Positions 1 through 64,000 of a stretch of 64,000 bases of DNA are shown piece after piece. Below the pieces are notes generated by a model. That model did no database searches and was not told the origin of the DNA. It worked only from the letters and a program-made list of their open reading frames with translations. The position numbers were made by a program, and so were the translations under genes. The DNA is taken from positions 558,001 to 622,000 of the forward strand of contig NZ_JAOVZO020000003.1 in NCBI RefSeq assembly GCF_025717065.2, in the 5' to 3' direction. How positions within the stretch are numbered: the first letter of the stretch is position 1; each line of letters starts with the position of its first letter. This DNA comes from Tahibacter soli (GTDB lineage: Bacteria > Pseudomonadota > Gammaproteobacteria > Xanthomonadales > Rhodanobacteraceae).

Positions 1-976
1 GACCGATCGCGAGCGCCTTGGGCCGCACGATGGCGGGGTAGTAGTCCGGCTCGGCGCTCGCCTTTTCGCTGACGAACGTGCCGGCGCTGATCGTCGGCAC
101 GTACCACGTGCCGTTCTTCTTCATCAGCGGAAACAGCTCGGCGTCCATGTAGGTGCCGTGCTCGATCGACGTCACGCCGCCGAGGATCGCGCGGCGCATG
201 CCTTCCTTGCCGTGCGCGTGCGCGGCGACGATGAAGCCGTAGTCCTTCGCGGTGTCGACGATCGCCTTAACCTCTTCGATCGTGAACTGCGGGTTGTCGC
301 TGCTTTTCGCGTACGACAGCACGCCGCCGGTCGCCGTGATCTTGATCAGGTCCGAGCCGTCCTTGTAGCGCGCCCGCACGGCCTTGCGCGCGTCGTCGAC
401 GCTGTTGACCACGCCGTCGTCCGGACCCGGATCGGGCAGGAGCCCGTGGCGCGCGCCGTTGGTCGGATCGCCGTGACCGCCGGTGCTCGCGATCGACTTG
501 CCGGCCGTGAAGATGCGCGGCCCCTTGAGCAGGCCCTGGTTGACCGCGTTGCGCAGCGAGATCGACACGCCGTCGGTGTCGCCGAGGTCGCGCACGGTCG
601 TGAAGCCCGCGAGCAGCGTGCGCTCGGCGAACACGCCCGACTTGAATGCGATGTCGGCGTCGTTGAGCCGGAAACCCTCGGCGTACGAGTCGCGGCTCGT
701 TTCCGACGTCAGGTGCGTATGCATGTCCATCAGGCCCGGCAGGCACGTTGCGCCGGGCAGGTCGACCGTCTTTGCACCGTCCACCGCAACGCGGCCCGGT
801 TTGACTTCCCGGATGCGCCGCCCTTCGACGACGACCGTATGCGCGCCGAGCACCTTGCCCGCGGCCGTATCGACGAGATTGGCGCAGTACAGCGCCGTGA
901 CGGGATCGGCCGCGAAAACGGGCGCGGCGGCGAAGGCGCTGGCGGCGAGGACGCAACGGACGAACGGCTGGCGCAT
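1..976 (-). CDS. Secreted amidohydrolase, 5' part (cut by window start)
   Basis: The reading frame opens at an ATG whose first base is 976 and runs open to the window edge, so the C-terminus is missing. The N-terminus is a signal peptide (basic start, Ala-rich core, cleavage near FAAD). Visible amidohydrolase-superfamily features are the HxH metal pair in MDMHTH, a lysine in DLIKITATGG at the position of the carboxylated metal ligand, and histidines in AAHAHG and SIEHG. These place it with the imidazolonepropionase-like/prolidase-type amidohydrolases (COG1228 type), which hydrolyse cyclic amides or X-Pro/Arg dipeptides. The substrate cannot be told from sequence. A GGAG ribosome site lies just upstream. 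It is divergent from leuS with about 205 bp between them. Confidence 0.85.
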   Translation of the reverse strand, partial: MRQPFVRCVLAASAFAAAPVFAADPVTALYCANLVDTAAGKVLGAHTVVVEGRRIREVKPGRVAVDGAKTVDLPGATCLPGLMDMHTHLTSETSRDSYAEGFRLNDADIAFKSGVFAERTLLAGFTTVRDLGDTDGVSISLRNAVNQGLLKGPRIFTAGKSIASTGGHGDPTNGARHGLLPDPGPDDGVVNSVDDARKAVRARYKDGSDLIKITATGGVLSYAKSSDNPQFTIEEVKAIVDTAKDYGFIVAAHAHGKEGMRRAILGGVTSIEHGTYMDAELFPLMKKNGTWYVPTISAGTFVSEKASAEPDYYPAIVRPKALAIG

Positions 977-1043
977 GGCGACGGACTCCGGGGGGATTCG
1001 CCGATCATGGCACGGCGTTTGGATCGTGCATCTGTGCCTTTAG

Positions 1044-4423
<3,380 letters not shown>

Positions 4424-4432
4424 CCTTCAAAG

Positions 4433-4567
4433 CCCTCTCCCCCGAGCTCGCTGGGGGAGACGGTTGGGTGAGGGAGCGACGCTTCGCACTTCCTCGAACC
4501 CGACGCGGTGCTGAACGCAACCCCCTCACCCCAGCCCTCTCCCCAAGCAAGCTTGGGGGAGAGGGAG
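4433..4567. repeat. Inverted pair of REP-like intergenic repeats
   Basis: The 169-bp gap between lptE and holA holds two copies of one palindromic repeat in opposite orientation: 4433-4476 and 4521-4567. Each combines a CCCTCTCCCC...GGGGGAG hairpin with a flanking (G)GGTTGGG(T)GAGGG block; the reverse complement of the first reads closely like the second. About 45 bp separates them. Repeats of this look are scattered in many high-GC Proteobacteria. In RNA the pair could fold into one long structure between the two messages. Confidence 0.8.
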
Positions 4568-4592
4568 CAAAGAGAAGGCGGCGCGGGTTTCA

Positions 4593-5612
4593 ATGGCCTT
4601 GACGCTCTCCCAGTTCCACCAGCAACTCGCCGGCCCGGCCTTGAAGCCGGTGTATTTCCTCGCCGGCGAAGAGCACCTGCTGCTGATCGAAGCGGCCGAC
4701 GCGCTGCGTGCGCGCGCTCGCGCGCTCGGCTACGTCGAGCGCGACATCCTCGATGCCGAAAGCGGCTTCGACTGGGACGATCTGGCGCGCTCGTCGGCCG
4801 GCATGTCGCTGTTCGCGACGCGCAAGCTGATCGACCTGCGCCTGCCGACCGGCAAGCCCGGCAAGGAGGGCGCCGCCGCGATCGTCGAATACTGCGAGCG
4901 GCCGTCGCCGGACAACGTGCTGCTCATCACCTCGACGCAATGGAGCAAGCAGCACGCCGCCGCGTGGGTCGACACGGTCGAAGCGGCCGGCGTGTTCGTG
5001 CCGATCTGGCCGCAGCGCCCGAACGAGCTGTTCGACTGGGTCGCGCAGCGCATGGCGTCGCGCGGCGTGAAAGCCGGGCGCGACGCGATCGCCGCGCTCG
5101 TCGAGCGCATCGAAGGCAACCTGCTCGCCGCGGCGCAGGAAATCGACAAGCTGGCGCTCCTCGCCGGCGACCGCGTGCTCGACGCCGCGACGCTCGAAGA
5201 CCTCGTCGCCGACAGCGCGCGCTTCGACGCGGGCAAGCTCACCGACGCCGCGCTCGGCGGCGACGCGTCGCGCGCGCTGCGCATCGTCGCGGGCCTGCGC
5301 GGCGAGGGCGAGCAGGTGCCGGCACTGATGGGACTCGTGCTGTACCAGCTGCAACTGATGGTGCGGCTCGCGGCCGCGCCGAATCCGGCGCAGGCGTTCC
5401 GCAACGAGCGCATCTGGCCGGCGCGCGAGGCGGTGTACAAGAAGGCGCTGCAACGTGGAAATCTGGCACATTGGGAATTGTGTCTCGCGCAGGCCGCGCG
5501 CATCGACCGCATCAGCAAGGGACGCGGCGCCGGCGACGCCTGGCTCGAGCTCGAACGCCTGCTGACCGCGATGGCGCTGCCGCGCACGACGCACCTGATC
5601 AAGGCGGGCTGA
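4593..5612 (+). CDS. holA: DNA polymerase III subunit delta
   Basis: Delta subunit of the clamp-loader complex, which opens the beta sliding clamp and loads it on DNA. It is a 339-residue AAA+-like protein with the family N-terminus (LxPVYFLAGEEHLLLIEAAD) and the conserved region EGNLLAAAQEIDKL. The C-terminal collar domain runs through WPAREAVYKKAL to RISKGRG. The ATG at 4593 is the first start after the REP-like repeats and gives the expected length. It is followed four bases later by nadD, suggesting one operon. Confidence 0.96.
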   Translation: MALTLSQFHQQLAGPALKPVYFLAGEEHLLLIEAADALRARARALGYVERDILDAESGFDWDDLARSSAGMSLFATRKLIDLRLPTGKPGKEGAAAIVEYCERPSPDNVLLITSTQWSKQHAAAWVDTVEAAGVFVPIWPQRPNELFDWVAQRMASRGVKAGRDAIAALVERIEGNLLAAAQEIDKLALLAGDRVLDAATLEDLVADSARFDAGKLTDAALGGDASRALRIVAGLRGEGEQVPALMGLVLYQLQLMVRLAAAPNPAQAFRNERIWPAREAVYKKALQRGNLAHWELCLAQAARIDRISKGRGAGDAWLELERLLTAMALPRTTHLIKAG

Positions 5613-5616
5613 CGCC

Positions 5617-6252
5617 GTGCGCGCGCTGGCCCTGTTCGGCGGCACGTTCGATCCGGTCCACTACGGCCATCTGCGCTCGGCGTGGGAAGCGGCCGAACTC
5701 CTCGACGCCGACGTCGCGCTGATGCCCGCGAGCGTGCCGCCGCACCGGCCGCAGCCGTTCGCGCCGGCCGGTGCGCGCGTGGAAATGCTCGAAGCGGCGC
5801 TCGCCGGCCAGTCGCGCCTCACGGTGGACGAGCGAGAGCTGCGCCGCGATGGCCCGTCGTACACGGTCGACACGCTGCGCGAACTGCGCGGCGAAGTCGG
5901 ACCGCGGCGCGCGCTCGTGCTGATCGTCGGCATCGACGCGTTCGCCGGCCTGCCGACGTGGCACGAATGGCGCGCGCTGTTCGACCTTGCGCATATCGCG
6001 GTGCTTGCGCGGCCCGGTCACGAGCCCGCCTTCACGGCGGAACTCGACGCGGAATTCGCGCGCCGCCGCGCCGCGCCCGACTCGGCGTGGCGCGAGTCGC
6101 CGGCCGGCGCGATCGTGCCGCTCGCCGTGACGCCGCTGGAAATCTCGGCCACCGATATCCGTCGCCGCATCGGTGCCGGCGAAGAACCGCGCTTTCTGTT
6201 GCCCGAGGCGGTCTGGGCACGGATCCGGGCACAGGGCTGGTACCGGCGCTGA
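5617..6252 (+). CDS. nadD: Nicotinate-mononucleotide adenylyltransferase
   Basis: Transfers AMP from ATP to nicotinate mononucleotide to form deamido-NAD in NAD synthesis. The nucleotidyltransferase signature is at the N-terminus: GGTFDPVH and HYGH (residues 8-18), with the closing SATDIRRRI motif near residue 180. The 211-residue length is typical. The start is GTG at 5617, four bases after the holA stop, and is the only start that keeps the signature in place. NadD and the NAD kinase at 58024 are the two NAD(P) genes of this window. Confidence 0.95.
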   Translation: MRALALFGGTFDPVHYGHLRSAWEAAELLDADVALMPASVPPHRPQPFAPAGARVEMLEAALAGQSRLTVDERELRRDGPSYTVDTLRELRGEVGPRRALVLIVGIDAFAGLPTWHEWRALFDLAHIAVLARPGHEPAFTAELDAEFARRRAAPDSAWRESPAGAIVPLAVTPLEISATDIRRRIGAGEEPRFLLPEAVWARIRAQGWYRR

Positions 6253-6321
6253 CGGCGGCACGGCGGTATACTGCGACCGCCCGGTTGCCGGGTTCCCCCC
6301 GCCACACGAGGTAACGCACGC

Positions 6322-7101
6322 TTGGCTACGACCAAAAAACCGACTTCCGCCGCCACCCGCATACCGAAAAAGACCGCCAGCGCCGCCACGAGCAGGCCGG
6401 CCGCCGCGAAATCGACCACCGCGAAATCGACCACCGCGAAATCGACGACCACGAAATCGGCCTCGGCCAAGCCGGCCGCGCGCAAGACGTTCGGCAAGCC
6501 CGTCGAATGGACCCCCACCAAGCGTGCCGCAACGACCGACGTCAAGCCGGCCGCCAGGTCTGCCGCGAAGAAGCCCGCCGCCAAGAAGCCGGTAACGCAG
6601 GGCGAGGCGAACAGGGCCGCCGCGAAGAAGGCCGCCGCCAAGCCGGCAGCCGCACGTCCCGCCGCCAAGGGCGCGAAGGCGCGTCCGGCCGACGTCGCCG
6701 CTGCGCCGAAGCAGCGCAAGACGGCCAAGGCCGGCAACGTGCCGACCGACATCGTCGAGCGGCTGCGCGGCGAAGTGAAGCGCGCGCTCGAAGAACTCAA
6801 AGCCAAGGACGTCGTCGAGATCGACGTGCGCGGCCGTACCAGCATCGCCGACTACATCGTCGTCGCGAGCGGCACGTCGACGCGCCACGTCAAGTCGGTC
6901 GCCGACGAGGTCGTGAAGTACGCGAAGAAGACCGGCGTCATGCCGCTGGGCGTCGAAGGCCAGCGCGAAGCCGAGTGGGTGCTCGTCGACCTCGGCGACA
7001 TCGTCGTCCACGTCATGCTGCCGCGCGTGCGCGAGTTCTACGGCCTCGAGCGCCTGTGGACCGTCGGCGGCGAGGACGAGCGCGAAGCCGCGTTCGGCTG
7101 A
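6322..7101 (+). CDS. rsfS: Ribosome silencing factor RsfS with long basic N-terminal tail
   Basis: RsfS binds ribosomal protein uL14 and blocks subunit joining during starvation. The conserved domain occupies residues 141-259 (from [10 protein letters not shown], with [17 protein letters not shown] and [11 protein letters not shown]). In front of it lie 140 residues rich in Lys, Ala, Pro and Thr, resembling a histone H1-like tail, including four tandem five-residue units of KSTTA type. The usual family length is 105-130 residues, so the tail doubles the protein. The start is TTG at 6322; a shorter protein from an internal start near the domain cannot be excluded. It follows nadD by 69 bp, with a TATACT box at 6267 as a possible own promoter. 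Confidence 0.88.
6406..6465 (+). repeat. Four tandem 15-bp units inside rsfS
   Basis: Units at 6406-6420, 6421-6435, 6436-6450 and 6451-6465 follow GCGAAATCGACCACC. The first two are identical, the third has one change and the fourth several. They encode the KSTTA-like repeats of the basic tail. Slippage could change the copy number in multiples of five residues without breaking the frame. Confidence 0.9.
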
Positions 7102-7105
7102 TAAC

Positions 7106-7146
7106 AGTGTTTCGTTCCGCTCACGCTGCTCACGGAACGCAACACT
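7106..7146 (+). promoter_or_regulatory. Strong hairpin abutting the rlmH start codon
   Basis: Left arm 7106-7119 and right arm 7133-7146 pair at 13 of 14 positions around a 13-base loop. The right arm ends one base before the GTG start of rlmH and covers the only weak GGAA ribosome-site candidate. No run of T follows, so it is not a standard terminator. It lies between the rsfS stop (7101) and rlmH (7148). Confidence 0.6.
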
Positions 7147-7147
7147 C

Positions 7148-7618
7148 GTGCGCGCGCGCCTGATATCGGTCGGCGAACGCATGCCGGCCTGGGTCGCCGA
7201 CGGCTACGCGGAGTATCAAAAGCGACTTTCGCGCGATTTGCCGCTCGAGCTCGTCGAACTCAAGCTCGGCGAGCGCGGCAAGGGCCGCGATCTCAAACGC
7301 GCGCTCGACGACGAGGGCGCCGCAATGCTCGCGGCGATTCCGCGCGATGCGCACGTCGTCGCGCTCGACGGCCGCGGCAAGACGTGGTCGAGCGAGCAGC
7401 TCGCCGAGGAGCTTGCCGGCTGGCGCATGCAGGGCCGCGATCTGGCGTTTCTGATCGGCGGTCCCGACGGCCTGGCCGCCGCGGCGCTCGCCCGCGCGAA
7501 CCAGCGCTTTTCGCTCGGCGCGTTGACGCTGCCGCACATGCTCGTGCGGCTGATCCTCGCCGAGCAGCTGTATCGTGCGACGAGCCTGTTGTCCAACCAT
7601 CCTTACCACCGCGCATGA
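7148..7618 (+). CDS. rlmH: 23S rRNA pseudouridine-1915 N3-methyltransferase
   Basis: SPOUT-class methyltransferase that uses SAM to methylate pseudouridine 1915 in helix 69 of 23S rRNA on the assembled ribosome. The 156-residue protein has the family start ([13 protein letters not shown]), the SAM-knot motif FLIGGPDG and the C-terminal [19 protein letters not shown] with terminal SNHPYHR. The start is GTG at 7148, fixed by alignment to the family N-terminus. It lies at the foot of a strong hairpin. Pairing with rsfS is the usual arrangement. Confidence 0.96.
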
Positions 7619-7644
7619 CAGCGCAGCGCCGACCGGGAGTCGCC

Positions 7645-8214
7645 ATGCTGTACCTCGCCTCGCAATCGCCGCGCCGGCGCCAACTGCTCGAACAGCTCGG
7701 CTTGGCGTTCGGCGTGCTCGACGTCGACGTGCCCGAAGTGCGCCGTGTCGGCGAACCGGCCGAGGACTACGTCAGCCGCGTCGCGCGCGAAAAGGCCGGT
7801 GCCGGTCTCATGAGCGTCGCGGCCGTGCCGGGCGCGGTCGTCATCGGCGCCGATACCGAGGTGGTGCTCGACGGCGAAGTGTTCGGCAAGCCGGCCGACG
7901 CGGCCGCGGCGGCGGCGATGCTCGCGCGCCTGGCCGGTCGTACGCATCGCGTGATTTCGGCGGTTTGGGCGGTCAGCGCCGGACGCGAGGATCACGCCGT
8001 GAGCGTTTCCGACGTCGGCATCGCGGCGCTCGACGCGACGGCGATCGACCGCTACGTCGAAACCGGCGAGCCTTACGGCAAGGCCGGCGCCTACGCGATC
8101 CAGGGTCGCGCCGCGGCGTTCATCGATCGTCTGTCCGGCAGCTACTCCGGCGTGATGGGATTGCCGCTGCACGAAACCGCGACGCTGCTGCGCCGCTTCG
8201 GCGTCTCGATTTGA
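7645..8214 (+). CDS. maf: Maf-family nucleotide pyrophosphatase
   Basis: Maf proteins hydrolyse non-canonical or canonical nucleoside triphosphates (dTTP, UTP, m7GTP) to monophosphates. The N-terminal signature [14 protein letters not shown] and the catalytic segment [10 protein letters not shown] are visible, as are the conserved KAGAYAIQG and [12 protein letters not shown]. The length is 189 residues. The start at ATG 7645 is chosen because GGGAG lies 10 bases upstream and the family begins [10 protein letters not shown]. An earlier in-frame ATG at 7615, overlapping the rlmH stop, would add ten residues. Confidence 0.93.
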
Positions 8215-8247
8215 GCGGCCTTGCGTTGCGCGAATGCGCCGTTCGCA

Positions 8248-8277
8248 TCGACAAGCGCGCGGTGCGGCGGCTATAAA
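8248..8277 (+). promoter_or_regulatory. Candidate promoter for rng
   Basis: TCGACA at 8248-8253 and TATAAA at 8272-8277 with an 18-base spacer resemble a sigma-70 promoter. Transcription from here would give a leader of about 260 bases that includes the whole 164-bp element. The rest of the 330-bp gap between maf and rng shows no gene. Confidence 0.4.
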
Positions 8278-8379
8278 CCGTCGAGGCAACGCGCCGGGTG
8301 CGTTCACACCGGCACAAAGGTTTACCGCCCCGAATATTTGCGGCTGCCGTCGTTCAGGCGCCGAATGACAAGGTGTCCG

Positions 8380-8543
8380 AGTGGCCCGCAACTGTCGAAT
8401 CGCTGGCGTCCGGCTTGTTCTGCGAACGTCTGGCTTGGTCTTCACTCATCCGACAGTGGGTACTATCGGATTAGCTCCAGACCGGCGCCATCCGTCCGCG
8501 GCACTGCGCCGGCCATCTACCGCTTCAACAGTTACGGGCCACT
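8380..8543 (+). repeat. 164-bp structured element, copy A (before rng)
   Basis: The element aligns without gaps to 18427-18590; I count about 105 identical bases of 164. Its first 20 bases pair with its last 20 at 18 positions. A central hairpin sits at element positions 70-91 with loop GGGT. Compared with copy B, paired positions 8/157, 14/151, 16/149, 70/91 and 78/83 change together and keep pairing, while C-A mismatches at 10/155 and 17/148 are kept in both. It ends at 8543, one base before the rng GTG. No coding potential is seen. It could be a cis-acting RNA or a small non-autonomous mobile element. Confidence 0.85.
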
Positions 8544-8544
8544 A

Positions 8545-10032
8545 GTGAGCGAAGAAATCCTGATCAACGTCACCCCGCGCGAAACCCGCGTCGCGGTGGT
8601 CGAAAACGGCATGCTGCAGGAAGTGCACATCGAGCGTGCGCTGCGCCGCGGCTATGTCGGCAATATCTACAAAGGCAAGGTCAGCCGCGTCATGCCCGGC
8701 ATGCAGGCGGCGTTCGTCGAAATCGGCCTCGAGCGCGCGGCGTTCCTGCACGCGTCGGACATCGTGCGCGCGGCGCCCTCGCTCGTCGGCGACGCCGGCG
8801 AAAACGGCGGCGGGCAGCCGGCCGCCACGCCGCCGATCCTCGATCTCGTGCGCGAAGGCCACGAAGTGGTCGTGCAGGTGGTCAAGGATCCGATCGGCGG
8901 CAAGGGCGCGCGCCTGACGACGCACTTGTCGATCCCGTCGCGCTATCTCGTGCTGCTGCCGTATTCGCGCATGGTCGGCGTATCGGTGCGCATCGAGGAC
9001 GACGGCGAGCGCGCGCGCCTGAAGGAAACGCTGCAGGCGCTCGGCCGCGACAGCCAGCTCGGCTATATCGTGCGCACGAACGCCGACGGGCAGAGCGACG
9101 AGGCGCTGGCCGAGGACGTCGACTATCTCGGCCGCCTGTGGCAGGCGGTGCAGGAAGGCATCGCTGCGGCGAAGGTCGGCGAGCGCATCTACGAGGATCT
9201 GCCGCTGTCGATGCGCGCGCTGCGCGACCTCATGCGGCGCGACATCGAGAAGGTGCGCGTCGATTCGCGCGAAACCTTCGACAAGACGCTGCATTTCGCA
9301 CAGCAGTTCATGCCCGAACTCGTCGAGCGCATCGAACACTATCCCGGCGAACGGCCGATCTTCGACCTGTACGGCGTCGAGGACGAAATCCAGCGCGCGC
9401 TGAAAAAGGAAGTGCCGCTCAAATCCGGAGGCTATCTCATCGTCGACCAGACCGAAGCGATGACGACGGTCGACGTCAACACCGGCGGCTTCCTCGGCCA
9501 TCGCAACCTCGAGGAAACCGTCTACAAGACGAACCTCGAAGCGGCGCAGGCGGCCGCGCGCCAGCTGCGCCTGCGCAATCTCGGCGGCATCATCATCATC
9601 GATTTCATCGACATGACCGACGAGGAGCACAAACGCCAGGTTCTGCGCACTTTGGAAAAAGCGCTATCGCGCGACCACGCCAAGACGACGGTCTACGACA
9701 TGTCGCCGCTCGGCCTCGTCGAAATGACCCGCAAGCGCACCATGGAAAGCCTGGAGCGCCAGCTGTGCGAGCCGTGCCCCGAGTGCGGCGGTCGCGGCAG
9801 CCTGAAGACCGCCGAGACCGTGACCTACGAAATCTTCCGCGAGATCACGCGCGCGGTGCGCCAGTTCGACGCCGAGAAGCTGCTCGTGCTGGCCGCGCCG
9901 AAGGTCGTCAGCCGCATCCTCGACGAAGAATCGGCCGCCGTCGCCGAACTCGAGGAGTTCGTGCGCAAGACGATCCGCTTCCAGCCCGAAGAGCACTACT
10001 CGCAGGAGCAGTTCGATGTCGTCCTCCTGTAG
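8545..10032 (+). CDS. rng: Ribonuclease G
   Basis: Single-strand-specific endoribonuclease of the RNase E/G family, acting in 16S rRNA 5' maturation and mRNA decay. The 495-residue protein has an N-terminal S1 domain (GNIYKGKVSRVMPGMQAAFVEIG), the DNase I-like catalytic part with metal-binding aspartates in VDVNTGGF and IDFIDM, and the zinc-link CEPCPECGGRG. The length fits RNase G, not the longer RNase E. The frame is open to 8221, but alignment to the family (SEEILINVTPRET) fixes the start at GTG 8545, directly after the 164-bp element, with no clear ribosome site. The yhdP-like gene follows 27 bp later. Confidence 0.96.
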   Translation: MSEEILINVTPRETRVAVVENGMLQEVHIERALRRGYVGNIYKGKVSRVMPGMQAAFVEIGLERAAFLHASDIVRAAPSLVGDAGENGGGQPAATPPILDLVREGHEVVVQVVKDPIGGKGARLTTHLSIPSRYLVLLPYSRMVGVSVRIEDDGERARLKETLQALGRDSQLGYIVRTNADGQSDEALAEDVDYLGRLWQAVQEGIAAAKVGERIYEDLPLSMRALRDLMRRDIEKVRVDSRETFDKTLHFAQQFMPELVERIEHYPGERPIFDLYGVEDEIQRALKKEVPLKSGGYLIVDQTEAMTTVDVNTGGFLGHRNLEETVYKTNLEAAQAAARQLRLRNLGGIIIIDFIDMTDEEHKRQVLRTLEKALSRDHAKTTVYDMSPLGLVEMTRKRTMESLERQLCEPCPECGGRGSLKTAETVTYEIFREITRAVRQFDAEKLLVLAAPKVVSRILDEESAAVAELEEFVRKTIRFQPEEHYSQEQFDVVLL

Positions 10033-10059
10033 CCGCCTCGCGGCGACGGAGCGGCGGCG

Positions 10060-13000
10060 GTGACGCCCTGGCGCCGCCGGCTGCGACGCCTGCGGCTGGC
10101 GCTGACGTTCACGTGCGCGACGCTGATCATCGTCGCGGCGGTCGTCGTCGCGCTCGTGCAGGCGCTGCTGCCGCATATCGCGGCGCATCCCGAGCGTGTC
10201 GCTGCGTTCCTGAGCGAGCGGCTGCAGCGTCCGGTCAGCATCGACGAAGTACACGGCGAATGGGCCGGCGTCGGTCCGGTGCTGCGCCTGGAGGGCGTGC
10301 ACATCGCCGCCGTCGACGTGGCGTCGCCGCCGCTGGTGATTCCCCAAGCCGAGATCGCGCTCGACTTTTCGGCCTGGGCGCGCAGTAACCGGCGCTTCAG
10401 CGAGTTCCGTCTGATCGGCCTCGACCTTTCGCTCACGCGCGGCGACGACGGCCGCTGGAACGTCTCCGGCCTGACCGGCGGCGACGCGGCGGCGAGCGAG
10501 GGCGACAATCCGTTGCTGATGCTCGGTGCGCTCGTCGTGCGCAACGCGCGCGTGCGCGTGGTCGATTCGTCGCAGTCGCTCGACGTCGTCGTGCGCGCCG
10601 ACGAATTGCGCCTGTTGAACTGGGGCGAGCGCCATCGACTGCTCGGCCTCGTGCGCCGCGACGGCAGCACCGGTCGCCCGCTCGAAGTGATTGCCGACTA
10701 CGACGCCGCCGGACAGTCCGGCCGCGCGTATCTCGGTGCGCGCGATACCGATTTCGCCGCGCTGCTCGACGGCTTCTCGGCGCGCGACCTGCGCCTGGGC
10801 GGCGGCAGCGGCCGCGTGCAGGTGTGGGCCGATCTGCGCGCCGGGGCGATCGATTCGGCGCAAGTGTCGTTCGACGTCGCGGGCCTCGACGTCGTCCCCG
10901 ACGCTGCCGCGCGCGACGCACCGGCGCCGCTCGCGACCGGCCTTGCGCGCGTGTCCGGCATCGCCAGCTGGCGCCGCGCCGCGAACGGCTGGCGCTTCGA
11001 CGTGGCGAAACTGCGCGCCGCGCGCGACGCGCGCGAGCCGCCGGAGACGCAGGCGAGCGTCGTCGCCGGTACCGATGCCGCGGGCGCGCCGGAGTATCGG
11101 TTCACATCGCAACAACTGGATTTATCGACGCTGGCGGCGCTGGCCGCGCTGCCGGGCCTCGCCTCCGACGGATTGCGCGAATGGCTCGCCGAGGCGTCGC
11201 CGCGCGGACAGATACTCGACGCCGCCGCGCGCTGCGGCGGCGCGTGCGACGGCGGCGACTTCGACCTCTCGGCGAAGCTCGCGGGCCTGTCGCTCGCGTC
11301 GGTCGGCAAGAAGCCCGGCGTCGACCGGCTCGACGCGCAGATCATGGGCGACGCCGGCGCGATCGTCCTGCACGTGCCGGAGCAGGCGGCCGTCGTGCGG
11401 TATCCGCGCAAATTCCGCGAGCCGTTCTTGCTGTCGCGCTTCGGCGGCGACATCGCGGCATTTCGCATCGACGGCGCCTGGCGCGTGGAGACCGACGCGC
11501 TCGATCTCGAAGGCAACGGCTACGCGCTGCAGGCGCGCGGCGGCATCGAGCTGCCCGACGACGGCACCAAGCCGCTGCTCGATCTGTATGCGCTGGTCGC
11601 CTATGCCGACGTGCGGGCCGCGCATTATTTTCTGCCGATCGGCGATCTTGGCCCGAACACGACGAAGTGGCTCGAGCAAGGGCTCATCGCGGGCACGATC
11701 GACAACGCGCGCGCCACGGTGCGCGGCGATCTCGACGACTGGCCGTTCCGCGACCTCGGCGGCCGCTTCGACGCGCGCGTGGAGATCTCCGGACTCACGC
11801 TCGACTACAGCCCCGGCAAGTGGCCGCGCGCCGAAGGCGTCGCCACGGTCGCCGAGTTCGTCAACAACGGCCTGCGCGCGCAAGCGAGCGGCAACGTGCT
11901 CGGCGCGCATGCGAGCAGCGCCGTCGCGGTGATTCCCGACTTCAAGGACGCGGTGCTCGAACTCGACGTCGAAGGCGAGGGCGGCGGGCCCGAACTGCTC
12001 GACGTGCTGCACGCATCGCCGCTCGGCGAGCGCTACGCCGACGAGCTCAAGGGCATCGCGATCGGCGGACGCGGCGCGCTGAAGTTCCGCCTCGACCTGC
12101 CGCTCAAACCCGAAGTGCCCGGCAAGATCCACGGCGAGGTCGACCTCACCGACGCGCGGATGGAAGCGAAAAAGTGGAACGTCGATTTCGCCGGCGCCAC
12201 CGGCAAACTCAAGTTCGACGACGGCGGCTTCGTCGGCGGGCCGTTCGCGATCCGCTACCGCGACGTGCCGGCGCGCTTCACGGTCGCCGTCGGCGACGGC
12301 ACGGTCGAACGGAGCAACGCGGTCGAGGCGAAGCTCGAAGGTAATCTGCCGATGTCGGTCGTGTTTGCCGACTTCCAGACGCTCAAGGCCTGGTGGCCGA
12401 AATTCCCGGGCAGTTCCGACTGGACCGCGGAGGTCGCGATTCCGCGCCCCGGCGCGGCCGACAAGGCGACGACGCTGCGGCTGCGCTCGGAACTGCGCGG
12501 CACGGCGATCCAACTGCCGGCGCCGCTCGACAAGCTCGAGGGCGACGCGATGCCGATCGACATCGCGTTGAACCTGCCCGTCGAGGGCAGTCCGATCACG
12601 ATCGCGCTTGGCGACGTCGCGCGCCTGCGCGGACGGCTGCCGTCGCCGAGCCGCTCGACGTTCGCCGCGACACTCGCGCTCGGCGATGCGATGCCGCAGA
12701 CCGTGCCGAACGACGGCATCGCGGTCAGCGGGCACGCGTCGCTGATCGACCTTTCTGGCTGGACCGGCGTCGGCTTCGGTGCGGGGCCTGATCTCATCAC
12801 GAGCGTCGATCTCAGCGCGGACCGCGCGCGCATCGGCGGCGGCGAGTTCCGCGACGTCGGCTTCAAGATCGACGACCGGCCCGACGGGGTCGGTTTCGTC
12901 TTCACCGGCCCGACGATCGCGGGCACGGTGCACGTGCCGAAGGCCGACATCGTCAAGAGCGGAATCACCGTGCAGCTCGACCGGCTGCACTGGCCCGAGT

Positions 13001-13908
13001 CGCCGAAGCCGGCGCCGGGCGCGGCGCAGACCGATCCGCTCGACGGGGTCGCGCCGTCCACCATTCCTCCTTTGCACGTCGCGATCGGCGACTTTCGTCT
13101 GGGCACGGCGGTGTTCGGCGAAACGCGCCTGGAAAGCGTGCCGGCCGGCAACGGCATGCGCATCGACCAGTTCGACACGCGCTCGCCGTCGCTGCAGATG
13201 CACGCGCGCGGCGAGTGGACCGGCGACGGGCGCACGCACAAGACGGCGATCGACATGGACCTGACCGCCGAAGACATCGGCCGCATGCTCTCGTCGCTCG
13301 GCTTCTCGGGCCTGTTCGACGGCGGCCAGACGCTCGCGCACATCGACGCGAGCTGGGCCGGATCGCCCGCGACGTTTTCGCCGTCGCGGCTCGACGGAAA
13401 ACTCAAGCTCAACGTCAACGAAGGCCGCGTGCTCGACGTCGAGCCCGGCGTCGGGCGCATCTTCGGCCTGTTCTCGGTGCGCGAGATTCCGCGCCGCCTG
13501 GCGCTCGACTTCGGCGACTTCTTCAAGACCGGCATGAGCTTCACGTCGATCGCCGGCGAATTCGACCTGCGCGACGGCAGCGCGTACACGCAGAACCTGC
13601 ACATCGCGAGCCCCGCCGCCGACATCCGCATCAGCGGCCGCACGGGCCTGAAGGCGAAGGACTACGACCAGCAGATGGTCGTCACGCCGCGCGTGGGCGG
13701 CACGTTCACGGTCGTCGGCGCGCTCGCCGGCGGCCCCGCCGGCGCGGCGGCGGGGCTCGCGGTGCAGACGCTGTTCAACAAGGCGATCAACCAGGTGACG
13801 AGCGCGCGCTACCACGTCGGCGGCAGCTGGGACAAACCCGACATCAAGCTCATCTCCAAGGAGCGCGCGCGCAAGTCGAAGGCTGCCGAGCAGCCGGTCA
13901 AGAAGTGA
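10060..13908 (+). CDS. YhdP-family AsmA-like transport protein
   Basis: A 1282-residue protein with one N-terminal membrane helix (about residues 14-37) followed by a long beta-rich periplasmic region. The order fits the YhdP family (DUF3971 plus C-terminal AsmA-2 domain). Such proteins are thought to bridge the inner and outer membranes and help phospholipid transport. The C-terminal part carries the AsmA-like segment GRIFGLFSVREIPRRLALDF and the Gly-Ala-rich stretch LAGGPAGAAAGLAV. The start is GTG at 10060. Its place directly after rng is conserved in Xanthomonadales and other Gammaproteobacteria. Confidence 0.9.
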   Translation: MTPWRRRLRRLRLALTFTCATLIIVAAVVVALVQALLPHIAAHPERVAAFLSERLQRPVSIDEVHGEWAGVGPVLRLEGVHIAAVDVASPPLVIPQAEIALDFSAWARSNRRFSEFRLIGLDLSLTRGDDGRWNVSGLTGGDAAASEGDNPLLMLGALVVRNARVRVVDSSQSLDVVVRADELRLLNWGERHRLLGLVRRDGSTGRPLEVIADYDAAGQSGRAYLGARDTDFAALLDGFSARDLRLGGGSGRVQVWADLRAGAIDSAQVSFDVAGLDVVPDAAARDAPAPLATGLARVSGIASWRRAANGWRFDVAKLRAARDAREPPETQASVVAGTDAAGAPEYRFTSQQLDLSTLAALAALPGLASDGLREWLAEASPRGQILDAAARCGGACDGGDFDLSAKLAGLSLASVGKKPGVDRLDAQIMGDAGAIVLHVPEQAAVVRYPRKFREPFLLSRFGGDIAAFRIDGAWRVETDALDLEGNGYALQARGGIELPDDGTKPLLDLYALVAYADVRAAHYFLPIGDLGPNTTKWLEQGLIAGTIDNARATVRGDLDDWPFRDLGGRFDARVEISGLTLDYSPGKWPRAEGVATVAEFVNNGLRAQASGNVLGAHASSAVAVIPDFKDAVLELDVEGEGGGPELLDVLHASPLGERYADELKGIAIGGRGALKFRLDLPLKPEVPGKIHGEVDLTDARMEAKKWNVDFAGATGKLKFDDGGFVGGPFAIRYRDVPARFTVAVGDGTVERSNAVEAKLEGNLPMSVVFADFQTLKAWWPKFPGSSDWTAEVAIPRPGAADKATTLRLRSELRGTAIQLPAPLDKLEGDAMPIDIALNLPVEGSPITIALGDVARLRGRLPSPSRSTFAATLALGDAMPQTVPNDGIAVSGHASLIDLSGWTGVGFGAGPDLITSVDLSADRARIGGGEFRDVGFKIDDRPDGVGFVFTGPTIAGTVHVPKADIVKSGITVQLDRLHWPESPKPAPGAAQTDPLDGVAPSTIPPLHVAIGDFRLGTAVFGETRLESVPAGNGMRIDQFDTRSPSLQMHARGEWTGDGRTHKTAIDMDLTAEDIGRMLSSLGFSGLFDGGQTLAHIDASWAGSPATFSPSRLDGKLKLNVNEGRVLDVEPGVGRIFGLFSVREIPRRLALDFGDFFKTGMSFTSIAGEFDLRDGSAYTQNLHIASPAADIRISGRTGLKAKDYDQQMVVTPRVGGTFTVVGALAGGPAGAAAGLAVQTLFNKAINQVTSARYHVGGSWDKPDIKLISKERARKSKAAEQPVKK

Positions 13909-13998
13909 CGCCTTGACGCGTATCCGGCGCGCGCGGATGATCGATCGCGACCGGGGGTAGAAATCAAGTAGTTCACTTCCTGGCGCGCGTTGCAGCCG

Positions 13999-14024
13999 CG
14001 CGCTCCGATGCCCATTGGAGCGCG
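13999..14024 (+). promoter_or_regulatory. Hairpin burying the ribosome binding site of the next gene
   Basis: CGCGCTCCGAT (13999-14009) pairs with 14014-14024 over 11 positions with one G-T pair around a four-base GCCC loop. The right arm contains the GGAG Shine-Dalgarno at 14017-14020, six bases before the ATG at 14027. In mRNA this would hide the ribosome site. It may be a translational control element or an RNA thermometer-like switch. Confidence 0.6.
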
Positions 14025-14026
14025 TC

Positions 14027-14914
14027 ATGACCGGTCACGTTCGAGCTGTGTTTTTGTCTTGTGTATTTGTCTTTTCGTCGGCCCCGGCCGTGGCGCAGAA
14101 CGCCGCGCCGCTGCGCTGGCTCGTTCCTGCCTACGAAAATCCCTGCTGCCGGGCCGGGCCGGCGATGTGGTCGACGCTGATCGCGGCGGCGCAGGCGCGG
14201 CCGGACGAACTGGCGGTGATCTTCAATCCGCACAACGGGCCGGGTGCCTCGCCGATCGATCCGAACTACGTCGGCACGAACGGGCAGGGGCCGCTGCGCA
14301 CGCTGCTGCAGACGCAGGCGCGCGTCGTCGGCTACGTCTACACGGCCGACGCGACGCGCGATCCCGCGCTCGTGCGCGCCGACATCGCGCGCTACTACAG
14401 CGGCGCGTACTGGCGCGGCCTCGCGCTGCGGCCCGACGGCGTGTTCTTCGACAACGTCTCGCCGGACCTCGCGAACGTCGGCTACTACCGCGGCCTCGTC
14501 GCCTACCTGCGCACCTTCGACGCGAACGCCGTCGCGATCGGCAATCCCGGCGTCGCCGGTACGACCAATCCGACGAACCAGACGACCTACACCGCAGCCG
14601 ACTACGGCGCCGCGTTCGACGTCATGGTCGCGCGCGAGGACTACGACACGCCGTTCAACCACGGCTACGTCGCGCCCGTCTGGCTCGGCGCGCCGAACGC
14701 CGCGGCGCTCGGCTTCATCGCGCACGGCGCGACGACGCCGATGCGCATCCGCGTGTCGATGAGCCGCGCGTTCGCGCGCGGCGCGCAATGGTTGTACGTC
14801 ACCGACGACGTGCGTGCGCACGCGCAGGACAATCCGTACGACGTGCTGTCGACGTACTGGTCGACGCAGGTCGCGCTCGTCGGCGATCTGCTCTTCGCCG
14901 ACCATTTCGACTGA
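14027..14914 (+). CDS. Secreted Spherulin-4-like glycoside hydrolase family protein
   Basis: The 295-residue protein has a signal peptide (SCVFVFSSAPAVAQ) and then a TIM-barrel-like domain: WLVPAYENP near the start, LAVIFNPHNGPG, a conserved RVVGYVYT, then GVFFDNVSPD. This matches the Spherulin-4 family (PF12138), related to endo-alpha-1,4-polygalactosaminidases acting on amino-sugar polymers. Activity here is inferred from family only. The last residues, LLFADHFD, resemble the acidic-aromatic tail of two other secreted proteins of this window. The start at ATG 14027 is chosen over TTG 14015 because that TTG lies in the ribosome site. It stands where Xanthomonadales often carry a nitrilase gene. 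Confidence 0.8.
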   Translation: MTGHVRAVFLSCVFVFSSAPAVAQNAAPLRWLVPAYENPCCRAGPAMWSTLIAAAQARPDELAVIFNPHNGPGASPIDPNYVGTNGQGPLRTLLQTQARVVGYVYTADATRDPALVRADIARYYSGAYWRGLALRPDGVFFDNVSPDLANVGYYRGLVAYLRTFDANAVAIGNPGVAGTTNPTNQTTYTAADYGAAFDVMVAREDYDTPFNHGYVAPVWLGAPNAAALGFIAHGATTPMRIRVSMSRAFARGAQWLYVTDDVRAHAQDNPYDVLSTYWSTQVALVGDLLFADHFD

Positions 14915-14952
14915 GCGCCCCGGTGTTTTTCGCAGCACGATCGGGCACTTGC

Positions 14953-14976
14953 GCAAGCCGGCGGTCGCCGGCTTGC
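14953..14976. terminator. Perfect hairpin between the Spherulin-4-like gene and tldD
   Basis: A ten-base perfect inverted repeat (14953-14962 with 14967-14976) has a GGTC loop. It lacks a T-run, so intrinsic termination is possible but not certain. Confidence 0.45.
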
Positions 14977-15046
14977 CTCGCGCGGGGGTTGTGGCCTACC
15001 GTTCCGCCCCTATTTCACCCGCATCGCACCGTCCGGAAAACCCCGA

Positions 15047-16489
15047 ATGAATTCTCTGATCGCGCAGGCCAGCGACCGTTTGTTGCGCCCCGGCGGCCTC
15101 GATACCGGCCAGCTCGACCGCGTCTTCGCGCGCATCATGGGGCCCGGCGTCGACGCCGCGGACCTGTATTTCCAGCACTCCCGGTCCGAGTACTGGATGC
15201 TCGAAGACGGCATCGTCAAGGAAGGCAGCCATTCGATCGAACAGGGCGTCGGCGTGCGCGCGCTCTCGGGCGAGAAGACCGGCTTTGCGTATTCCGACGA
15301 CATCGTGCTGCCGCAGCTGCTCGACGCGGCCGGCGCGGCGCGCGCGGTCGCCAAGGCCGGCGCGAACGGCGTCGGCAAGGCGCTCGCGCTCGCTTCGGGG
15401 CGCTCGCTGTATCGACCGGTCGATCCCGTCGACAGCCTCGGCAACGCCGACAAGATCGCCGTGCTGCGCAAAATCGACGCGTACGCGCGTTCGCTCGATC
15501 CGCGCGTGACGCAGGTCGTCGTCAGCCTGTCGGCGGCGCTCGACACCGTGCTCGTGGCCGCGGCCGACGGCACGCTCGGCGCCGACGTGCGCCCGCTCGT
15601 GCGCTTCAACGTGCAGGTGATCGCCGAACAGAACGGCCGGCGCGAACAGGGCCATGCCGGCGGCGGCGGTCGCTACGACTACGCCGAACTCCTGGCCGAA
15701 GGCCGCGCGCACGCCTGGGCGCGCGAAGCGGTGCGACTGGCGCTCGTCAATCTCGACGCGGTGGACGCGCCGGCCGGCAGCATGACCGTCGTGCTCGGCC
15801 CGGGCTGGCCCGGCGTGCTGCTGCACGAAGCGATCGGCCACGGCCTCGAAGGCGACTTCAACCGCAAGGGCACGTCCGCGTTCTCCGGCCGCATGGGCGA
15901 GCGCGTCGCGGCACCCGGCGTTACCGTTGTGGACGACGGTACTTTGTCGAGCCGCCGCGGTTCGCTCAGCATCGACGACGAAGGCGTGCCGACCGAGCGC
16001 ACCGTGCTGATCGAAGACGGCATCCTGAAGGGCTACATGCAGGACAAGCTCAACGCGCGCCTGATGGGCCAGCGTCCGACCGGCAACGGCCGGCGCGAGT
16101 CGTTCGCGCACCTGCCGATGCCGCGCATGACGAACACCTACATGCTCGCGGGAGAACGCGATCCGGCCGAGATCATCGCGTCGGTCAAGCGCGGCCTGTA
16201 CGCGGTGAACTTCGGCGGCGGCCAGGTCGACATCACCAACGGCAAGTTCGTGTTCTCGGCGAGCGAGGCGTACCTCATCGAAGACGGCAAGGTGACGCGT
16301 CCGGTCAAGGGCGCGACGCTGATCGGCTCGGGGCCCGAAGTGCTCACGCGCGTGTCGATGATCGGCAACGACCTGCACCTCGACGAAGGCGTCGGCGTGT
16401 GCGGCAAGGACGGCCAGAGCGTGCCGGTCGGCGTCGGTCAGCCGACGCTGCGCATCGACGCGATGACCGTCGGTGGCACGGCGGCTTGA
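15047..16489 (+). CDS. tldD: Metalloprotease TldD
   Basis: TldD and PmbA (TldE) form a cytoplasmic zinc protease heterodimer that trims peptides such as microcin B17 precursor and the CcdA antitoxin. The zinc site HExxxH is visible as HEAIGH at residues 260-265 (in [14 protein letters not shown]), which is the catalytic hallmark of the TldD subunit. The length is 480 residues, as expected. The ATG at 15047 starts the family sequence. Its partner pmbA lies 600 bp downstream, separated by yjgA on the other strand. Confidence 0.95.
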
Positions 16490-16498
16490 GCGGCTTGC

Positions 16499-17038
16499 TT
16501 ATTCCTGCTCGTCGTTCACCGCGAACAGTTCGCGCAGCTCGCGAAACAGCTCGCGGAACGCGTGCGGCGGACGGTTCTCGTTGCGCTCGACGCGCGCCTG
16601 GCGCGCCAGCGTGCGCAGGTGCTGCCGGTCGGCGTGGGGAAACAGTTCCAGAAGTGCGGAAAGCGCATCGTCGCCCTGTTCGATCAGGCGTTCGCGCCAG
16701 TCTTCCAGGCGATGCAGTTCGGCGGTTTCGCGGCGCGACAGATCGCGGTCGTGATCGAGGGCGGCGCGCAGCGCTTCGAGTTCTTCGTCTTCGCGCCGGC
16801 GCATCTGCTTGGCGAGGAACTGGATCTCGCGCTTGCGCGCGATGTGCTGCGTGATGCGGCGCGTGTGCATGATCGCCGCGCGCAGATCGTCGTCGAGCGG
16901 CAGGTGCGCCAGCTGCGTCTCGGACAGATTGACCAGGCGCTCGGCGAGGTCGAACACGGCCAGCGCCTCGCGCCGGCGCTGGCTGCGGCTCGGCTCGTCG
17001 TGCGCGGCGTCGTCGGTGTCGAAATCCGGATCGCTCAT
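16499..17038 (-). CDS. yjgA: YjgA (DUF615) ribosome-associated protein
   Basis: A small, highly charged helical protein of 179 residues. E. coli YjgA co-purifies with late 50S ribosome assembly intermediates. The conserved core is seen in SQRRREALAVFDLAERLV and the C-terminal FPHADRQHLRTLARQA and FRELFRELRELF. The start ATG (first base 17038, MSDPDFDTDD) is chosen for its acidic family N-terminus and a GAG ribosome site; the frame is open further upstream. It sits antisense between tldD and pmbA, and its start lies 37 bp from the divergent pmbA. Confidence 0.9.
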   Translation of the reverse strand: MSDPDFDTDDAAHDEPSRSQRRREALAVFDLAERLVNLSETQLAHLPLDDDLRAAIMHTRRITQHIARKREIQFLAKQMRRREDEELEALRAALDHDRDLSRRETAELHRLEDWRERLIEQGDDALSALLELFPHADRQHLRTLARQARVERNENRPPHAFRELFRELRELFAVNDEQE

Positions 17039-17075
17039 GGATCGTCTCAGTGAATCAAGATTCGAAGGATAGGCT

Positions 17076-18428
17076 GTGAACCCGCAAATCGCCAATCAAG
17101 ACGCGAGCCAGGTCGAACTCGACCGCCTCGCCGAACTCTCGCAGGACGTGATCCGCCGCTGCATCGCCGCGGGCGCGAGCGAAGCGGAAGTCGGTGCGAG
17201 CGTCGATAGCGGCCTCGCCGCCAGCGTGCGCCTCGGCGAGACCGAAACGATCGAACACACGCGCGACCGCTCGTTCGGCGTGACCGTGTATTTCGGCAAG
17301 CGCAAGGGCTCGGCGAGCACCGCCGACCTCAAGCCCGAGTCGATCGCGCAGACGATCGAGCAGGCGTGCGCGATCGCGCGCTACACCGAGGAAGACCCCG
17401 CCGCCGGCCTCGCCGACCGCGAGCGCATGGCGCGCGAGTTTCCCGACCTCGACCTGTGGCATCCGTGGGACGTGAGCGTCGAGCGCGCGCTGGAACTCGG
17501 CCTTGCGATCGAAGACGCCGGCCGCGCGGTGGCGGGCATCACCAATTCCGAAGGCGCGTCGGTCGAGGTCGGTTCGACGCTGTCGGTGTACGCCAATTCG
17601 CACGGCTTCGTCGGCCGCGAGCGCGGCACGCGCCACATGCTGTCGGTCGCGCTGCTCGCCGAAGACGACGCCGGCATGCAGCGCGACTATTGGTACGACG
17701 CGGTGCGCTCGGCAGCCGATTTCATGCCGGCCGCCGAACTCGGCCGCAAGGCCGCCGAACGCACGCTCGCGCGCCTGGGCGCGCAGCCGCTGACGACGCG
17801 GCAGTGCCCGGTGCTGTTCGCGCCCGAAGTCGCGCGCGGCCTGATCGGCCATCTCGTGTCGGCCGTCAGCGGCGGTGCGCTGTATCGCAAGGCCAGCTTT
17901 CTCGTCGACGCGAAAGGCAAGCGCGTGCTGCCCGAATTCGTCGACATCGTGGAAGATCCGTTCCTGCGCCGCGGCCACGGTTCGGCGTCGTTCGACGCCG
18001 AGGGCGTCGCGACGACGAAGAGCGCGCTGGTCGAAGGCGGCGTGCTGCAGCGCTACGTGCTGTCGAGCTATTCGGCGCGCAAGCTCGGCCTCGCCTCGAC
18101 CGGCAACTGCGGCGGCATCCACAACCTCATCGTCAGCACCGGCGACGATGATTTTGCCGCAATGTTGAAAAAGCTCGGCACCGGCCTCCTCGTCACCGAA
18201 ATGATGGGGCAGGGCGTCAACACCGTGACCGGCGACTACTCGCGCGGCGCCGCCGGCTTCTGGGTCGAGAACGGTGCGATCGTGCATCCGGTCGAGGAAA
18301 TCACGATCGCGTCGAACCTCAAGGACATGTACGCGAACATCGTCGCGATCGGCAGCGACATCGATCCGCGCTCGCACATCAAGGTGGGTTCGATCCTGAT
18401 CGAACGCATGACGGTCGCCGGAGCGTAG
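17076..18428 (+). CDS. pmbA: Metalloprotease subunit PmbA (TldE)
   Basis: Partner of TldD in the peptide-degrading TldD/E complex. The 450-residue protein shows the family features DRSFGVTVYFGKRKGSAST and, near the C-terminus, MGQGVNTVTGDYSRGAAGFWVENG; the catalytic HExxxH is absent, as expected for this subunit. The start is GTG at 17076 with GAAGGA just upstream. Its TAG stop overlaps the first two bases of the 164-bp element copy B. Confidence 0.95.
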   Translation: MNPQIANQDASQVELDRLAELSQDVIRRCIAAGASEAEVGASVDSGLAASVRLGETETIEHTRDRSFGVTVYFGKRKGSASTADLKPESIAQTIEQACAIARYTEEDPAAGLADRERMAREFPDLDLWHPWDVSVERALELGLAIEDAGRAVAGITNSEGASVEVGSTLSVYANSHGFVGRERGTRHMLSVALLAEDDAGMQRDYWYDAVRSAADFMPAAELGRKAAERTLARLGAQPLTTRQCPVLFAPEVARGLIGHLVSAVSGGALYRKASFLVDAKGKRVLPEFVDIVEDPFLRRGHGSASFDAEGVATTKSALVEGGVLQRYVLSSYSARKLGLASTGNCGGIHNLIVSTGDDDFAAMLKKLGTGLLVTEMMGQGVNTVTGDYSRGAAGFWVENGAIVHPVEEITIASNLKDMYANIVAIGSDIDPRSHIKVGSILIERMTVAGA

Positions 18429-18590
18429 TGGCCTGCAACAGACAAATCGAAAGCAGCTCGCTCGTCCCGGCCGCGCAGAACTTGCTGCTCACTCGGCCGA
18501 TAGCGGGTGCTATCGGCGTCGCTCCGCAGCGGCGTCCTGCACGATGCGTCCTTCGCGATCCCTCTTCCGATTCATCTGTTACAGGCCACT
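18427..18590 (+). repeat. 164-bp structured element, copy B (before zur)
   Basis: Same length and a gap-free match to 8380-8543. The ends pair over 20 of 23 positions, and the central hairpin (CCGATAGC, loop GGGT, GCTATCGG) is perfect. It begins inside the pmbA stop codon and ends five bases before the zur ATG at 18596. Both copies have the same orientation relative to the following gene. The zur ribosome site is not obvious and would lie within the right arm. Confidence 0.85.
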
Positions 18591-18595
18591 AGCGT

Positions 18596-19096
18596 ATGAT
18601 CCCGGCCATGACGGCGCACGCGCACCCCAAGCACAAACACGGCCCGCACCAGCATCGGCACGATGCGCGGGGCTTCGTGCGCGCCGTGGCCGAGGCGTGT
18701 GAAAGCCGCGGCCTGCGGCTGACGCCGCTGCGCCTGCGCGTGCTCGAGCTGATCGCCGACAACGGCAAGCCGGTCAAGGCGTACGATCTGCTCGACAAGC
18801 TCAAGGACGAACGCGCGGGCGCGGCGCCGCCGACGGTCTATCGCGCGCTCGACTTTCTGCTCGAAAATAGCTTTATCCACAAGCTCGAATCGATCAACGC
18901 GTACGTCTCGTGCCACCACCCCGAGGAATCGCACCAGGTGCCGTTTCTGATCTGTGACGAGTGCGCGAGCGCCGTGGAGATCTGCGACGAGGGCGTGGCC
19001 AGGCTCCTCGGCGAGCAGGCGCGCGAGCACGGGTTCAAGCCGCGCGCGCAGACGCTCGAAGTGCACGGCGTCTGCGCCGACTGCGCGAAGGCGTGA
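18596..19096 (+). CDS. zur: Zinc uptake regulator Zur (Fur family)
   Basis: Fur-family metal-responsive repressor, 166 residues: a winged helix (about residues 40-100, with TPLRLRVLELI and PPTVYRALDFL) then a dimerisation/metal domain. Two structural zinc pairs are visible, CDEC at 120-123 and CADC at 160-163, plus the SCHHPEESHQ segment. A His-rich N-terminal stretch (residues 8-22) may bind metal. Zur rather than Fur is inferred from the Cys pairs, the His content and the ZnuD-like receptor with a Zur-like operator 7 kb downstream. ATG 18608 is an alternative start. The gene begins directly after element copy B. Confidence 0.88.
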   Translation: MIPAMTAHAHPKHKHGPHQHRHDARGFVRAVAEACESRGLRLTPLRLRVLELIADNGKPVKAYDLLDKLKDERAGAAPPTVYRALDFLLENSFIHKLESINAYVSCHHPEESHQVPFLICDECASAVEICDEGVARLLGEQAREHGFKPRAQTLEVHGVCADCAKA

Positions 19097-19115
19097 CCTG
19101 AGAACACGCGATCCT

Positions 19116-19143
19116 GCGGCGGGTGCCGGTCGGCGCCCGCCGC
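19116..19143. terminator. Convergent terminator hairpin, zur / hypothetical gene
   Basis: Arms 19116-19127 and 19132-19143 pair over 12 positions (one G-T) around GGTC, between two convergent genes. No T-run is present. Confidence 0.5.
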
Positions 19144-19150
19144 GCCCGCG

Positions 19151-19924
19151 TTACGGCGTCACGCGGATACTGTGGATGAAACGCCGCATCCCGCTCGCCC
19201 CGAAGTGCCAGTTCAGGCAGGCCGGAATGCCGACCGGCGACGACTGGCGCAGTTCGATGCCGACGATGTCGTCGCGCGGTCCCGGCGGAAACACGAACGT
19301 CGTTTCTTCGCCGCCGCTGCACAACCCGGAACCGAGCGCGATTTCCGCGCCGGACGCGCGCAGGAGAAACGCATCGAACGCGTCGCCGGAGCGCAACAGC
19401 AGGAGCCGGCCGTAGGCCGCGCAGTTCTGCGCCGGCGTCAGCGTCAGCCGGAACTTGCCGGTGACGGGACCGCCGGGTTCGTCGAACATGTCGTAGAAGT
19501 TGAAGTCGTCGTACGGCGAGACGCGGCCCGGGCGCGGCAGTCCGTTGTCGTAGTACACCGTGTACGGCGTCGTGCGATTGATGACCGGCACGAAGCTCGC
19601 GCGCCGGTCGATGCCGTCCTCGAAGTCCGCGACGACGCCGTTCGCGACGACGTAGATCGTGCGCTTGTCGCCGATCGCGCGCGGAACGTCGCCGGCGACG
19701 GCGCCTGCATGCCGTTCTCGGTTGCGCACGTCGTCCTCGAACAGCGTGTGATCGTCCGGACCGCGCAGACCGGCCAGCGTCAGCGTGTGAGCGCCGGCGC
19801 TCAGCAGCAGCGCGTCGAACGTATGGGTGCGGAAGGTTTTGCGGCATCGCGTATAGGTATACAATGATCGTCGCGGTATCTGGTTCGTCGACGGCGACTG
19901 CGGCCGGTTGCGGGGCTGGCCCAT
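19151..19924 (-). CDS. Hypothetical protein, start uncertain
   Basis: An open frame of 257 codons with protein-like composition from about residue 35 onward. It is beta-rich, with DDFNFYDMFDEPGG, GKFRLTLTPAQNC, FDAFLLRAS and a C-terminal Gly-Ile-rich part ending FIHSIRVTP. It has no signal peptide or domain I recognise. The only ATG gives a poor N-terminus; an alternative TTG near 19863 would start closer to the folded part. An out-of-frame ATG near 19853 hints that the gene may be frameshifted or a 3' remnant. It is convergent with zur and divergent from the sensor gene at 20011. Confidence 0.5.
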   Translation of the reverse strand: MGQPRNRPQSPSTNQIPRRSLYTYTRCRKTFRTHTFDALLLSAGAHTLTLAGLRGPDDHTLFEDDVRNRERHAGAVAGDVPRAIGDKRTIYVVANGVVADFEDGIDRRASFVPVINRTTPYTVYYDNGLPRPGRVSPYDDFNFYDMFDEPGGPVTGKFRLTLTPAQNCAAYGRLLLLRSGDAFDAFLLRASGAEIALGSGLCSGGEETTFVFPPGPRDDIVGIELRQSSPVGIPACLNWHFGASGMRRFIHSIRVTP

Positions 19925-20010
19925 CCGTTCCGGTGCACCGGTTCGCGTTCCGCATCCGATTCGGCGACAAGCCGGCGGAACGCCCGGCGCACTCCGGAGA
20001 GGGAGGGCGC

Positions 20011-23000
20011 GTGCAAGAACAGCGAACGACGGCCCCTGTGGCCGAACCCGAATACCGCGACCTGTTCGACGCGGCGCCGGGTCTGTACCTCGTGCTCGAT
20101 CCCGAGCTGCGCATCGTTGCGGTCAATCGCGCCTACGCGCGCGCGACGAAGACGCGGCGCGAGGACATCGTCGGACGCGGCATCTTCGACGTGTTTCCGG
20201 ACAATCCCGACGATCCAGGGGCCGAAGGCGTGCGCAACCTGCGCGCCTCGCTCGTGCGCGTGCTGCAGACGCGCCGGCCCGACGCCATGCCGGTGCAGAA
20301 GTACGACATCCGCAAGCCGCCGGAAGAGGGTGGCGGCTTCGAATCGCGCTACTGGAGCCCGCTCAACACGCCCGTGCTCGCCGACGACGGACGGCTCGAC
20401 TACATCATCCATCGCGTCGAGGACGTGACCGAGTTCGTGCAGCTCAAGCAGCAGGGGATCGAGGAAACGCGCATCAACGACGCGCTGCGGCAGCAGGCGT
20501 TGCGGATGGAAACCGAAGTGTTCGCGCGAGCGAACGAAGTTGCCGAGACGAGCGCGCAGCTCAAGCGCGCGAACGACGAACTCGACCGGCTGTACCGCAG
20601 GACGCGCGAGCTCGACGAGCTCAAGACGCGCTTCTTCGCCAACGTGAGCCACGAGCTGCGCACGCCGCTGACGCTGATCCTCGGACCGATGACGCAGCTC
20701 TTCGCGTCGCCGCGGCTCGACGACGCGGCGCGGCGCCAGCTGCAGGTGATGCAGCGCAACGCGCGCCTCCTGCATCGCCAGGTCGACAATCTGCTCGACG
20801 TCGCCAAGCTCGACGCCGGGCACATGTCGCTGCGATACGTGCGGGTCGACTTCGCGCGGCTCGTGCGCCTGCTCGCCTCGCACTTCGACACCGTCTCGGC
20901 GGATCGGCGCGTCCGCTATCGGATCGACGCGCCCGCCGCGCTCGTCGCCGAAGTCGACGCCGAGAAGTGCGAGCGCGTCATGCTCAACCTGCTGTCGAAC
21001 GCGTTCAAGTTCGTGCCGGACGGCGGCGACGTCGTGGTGACGCTGCGGCACGAAGACGCCGAGGCGGACTCGGCGGGGCACGTCGTGCTGACGGTCTCGG
21101 ACAGCGGGCCGGGCGTGCCGCTCGCGCTGCGCGAAACGGTCTTCGAGCGCTTCCGGCAAGTCGAAGACGGCGCCGAACGACGCAGCGGCGGCACCGGGCT
21201 CGGTCTTGCGATCGTCAGGGAGTTCGTGCAGTTGCAGCACGGCGACGTGACCCTGTCGCAGGCGCACGAAGGCGGGGCGCTGTTCACGGTACGGCTGCCG
21301 CTGCAGGCGCCGCCCGATATCGACGTGGCGCCGGCGGCACCGGACGCTGTCGCAAGCGCGATGCGGCACCTGCCGCGGGACGTCATCGGGCAAGACGACG
21401 TGCCCGTTGCGGAAATACCCGCGAGCGCTCCGGCCGACGCGCCGCTCGTACTCGTCGTCGAAGACAATCGCGACATGAGCGCGTTCATCGTCTCGTCCCT
21501 GGCGGAACGCTATCGCGTCGCGACCGCTTTCGACGGCATCGCGGCGTTGCAGGCGGCCATCGCGCTGCGTCCGGCGCTGATCCTGTCGGACGTGATGATG
21601 CCGGGCATGAGCGGCGACCGGTTCGTCGCGGCCGTGCGGCAGCGGCCCGAACTCGACGACACGCCGATCGTCATGCTGACGGCGAAGGCCGACGACGAAC
21701 TGCGCGCGCAGCTGTTGCGGCACAGCGTGCAGGACTACGTGCAGAAGCCTTTTTCCGTCGACGAACTGCTCGCGCGCATCGCCGGGCTGCTCAAGGAGCG
21801 TCGTCGCGTCGGGCGGCGCCTGTACAGCGTCGAGGAGCGCTTCCGCGCGACGTTCGAGCAGGCGGCCGTCGGCATCGCGCACGTCGCGCCGGACGGTCGC
21901 TGGCTGTGCGTGAACCGCAAGCTGTGCGACATCGTCGGCTACCCGCACGACGAACTGCTGAAGCTTTCCCTGCGGGACATCACGCATCCCGACGACCTCG
22001 CGACCGATGCGCAGCACGCGAGCCGCATGCTGGATGGAGAAATACAGAGCTACACACTGGAAAAGCGATACGTCCGGAAGGACCGCAGCCTCGTCTGGAT
22101 CCAGCTGACCGTCTCGCTCGTGCGCGACGAGGACGGCAGGCCCGACTATTTCATTGCCGTGATCGAAGACATCGACGCGCGCAAGACCGCCGAGCAGGCG
22201 TTGCGTCAGGCCGCAACGGTGTTCGAGAGCGCGAGCGAGGGCGTGATCATCTGCGACACCGACGGCAACATGCTGGCCGTGAATCGCGCGTTCACGCAGA
22301 TCACCGGCTACGCCGAAGCCGAAGCGCTCGGCCGCAATCCGCGCATGCTGCGCTCCGACCGGCACGGACGCGAATTCTTCCAGAGCCTGTGGGCGAGCCT
22401 GACCGTCGGCGGGCAGTGGCTCGGCGAGGTGTGGAACCGGCGCAAGAACGGCGAGATCCATCCGTGCTGGGTGACGATCTCGTGCGTGTTCGACGAACGC
22501 CGGCAGCCGACGCACTACGTCGCCTTGCTGACCGACCTCAGTCAGGTGCGCCGCAGCGAGGAGCAGCTCGCCCGCCTCGCGCACTACGATCCGCTGACCG
22601 AACTGCCGAACCGCCTGCTGCTGCAGTCGCGGCTGGAGCACGCGCTCGACAAGGCTCGCGGCAGCGAGCGCCGCGTCGCCGTGTTGTTCGTCAATCTCGA
22701 CCGCTTCCGGACGGTCAACGGCAGCCTCGGCCATACGGTCGGCGACGACCTGCTGGTCGACGTCGCGCGCCGTCTGCGCACGTGCCTGCGCGGCGAGGAC
22801 ACGCTCGGCCGCTTCGGCAGCGACGAGTTCCTGCTCGTTCTCGAATCGCCCGGCCTCGACACCGTCGCCGAAACCGCGCAACGGGTGCTGACCGAACTTG
22901 CGATTCCGTTTCGCATCGCCAGCGGCGCGGAACTGTTTCTCGGCGCGAGCATCGGCATTGCGACGTTCCCGGAGGACGGCGATACCGCGGCCGAACTTCT

Positions 23001-23931
23001 GCGCGACGCCGATACCGCGCTGCGCCAGGCCAAGAACCAGGGCCGCAACCGATTCTGCTTCTATACCGCGTCGATGAACGTCGAGGCGCTCGCCCGGCTG
23101 GAAATGGACGGCGCGCTGCGACGCGCGGTCGAACGCGGCGAGTTCGTCCTGCACTACCAGCCGAAGATCGACCTGCGCACCGGCGAGGTATGCGGCGCCG
23201 AGGCGCTGATCCGCTGGCGGCGCGAGGCCGGCCGTCTGGAATTGCCGGACCGTTTCATTCCGCTGGCCGAATCCACCGGGCTGATCGTGCCGATCGGCGC
23301 GTGGGTCGTCGACGAAGTGTGCCGCCAGTTGCGCGCGTGGAGCGACGAGGAGGAGTGGCCGGCCTGTCGTATCGCCTTGAACGTGTCGGCGCGGCAGTTT
23401 CACGCGAGCGACCTCGCGGCCGTCGTCGAGCAGGCGCTCGCGCGACACCGGATACCGGCCGACCGGGTCGAACTCGAGCTGACCGAGAGCATGCTGATGG
23501 ACGATCTGGAGCGCACGACGCGCGTCCTGCAGGCACTCAAATCGCTCGGCGTGCAGTTGTCGCTCGACGACTTCGGAACGGGCTATTCGAGCTTCGGATA
23601 CCTCGGCCGGTTTCCGATCGACGCGCTGAAGATCGACCAGTCGTTCGTGCGCAACATCGACACGGAACGCGAATCGGCGCTGATCGCGGTCTCGATCATC
23701 GAACTTGCGCATCGCATGGGGCTCAAGGTCGTCGCGGAAGGCATCGAAACGCAGGCCGAGCTTGCATACCTGCGCGCGCAGGGGTGCGACGTGATGCAGG
23801 GCTACCGCTTCTCGCGGCCTTTGCCCGCGCGCGAATTCGCGCAGCTGATGCGCCTCGGCACGCGTCTGCACGACGGGCATGCGGGCGACACGCGGCCCGA
23901 CGGCGACGACACGCAGTTGCGGCTCGAGTAG
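20011..23931 (+). CDS. Hybrid histidine kinase-receiver-PAS-GGDEF-EAL protein
   Basis: A 1306-residue signalling protein. In order: PAS (about 5-145), coiled coil, HisKA with SHELRTP (phosphoacceptor H214), HATPase (NAFKFVPDGGD, GTGLGLAIV), receiver domain (phosphoacceptor D527 in LILSDVMMPG), two PAS/PAC domains, GGDEF and EAL. The GGDEF motif is degenerate (GSDEF, 936-940) but keeps the I-site RGED five residues upstream. The EAL domain keeps EAL (from residue 1064) and DDFGTGYSS, so it is probably a c-di-GMP phosphodiesterase. No membrane helix is seen, suggesting a cytoplasmic sensor. Start GTG 20011 is preferred over ATG 19864 because GGAGAGGGAGG lies just upstream and it avoids overlap with the divergent gene. 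Confidence 0.9.
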   Translation: MQEQRTTAPVAEPEYRDLFDAAPGLYLVLDPELRIVAVNRAYARATKTRREDIVGRGIFDVFPDNPDDPGAEGVRNLRASLVRVLQTRRPDAMPVQKYDIRKPPEEGGGFESRYWSPLNTPVLADDGRLDYIIHRVEDVTEFVQLKQQGIEETRINDALRQQALRMETEVFARANEVAETSAQLKRANDELDRLYRRTRELDELKTRFFANVSHELRTPLTLILGPMTQLFASPRLDDAARRQLQVMQRNARLLHRQVDNLLDVAKLDAGHMSLRYVRVDFARLVRLLASHFDTVSADRRVRYRIDAPAALVAEVDAEKCERVMLNLLSNAFKFVPDGGDVVVTLRHEDAEADSAGHVVLTVSDSGPGVPLALRETVFERFRQVEDGAERRSGGTGLGLAIVREFVQLQHGDVTLSQAHEGGALFTVRLPLQAPPDIDVAPAAPDAVASAMRHLPRDVIGQDDVPVAEIPASAPADAPLVLVVEDNRDMSAFIVSSLAERYRVATAFDGIAALQAAIALRPALILSDVMMPGMSGDRFVAAVRQRPELDDTPIVMLTAKADDELRAQLLRHSVQDYVQKPFSVDELLARIAGLLKERRRVGRRLYSVEERFRATFEQAAVGIAHVAPDGRWLCVNRKLCDIVGYPHDELLKLSLRDITHPDDLATDAQHASRMLDGEIQSYTLEKRYVRKDRSLVWIQLTVSLVRDEDGRPDYFIAVIEDIDARKTAEQALRQAATVFESASEGVIICDTDGNMLAVNRAFTQITGYAEAEALGRNPRMLRSDRHGREFFQSLWASLTVGGQWLGEVWNRRKNGEIHPCWVTISCVFDERRQPTHYVALLTDLSQVRRSEEQLARLAHYDPLTELPNRLLLQSRLEHALDKARGSERRVAVLFVNLDRFRTVNGSLGHTVGDDLLVDVARRLRTCLRGEDTLGRFGSDEFLLVLESPGLDTVAETAQRVLTELAIPFRIASGAELFLGASIGIATFPEDGDTAAELLRDADTALRQAKNQGRNRFCFYTASMNVEALARLEMDGALRRAVERGEFVLHYQPKIDLRTGEVCGAEALIRWRREAGRLELPDRFIPLAESTGLIVPIGAWVVDEVCRQLRAWSDEEEWPACRIALNVSARQFHASDLAAVVEQALARHRIPADRVELELTESMLMDDLERTTRVLQALKSLGVQLSLDDFGTGYSSFGYLGRFPIDALKIDQSFVRNIDTERESALIAVSIIELAHRMGLKVVAEGIETQAELAYLRAQGCDVMQGYRFSRPLPAREFAQLMRLGTRLHDGHAGDTRPDGDDTQLRLE

Positions 23932-23942
23932 ATATCAAAGAG

Positions 23943-23977
23943 AAAGGGCTCCGCCGGCGGATGCCAGGGAGCCCTTT
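23943..23977 (+). terminator. Intrinsic-like terminator after the hybrid sensor gene
   Basis: AAAGGGCTCC (23943-23952) pairs with 23968-23977, which ends in TTT. It lies 12 bases after the stop codon. Confidence 0.7.
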
Positions 23978-24032
23978 CGATCCGGCACGCCACTCGGAGG
24001 GGTGTGGAGCCCGGAATTCCTGCGTCGAGCGG

Positions 24033-24067
24033 AAGGCGGCGCGCGCCGTCGGTACGCGCGCCGCCTT
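24033..24067 (-). terminator. Terminator hairpin of the TonB receptor gene
   Basis: A perfect 13-base inverted repeat (24033-24045 with 24055-24067) lies just past the receptor stop on the minus strand. Only two T follow. Confidence 0.5.
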
Positions 24068-24088
24068 CGTCCCGCTATCGACCTTGCC

Positions 24089-26104
24089 TCAGAAGAACGC
24101 GCGCACGCCGAAAGCCACCGCGCGGCCGGGCAGCGGCGCCTTGTCCTTGATGTACGAGGTCGCGAGGCGCGCCGTCTGGTTCGTCAGGTTCGTGCCGTCG
24201 GCGAACAGCTCCCAGCTCGTCGTGTCGGTCGTATCGAACGTGTAGCTCACGTGCGCGTTGACGAGCGTGAAGCCGTCGGTCGGCGTTTCGAACTGCGCGG
24301 TCTTGTCCTGCTTCATGTAGCGCGCGGCGCCGACGCTCGCGCGCCATGCGTCGGCCGACCATTTGAGATCGACGCCGACGCGTCCCGGCGCGATGCGCGG
24401 CAGGTTGCCGCCGTCGTCGAGCTTCGCGCGCACCGTATCGCCCCACAGGCGCAGGTCGTAGTGGCCCGTCGCGCCTTCCGACAGCTTGAACAGCGCTTCG
24501 CCTTCGTAGCCGCGGAACTTCGCGTCGCCCTGCGACCACTGGCGCACCGGCAGGTCGTCTTCGACTTCGCCGGTGTCGACGAGATAAATGTAATCTTTGA
24601 ACTTGTTCTGGTACGCGGAAAGCTTCGCTTCGAGCCAGTCGCTGTGATAGTGCAGGCCGATTTCGAGCTGGTTCGACGTTTCCTTCGTCGCGTCCGGCAG
24701 GCCGATCTCGAACGATTCGGTCGCCACGTGCGGGCCGTTCGCGAACAGTTCTTCTTCGGCCGGCGCGCGCTGCGCGCGGTCGGCGTTCAAGTTCAGGTGC
24801 CAGTCGTCGGCGAGCTTGAACGCAAGGCCGATCGACGCGCTGAACGGCGAGAAGCTGCGCTTGACGCCGTCGACCGGGTCGCTCGACTGCTTGTCGGCGC
24901 GTGCGCCGAGATCGAGCTTGAAGCGATCCCATTCGCGCTGCTCCATCGCGAACACGCCGTAGCCGCGCGTGAGCGTTTGCGGCACGAACGCTTCTTCGCC
25001 GATCGCCTGGAAGTCGCGCCGCAGGAACTGCATGCCGAACGCGCCGCGCCAGCCGGCGAGTTCGCTCTGCACGAGTTCCACTCTTCCCTCGTTGGATTTG
25101 GAGAGAAATACCGTACCGATTTCGTCGCCCTCGAATTCGGTGTGGCTGTAGTCGGTGTGGCTGAAATTGAAGCGGATCGCGTCGACGCCGTTGAACGGGT
25201 TGTTGAGGCCGCCCTTGACGTCGTAGCGCGTCTGCGCGAGCTGCAGCGTGACCGGGCCTTCGCCCTCCGCCGGATCGCCCGGTTCGGCCGGGTTGCCGTA
25301 GTGATCGAGAAAGCGCGAGACGGCAAGCCCGATGAAGCCGGCGTCGCCGATCCACGAGCCGCCGAACGAACCCGATTTCGTGGTCAGGAAACTGTTCTTG
25401 ATCTTGCCGTCCGGACCGTCGTAGTCGTCGGTGTCGCGATACGTGCCGTCGGCGTGCAGCGCGAAGCTGCCGGCACCGATGTCGACGCGCGCCATGCCGG
25501 TGCGCTCGTTCGCGCCGTCGTTGCCGCGCAGCTCGGCGCGGCCCGAGAACGCCCGGTCGGGCAGCTTGTCCGGAATGCGGCCGTCGACGACGTTGACCAC
25601 GCCGCCGATCGCGCCCGAGCCGAACAGCAGCGTCGCCGGTCCCTTGAGCACTTCGATCTGGTCGGCGAGAAACGGTTCGATCGCGACCGCGTGATCCTGG
25701 CTTACCGTCGACACGTCGCCCGAACTCGCGCCGTTCGACAGCACGCCGACGCGCGCGCCGTCGAGGCCGCGAATCACCGGGCGGCCGACGCCGGGTCCGA
25801 AATACGTGGTCTGCACGCCGGGCTGCTTGGCGACCGTTTCGCCGATCGTGCCGGCCTTCGCGTCGTCGAGCGCCGCGCCCGTGAGCACGGTGACCGGCGC
25901 GATCACTTCGTCGGCGGTCTGCTTGATCGGCAGCGCGGTGACCTCAACTTCGTCGAGCTTGTGCGCTTCCTGCGGCGAGTTGCGCGTGCCGCCGTCTTCG
26001 GCGGGCCCGGCGGCGTCGGCCGGCGCGGCGTCGGCCCGGGCTTCGCCGGCCGCAACCGCGCCGAGCAGGGTGCCGACGGCCAGCGCAAGCAGTGTCTTGT
26101 TCAT
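24089..26104 (-). CDS. TonB-dependent outer-membrane receptor, ZnuD-like
   Basis: A 671-residue outer-membrane receptor: signal peptide (LALAVGTLLGAVAAGEARA), a TonB-box-like segment DEVEVTALP, plug domain (RPVIRGLDGARVGVLSNG, IEVLKGPATLLFGSGAIGGVVN) and a beta barrel ending in a terminal phenylalanine (VRAFF). The plug and the barrel motif ADRAQRAPAEEELFANGPHVAT resemble the zinc receptor ZnuD of Neisseria and its relatives. Zinc as substrate is inferred from this, from the adjacent Zur-like operator and from the nearby zur. It is divergent from the MerC-like gene. GGAG lies upstream of the ATG. Confidence 0.88.
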   Translation of the reverse strand: MNKTLLALAVGTLLGAVAAGEARADAAPADAAGPAEDGGTRNSPQEAHKLDEVEVTALPIKQTADEVIAPVTVLTGAALDDAKAGTIGETVAKQPGVQTTYFGPGVGRPVIRGLDGARVGVLSNGASSGDVSTVSQDHAVAIEPFLADQIEVLKGPATLLFGSGAIGGVVNVVDGRIPDKLPDRAFSGRAELRGNDGANERTGMARVDIGAGSFALHADGTYRDTDDYDGPDGKIKNSFLTTKSGSFGGSWIGDAGFIGLAVSRFLDHYGNPAEPGDPAEGEGPVTLQLAQTRYDVKGGLNNPFNGVDAIRFNFSHTDYSHTEFEGDEIGTVFLSKSNEGRVELVQSELAGWRGAFGMQFLRRDFQAIGEEAFVPQTLTRGYGVFAMEQREWDRFKLDLGARADKQSSDPVDGVKRSFSPFSASIGLAFKLADDWHLNLNADRAQRAPAEEELFANGPHVATESFEIGLPDATKETSNQLEIGLHYHSDWLEAKLSAYQNKFKDYIYLVDTGEVEDDLPVRQWSQGDAKFRGYEGEALFKLSEGATGHYDLRLWGDTVRAKLDDGGNLPRIAPGRVGVDLKWSADAWRASVGAARYMKQDKTAQFETPTDGFTLVNAHVSYTFDTTDTTSWELFADGTNLTNQTARLATSYIKDKAPLPGRAVAFGVRAFF

Positions 26105-26144
26105 GAAAACTCCGAGTTACGGGAACGGATACGGGTTAGCGATA

Positions 26145-26167
26145 GCTATGTTATACTGTATCAAATC
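26145..26167. promoter_or_regulatory. Candidate Zur operator between ZnuD-like and MerC-like genes
   Basis: The left half ATGTTATA (26148-26155) is identical to the half-site of the gammaproteobacterial Zur box (GAAATGTTATAnTATAACATTTC as I recall it). The right half matches at 8 of 11 positions. It overlaps a TATACT box (26152-26157) that suits the plus-strand MerC-like gene and lies about 40 bp upstream of the receptor start, so one repressor could shut both genes. Confidence 0.65.
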
Positions 26168-26224
26168 GCATGCGCGACAGTCTGTCGGAAGTCATGCTCC
26201 ATCCCGCCGCCGATACGAACGGTC

Positions 26225-26692
26225 ATGTCATCTGAAGCCGCCTGCGTGAATTCGAACGACTCCCTGCCGACCTCGACCGGGGCCGGTGCGACCCCGCCCC
26301 GCCGTTTCGCGGCGCTCGCCGATCGTTTCGGCGCGACCGCCTCGTTCCTGTGCGCCGTGCATTGCGCGCTGCTGCCGTTCGTGATCGCGATCCTGCCGGC
26401 GCTGGGCCTCGGCTTTCTCGCCGACCATGCGATCGAGCGCGGTTTCGTCGTGTTCGCGTGCACGCTCGCGACGACGATGCTCGTGCTCGGCTTTCGCCGC
26501 CACGGCAGCGGCAAGGCGCTGGCGCTGCTGTTTCCCGGCGTCGCGTTGCTGCTTGCCGGCGTGCTCGTCGATTTCGAGCGCGCGACCACGCTGCATGCCG
26601 CGCTGGTCACCTGCGGCGGCACGCTCGTCGCGCTCGCGCATATCGTCAATCTGCGCCTGTCGCATCGCCACGACGAAAACTGCCGGCACTGA
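26225..26692 (+). CDS. MerC-domain membrane protein
   Basis: A 155-residue protein with four hydrophobic segments (about residues 42-62, 67-87, 95-112 and 117-135). The first carries the paired cysteines of the MerC family (FLCAVHCALLP); the C-terminus is metal-ligand rich (SHRHDENCRH). MerC proteins are inner-membrane metal transporters known from mercury operons. No mer genes are here, and the Zur-like operator suggests a zinc role. This function is inferred, not shown. Confidence 0.8.
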   Translation: MSSEAACVNSNDSLPTSTGAGATPPRRFAALADRFGATASFLCAVHCALLPFVIAILPALGLGFLADHAIERGFVVFACTLATTMLVLGFRRHGSGKALALLFPGVALLLAGVLVDFERATTLHAALVTCGGTLVALAHIVNLRLSHRHDENCRH

Positions 26693-26816
26693 CGGCTCCG
26701 CAATAAATGTAAACATCGCGCGGTACGGCTCCGTAGCGCGCTTGGCAAACCCTGCCGGGCTGCCGATACTGCCGGCGGACCGTGCTTGCCGGTCGGCGCC
26801 GACAGGGATTTGCCGG

Positions 26817-27437
26817 ATGAGCCAGATCTCGCAGCAGAACCTGATTCGCACGTATCGCTGCTATGCGCCGCTCTACGATTTCGTGTTCGGCGCCATCCTG
26901 GAGCCGGGCCGCCGGCGCCTGGCCGAGGCCGTCAATGCGCAGCGGCCGCGACGCCTGCTCGAAGTCGGCGTCGGCACCGGACTGACGCTGTCGCGCTACG
27001 CGCGCGAAATCTCGGTGGTCGGCATCGACGTTTCCGACGACATGCTGCGGCGCGCGCACGCGCGCGTCGCGGCGCTCGACGGCGCGCAGATCGCGCTGCA
27101 GCGCATGGACGGCGAACGCATGGCGTTCGCCGACGGCGCGTTCGACTGCGTCGCGGTGCCGTACACGTATTCGGTCACGCCCAATCCCGCGGCGCTCGTC
27201 GGCGAGCTGCGCCGCGTCTGCGCGAAAGGCGGCACGATCATCCTGCTCAACCACTTCGGCGGCAGCCGCTACTGGTCGTTCATGGACAGGGCGTTTCGCG
27301 CGTTCGCCGACCGGATCGGCTTTCGTTCCGATTTTTCGTACGAGGCGCAGGTGCTCGCGCACGACTGGCGCGTGCGCTCGGTCGCCGACGTGAATTTTCT
27401 CGGGCTCTCCAAGCTCGTCGTCATCGAGAATCGGTAA
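26817..27437 (+). CDS. SAM-dependent methyltransferase, PmtA-like (phospholipid N-methyltransferase)
   Basis: A 206-residue class I methyltransferase with SAM motif I LEVGVGTGLTL at about residues 48-58 and acidic motif II VVGIDVSDDML. The segment YAPLYDFVFGAILEPGRR and the tail following FNHFGG-type residues resemble the Rhodobacter/Sinorhizobium PmtA family. That family methylates phosphatidylethanolamine stepwise to phosphatidylcholine at the membrane. It could also be another small-molecule methyltransferase of the same fold. The ATG at 26817 follows CAGGGA. It lies between the MerC-like and CDF genes with gaps, so co-regulation is unclear. Confidence 0.75.
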   Translation: MSQISQQNLIRTYRCYAPLYDFVFGAILEPGRRRLAEAVNAQRPRRLLEVGVGTGLTLSRYAREISVVGIDVSDDMLRRAHARVAALDGAQIALQRMDGERMAFADGAFDCVAVPYTYSVTPNPAALVGELRRVCAKGGTIILLNHFGGSRYWSFMDRAFRAFADRIGFRSDFSYEAQVLAHDWRVRSVADVNFLGLSKLVVIENR

Positions 27438-27486
27438 CCCGAGGCAACGCCCCAGTGATTGTGTAACCGCGCCATCGCTGCCTAGC

Positions 27487-28542
27487 ATGCGCGGCATGAG
27501 TCATTCGCACAGCCACGACCACGCGCACGGTCACCGTCACGATCACGGCGGTCACGATCACGACCGCGGCGATGCGCACGGCCACAGCCACCCCGAACTC
27601 GACGACGAGGCGCGCGCGCATACCGGCGGCTACGCCGACGATCCCGGACGCACGCGCAAGCTGCTGCTCGCGTTCGTACTGACCACCGTCACGCTCGTCG
27701 CCGAAGCGGTGGGCGGCTGGATTTCCGGTTCGCTCGCCCTGCTCGCCGACGCGGGGCACATGCTCGTCGACGCGCTCGCGCTGCTGTTCGCGTGGCTCGG
27801 CGCGCACTACGCGCGGCTGCCGGCCGACGCCAGGCGCAGCTTCGGCTACGCGCGGCTCGAAGTGCTGGTCGGCTACACCAATGCGCTGACGCAGTTCATC
27901 CTCGTCGCGTGGATCGTGTACGAGGCGATCGGGCGCATCTTCTCGCCGCAGCCGATCCTGTCGGGCACGATGCTGCTCGTCGCGATCGGCGGCCTCGTGG
28001 TGAACCTCCTCGTGCTGCGCACGCTCGGCGGGCACGATCACGACGATCTCAACACCGCCGGCGCGCGCCTGCACGTGATCGGCGATCTGCTCGGCTCGCT
28101 CGGCGCGGTCGGCGCGGCGCTCGTCGTGCGCTATTTCGGCTGGCTCTGGGCCGATCCGGCGATTTCGGTCTTCGTGTCGCTGCTGATTCTCTTCAGCGCG
28201 TGGCGCCTGTTGAAGCGTTCGGCGCACATCCTGCTCGAAGGCGTGCCCGAAGGCGTGGAAGTCGATGCGATCGTCGGCACGCTCGAACGCGACGCGCCGG
28301 ACGTGCGCGACGTGCATCACGTGCACGTGTGGCAGCTCGCCGGCGGCGTGCGGGTCGCGACGCTGCACGCACGCCTGGCCGGCGGTGTCGAACCGGATGC
28401 GGCGATTCTCGCCGTCGGGCGCGTGCTGCGCGAGCGCTTCGGCATCGAGCACGTCACCGTGCAGCTCGACGGCGTCAGCTGCAACGAGCCGCGCTGCGCG
28501 CCGCCGAAGGGCGACGCCCACGGGCACGGCCACGCGCATTGA
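27487..28542 (+). CDS. Cation diffusion facilitator (zinc/cobalt/cadmium exporter)
   Basis: A 351-residue CDF-family antiporter of the CzcD/ZitB type that exports divalent zinc-like cations from the cytoplasm in exchange for protons. It has a His-rich N-terminus (HSHSHDHAHGHRH), six membrane helices, the metal-site motifs GHMLVD (helix II) and HVIGD (helix V), and a cytoplasmic ferredoxin-like C-terminal domain (VRDVHHVHVWQL) with another His cluster at the end (HGHGHAH). A start nine bases later (MSHSHSHDH) is equally possible. Together with zur and the ZnuD-like receptor it makes a zinc set. Confidence 0.92.
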   Translation: MRGMSHSHSHDHAHGHRHDHGGHDHDRGDAHGHSHPELDDEARAHTGGYADDPGRTRKLLLAFVLTTVTLVAEAVGGWISGSLALLADAGHMLVDALALLFAWLGAHYARLPADARRSFGYARLEVLVGYTNALTQFILVAWIVYEAIGRIFSPQPILSGTMLLVAIGGLVVNLLVLRTLGGHDHDDLNTAGARLHVIGDLLGSLGAVGAALVVRYFGWLWADPAISVFVSLLILFSAWRLLKRSAHILLEGVPEGVEVDAIVGTLERDAPDVRDVHHVHVWQLAGGVRVATLHARLAGGVEPDAAILAVGRVLRERFGIEHVTVQLDGVSCNEPRCAPPKGDAHGHGHAH

Positions 28543-28626
28543 GGGCTCGCGGGCCGTCCGTTTTGCGCTGCGGCCGGGCGCTGGTAAGCTACGCAGCCAA
28601 CACGTTTTTTTCGGAGTGATACTCGA

Positions 28627-28815
28627 ATGGGCAAGGGCGACAAGAAGACGCGCAAGGGCAAGACCTACGCCGGCAGCTACGGCAACGTGCGTCCGCACCG
28701 CATCAAGGCGGAAGCCGCGACCAAGGCCGTGACAGCCAAGCCGGCCGCCGCCAAGAAGGCGCCGGCCGCCGCGCCGGCCGCCAAGAAGGCCGCCGCGAAG
28801 AAGCCGGCCGCCTGA
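28627..28815 (+). CDS. 30S ribosomal protein THX with Lys/Ala tail
   Basis: A small basic protein of 62 residues. The first 25 or so (GKGDKKTRKGK, GSYGNVRPHR) match the bTHX family, a peptide that binds the head of the 30S subunit. The remaining residues are almost only Lys, Ala and Pro, longer than the usual family end. CGGAG lies 12 bases before the ATG, and a strong terminator follows, so it is a monocistronic gene. Confidence 0.85.
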   Translation: MGKGDKKTRKGKTYAGSYGNVRPHRIKAEAATKAVTAKPAAAKKAPAAAPAAKKAAAKKPAA

Positions 28816-28840
28816 TCCGCTGACGCCATCGTCGCGACGA

Positions 28841-28865
28841 ACCCCCGCCACGCGGGGGTTTTTTT
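28841..28865 (+). terminator. Intrinsic terminator after THX gene
   Basis: ACCCCCGC (28841-28848), loop CAC, GCGGGGGT (28852-28859), followed by seven T: a classic rho-independent terminator. Confidence 0.95.
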
Positions 28866-28894
28866 ATGGCCCGGCGCCGGACCAGGGCCGTTCG

Positions 28895-30124
28895 TCAGCC
28901 CGCAACCTTTTCGCCGCCGGCGTAGACCGACCGCGCGAACGTGCCGCCGAGCCAGTAGCAAAGCTCGGCCGGATGCGCGATGTCCCACACCACGAGATCG
29001 GCGCGCAGCCCCGGCGCGAGCCGGCCGCGATCGTCGAGGCCGAGCGCGCGCGCGCCGTTGACGGTCGCACCGCGCAGCGCCTCTTCGGGCGTCAGCCGGA
29101 ACAGCGTGCACGCGAGGCTCATCGTCAGGCGCATCGACACGAGCGGCGACGTGCCGGGATTGAGGTCGGTCGCGATCGCGATCGGCACGCGGTGTTCGCG
29201 CAGCAGCGCGATCGGCGGCAGCTTCGTCTCGCGCAGCACGTGGAACGCGCCGGGCAGCAGCACGGCGACCGTGCCGGCCTGCGCCATCGCGCGCACGCCC
29301 GGCGTCGTCGTGTGCTCGATGTGGTCGGCCGACAGCGCGCCGAAGCTCGCCGCGAGCGCGGCGCCGTCGAGGTCGCTCAGCTGGTCGGCGTGCAGCTTCA
29401 CGGGCAGGCCCAGGCCGCGCGCGGTTTCGAATACGCGCCGCGTTTCGCTCGGCGTGAACGCGATCTTTTCGCAGAACGCGTCGACCGCGTCGGCGAGACC
29501 GGCATGCGCGATCGCCGGCAGCATGTGGATGCACACTTCGTCGACGTAGGCCGACTGGCGCCCGGCGAATTCCGCCGGCACCGCGTGCGCGCCGAGAAAC
29601 GTGGTGCGCACGGTGATGCCGAGGTCGCGGCCGATGCGCCGCGCCACGTCGAGCATCTTCGTTTCGTTGGGCAGATCCAGGCCGTAGCCCGACTTGATCT
29701 CGATCGTGGTGACGCCGTCGGCGACCAGCGCGCGCGCGCGCGGCACCGACTGCGCGTACAGCGCCTCGGCGCTCGCCGCCCGCGTGCGCGTGACGGTCGA
29801 ATTGATGCCGCCGCCGGCGCGCGCGATTTCTTCGTAGCCGACGCCGTTCAGGCGCTGCTCGAACTCCTCGGCGCGGTCGCCGCCGAACACGAGATGCGTG
29901 TGGCAGTCGACGAGACCCGGCGTGATCCAGGCGTTGCCGGCCGAAACGACGTCGCGCGCGAGCGATTCCGGCGGACCCGGCAATTCGTGCGCGGCACCGG
30001 CGAACGTGATGAGTCCGTCCTTCCAGCCGATCGCCGCGCGCTCGATCGCGCCGTAGGCGTTGCCGTTGTCGGTCAGCGTCGCCAGGCGGCAGTCGACGAT
30101 GAGGGTGTCCCAGAGCGTATCCAT
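28895..30124 (-). CDS. hutI: Imidazolonepropionase
   Basis: Hydrolyses 4-imidazolone-5-propanoate to N-formimino-L-glutamate, the third step of histidine degradation. The 409-residue amidohydrolase has the metal motif [10 protein letters not shown], the family segments [25 protein letters not shown] and [10 protein letters not shown], a conserved DHIEHT, and the metal aspartate in [11 protein letters not shown]. The start ATG (first base 30124, MDTLWD) gives the expected N-terminus. It is divergent from hutF with 104 bp between, likely a shared control region. Confidence 0.96.
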
Positions 30125-30228
30125 GCGCCGATGGTAGCAGCGCCGGCGTGCCGTTCGCGCGACGCGGGACTTGGCGCGGCGAGCGCAAAGCCGCACCATG
30201 CGCGCCTCGCGCGAGCAAGGAGAACACG

Positions 30229-31596
30229 ATGACCCGCTACTTCGCCGACCAGGCATGGCTGCCGCAGGGCTGGGAGGCCGGCGTCGCGCTCGACGTGCGC
30301 GACGGCCGCTACGCGCAGATCGACATCGACGCCGACGCGGGCGGCGGCGAGCGCCTCGGCCGCTACGTCGTGCCGGGCATGCCGAACCTGCACTCGCACG
30401 CGTTCCAGCGCGCGATGGCGGGCCTCGCCGAACGTCAGACGAATCCCGAAGACAGCTTCTGGACGTGGCGCGAAACGATGTATGCGTTCGCCGGCCGCGT
30501 CGGCCCCGACGAACTGCAGGCGATCGCCGCGCAGCTCTATGCCGAAATGCTCGAGTCGGGCTATACGCAAGTGTGCGAATTCCACTATTTGCACCACCGC
30601 CCCGACGCGCAGCCCTACGCCGACCCCGCCGCGATGTCGCTCGCGCTCGTCGAGGCCGCGCGCGAAACCGGCATCGGCCTGACGCTGCTGCCGACGCTCT
30701 ACCAGACCGGCGGCTTCGACGGCCGGCCGCTCGGCGAGCGCCAGCGCCGCTTCGGACACGCGACCGACGCATACCTGCGACTGGTCGAACGCCTGCGCGG
30801 CCTGGAACATTCGACGCTGCGTGTCGGCGTCGCGCTGCATTCGCTGCGCGCGGTGCCGCCCGATGCGTTGAACGCGGTGCTCGCGAGCGGTCTCGTCGAC
30901 GACGCGCCGATCCACATCCACATCGCCGAGCAGATCGGCGAGGTGCAGGACTGCCTCGCGCTGCGCAACGCGCGGCCGGTCGAGTGGCTGCTCGATCACG
31001 CGCCGGTCGATCCGCGCTGGACGCTCGTGCACGCCACGCATCTGACCGACGACGAAACGCGGCGCCTCGCCGCGACCGGCGCGGTCGCCGGCCTGTGTCC
31101 GACGACCGAGGCGAATCTCGGCGACGGCCTGTTTCCGCTCAAGGCGTATCTCGATGCCGGCGGCGTGTTCGGCATCGGTTCGGACAGTCACATCTCGGTG
31201 TCGCCGATCGAGGAACTGCGCTGGCTCGAATACGGCCAGCGCCTCGCCACGCGTCACCGCAACATCGCCGTGTCGAGCTCGAGTTCGAGCGTCGGCGAAA
31301 CGCTGTGGGGCGACGCGCTCTACGGCGGCGCGCTGTCGGCCGGGCAGGCGATCGGCGCGATCGCAGGTTCCGATGAAGCCGCGCGCGCCGATCTCGTCGT
31401 GCTCGACGACGCCGCGCCGCAGTTCGCCGGCCGCACGAGCGAGCACCTGATCGACACGCTGATCTTCTCGGGCAACCGCAACCTCGTGCGCGACGTCATG
31501 GTGAACGGGCAGTGGCGCGTGAAGGACGGCCGCCACGTCGAGCGCGAACGCATCGCGCAACGGTATCGCGAGGTCGTGGAAAAACTCGCGGGCTGA
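30229..31596 (+). CDS. hutF: Formimidoylglutamate deiminase
   Basis: HutF removes ammonia from N-formimino-L-glutamate to give N-formyl-L-glutamate, which HutG would then cleave to glutamate and formate. The 455-residue amidohydrolase shows the metal pair [13 protein letters not shown], the substrate region [22 protein letters not shown] and the aspartate in [18 protein letters not shown] lies seven bases before the ATG at 30229. Its presence indicates the longer histidine route that uses HutF and HutG. The stop lies three bases from that of the convergent phosphodiesterase gene. Confidence 0.95.
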
Positions 31597-31599
31597 ACG

Positions 31600-32877
31600 C
31601 TACGGCGTCGCGAGCATCGCGCGCATCGTCGCCGGATCGCCGTCGTTCGCGCCCGGCCGGATGCCGAGCAGGTGTGCGAGCAATGGGTAAACGTCCACAT
31701 TGTCGAACGGCGGTACGACGGCGCCGTGCCTGAACGCGGGGCCGTGCGCGACGAACAGCGCGGCCATCCGCGGATCGGCGTTGTCGTAGCCGTGCTCGCC
31801 GGCGGGCACGCGGTCGTTGCGGTTCGCCAGGTACTCGCGCGTCGTCAGGATCCAGCCCGGATCGGCGAGGCAGACGATCGCCGGCACGCGCGCGTGCGAG
31901 CCGTAGCGGAACCGTGCCGGCACGTCCTTCTTGCGCCAGCACTGCATATGCGGTCGCGGTGCCAGCAGCGTCGCGTCGGCGTAGCGCGACTGTCCCTGCT
32001 GTGGTTCGAAGCCGGCCGCGACGCCGAGATTGACCGCGCGGATGCGGTCGAGATCGACGAAATCCTCGACGAAGATCAGGCGGTCGCGCGAGGTCTCGAT
32101 CATGCCGTGATCGGAAACGATCACGAGGTTCGTCGACGCGTCGAGCCGCTTTTGCGCGAGCCCGTCGACGAGGCGGCCGAGCGCCGCGTCGATCGCCGCG
32201 AGCGCGGCGGCGAGCTCGTCCGAATCGGGGCCGTAATCGTGGCCGGCCTTGTCGACCTGCTCGAAATACAGCGTGACGAAGCGCGGTCGCTCCGCGGCCG
32301 GCAGCGCGAGCCAGCCGAGCACGGCGTCGACGCGATCGGTCGGCGACACGTTCTTGTCGAACGCGCGCCACTGCCACGGGCGCGTGTCGCGGATGACGAC
32401 GTCCGAGCCGGGCCAGAACATCGTCGCGGTGCGCACGCCCTGTCGCTGCGCGCCGACCCAGATCGGCTCGCCGCCGTTCCACCAGCGCGGGTCGCCGACG
32501 GTTTCGGGCTTGTTGTAGACGAAGCGGCCGGGTAGCTGCGGGTCTTCGACGACATTGTGGACTATGCCGTGATGGTCGGGCGTCAGGCCCGTCACGAGCG
32601 TGTAGTGATTCGGAAACGTCAGCGACGGAAACGACGGCCGCATCGCCTGCGCCCGCACGCCGGACGCCGCGAGCGCGGACAGGCGCGGGGTCAGGCCGCG
32701 ATCGAGGTAGTCGGTGCGAAAGCCGTCGATCGACACGAGGATCAGCGTGTCGCGTTCGGCCGGCGCTTGCTGCGCGGTGCGGGCCGGAGCGCCGCCGCAG
32801 GCGGCGAGGGCGAGAGCGACGAAGGCGACGAGCGCCGCGCGCGCAACGGTGCGCGCGAAGAAGGAAAGGCCGGTCAT
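31600..32877 (-). CDS. NPP-type phosphodiesterase/alkaline phosphatase lipoprotein
   Basis: A 425-residue lipoprotein: signal with lipobox ALAAC (acylated Cys 27), then an alkaline-phosphatase-superfamily domain of the nucleotide pyrophosphatase/phosphodiesterase group. Visible metal and nucleophile motifs are VSIDGFR, the threonine in FPSLTFPNHYT, HNVVEDP, YFEQVDKAGHDYGP, VSDHGM and GEHGYDN. These enzymes cleave phosphodiester and pyrophosphate bonds of nucleotides in the periplasm. The start at base 32877 (MTGLSFF) is chosen over an upstream ATG because it starts the lipoprotein signal. It interrupts the hut genes on the other strand and has no obvious link to histidine use. Confidence 0.88.
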   Translation of the reverse strand: MTGLSFFARTVARAALVAFVALALAACGGAPARTAQQAPAERDTLILVSIDGFRTDYLDRGLTPRLSALAASGVRAQAMRPSFPSLTFPNHYTLVTGLTPDHHGIVHNVVEDPQLPGRFVYNKPETVGDPRWWNGGEPIWVGAQRQGVRTATMFWPGSDVVIRDTRPWQWRAFDKNVSPTDRVDAVLGWLALPAAERPRFVTLYFEQVDKAGHDYGPDSDELAAALAAIDAALGRLVDGLAQKRLDASTNLVIVSDHGMIETSRDRLIFVEDFVDLDRIRAVNLGVAAGFEPQQGQSRYADATLLAPRPHMQCWRKKDVPARFRYGSHARVPAIVCLADPGWILTTREYLANRNDRVPAGEHGYDNADPRMAALFVAHGPAFRHGAVVPPFDNVDVYPLLAHLLGIRPGANDGDPATMRAMLATP

Positions 32878-32984
32878 CGGCCAAGTATGCCAGCGTTGCG
32901 TGACGGCGTTCCAACGCGCTAGCACAGTGAATCCGCGCCGCGCGACGAGCGCCTATAATCGCCGCCTGCCTTACGGAGACCGCC

Positions 32985-34655
<1,671 letters not shown>

Positions 34656-34675
34656 CGAACCGCGCTGTAGCGAAC

Positions 34676-34705
34676 TGCGCGCTCCCCGAGTTGCCTCGGG
34701 GAGCG
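34676..34705. terminator. Shared hairpin between convergent hutU and metH
   Basis: A perfect 13-base inverted repeat (34676-34688 with 34693-34705, loop TTGC) lies in the 60-bp gap of two convergent genes. No T-run on either side. Confidence 0.55.
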
Positions 34706-34715
34706 CGACGCGGCG

Positions 34716-37364
<2,649 letters not shown>

Positions 37365-37449
37365 GAGCGGTTCGAGGCCGGACAGTCGGGTGTAGCGGGG
37401 GAGGTGGTCATGTTTCCGTTGCTTTGATGTTTTTTGCTTTGCTCGTCTT

Positions 37450-37538
37450 CGCTCGTCATCCCAGCGAAAGCTGGGATCCAGCCTTTGACTTTCGACGCCT
37501 GAAAAGCTGGATTCCAGCTTTCGCTGGAATGACGAGCG
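37450..37538. repeat. Long inverted repeat between the two metH halves
   Basis: Arms 37450-37482 and 37506-37538 are inverted repeats matching at 31 of 33 positions, each containing an inner CCAGCGAAAGCTGG palindrome. The sequence type (TCATTCCAGCGAAAGCTGGAATCCAGC as family) is a dispersed repeat I know from several Proteobacteria. It fills most of the 150 bp between the two metH genes. Confidence 0.85.
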
Positions 37539-37561
37539 TGGAGCGACGAGCGGAAGAATCG

Positions 37562-38653
37562 TCAGGCCGCCGCATTCACCGGATACGTCACCGGCACCCG
37601 CGGCTTGAGTCCCGCCACCGCCTCGGCGATCGCCCGGATATGCGCCGGCGACGTGCCGCAGCAGCCGCCGACGAGGTTGAGGAATCCCGCTTCGGCGAAT
37701 TCGCGGATCGTCGCGGCCATTTCCTCCGGCGTTTCGTCGTACTCGCCGAACGCGTTCGGCAGGCCGGCGTTCGGATGCGTCGACACGTAGCAGTCGGCGA
37801 TCTGCGCCATCGTTTCCACGTGCGGACGCAGGTCTTTCGCGCCGAGCGCGCAGTTGAGCCCGATCGACAGCGGCCGGCTGTGGCGCATCGAATAGAAGAA
37901 CGCCTCGGCCGTCTGGCCCGACAGCGTGCGGCCCGAACGGTCGGTGATCGTGCCCGAAATCATCACCGGCAGGCGCGAGCCTCGCTCCTCGAACACTTCT
38001 TCGATCGCGTACAGCGCGGCCTTCGCGTTCAACGTGTCGAAGATCGTCTCGACCATGACGACGTCGGCGCCGCCGTCGATCAGGCCGTGCACCGCTTCGC
38101 GATACGTCTTGGCGAGCTCCGCGTACGTGACGTTGCGAAAGCCCGGGTCGTTCACGTCCGGGCTGATCGACGCCGTGCGGCTCGTCGGGCCGAGCACGCC
38201 GATGACGAAGCGCGGCTTGTCGGGCGTCTTCGCTTCAATCGCATCGCAGCACTCGCGGGCCGCGCGCGCGCCTTCCTTGTTCAGCTCGTACACGAGGTGT
38301 TCGAGGTGGTAGTCGGCCTGGCTGATCGATGTCGCGTTGAACGTGTTGGTTTCGAGGAGATCCGCGCCGGCCTCGAGGTACTGCGTGTGCACGGCCTTGA
38401 TGATCTCGGGCTGCGTGAGCAGCAACAGGTCGTTGTTGCCCTTGAGATCGCAGACGTGATGGCTGTGGTCGTGCACGTGCTGGTGGCGCGCGTCGAAGCC
38501 TTGCGCGAAGCGCTCGCCGCGATAGCCGGCCTCGTCGAGCTTGTAGCCCTGCAGCATCGTGCCCATCGCGCCGTCGATGATGAGGATGCGCTGCGCGAGC
38601 GCGTCGATGAGCTTTTGCGCACGGTCCGGGTTGAGCCAGGGTAGCGTTTTCAT
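37562..38653 (-). CDS. metH: Methionine synthase: homocysteine-binding part
   Basis: N-terminal module of cobalamin-dependent methionine synthase as its own 363-residue gene. It binds zinc and homocysteine: the zinc cysteines are in GLNCALG and GGCCGTSP, and the barrel start [14 protein letters not shown] is typical. Residues 51-68 carry an unusual His-rich insertion ([10 protein letters not shown]) at a point where E. coli MetH has only a few residues. The split into two genes fits Xanthomonadales. It lies 17 bp downstream of the ArsR-methyltransferase gene and is likely in one operon with it. Confidence 0.95.
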
Positions 38654-38670
38654 GGCGGTTTCCTTTGCGC

Positions 38671-39597
38671 TCACGGTTTCTTCGCGAGCAGCGTCAGCAC
38701 TTCGAAATGCGGCGGCCGGCGTTCCTTCGTCGCGCGTTCGCACGCGACGACGTCGAGGCCGGCCTTGCGCGCAAACTCGCGCAGTTCGTCCGGTTTGAAG
38801 CCGAGATTGCGATGGTCGAACGGCTCGACCGCGTTGCGGTGCGCGTGGCGGCCGAGCGTCGCGGCGAGCACGCGCCCGCCGGGCTTGAGCAGACGCGCCG
38901 CTTCGGCGACAACCGCGCCGGGCCGGTCGGTATAGGTGAGGGCGTGCATCAGCAAAACCAGGTCGAAGCGGCGCGCGCCGAGGTCGAGCGCGTGCATGTC
39001 GCCGGCGACCACTTCGACGTTTTTCCAGTTGTTCAGGCGCGCGCGTGCCGCCTGCACGACGCGTTCGGACGCGTCGACGCAGACGATCGAACGCGCGCGC
39101 GGCGCGAGCAGTTCGGCGAGCACGCCGTCGCCCGAGGCCACGTCGAGCACGTCGCCGACGTCTACCAGCTGCATCATCGCGCGGGCGAGCGCTTCCCACG
39201 TGCGGCCCGGCGAATAGTGGCGTTCCATGTCGCCGGCGACCGAATCGGCCCAGCCCTCGGCCCGCGCGCGCTGCGCGAGCACGGCGGGCAGGCGTTCGTC
39301 GTCCTCGCGCAGCATCGCGTCGTCGACGCTCGCCTCGAGCGCGCGCAGCAGCGCTTCCTCGCGCGGCGGCAGCTCGGCGTTGCGGCGGTAGTAGGCCGAC
39401 ACGCCGGCGCGGCGGTCGCGCACGAGATCGGCCTCCTTGAGTTTGGCCAGATGCGTGGACACGCGCGGCTGCGCCAGGCGCAACACCGCCGACAGCTCGG
39501 CCACGGTCAGCTCCTCGCGTTCGAGCAGCGCCAGGAGGCGCACGCGCGTCGGATCGGACAACAGGCGCAGGAGGGCCGACGTCGCGGCGAGATCCAC
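38671..39597 (-). CDS. ArsR-family regulator fused to a SAM methyltransferase
   Basis: A 308-residue fusion. Residues 1-95 are an ArsR/SmtB-type winged helix ([38 protein letters not shown]). Residues about 135-300 are a class I methyltransferase with [15 protein letters not shown] and [12 protein letters not shown]. No metal-binding cysteine pair of the ArsR type is visible, so the ligand is more likely SAM or S-adenosylhomocysteine, as in the SahR group. This is inference. It starts at GTG 39597 after GAAAGGA and is the first gene of the metH unit, so control of methionine synthesis is the likely job. Confidence 0.88.
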
Positions 39598-39609
39598 AAT
39601 CTATCCTTT

Positions 39610-39627
39610 CATCTTGATTGAGAGATG
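39610..39627. promoter_or_regulatory. Inverted repeat, possible operator of the ArsR-methyltransferase gene
   Basis: CATCT and AGATG arms separated by eight bases lie 13 bases upstream of the regulator's GTG, in the 117-bp divergent region to the esterase gene. The symmetry is short and unproven. Confidence 0.3.
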
Positions 39628-39714
39628 GACGGCTAGCGTAGCGGCGGCGCGGTTCAGCGTCAACGCGCGTGTCGGTATATTCGGCCGCTCGCGGCAGGCA
39701 CGGACGACGACGCA

Positions 39715-40470
39715 ATGCGGCTTTACGGATCGATCGCGGGCTTTCTTTTCGCGCTGGCGGCGCCGGGCGCGGTGCGCGCCGTGGACGACGCCGCGCTGGC
39801 CGCTTTTACGGCCGCGCCGGGCAACGACTATCGCGCGATCGAAACGCCGGGTCGACGCAACGGCGAGCGCCTGCCGCTGATCGTGTTCCTGCACGGCGAC
39901 GGTCAGGACGGCACCGACAACGTCTCGCAGCTCGAAGGCTACGGCAACGGGTCGATGGAGCTGATCGACACGGCGCTCGCCGGCCGCATTCCGCTCGTCT
40001 ACGTCGCACCGCAGACGACCGGCGCGTACTGGCCGCCGACGCGCGTCGCCGCGGTCGTCGCCGATGCGTTGAAACGTTTTCCGATCGACCGGCGCCGCAT
40101 CGTGCTGACGGGCCTTTCCAGCGGCGCGACCGGCGTGTGGGACGCGTTGAAGCTCAAGCCCGACTGCTACGCGGCCGGCGTGCCGATGTCCGGCGCGACG
40201 AACGTCACGGGCCTCGCGCCGCTCGTCGGCGTGCCGCTGTGGCTGTTCCACGGCGAAAAGGACGACGATACCGACGTGGAAACCGGCGACGGCGGCGATC
40301 TCGTCGGTTCGCGCGCGATCGTGCGCGCGCTGCGCGCGATGGGCGCCGCGCCGCGCTATACCGAATACCCGAACGAACGGCACGTGATCTGGCATCGCGC
40401 GTACGCCGAAGACGCGCTGCTGCCGTGGATGCTCGATGCGCGTTCGCGGCGCGCCTGCGCCTTTCCGTAG
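39715..40470 (+). CDS. Secreted alpha/beta-hydrolase (esterase/depolymerase-like)
   Basis: A 251-residue protein with a signal peptide ([20 protein letters not shown]) and an alpha/beta-hydrolase fold. The oxyanion strand is [12 protein letters not shown], the nucleophile serine is in GLSSGATG (GxSxG), an aspartate lies near [10 protein letters not shown], and a histidine in NERHVIWH. The overall pattern resembles PHB-depolymerase/feruloyl-esterase-like carboxylesterases acting outside the cell. The substrate is unknown. It is divergent from the ArsR-methyltransferase gene and followed 90 bp later by the acyl-CoA dehydrogenase. Confidence 0.8.
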
Positions 40471-40560
40471 GCGCAATTTGTGCGTCGCAAGCACGAAAGC
40501 GGCGGAATCGATAAAATCGCGGGCTTTCGAAAACGACGCAGCCAACCAGGAGCTACGCCC

Positions 40561-41721
40561 ATGGACTTCCGATTTACCGAAGATCAGCTGTCGATCCAGG
40601 CCATCGCGCGCGATTTCGCGCAGAAGCGCATCGCGCCGGTCGCGGCCGAATTCGACCACAAGGGCGAATTTCCGCTCGACAACATCCGCGAAATGGGCGC
40701 GATGGGCCTCATGGGCATCGAAGTGCCGACCGAATACGGCGGCGCCGGCCTCGATTCGATCTCCTACGTGCTCGCGATGATCGAAATCGCCGCGGCCGAC
40801 TGCGCGCATTCGACGATCATGTCGGTCAACAACACGCTGTACTGCAACGGCCTGTTGAAATTCGCGACGCACGAACAAAAGCTGCGCTACGTCGCGCCGA
40901 TCGCGTCGGGCGAGGCGATCGGCGCGTTCGCGCTGACCGAGCCGCAGTCGGGCTCCGACGCCACCGCGATGCGCTGCAAGGCCGCCAAGCAGGCCGACGG
41001 CAGCTTCGTCATCAACGGCAAGAAGAGCTGGATCACGTCCGGCCCGGTCGCCAAGTACATTCTGCTGTTCGCGATCAGCGACGCGACCAAGGGCGCGCGC
41101 GGCATCACTGCGTTCATCGTCGACACCGGGCGCGAAGGCTTTCATCGCGGCAAGACCGAGCCGAAGCTCGGCATCCGCGCCTCCGCGACGTGCGAAATCG
41201 AATTCACCGACTATCGCGTCGGCCCCGAAGACGTGATCGGCGAAGAAGGCCATGGCTTCAAGATCGCGATGGGCGTGCTCGACGCCGGCCGCATCGGCAT
41301 CGCGTCGCAGGCCGTGGGTCTCGCGCGCGCCGCGTACGAGGCGACGATCGCGTATTCGCAGGAGCGCAAGGCGTTCGGCCAGCCGATCGGCAGCTTCCAG
41401 ATGACGCAGGCGAAGATCGCCGACATGAAGTGCAGGCTCGACGCGTCGTATTTCCTGACCTTGCGCGCCGCGTGGGCGAAGCAGCAGGCGCAGGAATCGG
41501 GCGGCCGTTTCTCGACCGAGGCGGCGGTGGCCAAGCTCACGGCGTCCGAGTCGGCGATGTGGATTACGCACCAGGCGGTACAAATCCACGGCGGCATGGG
41601 CTACTCGAAGGAAATGCCGCTCGAGCGCTATTTCCGCGACGCGAAGATCACCGAGATCTACGAAGGCACGAGCGAGATCCAGCGCATGGTGATCGCGCGC
41701 AACGAGACCGGGCTGCGCTGA
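40561..41721 (+). CDS. Acyl-CoA dehydrogenase
   Basis: FAD-dependent dehydrogenase making the 2,3-double bond in acyl-CoA, with electrons passed to ETF. The 386-residue protein shows the family motifs FALTEPQSGSDA (FAD/substrate), KSWITSG, QIHGGMGYS and the C-terminal catalytic segment TEIYEGTSEIQRMVIAR. It is closest in look to short- or branched-chain acyl-CoA dehydrogenases; exact chain length cannot be told. AGGAG lies 11 bases before the ATG. It stands alone, with no other beta-oxidation genes next to it, and ends at a strong terminator. Confidence 0.95.
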   Translation: MDFRFTEDQLSIQAIARDFAQKRIAPVAAEFDHKGEFPLDNIREMGAMGLMGIEVPTEYGGAGLDSISYVLAMIEIAAADCAHSTIMSVNNTLYCNGLLKFATHEQKLRYVAPIASGEAIGAFALTEPQSGSDATAMRCKAAKQADGSFVINGKKSWITSGPVAKYILLFAISDATKGARGITAFIVDTGREGFHRGKTEPKLGIRASATCEIEFTDYRVGPEDVIGEEGHGFKIAMGVLDAGRIGIASQAVGLARAAYEATIAYSQERKAFGQPIGSFQMTQAKIADMKCRLDASYFLTLRAAWAKQQAQESGGRFSTEAAVAKLTASESAMWITHQAVQIHGGMGYSKEMPLERYFRDAKITEIYEGTSEIQRMVIARNETGLR

Positions 41722-41740
41722 CGTTTTCGCTTCCCGCATG

Positions 41741-41773
41741 AAAAAACGGAGCCGTCGCCGGCTCCGTTTTTTT
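41741..41773. terminator. Bidirectional intrinsic terminator
   Basis: A-run and CGGAGCCG (41741-41754) pair over 14 bases with 41759-41772, loop TCGC, followed by T. The A-run on the other side lets it serve both the acyl-CoA dehydrogenase and the convergent metalloprotease gene. Confidence 0.95.
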
Positions 41774-41786
41774 GCCTTCGCCGCGG

Positions 41787-44700
41787 TTACGGCGTTTCGA
41801 ACGTATCGCCGAAGATGCGATCGACGCAGTTGACGACGACGCCGGTGACCGGCCCGCTGCCGACCGTGCCGCTGGCGCCGGCGATCGTGCAGACGTCGCT
41901 CGGGTTCGTCGGCTGCGCGGCGATCGTCACGGTGTACGGCGCGCCGCTCGCGACGGCGTTCGGGAACGTGAAGCCGCCGTTGGCGTTCAGCACGAAGTTC
42001 GCGCCGCCGTTGAGCGACAGCGCAAGACCCGTGCCGGTCATGCCGGCGACCGTGCCGCCGACCGCGAACGTGTTCGTCGTGCACGACACGCCGACGTTCA
42101 CGACGTTGGCGCTGCCGACGGTGCCGGTCGCATTGGTCAGCGTGCAGGTCTGGCTCGGCGCGGTCGGCTGCGACGCGACGGTCACCGTGTACGCGGTGCC
42201 GCTCGCGAGGTTCGTCGGGAACGTGAACGTCGCGGCGCCGGCCGCGACCGGCAACGCGGCGCCGCCGTTGAGCGACAGCGCGAGGCCGGAACCTGCGATG
42301 CCGGTCGCGGTGCCGCCGACGCTGTAGGTGGCCGCCGCCGAGGTCTTGGGCTCGAGGCACCACTGCGTGACCGTGCCGGTGTCGCCGCTCGCGACGTCGA
42401 CCGCCTTGAGCGTCCAGGTGCCGCCGAACGCGCCGCCGCCGAACGTCGCGTCGAGCGGATTGTTCGGCTTGGCCGTGCCGCCGAGCGCCGGCGACGTCGC
42501 GCTGCACAGGCTTTCGACCGTCGTCGTCGCCGCGTCGTCGAGCGTCACGTCGATGTTCGGCTTGTCGCAGCCGTTCGCCGATGCGGGCGCGCCGGGGCGG
42601 TCGATCACGATCGAACTCGCCGCGCCGCGCGCGAGCGTGAAGCGCAGGTCGCCGACGTAGGTGTGCGTCGCCTTGAGCTTGAGCCTGACGCCGGTGATCG
42701 CCGTGGCGTCGGTGAAGGTGAGCGTGCTCGTCGCGCCGTTCGTGTTGTTGTCGGGAATCGCAAGATTCGGCGAACTGCACACGAGGTTCGACGTCGTGAA
42801 CGAACGCGCGACGGCATTCGCGCCGGCGCCGCAGGTGCCGGTCGCGCGCACGCGCCACCAGTACGTCGTCGACGGCGATACGCCCGTCACGTTCCAGCTC
42901 GTGCCGGTGAGCGTCTGCGTCGCGACGATCGTCGCGAAGCCGGCGTCGCTCGCGACTTCTACGGTGTACGACGTCGCGCCGGGCACCGCGGCCCAGGTCA
43001 GCGCCGAACCCGGATCGACGCCCGTCGCGCCGTCCGCCGGCGCGGTGAGCGCGGGCGCGGCCGGCGCGCCGACCGCGACGTCTAGCTGCGCGGTCGCGCT
43101 GTGGCCCGGGCTGCCGGTCGCCGTGCCGCTGAACGTCAGCGTGCCGCTGGTCGTGCCGGCCGCGCCGGTCGTGTCGACGGTCGCGACGGCGCTGCCGCCC
43201 GGCGTCACGGGATTCGGCGCGAACGTCACCGTCGTGCCGGGCGGATTGCCGCTCGCCGACAGCGTTACCGGCGCGCTGAAACCGAGGTCGCTCGCGACGT
43301 TGAGATTGAACGTCGCGCTCGTCGGCGCGCACACGTTCTGCGGCGAGTTCGTCACCGCGAGGCGGAAGTCCGGCGTATCGCCCGAGCAGACCGGGCGCGT
43401 GCCGCACGCGATGCCGTGCGCGTCGAACGCGTCGAAGATGCGGCACGCGTTCGGCGTGCCGTTCGCGAGATTGCCGTCGTCGTCGTCGGCCGCGAGAAAC
43501 ACGGTGTACCAGTTCGTCGCGCCGCAGCCGTTGACGACCGCCGAGGTGTTGCACTGGCCGCCCGAGGCGACCTGGTACGCGCTCTTGGACGGCGTCAGGC
43601 TCGCGTACCAGATGCGGTCCATCTTGCCCCAGCCGTCGTTGCCGAACTTCGCGATCAGCGACTGCGCCAGATCCCAGTTCGCGCCGCTCGCGATATAGCT
43701 TTCGCAATGGCCCTCGTAGCCCATCGGGCCGCGGTACGGCACGCCGGCGGTCGGGTGCACGTACGGGCACGCGACGCCGCCCTGGCCGATGTAGCGGTCG
43801 CAGTTCGGGCCGGCGTCGTTCGTGATGTTGGCCGGGCTCGCGCGCTTGGCCGCGGGCGCCGACACGCCGAAGTCGCCGACGTCGCGCACGCCGGTGCAGG
43901 CGACGCAGTTGGCGCAGTCGACGCCGGGCTTGAAGTTCTGGCCGATGCACGAGTCGCGCGTTTCGAGGAACGCGAACGTGTCGCCGACCGCTTCGCCGCT
44001 GCCGTTCTCGCTCGCCGCGCCGCCGGTGTTCGTGTCGAGGCCGTGGCCCCACTCGTGCAGGAACACCGCGGCGATTTCGCCGGTGTTCGAGCAGCCGCCG
44101 CCGGAGCGGTAGAAGTTCAGCGACGTGCCGTTCCACGACGCGTTGCACGTCGCGACGATGTTCATGTTCGCCGTGACCTTGCTCTGCAGCCAGGTGTTCG
44201 ACGGAAAGAACGTGCGTCCTTTCTGGTTGATCTTCGTCAGGTGGTAGAAGCCCGAGCGCGACGCGTGCGTGTTGCCCGCGCCGCCCACGCCCGGCGTGAT
44301 GCAGTCGGTGCCCGCGCTCTGGCCGAATGCGAGATTGCCGTCGGTCGTGTTGGACAGCGAAATCGAACCGCAGTTGTCGGACATGCGGAAGTACTTGCCG
44401 TCGAGCGCCGACGTCGCGGTGCCGCCGGAGTAGTCGTAGATGCCGAGCGCGTCGGTCACCTTCGCGGTGGTGTTGGTGACCGCGGCGAACGGAAAGTCGA
44501 CGACGATCTCGGTGTCGCTGTTCGTCGTCGGATAGATGCCGCCGGACACCTTCGCGTCGACGTTGACCGCGAGGTCGCGCACTTCGATCACGCGGTTCGT
44601 GTTCGCGTCGACGAGCACCTGCCACGTCGCCTCGTCGTCGCCGGCGATGCGGAACACGTAGCGCCACGCGAGCACGTGCGCGTAGCCGCCGCCCGGTGCG

Positions 44701-45482
44701 CCGCGATACGTTTCGCCGGCCGTGTCGCCGTCGCGCAACGCGGGATAGATGCGCAGTTCGCCGCGTTCGAGAAACTCGCCGACAGCCGCATCGGCCGGAA
44801 ACGCCAGTTCGTCCCAGGCGCGTTGAAAGGCGGCTTCCCGCGTCAACGCCGGCGTCGTGTCGATCGCGACGTCGGCGACGCGTTCGGCGCCGAACTGCAC
44901 GACGTTGCCCTGCGCGATGCGCACGTAGACGAACGCGCCGTCGACGCGCACGCCGTTCTTGTGCTGGCCGAACTCGACGAACCACACCGGCGAGTCGCCG
45001 CCGACGACGACGCTGCGGTCGGCGTCGAGCTTCAATTCCAGATTGCCGGCGGCGAGGAGGTCTGCCGCCGAATCGACGAACTCGCGCGCCTTCGCGGCCA
45101 CCGCGCCGAGATTCAGATCGGTCTCGCGCGCGACGCCGAACGCCTGCGGCGAGAGCGCGTTGCCGCGGCCCGGAATCAGCGGCACGCCGCTGCCCTGCAC
45201 GACGTTCGGGCGGTCGCCGCGATCGTCCCAGCGCACTTCCCACGTGCCGCCGTAGCGCGCCTGGAACGGCGCGAGGCGCGACGCCAGGCGCGGATCGGAC
45301 GCCGCGTCGCGCAGCGACGGCAGCGCGTCGAGCGACGGCGCGACGAACGGGCGCGCCGGAACCTTCGCCACGGATTCGGTACGCGGGCCGCTGTCGGCGG
45401 CCGGCTGGATCGCGAGCGCGGGCGCGCCGGCGAGCAACGTCATGAGGCCGGCCAGGACGCCGGTTCTAACGCGGTGATGCAT
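41787..45482 (-). CDS. Large secreted zinc metalloprotease with P-domain and C-terminal repeats
   Basis: A 1231-residue exported protease: signal peptide (VRTGVLAGLMTLLAGAPALA), an FTP-like propeptide (RYVFRIAGDDEATWQVLVD), then a gluzincin catalytic domain with HEWGHGLD (zinc histidines 476 and 480) and a downstream GEAVGDTFAF. After it come an Ig-like region (SPQNVCAPTSATFNL), a fibronectin-like domain, a proprotein-convertase P-domain (LRFTLARGA to GTVTQWCLE) and two 80-residue repeats starting YSVGGT and FAVGGT. The protein ends in RIFGDTFETP, a tail like that of other secreted proteins here. The start at base 45482 has GAGGAGAG upstream. M36/fungalysin-like is the best fit, not certain. 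Confidence 0.88.
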   Translation of the reverse strand: MHHRVRTGVLAGLMTLLAGAPALAIQPAADSGPRTESVAKVPARPFVAPSLDALPSLRDAASDPRLASRLAPFQARYGGTWEVRWDDRGDRPNVVQGSGVPLIPGRGNALSPQAFGVARETDLNLGAVAAKAREFVDSAADLLAAGNLELKLDADRSVVVGGDSPVWFVEFGQHKNGVRVDGAFVYVRIAQGNVVQFGAERVADVAIDTTPALTREAAFQRAWDELAFPADAAVGEFLERGELRIYPALRDGDTAGETYRGAPGGGYAHVLAWRYVFRIAGDDEATWQVLVDANTNRVIEVRDLAVNVDAKVSGGIYPTTNSDTEIVVDFPFAAVTNTTAKVTDALGIYDYSGGTATSALDGKYFRMSDNCGSISLSNTTDGNLAFGQSAGTDCITPGVGGAGNTHASRSGFYHLTKINQKGRTFFPSNTWLQSKVTANMNIVATCNASWNGTSLNFYRSGGGCSNTGEIAAVFLHEWGHGLDTNTGGAASENGSGEAVGDTFAFLETRDSCIGQNFKPGVDCANCVACTGVRDVGDFGVSAPAAKRASPANITNDAGPNCDRYIGQGGVACPYVHPTAGVPYRGPMGYEGHCESYIASGANWDLAQSLIAKFGNDGWGKMDRIWYASLTPSKSAYQVASGGQCNTSAVVNGCGATNWYTVFLAADDDDGNLANGTPNACRIFDAFDAHGIACGTRPVCSGDTPDFRLAVTNSPQNVCAPTSATFNLNVASDLGFSAPVTLSASGNPPGTTVTFAPNPVTPGGSAVATVDTTGAAGTTSGTLTFSGTATGSPGHSATAQLDVAVGAPAAPALTAPADGATGVDPGSALTWAAVPGATSYTVEVASDAGFATIVATQTLTGTSWNVTGVSPSTTYWWRVRATGTCGAGANAVARSFTTSNLVCSSPNLAIPDNNTNGATSTLTFTDATAITGVRLKLKATHTYVGDLRFTLARGAASSIVIDRPGAPASANGCDKPNIDVTLDDAATTTVESLCSATSPALGGTAKPNNPLDATFGGGAFGGTWTLKAVDVASGDTGTVTQWCLEPKTSAAATYSVGGTATGIAGSGLALSLNGGAALPVAAGAATFTFPTNLASGTAYTVTVASQPTAPSQTCTLTNATGTVGSANVVNVGVSCTTNTFAVGGTVAGMTGTGLALSLNGGANFVLNANGGFTFPNAVASGAPYTVTIAAQPTNPSDVCTIAGASGTVGSGPVTGVVVNCVDRIFGDTFETP

Positions 45483-45835
45483 CGGGTGACTCTCCTCGAC
45501 GGACAAGGCGTGGCGACGGCGACCTCGCGAACGCCGCCACGGCGATCGCGCGTGTTGTCCCTGTCGATTCGAGCCTTCGTCGAGGCGAGTGCGCACGCAC
45601 GCAGACCTGCCGCGATGCGGCATTGCGTGGCTGTGTCGATGCTCGTTCCGGCGCGCAGCGCCGGCATCCCCGCGGATGTGCCTCCATGCGGCCCCACACA
45701 TCCGTCGTCGATTATGCACGCGCCCGCCGGCTTTGCCGTGGTCCGGCGGCAGGAGCGCAACTCATGCCGCCGGCCGAGTTCGCGGGCCGGCGCCGGGCCT
45801 GTAGCATGGCGCGACGCCCATGACGGAGAGCGACG
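45483..45835. other. 353-bp gene-free divergent region
   Basis: The region between the metalloprotease and LtrA-like genes. It holds the ribosome site of the protease at its left end and a GGAGAG ribosome site of the LtrA-like gene at its right end. A weak 7-base inverted repeat lies at 45724-45749. I see no convincing gene, promoter pair or conserved repeat in it. Confidence 0.5.
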
Positions 45836-47011
45836 ATGCAGCACGATCGCGGCCTGTTGCGCGAGCACGGCCACGGACACGGCAAGGTCACGACGGTCGA
45901 GCTGTTCTTCGATCTCGTCTTCGTGTTCGCGGTGACGCAGCTGTCGCATCACCTGATGCTGCACTTCACGCCGGTCGGCGCGATCGAGACGCTGCTGCTG
46001 ACGCTCGGCGTGTGGTGGGTGTGGATCTACACGTCATGGGTGACGAACTGGCTCGACCCCGAGAAGGTGCCGACGCGCGTGCTGCTGCTCGTCATGATGT
46101 TCGCCGGCCTCGTGCTGTCGGCGTCGCTGCCGCAGGCGTTCGGCGAGCGCGCGTGGGGTTTCGCCGGCGCGTACGTCTGCATGCAGGTCGGGCGCACCGC
46201 GTACGTTCTGTGGGCTGTCGCCGGTCATACGAACATGGTGCGGAATTTTCAACGCATCCTCGCCTGGCTCGTCCTGTCGGCGGCGTTCTGGTTCGCCGGC
46301 GCGACGTTCGGCGAATGGCGCCTGCCGCTGTGGATCGCGGCGCTGGCGATCGAGGTCGCGTCGCCGTCGCTCGGCTTCTACGTCCCCGGCCTCGGCCGTT
46401 CGCTCACGCGCGATTGGAACGTCGAGGGCGGGCATCTGTCCGAGCGCTGCGCGCTGTTCGTGATCATCGCGCTCGGCGAATCGATCCTGGTGACCGGCGC
46501 GACGTTCGCGCAAGGCGAGTGGAACGCGACGGCGCTCGCGGCGTTCGCCGTGTCGTTCGCCGGCAGCGTCGCGATGTGGTGGATCTACTTCGACGCGGCG
46601 GCCGATGCCGGCACCGCGCGCATCGTCGAATCGGACGACCCGGGCCGTATCGCGCGGATCGCCTACACGTACATGCACGTCGCGATCGTCGCGGGCATCA
46701 TCGTCAGCGCCGTCGGCGACGAATTCGTGCTCGCGCATCCGGCCGGTCACGGCGATGCGAAGACGGCGCTCGCGGTGCTCGGCGGCGCGGCGCTGTACCT
46801 CGCCGGCAACGCGGCGTTTCGCTGGACGATCACGCGCCGGCTCGCGGCGTCGCACGTCGGCGGCGTCGCGGCGCTCGCGCTCGTCGCGCCGGTGTCGACG
46901 CGGCTTTCGCCGCTCGCGCTGTCGGGCGCGTGCGCGCTCGTGCTCGTCGCGGTCGCCGTGCGCGACGCGTACGCGAATCGCGCCGCGGCAAGCGGAGCCC
47001 GTAACACGTAG
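45836..47011 (+). CDS. LtrA-family (low temperature requirement A) membrane protein
   Basis: A 391-residue integral membrane protein with about ten helices. The family signatures are present: VELFFDLVFVFAVTQLSHHL near the N-terminus and ERCALFVIIALGESILVTG in the middle, with WWIYFD later. LtrA was named from a Listeria cold-growth mutant; its molecular function is not established. The His-rich N-terminus (HGHGHGK) may be a local feature. The ATG at 45836 has GGAGAG nine bases upstream. It is convergent with the acrB-like gene. Confidence 0.9.
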   Translation: MQHDRGLLREHGHGHGKVTTVELFFDLVFVFAVTQLSHHLMLHFTPVGAIETLLLTLGVWWVWIYTSWVTNWLDPEKVPTRVLLLVMMFAGLVLSASLPQAFGERAWGFAGAYVCMQVGRTAYVLWAVAGHTNMVRNFQRILAWLVLSAAFWFAGATFGEWRLPLWIAALAIEVASPSLGFYVPGLGRSLTRDWNVEGGHLSERCALFVIIALGESILVTGATFAQGEWNATALAAFAVSFAGSVAMWWIYFDAAADAGTARIVESDDPGRIARIAYTYMHVAIVAGIIVSAVGDEFVLAHPAGHGDAKTALAVLGGAALYLAGNAAFRWTITRRLAASHVGGVAALALVAPVSTRLSPLALSGACALVLVAVAVRDAYANRAAASGARNT

Positions 47012-47087
47012 CTTGGGATTCGCCGGCCGTTCGCCGGGCGCCAACGTCGGCGCGGCGCGTAGGTGCGTTTCGGCGGCCGCCACAAAG

Positions 47088-47113
47088 GAAAGGGCGGCAA
47101 TCGCCGCCCTTTC
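47088..47113. terminator. Convergent terminator, LtrA-like / RND pump
   Basis: GAAAGGGCGGC (47088-47098), loop AATC, then its perfect complement (47103-47113), with TTT/AAA at the stem base. It serves two convergent genes. Confidence 0.7.
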
Positions 47114-47139
47114 GTATCGCTGTCGCATTGTCGCGAGTG

Positions 47140-50100
47140 CTATGCCTTCTTGTCGGCCGCCTCGTCGGTGCGATCGCCGAGCAGACGCCGGATGGCGACG
47201 TAGAAGATCGGCACGAACAAGAGGCCCAGGAACGTCGCGAAGATCATGCCGCCGATCACGCCCGTGCCGATCGCATGGCGCGCATTGGCGCCGGCGCCGG
47301 ACGAGATCGCCAGCGGCAGCACGCCGAGGATGAACGCGAACGACGTCATCAGGATCGGCCGCATGCGCAGACGGCCCGCTTCGAGCACGGCCTCGCGCAG
47401 CGACTTGCCGTGCTGCTGCGCCTCGACCGCGAATTCGACGATCAGAATCGCGTTCTTCGCGGCGAGACCGATGATCGTGATCAGGCCGATCTTGAAGTAG
47501 ATGTCGTCGGGCAGTCCGCGCAGCAGCGAGAACACGACCGCGCCGAGCACGCCGAGCGGCACGATCAGCATCACCGACACCGGAATCGACCAGCTTTCGT
47601 ACAGCGCCGCCAGGCACAGGAACACGACGATGATCGACAGCGCGAACAAGAGCGGCGCCTGGCTGCCGGAGATGAGTTCCTGCAGCGACTGGCCGGCCCA
47701 GTCGTAGCCGAAGCCTTGCGGCAGGTCGTTCGTGATGATGTCCTGCATCGCCTTCATCGCGTCGCCCGAACTCTTGCCGGGCACCGGCGAGCCGTTCATC
47801 TGGATCGCCGAATAGCCGTTGAAGCGGTTGAGCGCGGGCGGCCCCATGATCCATTGCGAATGCACGACGCTCGAGAGCGGAATCATGTTCGGCGTCGCCG
47901 AGCCCGAACCCGCGCCCGATGCGGCGGTCGGCTGCGAACTCGGCAGGAAGAACCGGCTGAACGCATCCGGGTTCATGCGGAACGGCGCGTCGGCCTGCAG
48001 CACCACGCGCAGCACGCGGCCCTGGTAGAAGAAGTCGTTCGCGTACACCGGCGCGAGCATCAGCTGGATCGCGCTGAACACGTCGGTGACGGAAAGCCCC
48101 ATCGATTCGGCCTGCACGCGATCGACGTCGATCTTGAGCTGCGGCGCCTCCGGCAGCACGTTCGGACGCACGCCCTGCAGGATGTCCTTCTCCTGCGCCG
48201 CCTTGCCGAGGAGCTGATTCTGCGCCGCGACGAGCGCGTCGTGTCCGGCGCCGCTGCGATCCTGCAGGTACATCTCGAAGCCGCCGAACTGCGACAGGCC
48301 CTGGATGGTCGGCAGGTTGACGACGAACGCGGTGGCGTCCTTGAGGCCCATGAACAGCGCGCCGTTCGCCTGCTGGATGAACTGCGCGGCGGTGGTCTTG
48401 CGGTCCTCCCACGGCTTCAGGCGCACGAACGCCATGCCGACGTTGTCGGCCTGGCCGACGAACGAGAAGCCGGTCACCTGCAGCACCGCTTCGACCGCCT
48501 CGTTCTTCGAGAGGATCTCGTTGACCGTCTCCATCACCTTGTTGGTGCGATCGAACGACGCGCCGGGCGGCAGCTGGATCAGCGCGAGCGTATAGCCCTG
48601 GTCTTCCTCGGGCACGAAGCTCGACGGCATGCGCGTGTACAGGAAGCCGCACAGCACGACGACGACGGCGAACAGCGCCATCCAGCGGCGCGGACGCCTG
48701 ACCGCGTGTTCGGTCTGTCGCGTATACGTGTTGAGCGTGCGGTCGAAGACGCGGTTGAACCAGCGGAAGAACGCGTTCGGTTCCGGGTGCGTGGGCTTCA
48801 ACATCGTCGCGCACAGCGCCGGCGTGAACGACAGCGCGAGGAACGCCGAGAAGCCCATCGAGATCGCGATCGTCAGCGCGAACTGGCGGTAGATCGCGCC
48901 GGCCGAGCCGCCCTGCATCGCGCTCGGAATGAATACCGCGGCGAGCACCACGGTGATCGCGACCACCGCGCCGGTGATCTGCGTCATCGCCTTCTTCGTC
49001 GCTTCCTTCGGCGTCAGATGTTCCTCGCTCATGATGCGTTCGACGTTTTCGATAACGACGATCGCGTCGTCCACGACGATGCCGATCGCGAGCACCATGC
49101 CGAACAGCGACAGCTGGTTGATCGTGAAGCCGATGAAGTACATGCCGAGGAACGTGCCCATCAGCGCGACCGGAATCACGAGCGTCGGGATGATCGTCGC
49201 GCGCAGGTTCTGCAGGAACACCAGCATGACGACGAACACGAGCACGACCGCGATGGCGAGCGTTTCGGCGACTTCGAAAATCGACCGCTTGACGAACGTC
49301 GTGCTGTCGTACGGTACGAACCACGTCACGCCGGGCGGAAAGCTCGGCTGCATCTGCGCCATCTTCGCCTTGACGTCGTTGGCGACCTGCAGCGCGTTCG
49401 CGCCGGGCAGGAGCTGCACCGCGAAGCCCGCGATCGCCTTCTTGCCGTAGTGCGTTTCGCGGCCGTAGCTGTACGGGCCGAGCGTCACGCGGCCGACGTC
49501 CTTGATGCGCACCGCGGTGCCGTCGGGCAGCGTGCGCAGGCGGATCGCCTCGAACTGCTCGGGCGTGGAGAATCGCCCTTCGGCCATGACCGTGGCCGAC
49601 ACGCCCTGCTTGTCGACCGACGGCGTCGTGCCGATCGAGCCCGCGGCGAACTGCACGTTCTGGCCGCGCACGGCGGTGAGCACCGAGGTCGGCGACAGGC
49701 CGTAGCCCTGCAGCTTGTCGGGATCGAGCCAGATGCGCATCGCGTACTCGGAACCGAACTGGGTGGCGCTGCCGACGCCCGGCACGCGCTGGATCTGGTC
49801 GAGGATGCGCGAGGAGACGATGTTGTTGAGCGCGTAGGAATCCTGCGAGCCGTCTTCGGACTGCAGCGCCGCGACCATCAGGAAGCCGGCGTTCGCCTTG
49901 GCGACGACGACGCCCTGCTGCGTCACTTCCGACGGCAGGCGCGGCAGCGCGAGCGACACGCGGTTCTGCGTCTGCACCTGCGCGATGTCGGCGTTCGTGC
50001 CGCTGTTGAACGTCAGCGTGATCGACGACGAGCCGTTGGAGTTCGACGACGACGAGAAGTAGAGCAGGTTGTCGATGCCGTTCAACTGCTGCTCGATGAC

Positions 50101-50289
50101 CTGCGTGACGGTTTTTTCGACGGTCTCGGCGCTCGCGCCGGCGTAGGTGGCGTTGACGATGACCTGCGGCGGCGCGATCTGCGGATACGACTCGATGCCG
50201 AGCCGCGAGATCGTGAGCGCGCCGCCCAGGGTGATCAGAATCGCGATCACCCACGCGAAGATCGGACGTTCGATGAAAAATTGGGGCAC
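47140..50289 (-). CDS. RND multidrug efflux transporter, HAE1/AcrB family
   Basis: Inner-membrane proton-driven drug exporter of 1049 residues, the AcrB/MexB length. It has twelve membrane helices in two repeats with large periplasmic loops. The N-terminus FFIERPIFAWVIAI, the proton-relay region GIVVDDAIVVIENVER (helix IV aspartate pair) and the helix X lysine in GLAAKNAILIVEFA are clear. It ends with a Lys/Asp-rich tail. It lies 10 bp after the acrA-like gene and shares its operon with the tetR-like repressor. No outer-membrane TolC/OprM gene follows in the window, so the pump probably uses one encoded elsewhere. Confidence 0.96.
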   Translation of the reverse strand: MPQFFIERPIFAWVIAILITLGGALTISRLGIESYPQIAPPQVIVNATYAGASAETVEKTVTQVIEQQLNGIDNLLYFSSSSNSNGSSSITLTFNSGTNADIAQVQTQNRVSLALPRLPSEVTQQGVVVAKANAGFLMVAALQSEDGSQDSYALNNIVSSRILDQIQRVPGVGSATQFGSEYAMRIWLDPDKLQGYGLSPTSVLTAVRGQNVQFAAGSIGTTPSVDKQGVSATVMAEGRFSTPEQFEAIRLRTLPDGTAVRIKDVGRVTLGPYSYGRETHYGKKAIAGFAVQLLPGANALQVANDVKAKMAQMQPSFPPGVTWFVPYDSTTFVKRSIFEVAETLAIAVVLVFVVMLVFLQNLRATIIPTLVIPVALMGTFLGMYFIGFTINQLSLFGMVLAIGIVVDDAIVVIENVERIMSEEHLTPKEATKKAMTQITGAVVAITVVLAAVFIPSAMQGGSAGAIYRQFALTIAISMGFSAFLALSFTPALCATMLKPTHPEPNAFFRWFNRVFDRTLNTYTRQTEHAVRRPRRWMALFAVVVVLCGFLYTRMPSSFVPEEDQGYTLALIQLPPGASFDRTNKVMETVNEILSKNEAVEAVLQVTGFSFVGQADNVGMAFVRLKPWEDRKTTAAQFIQQANGALFMGLKDATAFVVNLPTIQGLSQFGGFEMYLQDRSGAGHDALVAAQNQLLGKAAQEKDILQGVRPNVLPEAPQLKIDVDRVQAESMGLSVTDVFSAIQLMLAPVYANDFFYQGRVLRVVLQADAPFRMNPDAFSRFFLPSSQPTAASGAGSGSATPNMIPLSSVVHSQWIMGPPALNRFNGYSAIQMNGSPVPGKSSGDAMKAMQDIITNDLPQGFGYDWAGQSLQELISGSQAPLLFALSIIVVFLCLAALYESWSIPVSVMLIVPLGVLGAVVFSLLRGLPDDIYFKIGLITIIGLAAKNAILIVEFAVEAQQHGKSLREAVLEAGRLRMRPILMTSFAFILGVLPLAISSGAGANARHAIGTGVIGGMIFATFLGLLFVPIFYVAIRRLLGDRTDEAADKKA

Positions 50290-50299
50290 GACGCTCTCC

Positions 50300-51469
50300 T
50301 TACGCCTTCGGCGCCGCTGCCGGCGGGGCGGCTTGTGCCTTGTCGAGTTCTTCCTGCGGCGTGGCCTTGACCGGCTTGTCCGGCGCCGCCTTCGGCAGGC
50401 CGGTGACGATCACGCGATCGCCGTCGGCGAGGCCGTCGGTGACGATCCAGTCGGCGCCGCGCATCTCGCCGAGCGTGACGTGTTTCTGCTGCGCCTTCTC
50501 GCCGTCGCCGACGGCCATCACGTAGGCGCCCTTCGCGTCGCGCAGCACCGACTTCTGCGGCACGACGAACGCCTTGGCGAGTTCGCCCTGCACGAGCTTG
50601 ACCTTGACGAACATGCCCGGCAGCAGCGTGCGCTCGCCGTTCGGGAACGTCGCGCGCAGCGACACGGTGCCGGTCGTCGCGTCGACCGCGAGATCGGAGA
50701 AGCTCAGCGTGCCGCTCTCACCGTACGGCGTGCCGTCGGGCAGCGCGAGCTGCACTTCCACCTGGTCGGACGCGGCGAGCTTGAGTTTGCCGGCGGCCTG
50801 CGCGCGGCGCAGGTCGGCCGTTTCGGCGGCCGACTGGCTGAAGTCGGCGTAGATCGGATCGATCTGTTCGACCAGCGTCAGCGGCGTGACTTCGCCCTGG
50901 CCGACCAGCGCGCCCTCGGTCACCAGCGCGCGGCCCGCGCGGCCGGCGATCGGCGCGACGACCGACGCGTAGCCGAGGTTCAGCCGCGAGGTTTCGACGT
51001 TCGCCTGCGCGGCCTTGACGCTCGCGTCGGCCGTGCGCTGCGCGGCGATCGCGTCGTCGAGATCCTGCTTGGCGAGCACGCCCCGGGCCGCGAGATCCTG
51101 GTAGCGCTTGGCCTTCGCATCGGCGTTCGCGGCGTTCGCGCGCGCTTGAACGAGCGAGGCCTGGCTTGCGTTGAGCGCTGCCTTCAGCTGCGCCGGATCT
51201 ATCTGGAACAGCGGCTGGCCGGCGGCGACGTCGCTGCCTTCGGTGTAGAGGCGACGCTCGACGATGCCCGGCACGCGTGCGCGAACCTCGGCGGTGCGCG
51301 TCGCGGCGAGGCGGCCGACGAATTCGCGTGTCAGCGGCACGCTCGAGGCCTTCACGCTGATCACGCCGACTTCGGGCGGCGGCGGGGCGGCCGGGGCGGC
51401 CTGCTGCTTGTTGCAGGCGGCGACGGCGAGCGTCGCGGCGGCGGCGAGGGCAAGACGCGGTAGTTTCAT
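50300..51469 (-). CDS. RND periplasmic adaptor, AcrA/MexA family
   Basis: Membrane-fusion lipoprotein of 389 residues that links the RND pump to the outer-membrane channel. It has a lipoprotein signal with lipobox AVAAC (acylated Cys 19), the barrel-sandwich and lipoyl segment (RARVPGIVERRLYTEGSDV), an alpha-helical hairpin (QASLVQARANAANADAKAKR) and the beta-barrel part (TLLPGMFVKVKL). The ATG (first base 51469) overlaps the stop of the tetR-like gene by four bases, so repressor and pump are co-translated. Confidence 0.95.
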   Translation of the reverse strand: MKLPRLALAAAATLAVAACNKQQAAPAAPPPPEVGVISVKASSVPLTREFVGRLAATRTAEVRARVPGIVERRLYTEGSDVAAGQPLFQIDPAQLKAALNASQASLVQARANAANADAKAKRYQDLAARGVLAKQDLDDAIAAQRTADASVKAAQANVETSRLNLGYASVVAPIAGRAGRALVTEGALVGQGEVTPLTLVEQIDPIYADFSQSAAETADLRRAQAAGKLKLAASDQVEVQLALPDGTPYGESGTLSFSDLAVDATTGTVSLRATFPNGERTLLPGMFVKVKLVQGELAKAFVVPQKSVLRDAKGAYVMAVGDGEKAQQKHVTLGEMRGADWIVTDGLADGDRVIVTGLPKAAPDKPVKATPQEELDKAQAAPPAAAPKA

Positions 51470-52182
51470 GGTGACGTCCTTGGAACGGTTGAATTTTTAT
51501 CGTTGTGTCCGGCGGCCGGACCGGGTGTTGCCGAGTGTGCGCCGGCCGGCCCGCGATCGCCGCCGGCCGTTGACGAATCGTTGCCGTGAGCCCGCAAAAA
51601 GGCCGTGACGACACGATCGACCCACGCCTGCCGCGCCCGAGCCGTATCGCGCCCCGGCAGGCCGACGCGGCGGCGGTCGACGTCGAACCCGACCAGCATG
51701 CCGAGCAGCATTTCGGCGAGCGCCGACGGATCGTCGCGGACGAGTTCGCCGCGCTCCATGGCACGGGCGAAGCTCGCGGCGAGCCGCGTTCGCATCGACT
51801 CGAAACCGGCTTCGAACAAGGCGCGCGCATCGTCGGGATAACGCGCGAGGTCGGCCGAGAACATACGCACGGCGGCGATCGTCCGCGGCTGCGCGAGGTG
51901 TTCCTGGTGGGCGAGCGCGAAGGCGCGCAGCGCCGACGCGAAATCGGTGCCGCCGTCCTCGAGCGACGCGCCGATCGGCGCGGCGACGTCGTTGACGACG
52001 CTGCGGAACAGCCCTTCCTTGCTGCCGAAATGGCGATACACCGTCTGCTTGGAACAGCCGGCGCGCTGCGCCACGGCGTCCATGCTCACGGCATAGCCCA
52101 TTTCGAACAGCAGCTCGATCGCGGCGTCGCGCATGCGCTGCTGGCGCCGGTCGGCGGGGGAGCGGTTGGTCGTTTCCTGCAT
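51466..52182 (-). CDS. TetR-family repressor of the RND pump
   Basis: A 238-residue regulator with an N-terminal TetR helix-turn-helix (RDAAIELLFEMGYAVSMDAV, AQRAGCSKQTVYRHFGSKE) and a ligand-binding C-terminal domain of the AcrR_C type (FARAMERGELVRDDPSALAEM). It probably represses its own operon with the pump until a drug binds. The start at base 52182 (MQETTNRS) is chosen; a start 36 bases upstream would read through the operator. It is the first gene of the unit, and its last codons overlap the adaptor start. Confidence 0.92.
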   Translation of the reverse strand: MQETTNRSPADRRQQRMRDAAIELLFEMGYAVSMDAVAQRAGCSKQTVYRHFGSKEGLFRSVVNDVAAPIGASLEDGGTDFASALRAFALAHQEHLAQPRTIAAVRMFSADLARYPDDARALFEAGFESMRTRLAASFARAMERGELVRDDPSALAEMLLGMLVGFDVDRRRVGLPGRDTARARQAWVDRVVTAFLRAHGNDSSTAGGDRGPAGAHSATPGPAAGHNDKNSTVPRTSP

Positions 52183-52189
52183 GGGTGAG

Positions 52190-52204
52190 ACTGGACCGTC
52201 CAGT
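52190..52204. promoter_or_regulatory. Perfect palindromic operator of the pump operon
   Basis: ACTGGACCGTCCAGT is a perfect 7-1-7 palindrome lying 8 bases upstream of the repressor start. On the minus strand a TAGAAT box lies just upstream of it. Binding here would block transcription start or early elongation. Confidence 0.7.
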
Positions 52205-52375
52205 ACAGTAATGGCGCGCATTCTAAATGACGCACCGCGACAATGAACAACCCGTGTCGACGAAAGTCGTGAAGGTTTGTTTAGGTTCGCTTCAGTCCGA
52301 AGCGGCCTCATGGTGTTGTGCCGCGCGGCCCGCTCGCGCGACGATTCGCGCCGCCGCCGCTGCCGTTCCGATCGC

Positions 52376-52819
52376 ATGCTCAGACCGTTGGCCATTGTCG
52401 TGATGCTGTTTTCTGCCGGCCCCGGCGCCGCCGCGCCGGGCTGGCTCGCGCATGCCGAACATCGCGCCGTGTTCACGCTGCGCGGTGCGATCGAATGCGC
52501 GCCGGCCTGCGACGGCGGCGACGCCGACGTGACGCTCGTCGATGCGGGCGATCTCGACAACTCGCGCGCGCGCCGGCGCGAGGCGTTCGGTCACGCGAAC
52601 GTGCGCACCAACGCGCGGTTCCGCTTTTCGGTCGCGCACGAGTGGGGCCGCGACGAAGTGGCCGGCGAAGGCGCGTCGCTGTCGGCGTTCGTCGTCACCG
52701 TCGAGCGGGAGGGTTGCGAGCCGTTCGAGCGCGAGTTTCGTTTTCGTCTCGAACGCTCGGAGGAACTGAGCTTCAATCTCGGCGCCGTGCACCTCGACTG
52801 CCGGCGCGGCCGACGCTGA
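52376..52819 (+). CDS. Small secreted hypothetical protein
   Basis: A 147-residue protein with a signal peptide (LRPLAIVVMLFSAGPGAAA). The mature part has a cysteine pair (ECAPACDGG), repeated acidic/basic stretches, FVVTVEREGCEPFEREFRF and a terminal Cys before RRGRR. It looks like a compact beta-sandwich with disulfides, but I recognise no family. The ATG at 52376 is chosen because it starts the signal peptide; no strong ribosome site is seen. It is divergent from the tetR-like gene and 112 bp upstream of gdh2. Confidence 0.6.
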   Translation: MLRPLAIVVMLFSAGPGAAAPGWLAHAEHRAVFTLRGAIECAPACDGGDADVTLVDAGDLDNSRARRREAFGHANVRTNARFRFSVAHEWGRDEVAGEGASLSAFVVTVEREGCEPFEREFRFRLERSEELSFNLGAVHLDCRRGRR

Positions 52820-52931
52820 ACGACACCGGTGGTACGAGCTTAAACGTCCGTTTCTCCGAGGTTTTCGTCTGGATTCGACGTAAGGCGAAGCGTATCCTTC
52901 CGCGCTTCCTACACCGCTTCCAGGGAAGCTC

Positions 52932-55900
52932 ATGTCCGCCAAGAGCGAGATTGCGCAGGCGCCGGCCGTCGAGGCCGTGCTGACGGAACTCAAGACCAAA
53001 CTGACTTCGGCGCGTCTGAAGGAGGCGCAGACCTTCGCCTCACACCTCTTGAAGCGCGTCGGCGCCGAGGATCTCGCGGCCCGGCCGGCGGCGCAGTGGG
53101 CGGCGATGGCGCAGGACATGCTCGACTTCGTGCGCGTGCGCAAGGCCGGACAGCCGAACGTGCGCGTGTTCAATCCGACGCTCGACGAACACGGCTACGA
53201 ATCGACCCACAGCGTGCTCGAAGTGTGCACCGACGATTCGCCGTTCCTCGTCGACTCCGTCGGCATGGCGATCAACGCCGCGGGCCTCCTCGTGCACGCG
53301 ATCGTGCATCCGGTGTTCACGGTCGAACGCGACGCCGGCGGCCACGTGCTGTCGCTCGCCGTCGACGGCGACGGCGGCAAGGGCCGCAGCGAATCGGTGA
53401 TGCATTTCGAGATCACGCGAATCGCGGAGGCCGAAGAAATCAAGCGCGTGCGCGACAGCGTGGCGCGCGCGCTCAACGACGTGCGCTGCGCCGTCGGCGA
53501 CTGGCAGTCGATGCGCGGCAAGATGCTCGCGCTCGCCGACGACCTCGCCACGCGCAAGCTGCCGGTCGACGCGGCCGGCGTCGCCGAGGCGCAGGAATTC
53601 CTGCGCTTCGTCGCGGAAGACCATTTCACTTTCCTGGGTTATCGCGAGTACGCGGTCGACCGGCATGGCGGCGAAGACGTGCTGGCGACGGTCGCGGGTT
53701 CCGGCCTCGGCATCCTGCGCGGCGACGACCATGCCGGGCCGCGTCCGCTCAAGACGCTCGCCGCGCGCGACCTGCCGCAGTCGGGCTCGATGGACGCGAT
53801 CATCCTGACCAAGACGAATTCGCGCGCGACCGTGCATCGTCCGGGCTACATGGACTACATCAGCGTGCTCGGCTTCAACGACGCCGGCGTGCCGGTGACC
53901 GAGCAGCGCTTCCTGGGCCTGTTCACGTCGGGCGCGTACATGCGCCGCCCGCAGGACGTGCCGCTCGTGCGCCAGAAGTTCGAGTCGGTGATGACGCGTT
54001 CGGGCCTGCGCCGCGAGTCGCACTCGGGCAAGGCGCTGCGCCACATCCTCGAAACCCTGCCGCGCGACGAGCTGTTCCAGGCGACCGAGGACGAACTCTA
54101 CGCGACCGCGACCGGCATCCTGTCGCTGCAGGAACGTACGCGTACGCGCCTGTTCGTGCGCCGCGACAAGTACGGCCGCTTCTTCTCGTGCCTCGTGTTC
54201 ATTCCGCGCGACCGCTTCGACGCCGCGACGCAGAAGCGCATCGAGGAAATGTTGAAGCGCACGCTGCACGGCGATCGCGTCGACTCGACCGCGCAGGTCG
54301 GCGAATCGGCGCTCGCGCGCCTGCACCTCGTGATTCGCCCGAAGGCCGGCGAGAAGCCGCGCTACGACGTCGCCGAGATCGAGCAGAAGCTCGCCGCGCT
54401 CGTGCGCAACTGGGCCGACGAACTGCGCGACGCGCTCGTGCAGAAGCACGGCGAAGACAAGGGCATCAAGCTCGCCAACCGCTACGGCCGCGCGCTGCCC
54501 GCCTCGTACATCGAGGAAGTGACGCCGCACGTCGCCGTCGGCGACGTCGAAGCCGCCGCCAGCCTGCGCGGCCAGGACGACATCCGCCTGTCGCTGTACC
54601 GCTCGCGCAAGAAGGGCGAGGGCCTGCGCTTCAAGCTGTTCCGCTACGGCACGCCGATCACGCTGTCCGAAGCGCTGCCGATGCTCGAGAACATGGGCCT
54701 GCGCATCATCTCCGAGCACCCGTACGAAATGGATCTCGGCGAATCGACGATCGCGATCCAGGACTTCGACGTGCAGCCGGCCGCGCGCTGCGAGTTCGAC
54801 ATCGACGAAATTCGCGACGCGTTCCAGAACGCGTTCGAGCGCATCTGGCGCGGCCAGGCCGAGAACGACGGCTTCAACAAGCTGATCCTCGGCGCTCAGA
54901 TGGAATGGCGCCAGGTCGCGATGCTGCGCGGCTACTGCAAGTACCTCCTGCAGACCGGCGTGCCGTTCTCGCAGGCGTACATGGAAGAAACGCTCAATCA
55001 CTATCCGGCGATCGCGGGCCTGCTCGTCGAGCTGTTCGAAATCAAGTTCGACCCCGCGCGCGAGAATCTGTCGAAGGCCGCGCTCGATCACGCGAAGAAG
55101 CGCCTCGCCAAGGAGCTCGAAGCGCTCGTCCCCGAAGACGTGCGCACGACGAGCGCCGCGACGTTCGACGCGCTGTACGCCTCGCGCGGCGAATCGCGCG
55201 ACGCGCAGGCCGAAGCCACGATCGCGACGATCCGCGTGCTGCTCGACCGCGTCGCGAGCCTCGACGAAGACCGCATCCTGCGCAGCTTCATGGCCGTGAT
55301 CCGCGCGACGCTGCGCACCGGCTACTACCAGACCGCCGGCGGCAAGCCGAAGGACTACATCAGCTTCAAGTTCGATCCGGCCCAGGTGCCCGACCTGCCC
55401 AAGCCGCGTCCGTACCGCGAAATCTTCGTGTACTCGCCGCGCGTGGAAGGCGTGCATCTGCGCTTCGGTCCGGTCGCGCGCGGCGGCCTGCGCTGGTCCG
55501 ACCGCCGCGAAGACTTCCGCACCGAAGTGCTCGGCCTCGTCAAGGCGCAGATGGTCAAGAACACCGTGATCGTGCCGGTCGGCGCGAAGGGCGGCTTCTT
55601 CGTCAAGCGTCCGCCGGCCGGCGGCGACCGCGACGCCGTGTTCGCCGAAGGCATCGCGTGCTATCGCATGTTCATCAACGGCCTGCTCGACATCACCGAC
55701 AACCTCGTCGACGGCAAGGTGGTGCATCCGCAGAACGTCGTGCGCCATGACGCGGACGATCCGTATCTCGTCGTCGCCGCGGACAAGGGCACGGCCACTT
55801 TTTCCGATATCGCCAATTCCATTTCCGCCGATCACGGCTTCTGGCTCGACGACGCGTTCGCGTCGGGCGGCTCGGTCGGCTACGACCACAAGGGCATGGG

Positions 55901-57887
55901 CATCACGGCGAAGGGCGGCTGGGAGTCGGTCAAGCGCCACTTCCGCGCGCTCGGCCGCGACAGCCAGAGCGAAGACTTCACCTGCGTCGGCATCGGCGAC
56001 ATGTCCGGCGACGTGTTCGGCAACGGCATGCTGCTGTCCAGGCACATCCGCCTGCTCGCCGCGTTCGACCACCGCCACATCTTCCTCGACCCGAACCCCG
56101 ATGCCGCGACGTCGTTCGTCGAGCGCGAGCGCATGTTCGCGCTGCCGCGCTCGTCGTGGGCCGACTACGACACGAAGCTCATTTCGGCCGGCGGCGGCAT
56201 CTATCCGCGCGGCGCGAAGACGATTCCGGTATCGCGCGAAGTGCGCGCGGCGCTCGGCATCGAGGGCGACGCCGACTCGCTGCCGCCGAACGACCTGATG
56301 CGCGCGATCCTGAAGGCGCCGGTCGACCTGTTGTGGAACGGCGGCATCGGCACGTACGTGAAATCGGAGGGCGAAACGAACGCCGAAGTCGGCGACCGCG
56401 CGAACAACGCGCTGCGCATCAACGGCAGCGAACTGCGCGCAAAGCTCGTCGGCGAAGGCGGCAACCTCGGCATGACGCAGCGCGGCCGTATCGAGGCTGC
56501 GTTGAACGGCGTGCTGCTCAATACCGACTTCATCGACAACTCGGCCGGCGTCGACACGTCCGACCACGAGGTCAACATCAAGATTCTGCTCGGCGACGCG
56601 GTCAAGCGCGACGAGCTGACGCTCGAGGCGCGCAACAAGCTGCTCGCCGACATGACCGACGAAGTCGAGCGTCTGGTGCTGATCGACAACTACCGCCAGA
56701 ACCAGGCGATCAGCGTGATGGAGCGCATGTCGGTCAGCCGCCTGGGCGCCAAGCAGCATTTCGTGCGCACGCTCGAATCGCAGGGGCTGCTCGACCGCCA
56801 GCTCGAATACCTGCCGAGCGACGCCGAATTCGCCGAGCGCAAGGCGCGCGGCCTGGGCCTGACGCGTCCGGAGCTGTCGATCCTCCTGTCGTACTCCAAG
56901 ATCGTGCTGTTCCAGCAACTGCTCGATTCGGACGTGCCCGAAGACGCGTACCTGTCGCGCGAACTCAAGCGCTACTTCCCGGGCCCGCTGCAGACGAAGT
57001 ACGCCGAGCACATGGAGCGGCATCGCCTGAAACGCGAGATCATCGCCACGGCGGTGACGAACTCGATGATCAACCGCATGGGCGCGACGTTCGTGCTGCG
57101 CATGCAGGAGGACACGGGGCAGGCGCCGGCGCCGGTCGCCAAGGCGTACACGATCGCGCGCGAAGTGCTCGACGCGCGCGCGCTGTGGAGCGAGATCGAA
57201 GCGCTCGACGGCAAGGTCAACGGCAACGCGCAGATCGACGCGCTGCTGGTGATCTGGCAGCTGTTGCGCAACATGACGCGCTGGCTGCTCAACCACCCCG
57301 GCGAGTCGCTCGACATCGCCAAGGCCGTGGCGCGCTACGAGCCGGGCATGCTCGAGCTCAAGAAGTCGCTCAAGGACGTGATCTCGCCGACCGAACGCGC
57401 GACGTACGAAGCGGCGCGCGAGCGCTGGATCGGCCAGGGCTTTCCGGCCGGCCTCGCCGAACAGCTCGCCGGCGTGCCGGCGCTCGGTTCGGCGCTCGAC
57501 ATCATCCACGTCGGCGAAGAGTCGAAGTTGAAGATTGCGCAAGTTGCCGAAGTGTACTATTCGCTCGGCGAGGCGCTGCACCTGAAGTGGCTGATGGGCA
57601 AGATCGAGGAGCTCGCGGTCGAGAGCCGCTGGCACGCGCACGCGCGCGGTTCGCTGCGCGACGAACTGTACGTGCAGCATCGCGCGCTCGCGGCGCAAGT
57701 GCTGGCCAAGGGCGGCAAGGCGAAGGGCGGCGAGCTCGTCGACGCGTGGCTCAACCGCGACGATCAGTCGCTGAAGTTCACGCTCGGCATGTTCGCCGAC
57801 ATGCGCACGCAGGTGATCACCGACTATCCGATCGTGTCGGTCGCGGTGCGCCGCCTCGCGCAGCTGGTGCAGGCCGGCGCGCGCTGA
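52932..57887 (+). CDS. gdh2: NAD-dependent glutamate dehydrogenase (large, GDH2-type)
   Basis: Oxidative deamination of glutamate to 2-oxoglutarate and ammonia with NAD. The 1651-residue protein is of the 180-kDa bacterial class: an N-terminal ACT-like regulatory half (DDSPFLVDSVGMAIN), the dehydrogenase domain with PYREIFVYSPRVEGVHLRFG, ARGGLRWSDRREDFRTEVLGL and the catalytic-lysine stretch KGGFFVKRPP, the Rossmann part (DMSGDVFGNGMLLSRHI), and a long C-terminal helical region. The ATG at 52932 has AGGGAAG upstream. The gene stands alone, and the glutamate made by the hut genes could feed it. A strong hairpin follows. Confidence 0.96.
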   Translation: MSAKSEIAQAPAVEAVLTELKTKLTSARLKEAQTFASHLLKRVGAEDLAARPAAQWAAMAQDMLDFVRVRKAGQPNVRVFNPTLDEHGYESTHSVLEVCTDDSPFLVDSVGMAINAAGLLVHAIVHPVFTVERDAGGHVLSLAVDGDGGKGRSESVMHFEITRIAEAEEIKRVRDSVARALNDVRCAVGDWQSMRGKMLALADDLATRKLPVDAAGVAEAQEFLRFVAEDHFTFLGYREYAVDRHGGEDVLATVAGSGLGILRGDDHAGPRPLKTLAARDLPQSGSMDAIILTKTNSRATVHRPGYMDYISVLGFNDAGVPVTEQRFLGLFTSGAYMRRPQDVPLVRQKFESVMTRSGLRRESHSGKALRHILETLPRDELFQATEDELYATATGILSLQERTRTRLFVRRDKYGRFFSCLVFIPRDRFDAATQKRIEEMLKRTLHGDRVDSTAQVGESALARLHLVIRPKAGEKPRYDVAEIEQKLAALVRNWADELRDALVQKHGEDKGIKLANRYGRALPASYIEEVTPHVAVGDVEAAASLRGQDDIRLSLYRSRKKGEGLRFKLFRYGTPITLSEALPMLENMGLRIISEHPYEMDLGESTIAIQDFDVQPAARCEFDIDEIRDAFQNAFERIWRGQAENDGFNKLILGAQMEWRQVAMLRGYCKYLLQTGVPFSQAYMEETLNHYPAIAGLLVELFEIKFDPARENLSKAALDHAKKRLAKELEALVPEDVRTTSAATFDALYASRGESRDAQAEATIATIRVLLDRVASLDEDRILRSFMAVIRATLRTGYYQTAGGKPKDYISFKFDPAQVPDLPKPRPYREIFVYSPRVEGVHLRFGPVARGGLRWSDRREDFRTEVLGLVKAQMVKNTVIVPVGAKGGFFVKRPPAGGDRDAVFAEGIACYRMFINGLLDITDNLVDGKVVHPQNVVRHDADDPYLVVAADKGTATFSDIANSISADHGFWLDDAFASGGSVGYDHKGMGITAKGGWESVKRHFRALGRDSQSEDFTCVGIGDMSGDVFGNGMLLSRHIRLLAAFDHRHIFLDPNPDAATSFVERERMFALPRSSWADYDTKLISAGGGIYPRGAKTIPVSREVRAALGIEGDADSLPPNDLMRAILKAPVDLLWNGGIGTYVKSEGETNAEVGDRANNALRINGSELRAKLVGEGGNLGMTQRGRIEAALNGVLLNTDFIDNSAGVDTSDHEVNIKILLGDAVKRDELTLEARNKLLADMTDEVERLVLIDNYRQNQAISVMERMSVSRLGAKQHFVRTLESQGLLDRQLEYLPSDAEFAERKARGLGLTRPELSILLSYSKIVLFQQLLDSDVPEDAYLSRELKRYFPGPLQTKYAEHMERHRLKREIIATAVTNSMINRMGATFVLRMQEDTGQAPAPVAKAYTIAREVLDARALWSEIEALDGKVNGNAQIDALLVIWQLLRNMTRWLLNHPGESLDIAKAVARYEPGMLELKKSLKDVISPTERATYEAARERWIGQGFPAGLAEQLAGVPALGSALDIIHVGEESKLKIAQVAEVYYSLGEALHLKWLMGKIEELAVESRWHAHARGSLRDELYVQHRALAAQVLAKGGKAKGGELVDAWLNRDDQSLKFTLGMFADMRTQVITDYPIVSVAVRRLAQLVQAGAR

Positions 57888-57909
57888 GCGCCATGCGGTA
57901 ATGTGAAAA

Positions 57910-57938
57910 CGTCGCCCGGCCGCAACGGCCGGGCGACG
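57910..57938 (+). terminator. Terminator-like hairpin after gdh2
   Basis: CGTCGCCCGGCCG (57910-57922), loop CAA, and its perfect 13-base complement (57926-57938), 22 bases after the stop. There is no T-run. Confidence 0.55.
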
Positions 57939-58023
57939 CCGCGGCAACGAGCGCGCGATGCGTCATTGCCGATCGGTCCGCGTCGGATACACTCGGCCCC
58001 CGGCCAGCCGAGCTTTCGTCGCC

Positions 58024-58788
58024 ATGAACCAGCGGGTCCATTTCGCCGCCAGCAAGACCGAAGACGCCCAGGCCGCGCTTGCGCTGATGCGAGAACGCTA
58101 CGGCGAGACGCCGATCGACGAGGCGGAAGTGATCGTTGCGCTCGGCGGCGACGGCTTCATGCTGCAGACGCTGCACCGCCACCATGCGCGCGCCCTGCCG
58201 GTGTACGGCATGAAGCTCGGTTCGGTCGGGTTTCTGATGAACCAGTACCGTCCCGACGAGCTCGCCGATCGCGTTGCGCGCGCGGTGCCGACGATGCTGC
58301 GTCCGCTCGTGATGGACGTGCAGACCGAATCGGGTTCGAGCGTCACCGCGCTTGCGTTCAACGAGGTGTCTCTGCTGCGCCAGACGAAGCAGGCCGCGCA
58401 CGTGCGCGTGTCGCTCAACGGCGCGACGAAGCTCGAAGAACTCGTCTGCGACGGCATCCTCGTGTCGACGCCGGCCGGTTCCACCGCGTACAACCTGTCG
58501 GCGCACGGGCCGATCCTGCCGCTCGGCACGAACGTGCTGGCGATGACGCCGATCAGCCCGTTCCGCCCGCGCCGCTGGCGCGGCGCGATCCTGCCCGCGA
58601 CGACCGAAGTGAAATTCGAGATTCTCGACCCGTACAAGCGGCCGGTCAGCGCGACCGCCGATTCGTACGAGGTGCGCGACATCGTCGAGGTGACCGTACG
58701 GGAATCGTGCGAGCGCACGGTGAGCCTTCTGTTCGATCCCGAACACAATCTCGAGGACCGCATCTTGAACGAGCAGTTCGAGATTTGA
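58024..58788 (+). CDS. nadK: NAD kinase
   Basis: Phosphorylates NAD to NADP with ATP. The 254-residue protein has the kinase signature GGDG at residues 41-44 ([14 protein letters not shown]), the NE/D motif FNEVSLLR and the donor-site segment [19 protein letters not shown]. It is shorter than E. coli NadK (292 residues) because it lacks part of the N-terminal region, as in several Xanthomonadales and alphaproteobacterial forms. The start MNQRVHF at 58024 is chosen for the family N-terminus; the frame is open further upstream. Confidence 0.95.
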
Positions 58789-58940
58789 GGGACGGTACAC
58801 CGCGAGCCGTGCCGATCGGACCGGTAGCTGCCGTCCGTCGCGCCAGCGCCCACCAGGTTGTCACGGACGACGCGATTTGTTCGGTGTGGCGTTGCGAAAA
58901 TTGCGCTAAAGTCGGTCGCTGATCTCTGCCGGAAACGCCG

Positions 58941-60437
58941 ATGCGCCTTGCCACGACCCTGTTGCGCCTAACGCCGCTCGCCATCGCCTGCGCGAGTTTC
59001 GGCGCGTCCGCCGCCGCGATCGACCCGCCGCTCGCGCGCGCCCTCGCGGCCGGCGGCACCGTCGAGGCGATCGTCGCGTTCGACGACCGCGCCGTTCCGG
59101 CGCTCGTCGACCCCAACGCCGACGTCGTCGCACGGCGCACCGCCTGGATCGCGATGCTGCGCGCCACCGCCGAGCGCTCGCAGTCGGCGCTGCTGGCGCG
59201 TCTTCGCGACGACGGCGTCGAGCATCGCGCGTACTGGATCAACAACACTGTCTGGGTGCGCGCCGACGCGGCGACGATCGCGGCGATCGCGCAGCGCGAC
59301 GACGTCGCCGCCGTCTACGCCAACGCGCCGATGCGCCAGTCGCTGCCCCCGCTCGAAGGCGCGCCGTCGAACGAGGCCGCGCTCGCGGTCGAATGGGGCG
59401 TGGCGAAGATCCGCGCGCCTGAAGTCTGGGCCGCCGGCTTCACGGGGCAGGGCGTCGTCGTGTCGGGGCAGGACACCGGCTACCAGTGGGATCATCCGGC
59501 GCTGAAGGCCAAGTACCGCGGCTGGAACGGCGCGACCGCCGACCACAACTACAACTGGCACGACGGCATCCATTCGGGCGGCGTCGCGACGTGCCCGGCG
59601 AATTCGCCGGCGCCGTGCGACGACAACAGCCACGGCACCCACACGATGGGCACGATCGTGGGTGCCGACGGCGCCAACCAGATCGGCGTGGCGCCCGACG
59701 CGCGATGGATCGGCTGCCGCAACATGAATTCGGGCACCGGCACGCCGCAAACCTACATCGACTGCATGCAGTGGCTGCTCGCGCCGACCGATCTTGCCGG
59801 CGGCAATCCCGACCCGGCGAAGGCGCCCGACGTCATCAACAATTCGTGGGGCTGCCCCGAGGCGCCGCCGCCGACCGGCGAAAACTGCACGCCGACGACG
59901 ATCCTGCAGTCGGCCGTCGATGCGCTCGTGGACGGCGGCATCTTCTTCGTCGCCTCGGCCGGCAACGGCGGCTCGTCGTGCTCGACGATCACCGATCCGC
60001 CGGCGATCTACGCCAAGTCGTTCGTCGTGGGCTCAACCACGTCGACCGACGCGATGTCGAGCTTCTCCAGCCGCGGCCCGGTCGCGGGCGTAGCCGACAA
60101 GCCCGACGTATCGGCGCCCGGTTCGAACGTGCGCTCGAGCGTTCCGGGCAACGGCTACGGCGCCAAGAGCGGCACCAGCATGGCGGGCCCGCACGTCGCG
60201 GGCGCCGCGGCGCTCGTGCTGTCGGCGGCGCCCTCGCTGCGCGGCCATCCCGACCAGATCGCGGCGATTCTGCGCGCGACGTCGGTGCACATCACCAGCA
60301 CCCAGGTCTGCGGCGGCGTGGCGGCGACCACGTTCCCCAATCCCGTGCAGGGCTACGGCCGCATCGACGCCTACGCGGCCGTGCAGGCCGCCATCGCCGC
60401 TTCCGACGCGATTTACGAGGACGGCTTCGAGCCCTGA
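58941..60437 (+). CDS. Secreted subtilisin-like serine protease (first of a tandem pair)
   Basis: A 498-residue S8 peptidase: signal peptide (LLRLTPLAIACASFGASA), an inhibitor-like propeptide (IVAFDDRAVPALV to VYANAPM) and the catalytic domain with the triad D178 (GQDTGYQWDH), H231 (SHGTHTMGT) and S413 (GTSMAGPH). The oxyanion asparagine lies in SAGNGG. Four or more cysteines may form disulfides. The protein ends AIYEDGFEP, the tail also hinted at in the metalloprotease and the Spherulin-4-like protein. The ATG at 58941 follows a GCCGG segment; the ribosome site is weak. A close paralogue follows at 60628. Confidence 0.95.
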   Translation: MRLATTLLRLTPLAIACASFGASAAAIDPPLARALAAGGTVEAIVAFDDRAVPALVDPNADVVARRTAWIAMLRATAERSQSALLARLRDDGVEHRAYWINNTVWVRADAATIAAIAQRDDVAAVYANAPMRQSLPPLEGAPSNEAALAVEWGVAKIRAPEVWAAGFTGQGVVVSGQDTGYQWDHPALKAKYRGWNGATADHNYNWHDGIHSGGVATCPANSPAPCDDNSHGTHTMGTIVGADGANQIGVAPDARWIGCRNMNSGTGTPQTYIDCMQWLLAPTDLAGGNPDPAKAPDVINNSWGCPEAPPPTGENCTPTTILQSAVDALVDGGIFFVASAGNGGSSCSTITDPPAIYAKSFVVGSTTSTDAMSSFSSRGPVAGVADKPDVSAPGSNVRSSVPGNGYGAKSGTSMAGPHVAGAAALVLSAAPSLRGHPDQIAAILRATSVHITSTQVCGGVAATTFPNPVQGYGRIDAYAAVQAAIAASDAIYEDGFEP

Positions 60438-60575
60438 CGTTTTTGCGTTTTTACAATTCTGACAGGTATTTTTTGTCGGTAGTGGAATAGTGCGCGCAGG
60501 CTTGGCGCGCTATAGTCGGCGACGCAGAATCGCCGGCGCCCGCTGCGGGTGCTTCAGGGCGGCGATCGAAAGGCT

Positions 60576-60599
60576 CGCGGATCGACGATCCGCGTTTTT
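60576..60599 (+). terminator. Terminator hairpin in the leader of the second subtilase
   Basis: CGCGGATC (60576-60583), loop GAC, GATCCGCG (60587-60594) and five T form a good intrinsic terminator. It ends only 28 bases before the start codon at 60628. A TATAGT box lies near 60511 and another small hairpin (CGGCGA...TCGCCG) between. This fits a transcription attenuator or a riboswitch-like leader, or a terminator of the gene upstream. Confidence 0.7.
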
Positions 60600-60627
60600 C
60601 GTGTTCGCCGACCTGGAGGGATTACCG

Positions 60628-62124
60628 ATGCACGCTCGCAATCTCGTCGTACGCACGCTTGCCCTGGCGCTCGCCTGCGCCGTCGCGCCGGCCTGGGCCG
60701 CCTGGCCGAAGCTCGACCCGGCGCTCGACCAGGCCGTCGCCGCGCGCGGCAGGGCCGTTCCGGTCGGAGCCATGATCGAAATGAACCATCGTGCCGACGC
60801 GCTGCTGCTCGATCGCGGCGCCGACCCGGTCGTGCGCCGCCGCGCCTGGATCACGATGCTGACGGCCCATGCGAAACACAGCCAGGCCGACCTCGTCGAC
60901 CAGCTCAAGGCCGAAGGCGCGCAGTTCCAGTCGTTCTGGATCAACAACACGCTGTGGGTACGCGCGCGGCCGGACGTGTTGAGGCGCGTCTCGCAACGCA
61001 GCGACGTGAACTACGTCTATGCGAACACGCCGCTCGTCGAACGGCTGCCGCAACCCGAACGCGACGCCGGCCCGGTGACCGAAGCCGTGCTCGCGATCGA
61101 ATGGGGCGTCAACAAGATCCGCGCGCCGCAGGTGTGGGCCGCGGGCTTCCGCGGCGCGGGCGTCGTCGTCGCGGGACAGGATACCGGCGTGCGCTGGGAC
61201 CACGCGGCGCTCAAGGCCAAGTACCGCGGCTGGAACGGCACGACCGCGAACCACAACTACAACTGGCACGATTCGGTGCACAGCGGCGGCATCGCGTCGT
61301 GCCCGGCGAATTCCACGGTGCCTTGCGACGACCACAACCACGGCACGCACACGGTCGGCACGATCGTCGGCGCGGCCGGCTCGAACCAGATCGGCGTCGC
61401 GCCCGACGCGAAATGGATCGCCTGCCGCAACATGAACTCGGGCGCCGGCACGCCGGCGACGTATACCGAGTGCATGCAGTGGTTCCTCGCGCCGACCAAC
61501 CTCGCCGGCGGCAGTCCCGATCCGTCGAAGGCGCCGGACATCATCAACAACTCGTGGGGCTGTCCGACGAGCGAAGGCTGCACGCCGAAGTCGATCCTGC
61601 AGTCGGCGGTCAACGCGCTCGTCGACGGCGGCATCTTCTTCGTCGTATCGGCCGGCAACGACGGATCGGGCTGCGGTTCGCTCGTCGATCCGCCGGCGAT
61701 CTACGCCAAGTCGTTCACCATCGGCTCGACGACGTCGACCGATGCGATGTCGTCGTTCTCCAGCCGCGGTCCGGTATCGGGCGCGGCGTTCAACAAGCCC
61801 GACGCCGTCGCGCCGGGTTCGAACGTGCGCTCGGCGCTCAAGAACGGCAGCTACGGTTCGATGAGCGGCACGAGCATGGCCGGTCCGCACGTCGCCGGTG
61901 CCGCGGCGCTGCTGATCTCGGCGTATCCGGCGCTGCGCGGGCAGCCCGAGCAGATCGCCGATCTGTTGCGCGCGAGCGCCGTGCACATTTCCAGCACGCA
62001 GGTCTGCGGCGGCATTCCGGCGACGAGCTTCCCGAATCCGGTGCAGGGCGACGGCCGCATCGACGTGTACGCGGCGTATCAACAGGCCGCGCTGCTGTTC
62101 GCGCAGGACGCCGCCGGCGAGTGA
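60628..62124 (+). CDS. Secreted subtilisin-like serine protease (second of a tandem pair)
   Basis: A 498-residue paralogue of the preceding gene, alignable over its whole length and near-identical in long blocks (ALKAKYRGWNG, CRNMNSG, KAPDIINNSWGCP). The signal peptide is LALALACAVAPAWA. The triad is D185 (GQDTGVRWDH), H238 (NHGTHTVGT) and S416 (GTSMAGPH). Unlike the first copy it ends ALLFAQDAAGE, so the GFE-type tail is lost or altered. TGGAGGG lies 8 bases before the ATG at 60628. A terminator hairpin sits directly upstream, so expression may be controlled by attenuation. Confidence 0.95.
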   Translation: MHARNLVVRTLALALACAVAPAWAAWPKLDPALDQAVAARGRAVPVGAMIEMNHRADALLLDRGADPVVRRRAWITMLTAHAKHSQADLVDQLKAEGAQFQSFWINNTLWVRARPDVLRRVSQRSDVNYVYANTPLVERLPQPERDAGPVTEAVLAIEWGVNKIRAPQVWAAGFRGAGVVVAGQDTGVRWDHAALKAKYRGWNGTTANHNYNWHDSVHSGGIASCPANSTVPCDDHNHGTHTVGTIVGAAGSNQIGVAPDAKWIACRNMNSGAGTPATYTECMQWFLAPTNLAGGSPDPSKAPDIINNSWGCPTSEGCTPKSILQSAVNALVDGGIFFVVSAGNDGSGCGSLVDPPAIYAKSFTIGSTTSTDAMSSFSSRGPVSGAAFNKPDAVAPGSNVRSALKNGSYGSMSGTSMAGPHVAGAAALLISAYPALRGQPEQIADLLRASAVHISSTQVCGGIPATSFPNPVQGDGRIDVYAAYQQAALLFAQDAAGE

Positions 62125-62141
62125 CCGTGTCGTGACGAAAC

Positions 62142-62168
62142 GCCTGCCCCGCGTCGCGCGGGGCAGGC
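62142..62168 (+). terminator. Terminator-like hairpin after the second subtilase
   Basis: GCCTGCCCCGCG (62142-62153), loop TCG, perfect 12-base complement (62157-62168). A TACACT box follows at 62170, possibly the promoter of the 5'-nucleotidase gene. Confidence 0.6.
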
Positions 62169-62213
62169 TACACTTGCGGCGCGAGCCGACCGGATGCGGC
62201 TCAGGTTGCCGCA

Positions 62214-63140
62214 ATGAAAGACCCCACGCCGACTCCCAAGACCGATTCCGTCGACAACCGCCTCGTCGTCGCGATTTCTTCGCGCGCGCTGTTCGACCTC
62301 GGCGAAAGCCACGAGCTGTTCGAGCGCGAAGGCATCGACGCCTATCGCCGCTACCAGATCGCGCACGAGAACGACCTGCTCGAACCCGGCATCGCGTTCC
62401 CGCTCGTGCAGAAGCTCCTGCGCCTGAACCGCATCGGCGCGAACGCGCCGCGCATCGAGGTGATTCTCCTGTCGCGCAATTCGGCCGACACCGGCCTGCG
62501 CATCTTCAATTCGATCGAACACCACGGCCTCGGCATCGAGCGCGCCGCGTTCACGAACGGCGCGCCGACGCACGCCTACGTGCATCCGTTCGGCGCCGAC
62601 GTGTTTCTGTCGGCGCATCCGGAAGACGTCGCGCACGCGCTGGCGGCCGGCGTCGCCGCTGCCACGATCCTGCCGTCGAAGGCGCCCACGCTCGCGTCGG
62701 CGCAGCTGCGCATCGCGTTCGACGGCGACGCGGTGCTGTTCGGCGACGAGTCCGAGCGCGTGTCGCAGGAGCAGGGGCTCGAAGCGTTCCACCGCTACGA
62801 AACCGACAACGCCGGCCGGCCGCTGCCGGGCGGCCCGTTCCGCGGTTTTCTCGACGCGCTGCACCGCATCCAGAGCGCGTTTCCGATGGACGCCTCGCCG
62901 ATCCGCACGGCGCTCGTCACCGCGCGTTCGGCGCCGGCGCACAAGCGCGTGATTCTCACGCTGCGCGCGTGGGGCGTGCGCATCGACGAGGCGCTGTTCC
63001 TCGGCGGTCGCGACAAGGGACCGTTCCTCGAAGCGTTCGGCGCCGACATCTTCTTCGACGATTCGCGCACCAATGTGGAATCGGCGAGAAAGCACGTCGC
63101 GACCGGGCACGTGCCGCACGGCGTGTCGAACGAGCGCTGA
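62214..63140 (+). CDS. 5'-nucleotidase (cytosolic type I-like)
   Basis: A 308-residue protein of the 5'-nucleotidase family PF06189 (cN-I-like), which dephosphorylates nucleoside monophosphates in the cytoplasm. The visible family features are LVVAISSRALFDL (first HAD-like aspartate region), EVILLSRNSADTGLRIFNSI, RAAFTNG, the second acidic motif in RIAFDGDAVLFGDESE and the final DIFFDDSRTNVESA. The ATG at 62214 gives the family N-terminus. It is followed 8 bp later by the Sel1-type gene. Confidence 0.88.
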   Translation: MKDPTPTPKTDSVDNRLVVAISSRALFDLGESHELFEREGIDAYRRYQIAHENDLLEPGIAFPLVQKLLRLNRIGANAPRIEVILLSRNSADTGLRIFNSIEHHGLGIERAAFTNGAPTHAYVHPFGADVFLSAHPEDVAHALAAGVAAATILPSKAPTLASAQLRIAFDGDAVLFGDESERVSQEQGLEAFHRYETDNAGRPLPGGPFRGFLDALHRIQSAFPMDASPIRTALVTARSAPAHKRVILTLRAWGVRIDEALFLGGRDKGPFLEAFGADIFFDDSRTNVESARKHVATGHVPHGVSNER

Positions 63141-63147
63141 CGACGCC

Positions 63148-64000
63148 ATGAGGCGCGGCATTCGGGCGTTCGTCGCGATCGCGCTGGTTGCGCTCGTTGC
63201 CGTCGCGGGCGAACGCGCATGGCGCGGCGACGGCGCATCGGCCCCGCCGCAGGCGCCCGACCGCGACGACGCGCCGGTGCGCCTGCCGAAGGCCGTCGAA
63301 CCGGCGCCCAAGCCGGTCGCGGCGGCGCACGACGACGGTCCGCTCGGCGAAACCATCGAGCGCCTGAAGGCGCAGCAGCAGGCCGGGCCGGACGACGATT
63401 TCCGCGCCCGGCGCGAAGCGCTCGAGCGCCGCACCGCCGCGGGCGACGTCGGTGCTTCGGCCGAGCTCGGCAAGCTGATGCTCTCGTGCGAATTCTTTTT
63501 CGATCTCGGCGAAGACGACGTCGAGGCGGTCCTCGTCGAAGGCATCGCACGGTTCGGCAAGGAGGCGCTCGAGCTGCCCGAATCGATACCGCTGGACGCC
63601 GCGGTCGACTCGGCCAAGCGCGTGCTCGACGAGCAGCGCAAGCTCTGCCGCGGCGCGAGCGGCCTGGAACTGTCGACGGACGAACGTCGCCGCGCGCTCG
63701 ATCTGCTGCGGCAGGGCGCGCGCGCCGGCGACGCAGGCGCGATGGCGACGTTCGGCCTGCACGCGTTCGCCGACTTCGCCGATCGCCGCGCGATGATCGC
63801 CGACCCGCAGGCCGTGCGCGACCGCAAGCGCGAGGCGCTGCGGTATCTCGAGCGCGCGATCGAGGCGGGTCATCTCGACGCGCTGTGGATCATGGCGGAT
63901 GCGTATGCCGAAGGCGCCATCGTCGACAAAAGTCATTTTCTTGCCTATGCGCACTATTACGCCTATGGGCAGGCGAGCGTCCGCGGCGGCGCCGACGCGC
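63148..64000 (+). CDS. Sel1-repeat-type protein, 5' part (cut by window end)
   Basis: The frame begins at ATG 63148 and runs open to the window edge. It has an N-terminal hydrophobic segment (IRAFVAIALVALVAVAG) that serves as a membrane anchor or signal, then an acidic Pro/Ala linker. Later come helix pairs with the TPR/Sel1 look: DLLRQGARAGDAGAMATFGL and YLERAIEAGHLDALWIMADAYAEG. Sel1 proteins usually mediate protein contacts. Its function is unknown, and it likely shares transcription with the 5'-nucleotidase gene. Confidence 0.75.
   Translation, partial: MRRGIRAFVAIALVALVAVAGERAWRGDGASAPPQAPDRDDAPVRLPKAVEPAPKPVAAAHDDGPLGETIERLKAQQQAGPDDDFRARREALERRTAAGDVGASAELGKLMLSCEFFFDLGEDDVEAVLVEGIARFGKEALELPESIPLDAAVDSAKRVLDEQRKLCRGASGLELSTDERRRALDLLRQGARAGDAGAMATFGLHAFADFADRRAMIADPQAVRDRKREALRYLERAIEAGHLDALWIMADAYAEGAIVDKSHFLAYAHYYAYGQASVRGGADA

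Follow-up and report, generated by a model that had tools for sequence, protein, structure and literature searches.

A strand-specific rod fold in a probable IS630-type MITE of Tahibacter soli and in related elements

The window, that is, the whole 64,000-nucleotide stretch of Tahibacter soli DNA analysed here, carries two copies of a 164-bp element, which with a probability of roughly 80% is a non-autonomous IS630-type MITE whose rod-shaped fold, formed by one strand, is kept by compensatory change. The original prediction of an element present twice, at 8380-8543 and 18427-18590, was borne out in coordinates and length (164 bp each), the two copies aligning without a gap at 105 of 164 identical positions; since the best other ungapped match to copy 1 on either strand of the window reaches 69/164, the pair is beyond chance. 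All five base pairs said to differ on both sides between the copies (8/157, 14/151, 16/149, 70/91 and 78/83) indeed do so. The C-A mismatches reported at 10/155 and 17/148 are common to both copies, but on the minus strand they are G-U pairs, and the GGGT loop, present in both copies, is not invariant as had been supposed, since it varies in the wider family. The two sites and their neighbouring genes are listed below; both window copies are among the 41 rows from which covariance model R2 was built and among the 22 sequences in core model R3, from which the scores of elements and cores derive.

7645..8214, plus strand: Maf-like protein, upstream of copy 1 (NCBIfam TIGR00172, 148.5 bits, cut-off 117.15)
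8380..8543, minus being the well-folded strand: copy 1 of the mobile element, 164 bp (R2: minus 143.9 bits, plus 42.0)
8380..8392, plus strand: left terminal inverted repeat of copy 1, AGTGGCCCGCAAC
8410..8511, minus strand: structured core of copy 1 (R3: 91.3 bits, E 6e-24)
8531..8543, minus strand: right terminal inverted repeat of copy 1, AGTGGCCCGTAAC
8545..10032, plus strand: ribonuclease G, downstream of copy 1, its start codon touching the element (NF008689, 706.4 bits, cut-off 594; empty-site comparison)
17076..18428, plus strand: PmbA/TldE metalloprotease, upstream of copy 2, its TAG at the element border (NF008268, 518.9 bits, cut-off 438; open reading frame)
18427..18590, minus being the well-folded strand: copy 2 of the mobile element, 164 bp (R2: minus 185.8 bits, plus 52.6)
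18427..18439, plus strand: left terminal inverted repeat of copy 2, AGTGGCCTGCAAC
18457..18558, minus strand: structured core of copy 2 (R3: 89.3 bits, E 2.4e-23)
18578..18590, minus strand: right terminal inverted repeat of copy 2, AGTGGCCTGTAAC, then AG (CTAG)
18596..19096, plus strand: Zur/Fur-type regulator, downstream of copy 2 (NF008646, 142.7 bits, below the cut-off of 167)

Copy 1 is flanked by a Shine-Dalgarno-like AAGG and the GTG start of ribonuclease G at 8545, with a TA (8543-8544) immediately 5' of this GTG. At copy 2 the TA at 18426-18427 doubles as part of the TAG stop of the PmbA gene, and the Zur-type gene begins 5 bp past the other end. A match to the neighbouring genes was found in all but one of 30 relatives, of which 19 were read per window site, and both sites are empty in 19/19, seven of them congeners; the window copies are thus insertions. 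In the 6.65-Mb host genome the end motif with at most one mismatch occurs 58 times, compared with 16 for the reversed control, and the end pattern delimits 23 full copies outside the redundant small contig C2, 18 of exactly 164 bp and the others of 162-165 bp. A covariance-model search for further copies, proposed along with the original prediction, was carried out with model R1, built from host-genome copies. It located at least 25 places in the host genome outside contig C2 (two decayed copies included), at least 20 in Tahibacter aquaticus (G004), at least 10 in a congener (G005) and one or two in each of three further genus members, at least 9 of 61 genomes being positive, the host included; with the stricter filters of the multi-genome searches and only the best 45 candidates scored per genome, these counts are minima. 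Short, free of a transposase gene, bounded by terminal inverted repeats, multicopy and polymorphic in insertion, the element shows features by which a MITE is recognised.

According to gene calls made with a custom codon-usage script, 17 of 36 genus copies end exactly at the TAG stop of a called gene and none of the 36 lies inside one; 11 of the 35 classified copies are situated between convergent genes and the rest at other gaps, in both orientations. At tandem gaps of the genus the folded strand is antisense to the genes 16 times and sense 4 times (p 0.012), whereas no orientation bias was seen outside the genus (4 antisense, 6 sense, 4 convergent, 7/21 unclassified); being confined to the genus, this bias is left out as support. 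Some copies are shortened to 85-105 bp, with both ends kept and the interior deleted (L215:305-389, L216:305-409, L220:364-457, L237:221-313), and the host genome also contains solo right ends, likely remnants (near position 1501 in both L021 and L029), as well as a distinct repetitive palindrome of GAGTGA...TCACTC units (L031, G000:C1:73893-74053). The 6.5-kb contig C2 (G000:C2:757-1789, L049) and G000:C1:249381-250413 (L048) hold the same inverted copy pair with identical 20-base flanks, probably an assembly redundancy. An inverted pair of copies about 700 bp apart was considered as a composite transposon and rejected, no transposase being seen between the copies on reading the sequence.

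The ends of the element (CTAGTGGCCTGTAAC) match the ends of IS630-family elements found elsewhere, and on these sequence comparisons its assignment as a non-autonomous, MITE-type passenger appears well supported. Counted by eye over the flanks of the 23 host copies, T stands at -1 in 19 and A at +1 in all 23, C at -2 in 19 and G at +2 in 21, so that most copies are flanked as CT/AG...CT/AG; the left flank of copy 1 is GA, not TA. Measured between TA dinucleotides the element is about 162 bp long, and 168 bp if both CTAG are counted. In 21 of the 23 host copies a C occupies position 163, even where -2 differs from C, copy 2 being an example; this would speak for a duplication of 2 bp (TA within CTAG) rather than of 4 bp. 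TA or CTAG stands at most ends, and an exact TA duplication is putative, the relatives having diverged at the empty sites. A preference for TA within 5'-CTAG-3' was reportedly described by Tenzen and Ohtsubo in 1991. The element would insert at TA within CTAG, and roughly half of the copies inspected directly are placed at a TAG stop between genes. Insertion at TA with duplication of the target is given for IS630-family elements in a published account (PMC2170065).

The IS630 catalytic domain (PF13358) was matched in 10 of 21 carrier genomes, whereas the same search found no such transposase in the host genome. Three IS630 elements are of special interest with regard to their ends. L181 is 1,098 bp long and has an open transposase frame of 347 codons (NF033545, E 3.3e-75; PF13358). 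It is bounded by TAGTGGCCTGTAAC and TAGTGGGTTGTAAC at CTAG, one end being identical over 14 bases to that of the MITE, and its genome also carries a MITE of the window type (L068). L183, of the same genus, has the similar ends TAGTGGACTGTATC and TAGTGGACTGTCTC, and in L279, of the same order, both ends read TAGTGGACTGTAAC and the transposase shares 70% identity with that of L181. None of the three was located in the host genome, and the structured interior is absent from L181 and L183 (models R2 and R3) and from L279 (R3). Inspection by eye yielded no pair of window-type ends at the distance of an insertion sequence, either in six genus genomes with one mismatch allowed or, for exact ends, in 16 carrier genomes; likewise, seven IS630 copies of G005 had no matching end pair within three mismatches, chance-like matches in one copy aside. 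An IS630-family (Tc1/mariner superfamily) DDE transposase recognising GTGGCCTGTAAC-type ends would move the element in trans, and the clade of these IS630 elements presumably provides this mobiliser. A match to an insertion sequence end or MITE family had been regarded as a finding that could overturn the original prediction; such a match was found, but it applies by half, as the IS630-type ends account for the terminal ~14-28 bp and not for the covarying interior.

RNA folding of the plus strand with 5-nt flanks gave z = -4.7 for copy 1 and -4.5 for copy 2, none of 200 dinucleotide shuffles being as stable, but with the 14-nt ends fixed and the interior alone shuffled, copy 1 was again matched by 0/200 and copy 2 by 12/200, which is weakly special. 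On the minus strand the same test with fixed ends returned 0/100 for each copy (z -6.9 and -6.0), and this strand folds end to end. Single-strand structure was therefore rightly anticipated, and the better-folded strand is the minus strand, not the plus strand as originally read. Among 20 subfamily representatives, hand-picked from the extracted elements, the minus-type strand is the more stable in all 20, by 9 to 32 kcal/mol with RNA parameters, and again in 20/20 with DNA parameters. With ends fixed, none of 100 interior shuffles of the minus-type strand was as stable in any of the 20 (z -5.4 to -11.4), whereas on the forward strand three of the 20 had 5 to 12 equals among 200 shuffles. The difference between strands exceeds the shuffle mean in all 20, weakly so in L066 and L068 (z -1.1 and -1.5).

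Alignment A6 comprises 41 of the 49 rows of A5, the decayed or truncated L078, L079, L080, L210, L212, L213, L221 and L222 having been dropped before counting; A5 itself is without three of the 23 host copies (the second copy in L003, L041 and L043) and without genus copies that are shorter or longer, L205, L211, L214-L220 and L223 among them. Imperfect pairs in A6, read on the minus-type strand, comprise 272 G-U cells and 33 A-C cells; this excess is partly built in, since G-U was allowed when that strand was folded, and the shuffle comparison is the fairer test. The purine internal loops are kept, GGA in 37/41 and the opposite GA in 38/41, and GA/GA in 33/41 and 34/41. Over 47 pairs, 94.2% of cells are paired and compensatory changes occur at 30; double-change cells number 146, as compared with 32.8 ± 5.1 in shuffled and 16-21 in slid controls (partners shifted by 1-3 columns). 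The second alignment, A7, holds 22 core sequences, six with window-type ends and 16 without, the latter found by R2, which favours the R2 structure; here 31 of 35 pairs covary, with 190 double-change cells compared with 57.7 shuffled and 25-37 slid. Both structures were derived from the alignments on which they were tested, and the shuffles ignore relatedness. The structural selection read originally from two copies thus holds with more sequences, in both alignments above both controls. Given covariation together with preserved loops, selection on the interior as a folded single strand may be regarded as well supported.

A scan for perfect ends separated by 123-153 bp (total length 149-179 bp), run over 84,980 species genomes, returned 23 stretches from 16 genomes, labelled Acidobacteriota, Burkholderiaceae, other Betaproteobacteria, Lysobacterales, Chromatiales, other Gammaproteobacteria, Rhodospirillaceae, Deltaproteobacteria, Binatia and Eremiobacterota; many of the records are metagenome bins, so that the taxon labels may be wrong. 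Isolates carrying such elements are T. aquaticus DSM 21667, Polaromonas A23 and Paucibacter KBW04. The stretches contain 24 elements, 19 of them of 160-164 bp (full range 159-179 bp), in a scan whose demand for perfect ends and a length of 149-179 bp misses decayed copies and renders end variation invisible; a Chromatiales genome has copies of 195 bp, outside this range. Among the records, two inverted copies (L057:1-164 and L057:6926-7089) form the very ends of a 7,089-bp contig labelled Eremiobacterota, their outer borders coinciding with its limits, and L050, from an Acidobacteriota bin, is also 7,089 bp long. In 18 loci from the scan, R2 found 19 of 19 elements, each best on the expected strand (E ≤ 1.7e-8). 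The interior differs by lineage, and single folds give a similar rod with purine internal loops. Applied to 14 loci from outside the Lysobacterales, R3 missed the element in 10 and matched it weakly in four (E 0.0003-0.1); in view of this weakness outside the class, the shared architecture there is argued from single folds and from R2 matches that include the ends.

Within the class, R2 matched at least 19 of 369 genomes (best seven candidates per genome, stricter filters), and many of the matches cover positions 33-134 alone. This inner part of about 100 nt, the core, recurs in class genomes without window-type ends. Other CTAG-type repeats, of the CTAGCCCGCATTTCTCACC type (at most three mismatches), flank both sides of the core in seven of 16 such loci, among them L265, which spans about 250 bp end to end between the repeats; four of the others have no repeat of this type near the core, and five have weaker or one-sided ones. 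The repeat is abundant in some genomes, as in G339 with 107 and 109 matches compared with 0 and 1 for the control, and is absent from 5 of 15 core-bearing genomes. Three short elements bounded by it were folded (167, 168 and 175 bp, other spacings existing as well), the first two being close to the CTAG-to-CTAG length of the window element. Of the three, L284 alone is matched by the core model, which also finds the core at 75 bits in L289, a locus with a single CTAGCCCGCATTTCTCACC-type repeat. In L261:1501-1661 the core lies within a much longer near-perfect palindrome that has a terminator-like hairpin behind it; MITE ends were not recognised there. Across 398 genomes of the phylum at E 1e-5 (best ten candidates per genome, stricter filters, hence a lower bound) the core model matched only the host, one congener and, in a single other family, four genomes; with so few matches, the core proper appears patchy in distribution.

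Several ways of accounting for these observations have to be weighed. The element is a long imperfect palindrome, and in an ordinary MITE such a palindrome could be kept without any selection if template switching during replication copied one arm onto the other, yielding paired changes. Template-switch correction in quasi-palindromes is expected to give double changes. MITEs with stable stem-loop transcripts are also common, as stated in two reviews (PMC10969869, PMC2229807). This explanation is nevertheless rather improbable: correction should erase mismatches, yet the internal loops GCC/AA, GGA/GA and GA/GA persist in copies with different stems, and the combination of covariation and preserved loops argues against a mechanical process, as do the one-sided G-U excess (partly built in) and the strand difference seen in 20/20 representatives (weak in two). 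In the preferred reading the interior is more than filler: one strand, the minus strand in the window, folds into a rod with conserved purine internal loops, compensatory changes have preserved this fold while the sequence diverged to about 60%, and selection would act on the folded strand. We consider it most likely that the folded form would be an RNA produced by read-through and serving the element, for instance as an insert that is tolerated or processed within host transcripts. RNA is favoured only mildly over single-stranded DNA, in which form the strand might act during replication or transposition; we hold this for somewhat unlikely. The preference for the minus-type strand persists with DNA parameters, tandem G-A pairs are stable in DNA as well, and in its own genus most folded strands run antisense to the genes beside them. 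A 2024 survey also allows for DNA in the case of a similar motif (PMC11109978). On the other side, IS630-family elements cut and paste double strands (PMC2170065), and no dependence on the replication strand showed in ten elements of one finished genome, a small sample assigned by eye (4 leading-type, 5 other, 1 near the presumed origin).

Each window copy has one end no more than 6 bp from a start codon, so that a regulatory role for rng and zur, as a non-coding RNA of the host or as a cis-acting element, might be envisaged. The sites are, however, empty in all relatives read, which largely refutes it, other copies sit between convergent genes or in other gaps in both orientations, and the folded strand runs antisense to rng as well as to zur, leaving this reading with hardly any probability. 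Membership in a described repeat family also deserves attention, above all in MRSC-65-2, the nearest description found. According to the 2024 report, this motif is a single long stem with strong covariation and more than 20,000 representatives in diverse phyla, occurs dozens of times in a genome, in some cases close to a transposase, and is left open as to RNA or DNA (PMC11109978). The covarying long stem, the multicopy state, the diverse phyla and the possible link to a transposase are common to both. The window element differs in the described repeat UYCCGG, which is absent from both strands of 71/83 window-type elements (present in 12/83) and from the folded strand of 41/41 A6 rows, but present in 4 of 12 other-ended stretches examined (L263-L266). 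That the element belongs to MRSC-65-2 or another described family therefore seems to us improbable.

MITEs are usually viewed as passive debris between transposon ends. The conserved part of the IS630-type MITE preferred here is its interior, with a strand-specific fold that recurs without these ends and, at some loci, inside other repeats. As a tentative proposal, with the odds somewhat against it, one rod-shaped module of RNA or single-stranded DNA with a ladder of purine loops might be carried by several differently ended, CTAG-inserting MITE families, spread and conserved across several phyla for the folded strand's own activity, the ends being interchangeable and the fold conserved. A conserved interior of this kind makes it possible to ask by experiment whether a selfish DNA element relies on a structured RNA or on single-stranded DNA. 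Such dependence is known for some other transposon groups; we know of none for IS630/Tc1-mariner passengers.

With respect to known families, the expectation that no named family has this shape held for Rfam (release 15, gathering score), with no match in the window; relaxed searches returned 3 matches over 6 loci and 2 over 16, all below gathering and none on an element. Together with tRNA searches, these rule out a tRNA or a known Rfam RNA. Integron attC sites have the consensus RYYYAAC/GTTRRRY, which the element ends do not fit by eye. A phage or plasmid origin was rejected, copy 2 being without similarity in phages or plasmids and copy 1 in plasmids; 39 IMG/VR stretches hold one single end each, taken as chance. 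Literature searches for the two end motifs returned unrelated human studies at most, and those on MITEs, IS630 and structure returned general MITE work, apart from MRSC-65-2.

Among described elements, which were compared by their descriptions in the cited reviews, RUP of Streptococcus pneumoniae, found with IS630-Spn1, resembles the window element as a short intergenic MITE with IS630-like terminal inverted repeats and a TA target; it is 107 bp long and described from one species (PMC2229807), unlike the 164-bp, GC-rich window element with its end-to-end fold, kept internal loops and occurrence in many lineages. ERIC/IRU of enterobacteria are likewise intergenic MITEs with a stable long stem-loop, formed there as RNA (PMC2229807, PMC10969869); E. 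coli carries ERIC according to the same texts, and copy 2 had no DNA similarity in 5,426 E. coli genomes at E 0.1 in distant mode. Correia/NEMIS of Neisseria, again MITEs with TA termini and from another host, have stem-loop transcripts that were proposed as RNase III substrates (PMC2229807). The IS630/Tc1-mariner elements (NF033545, PF13358) share the same or similar terminal repeats and the CTAG target in L181 and L183, and similar repeats in L279; unlike these three, the window element has no transposase gene and possesses a structured interior.
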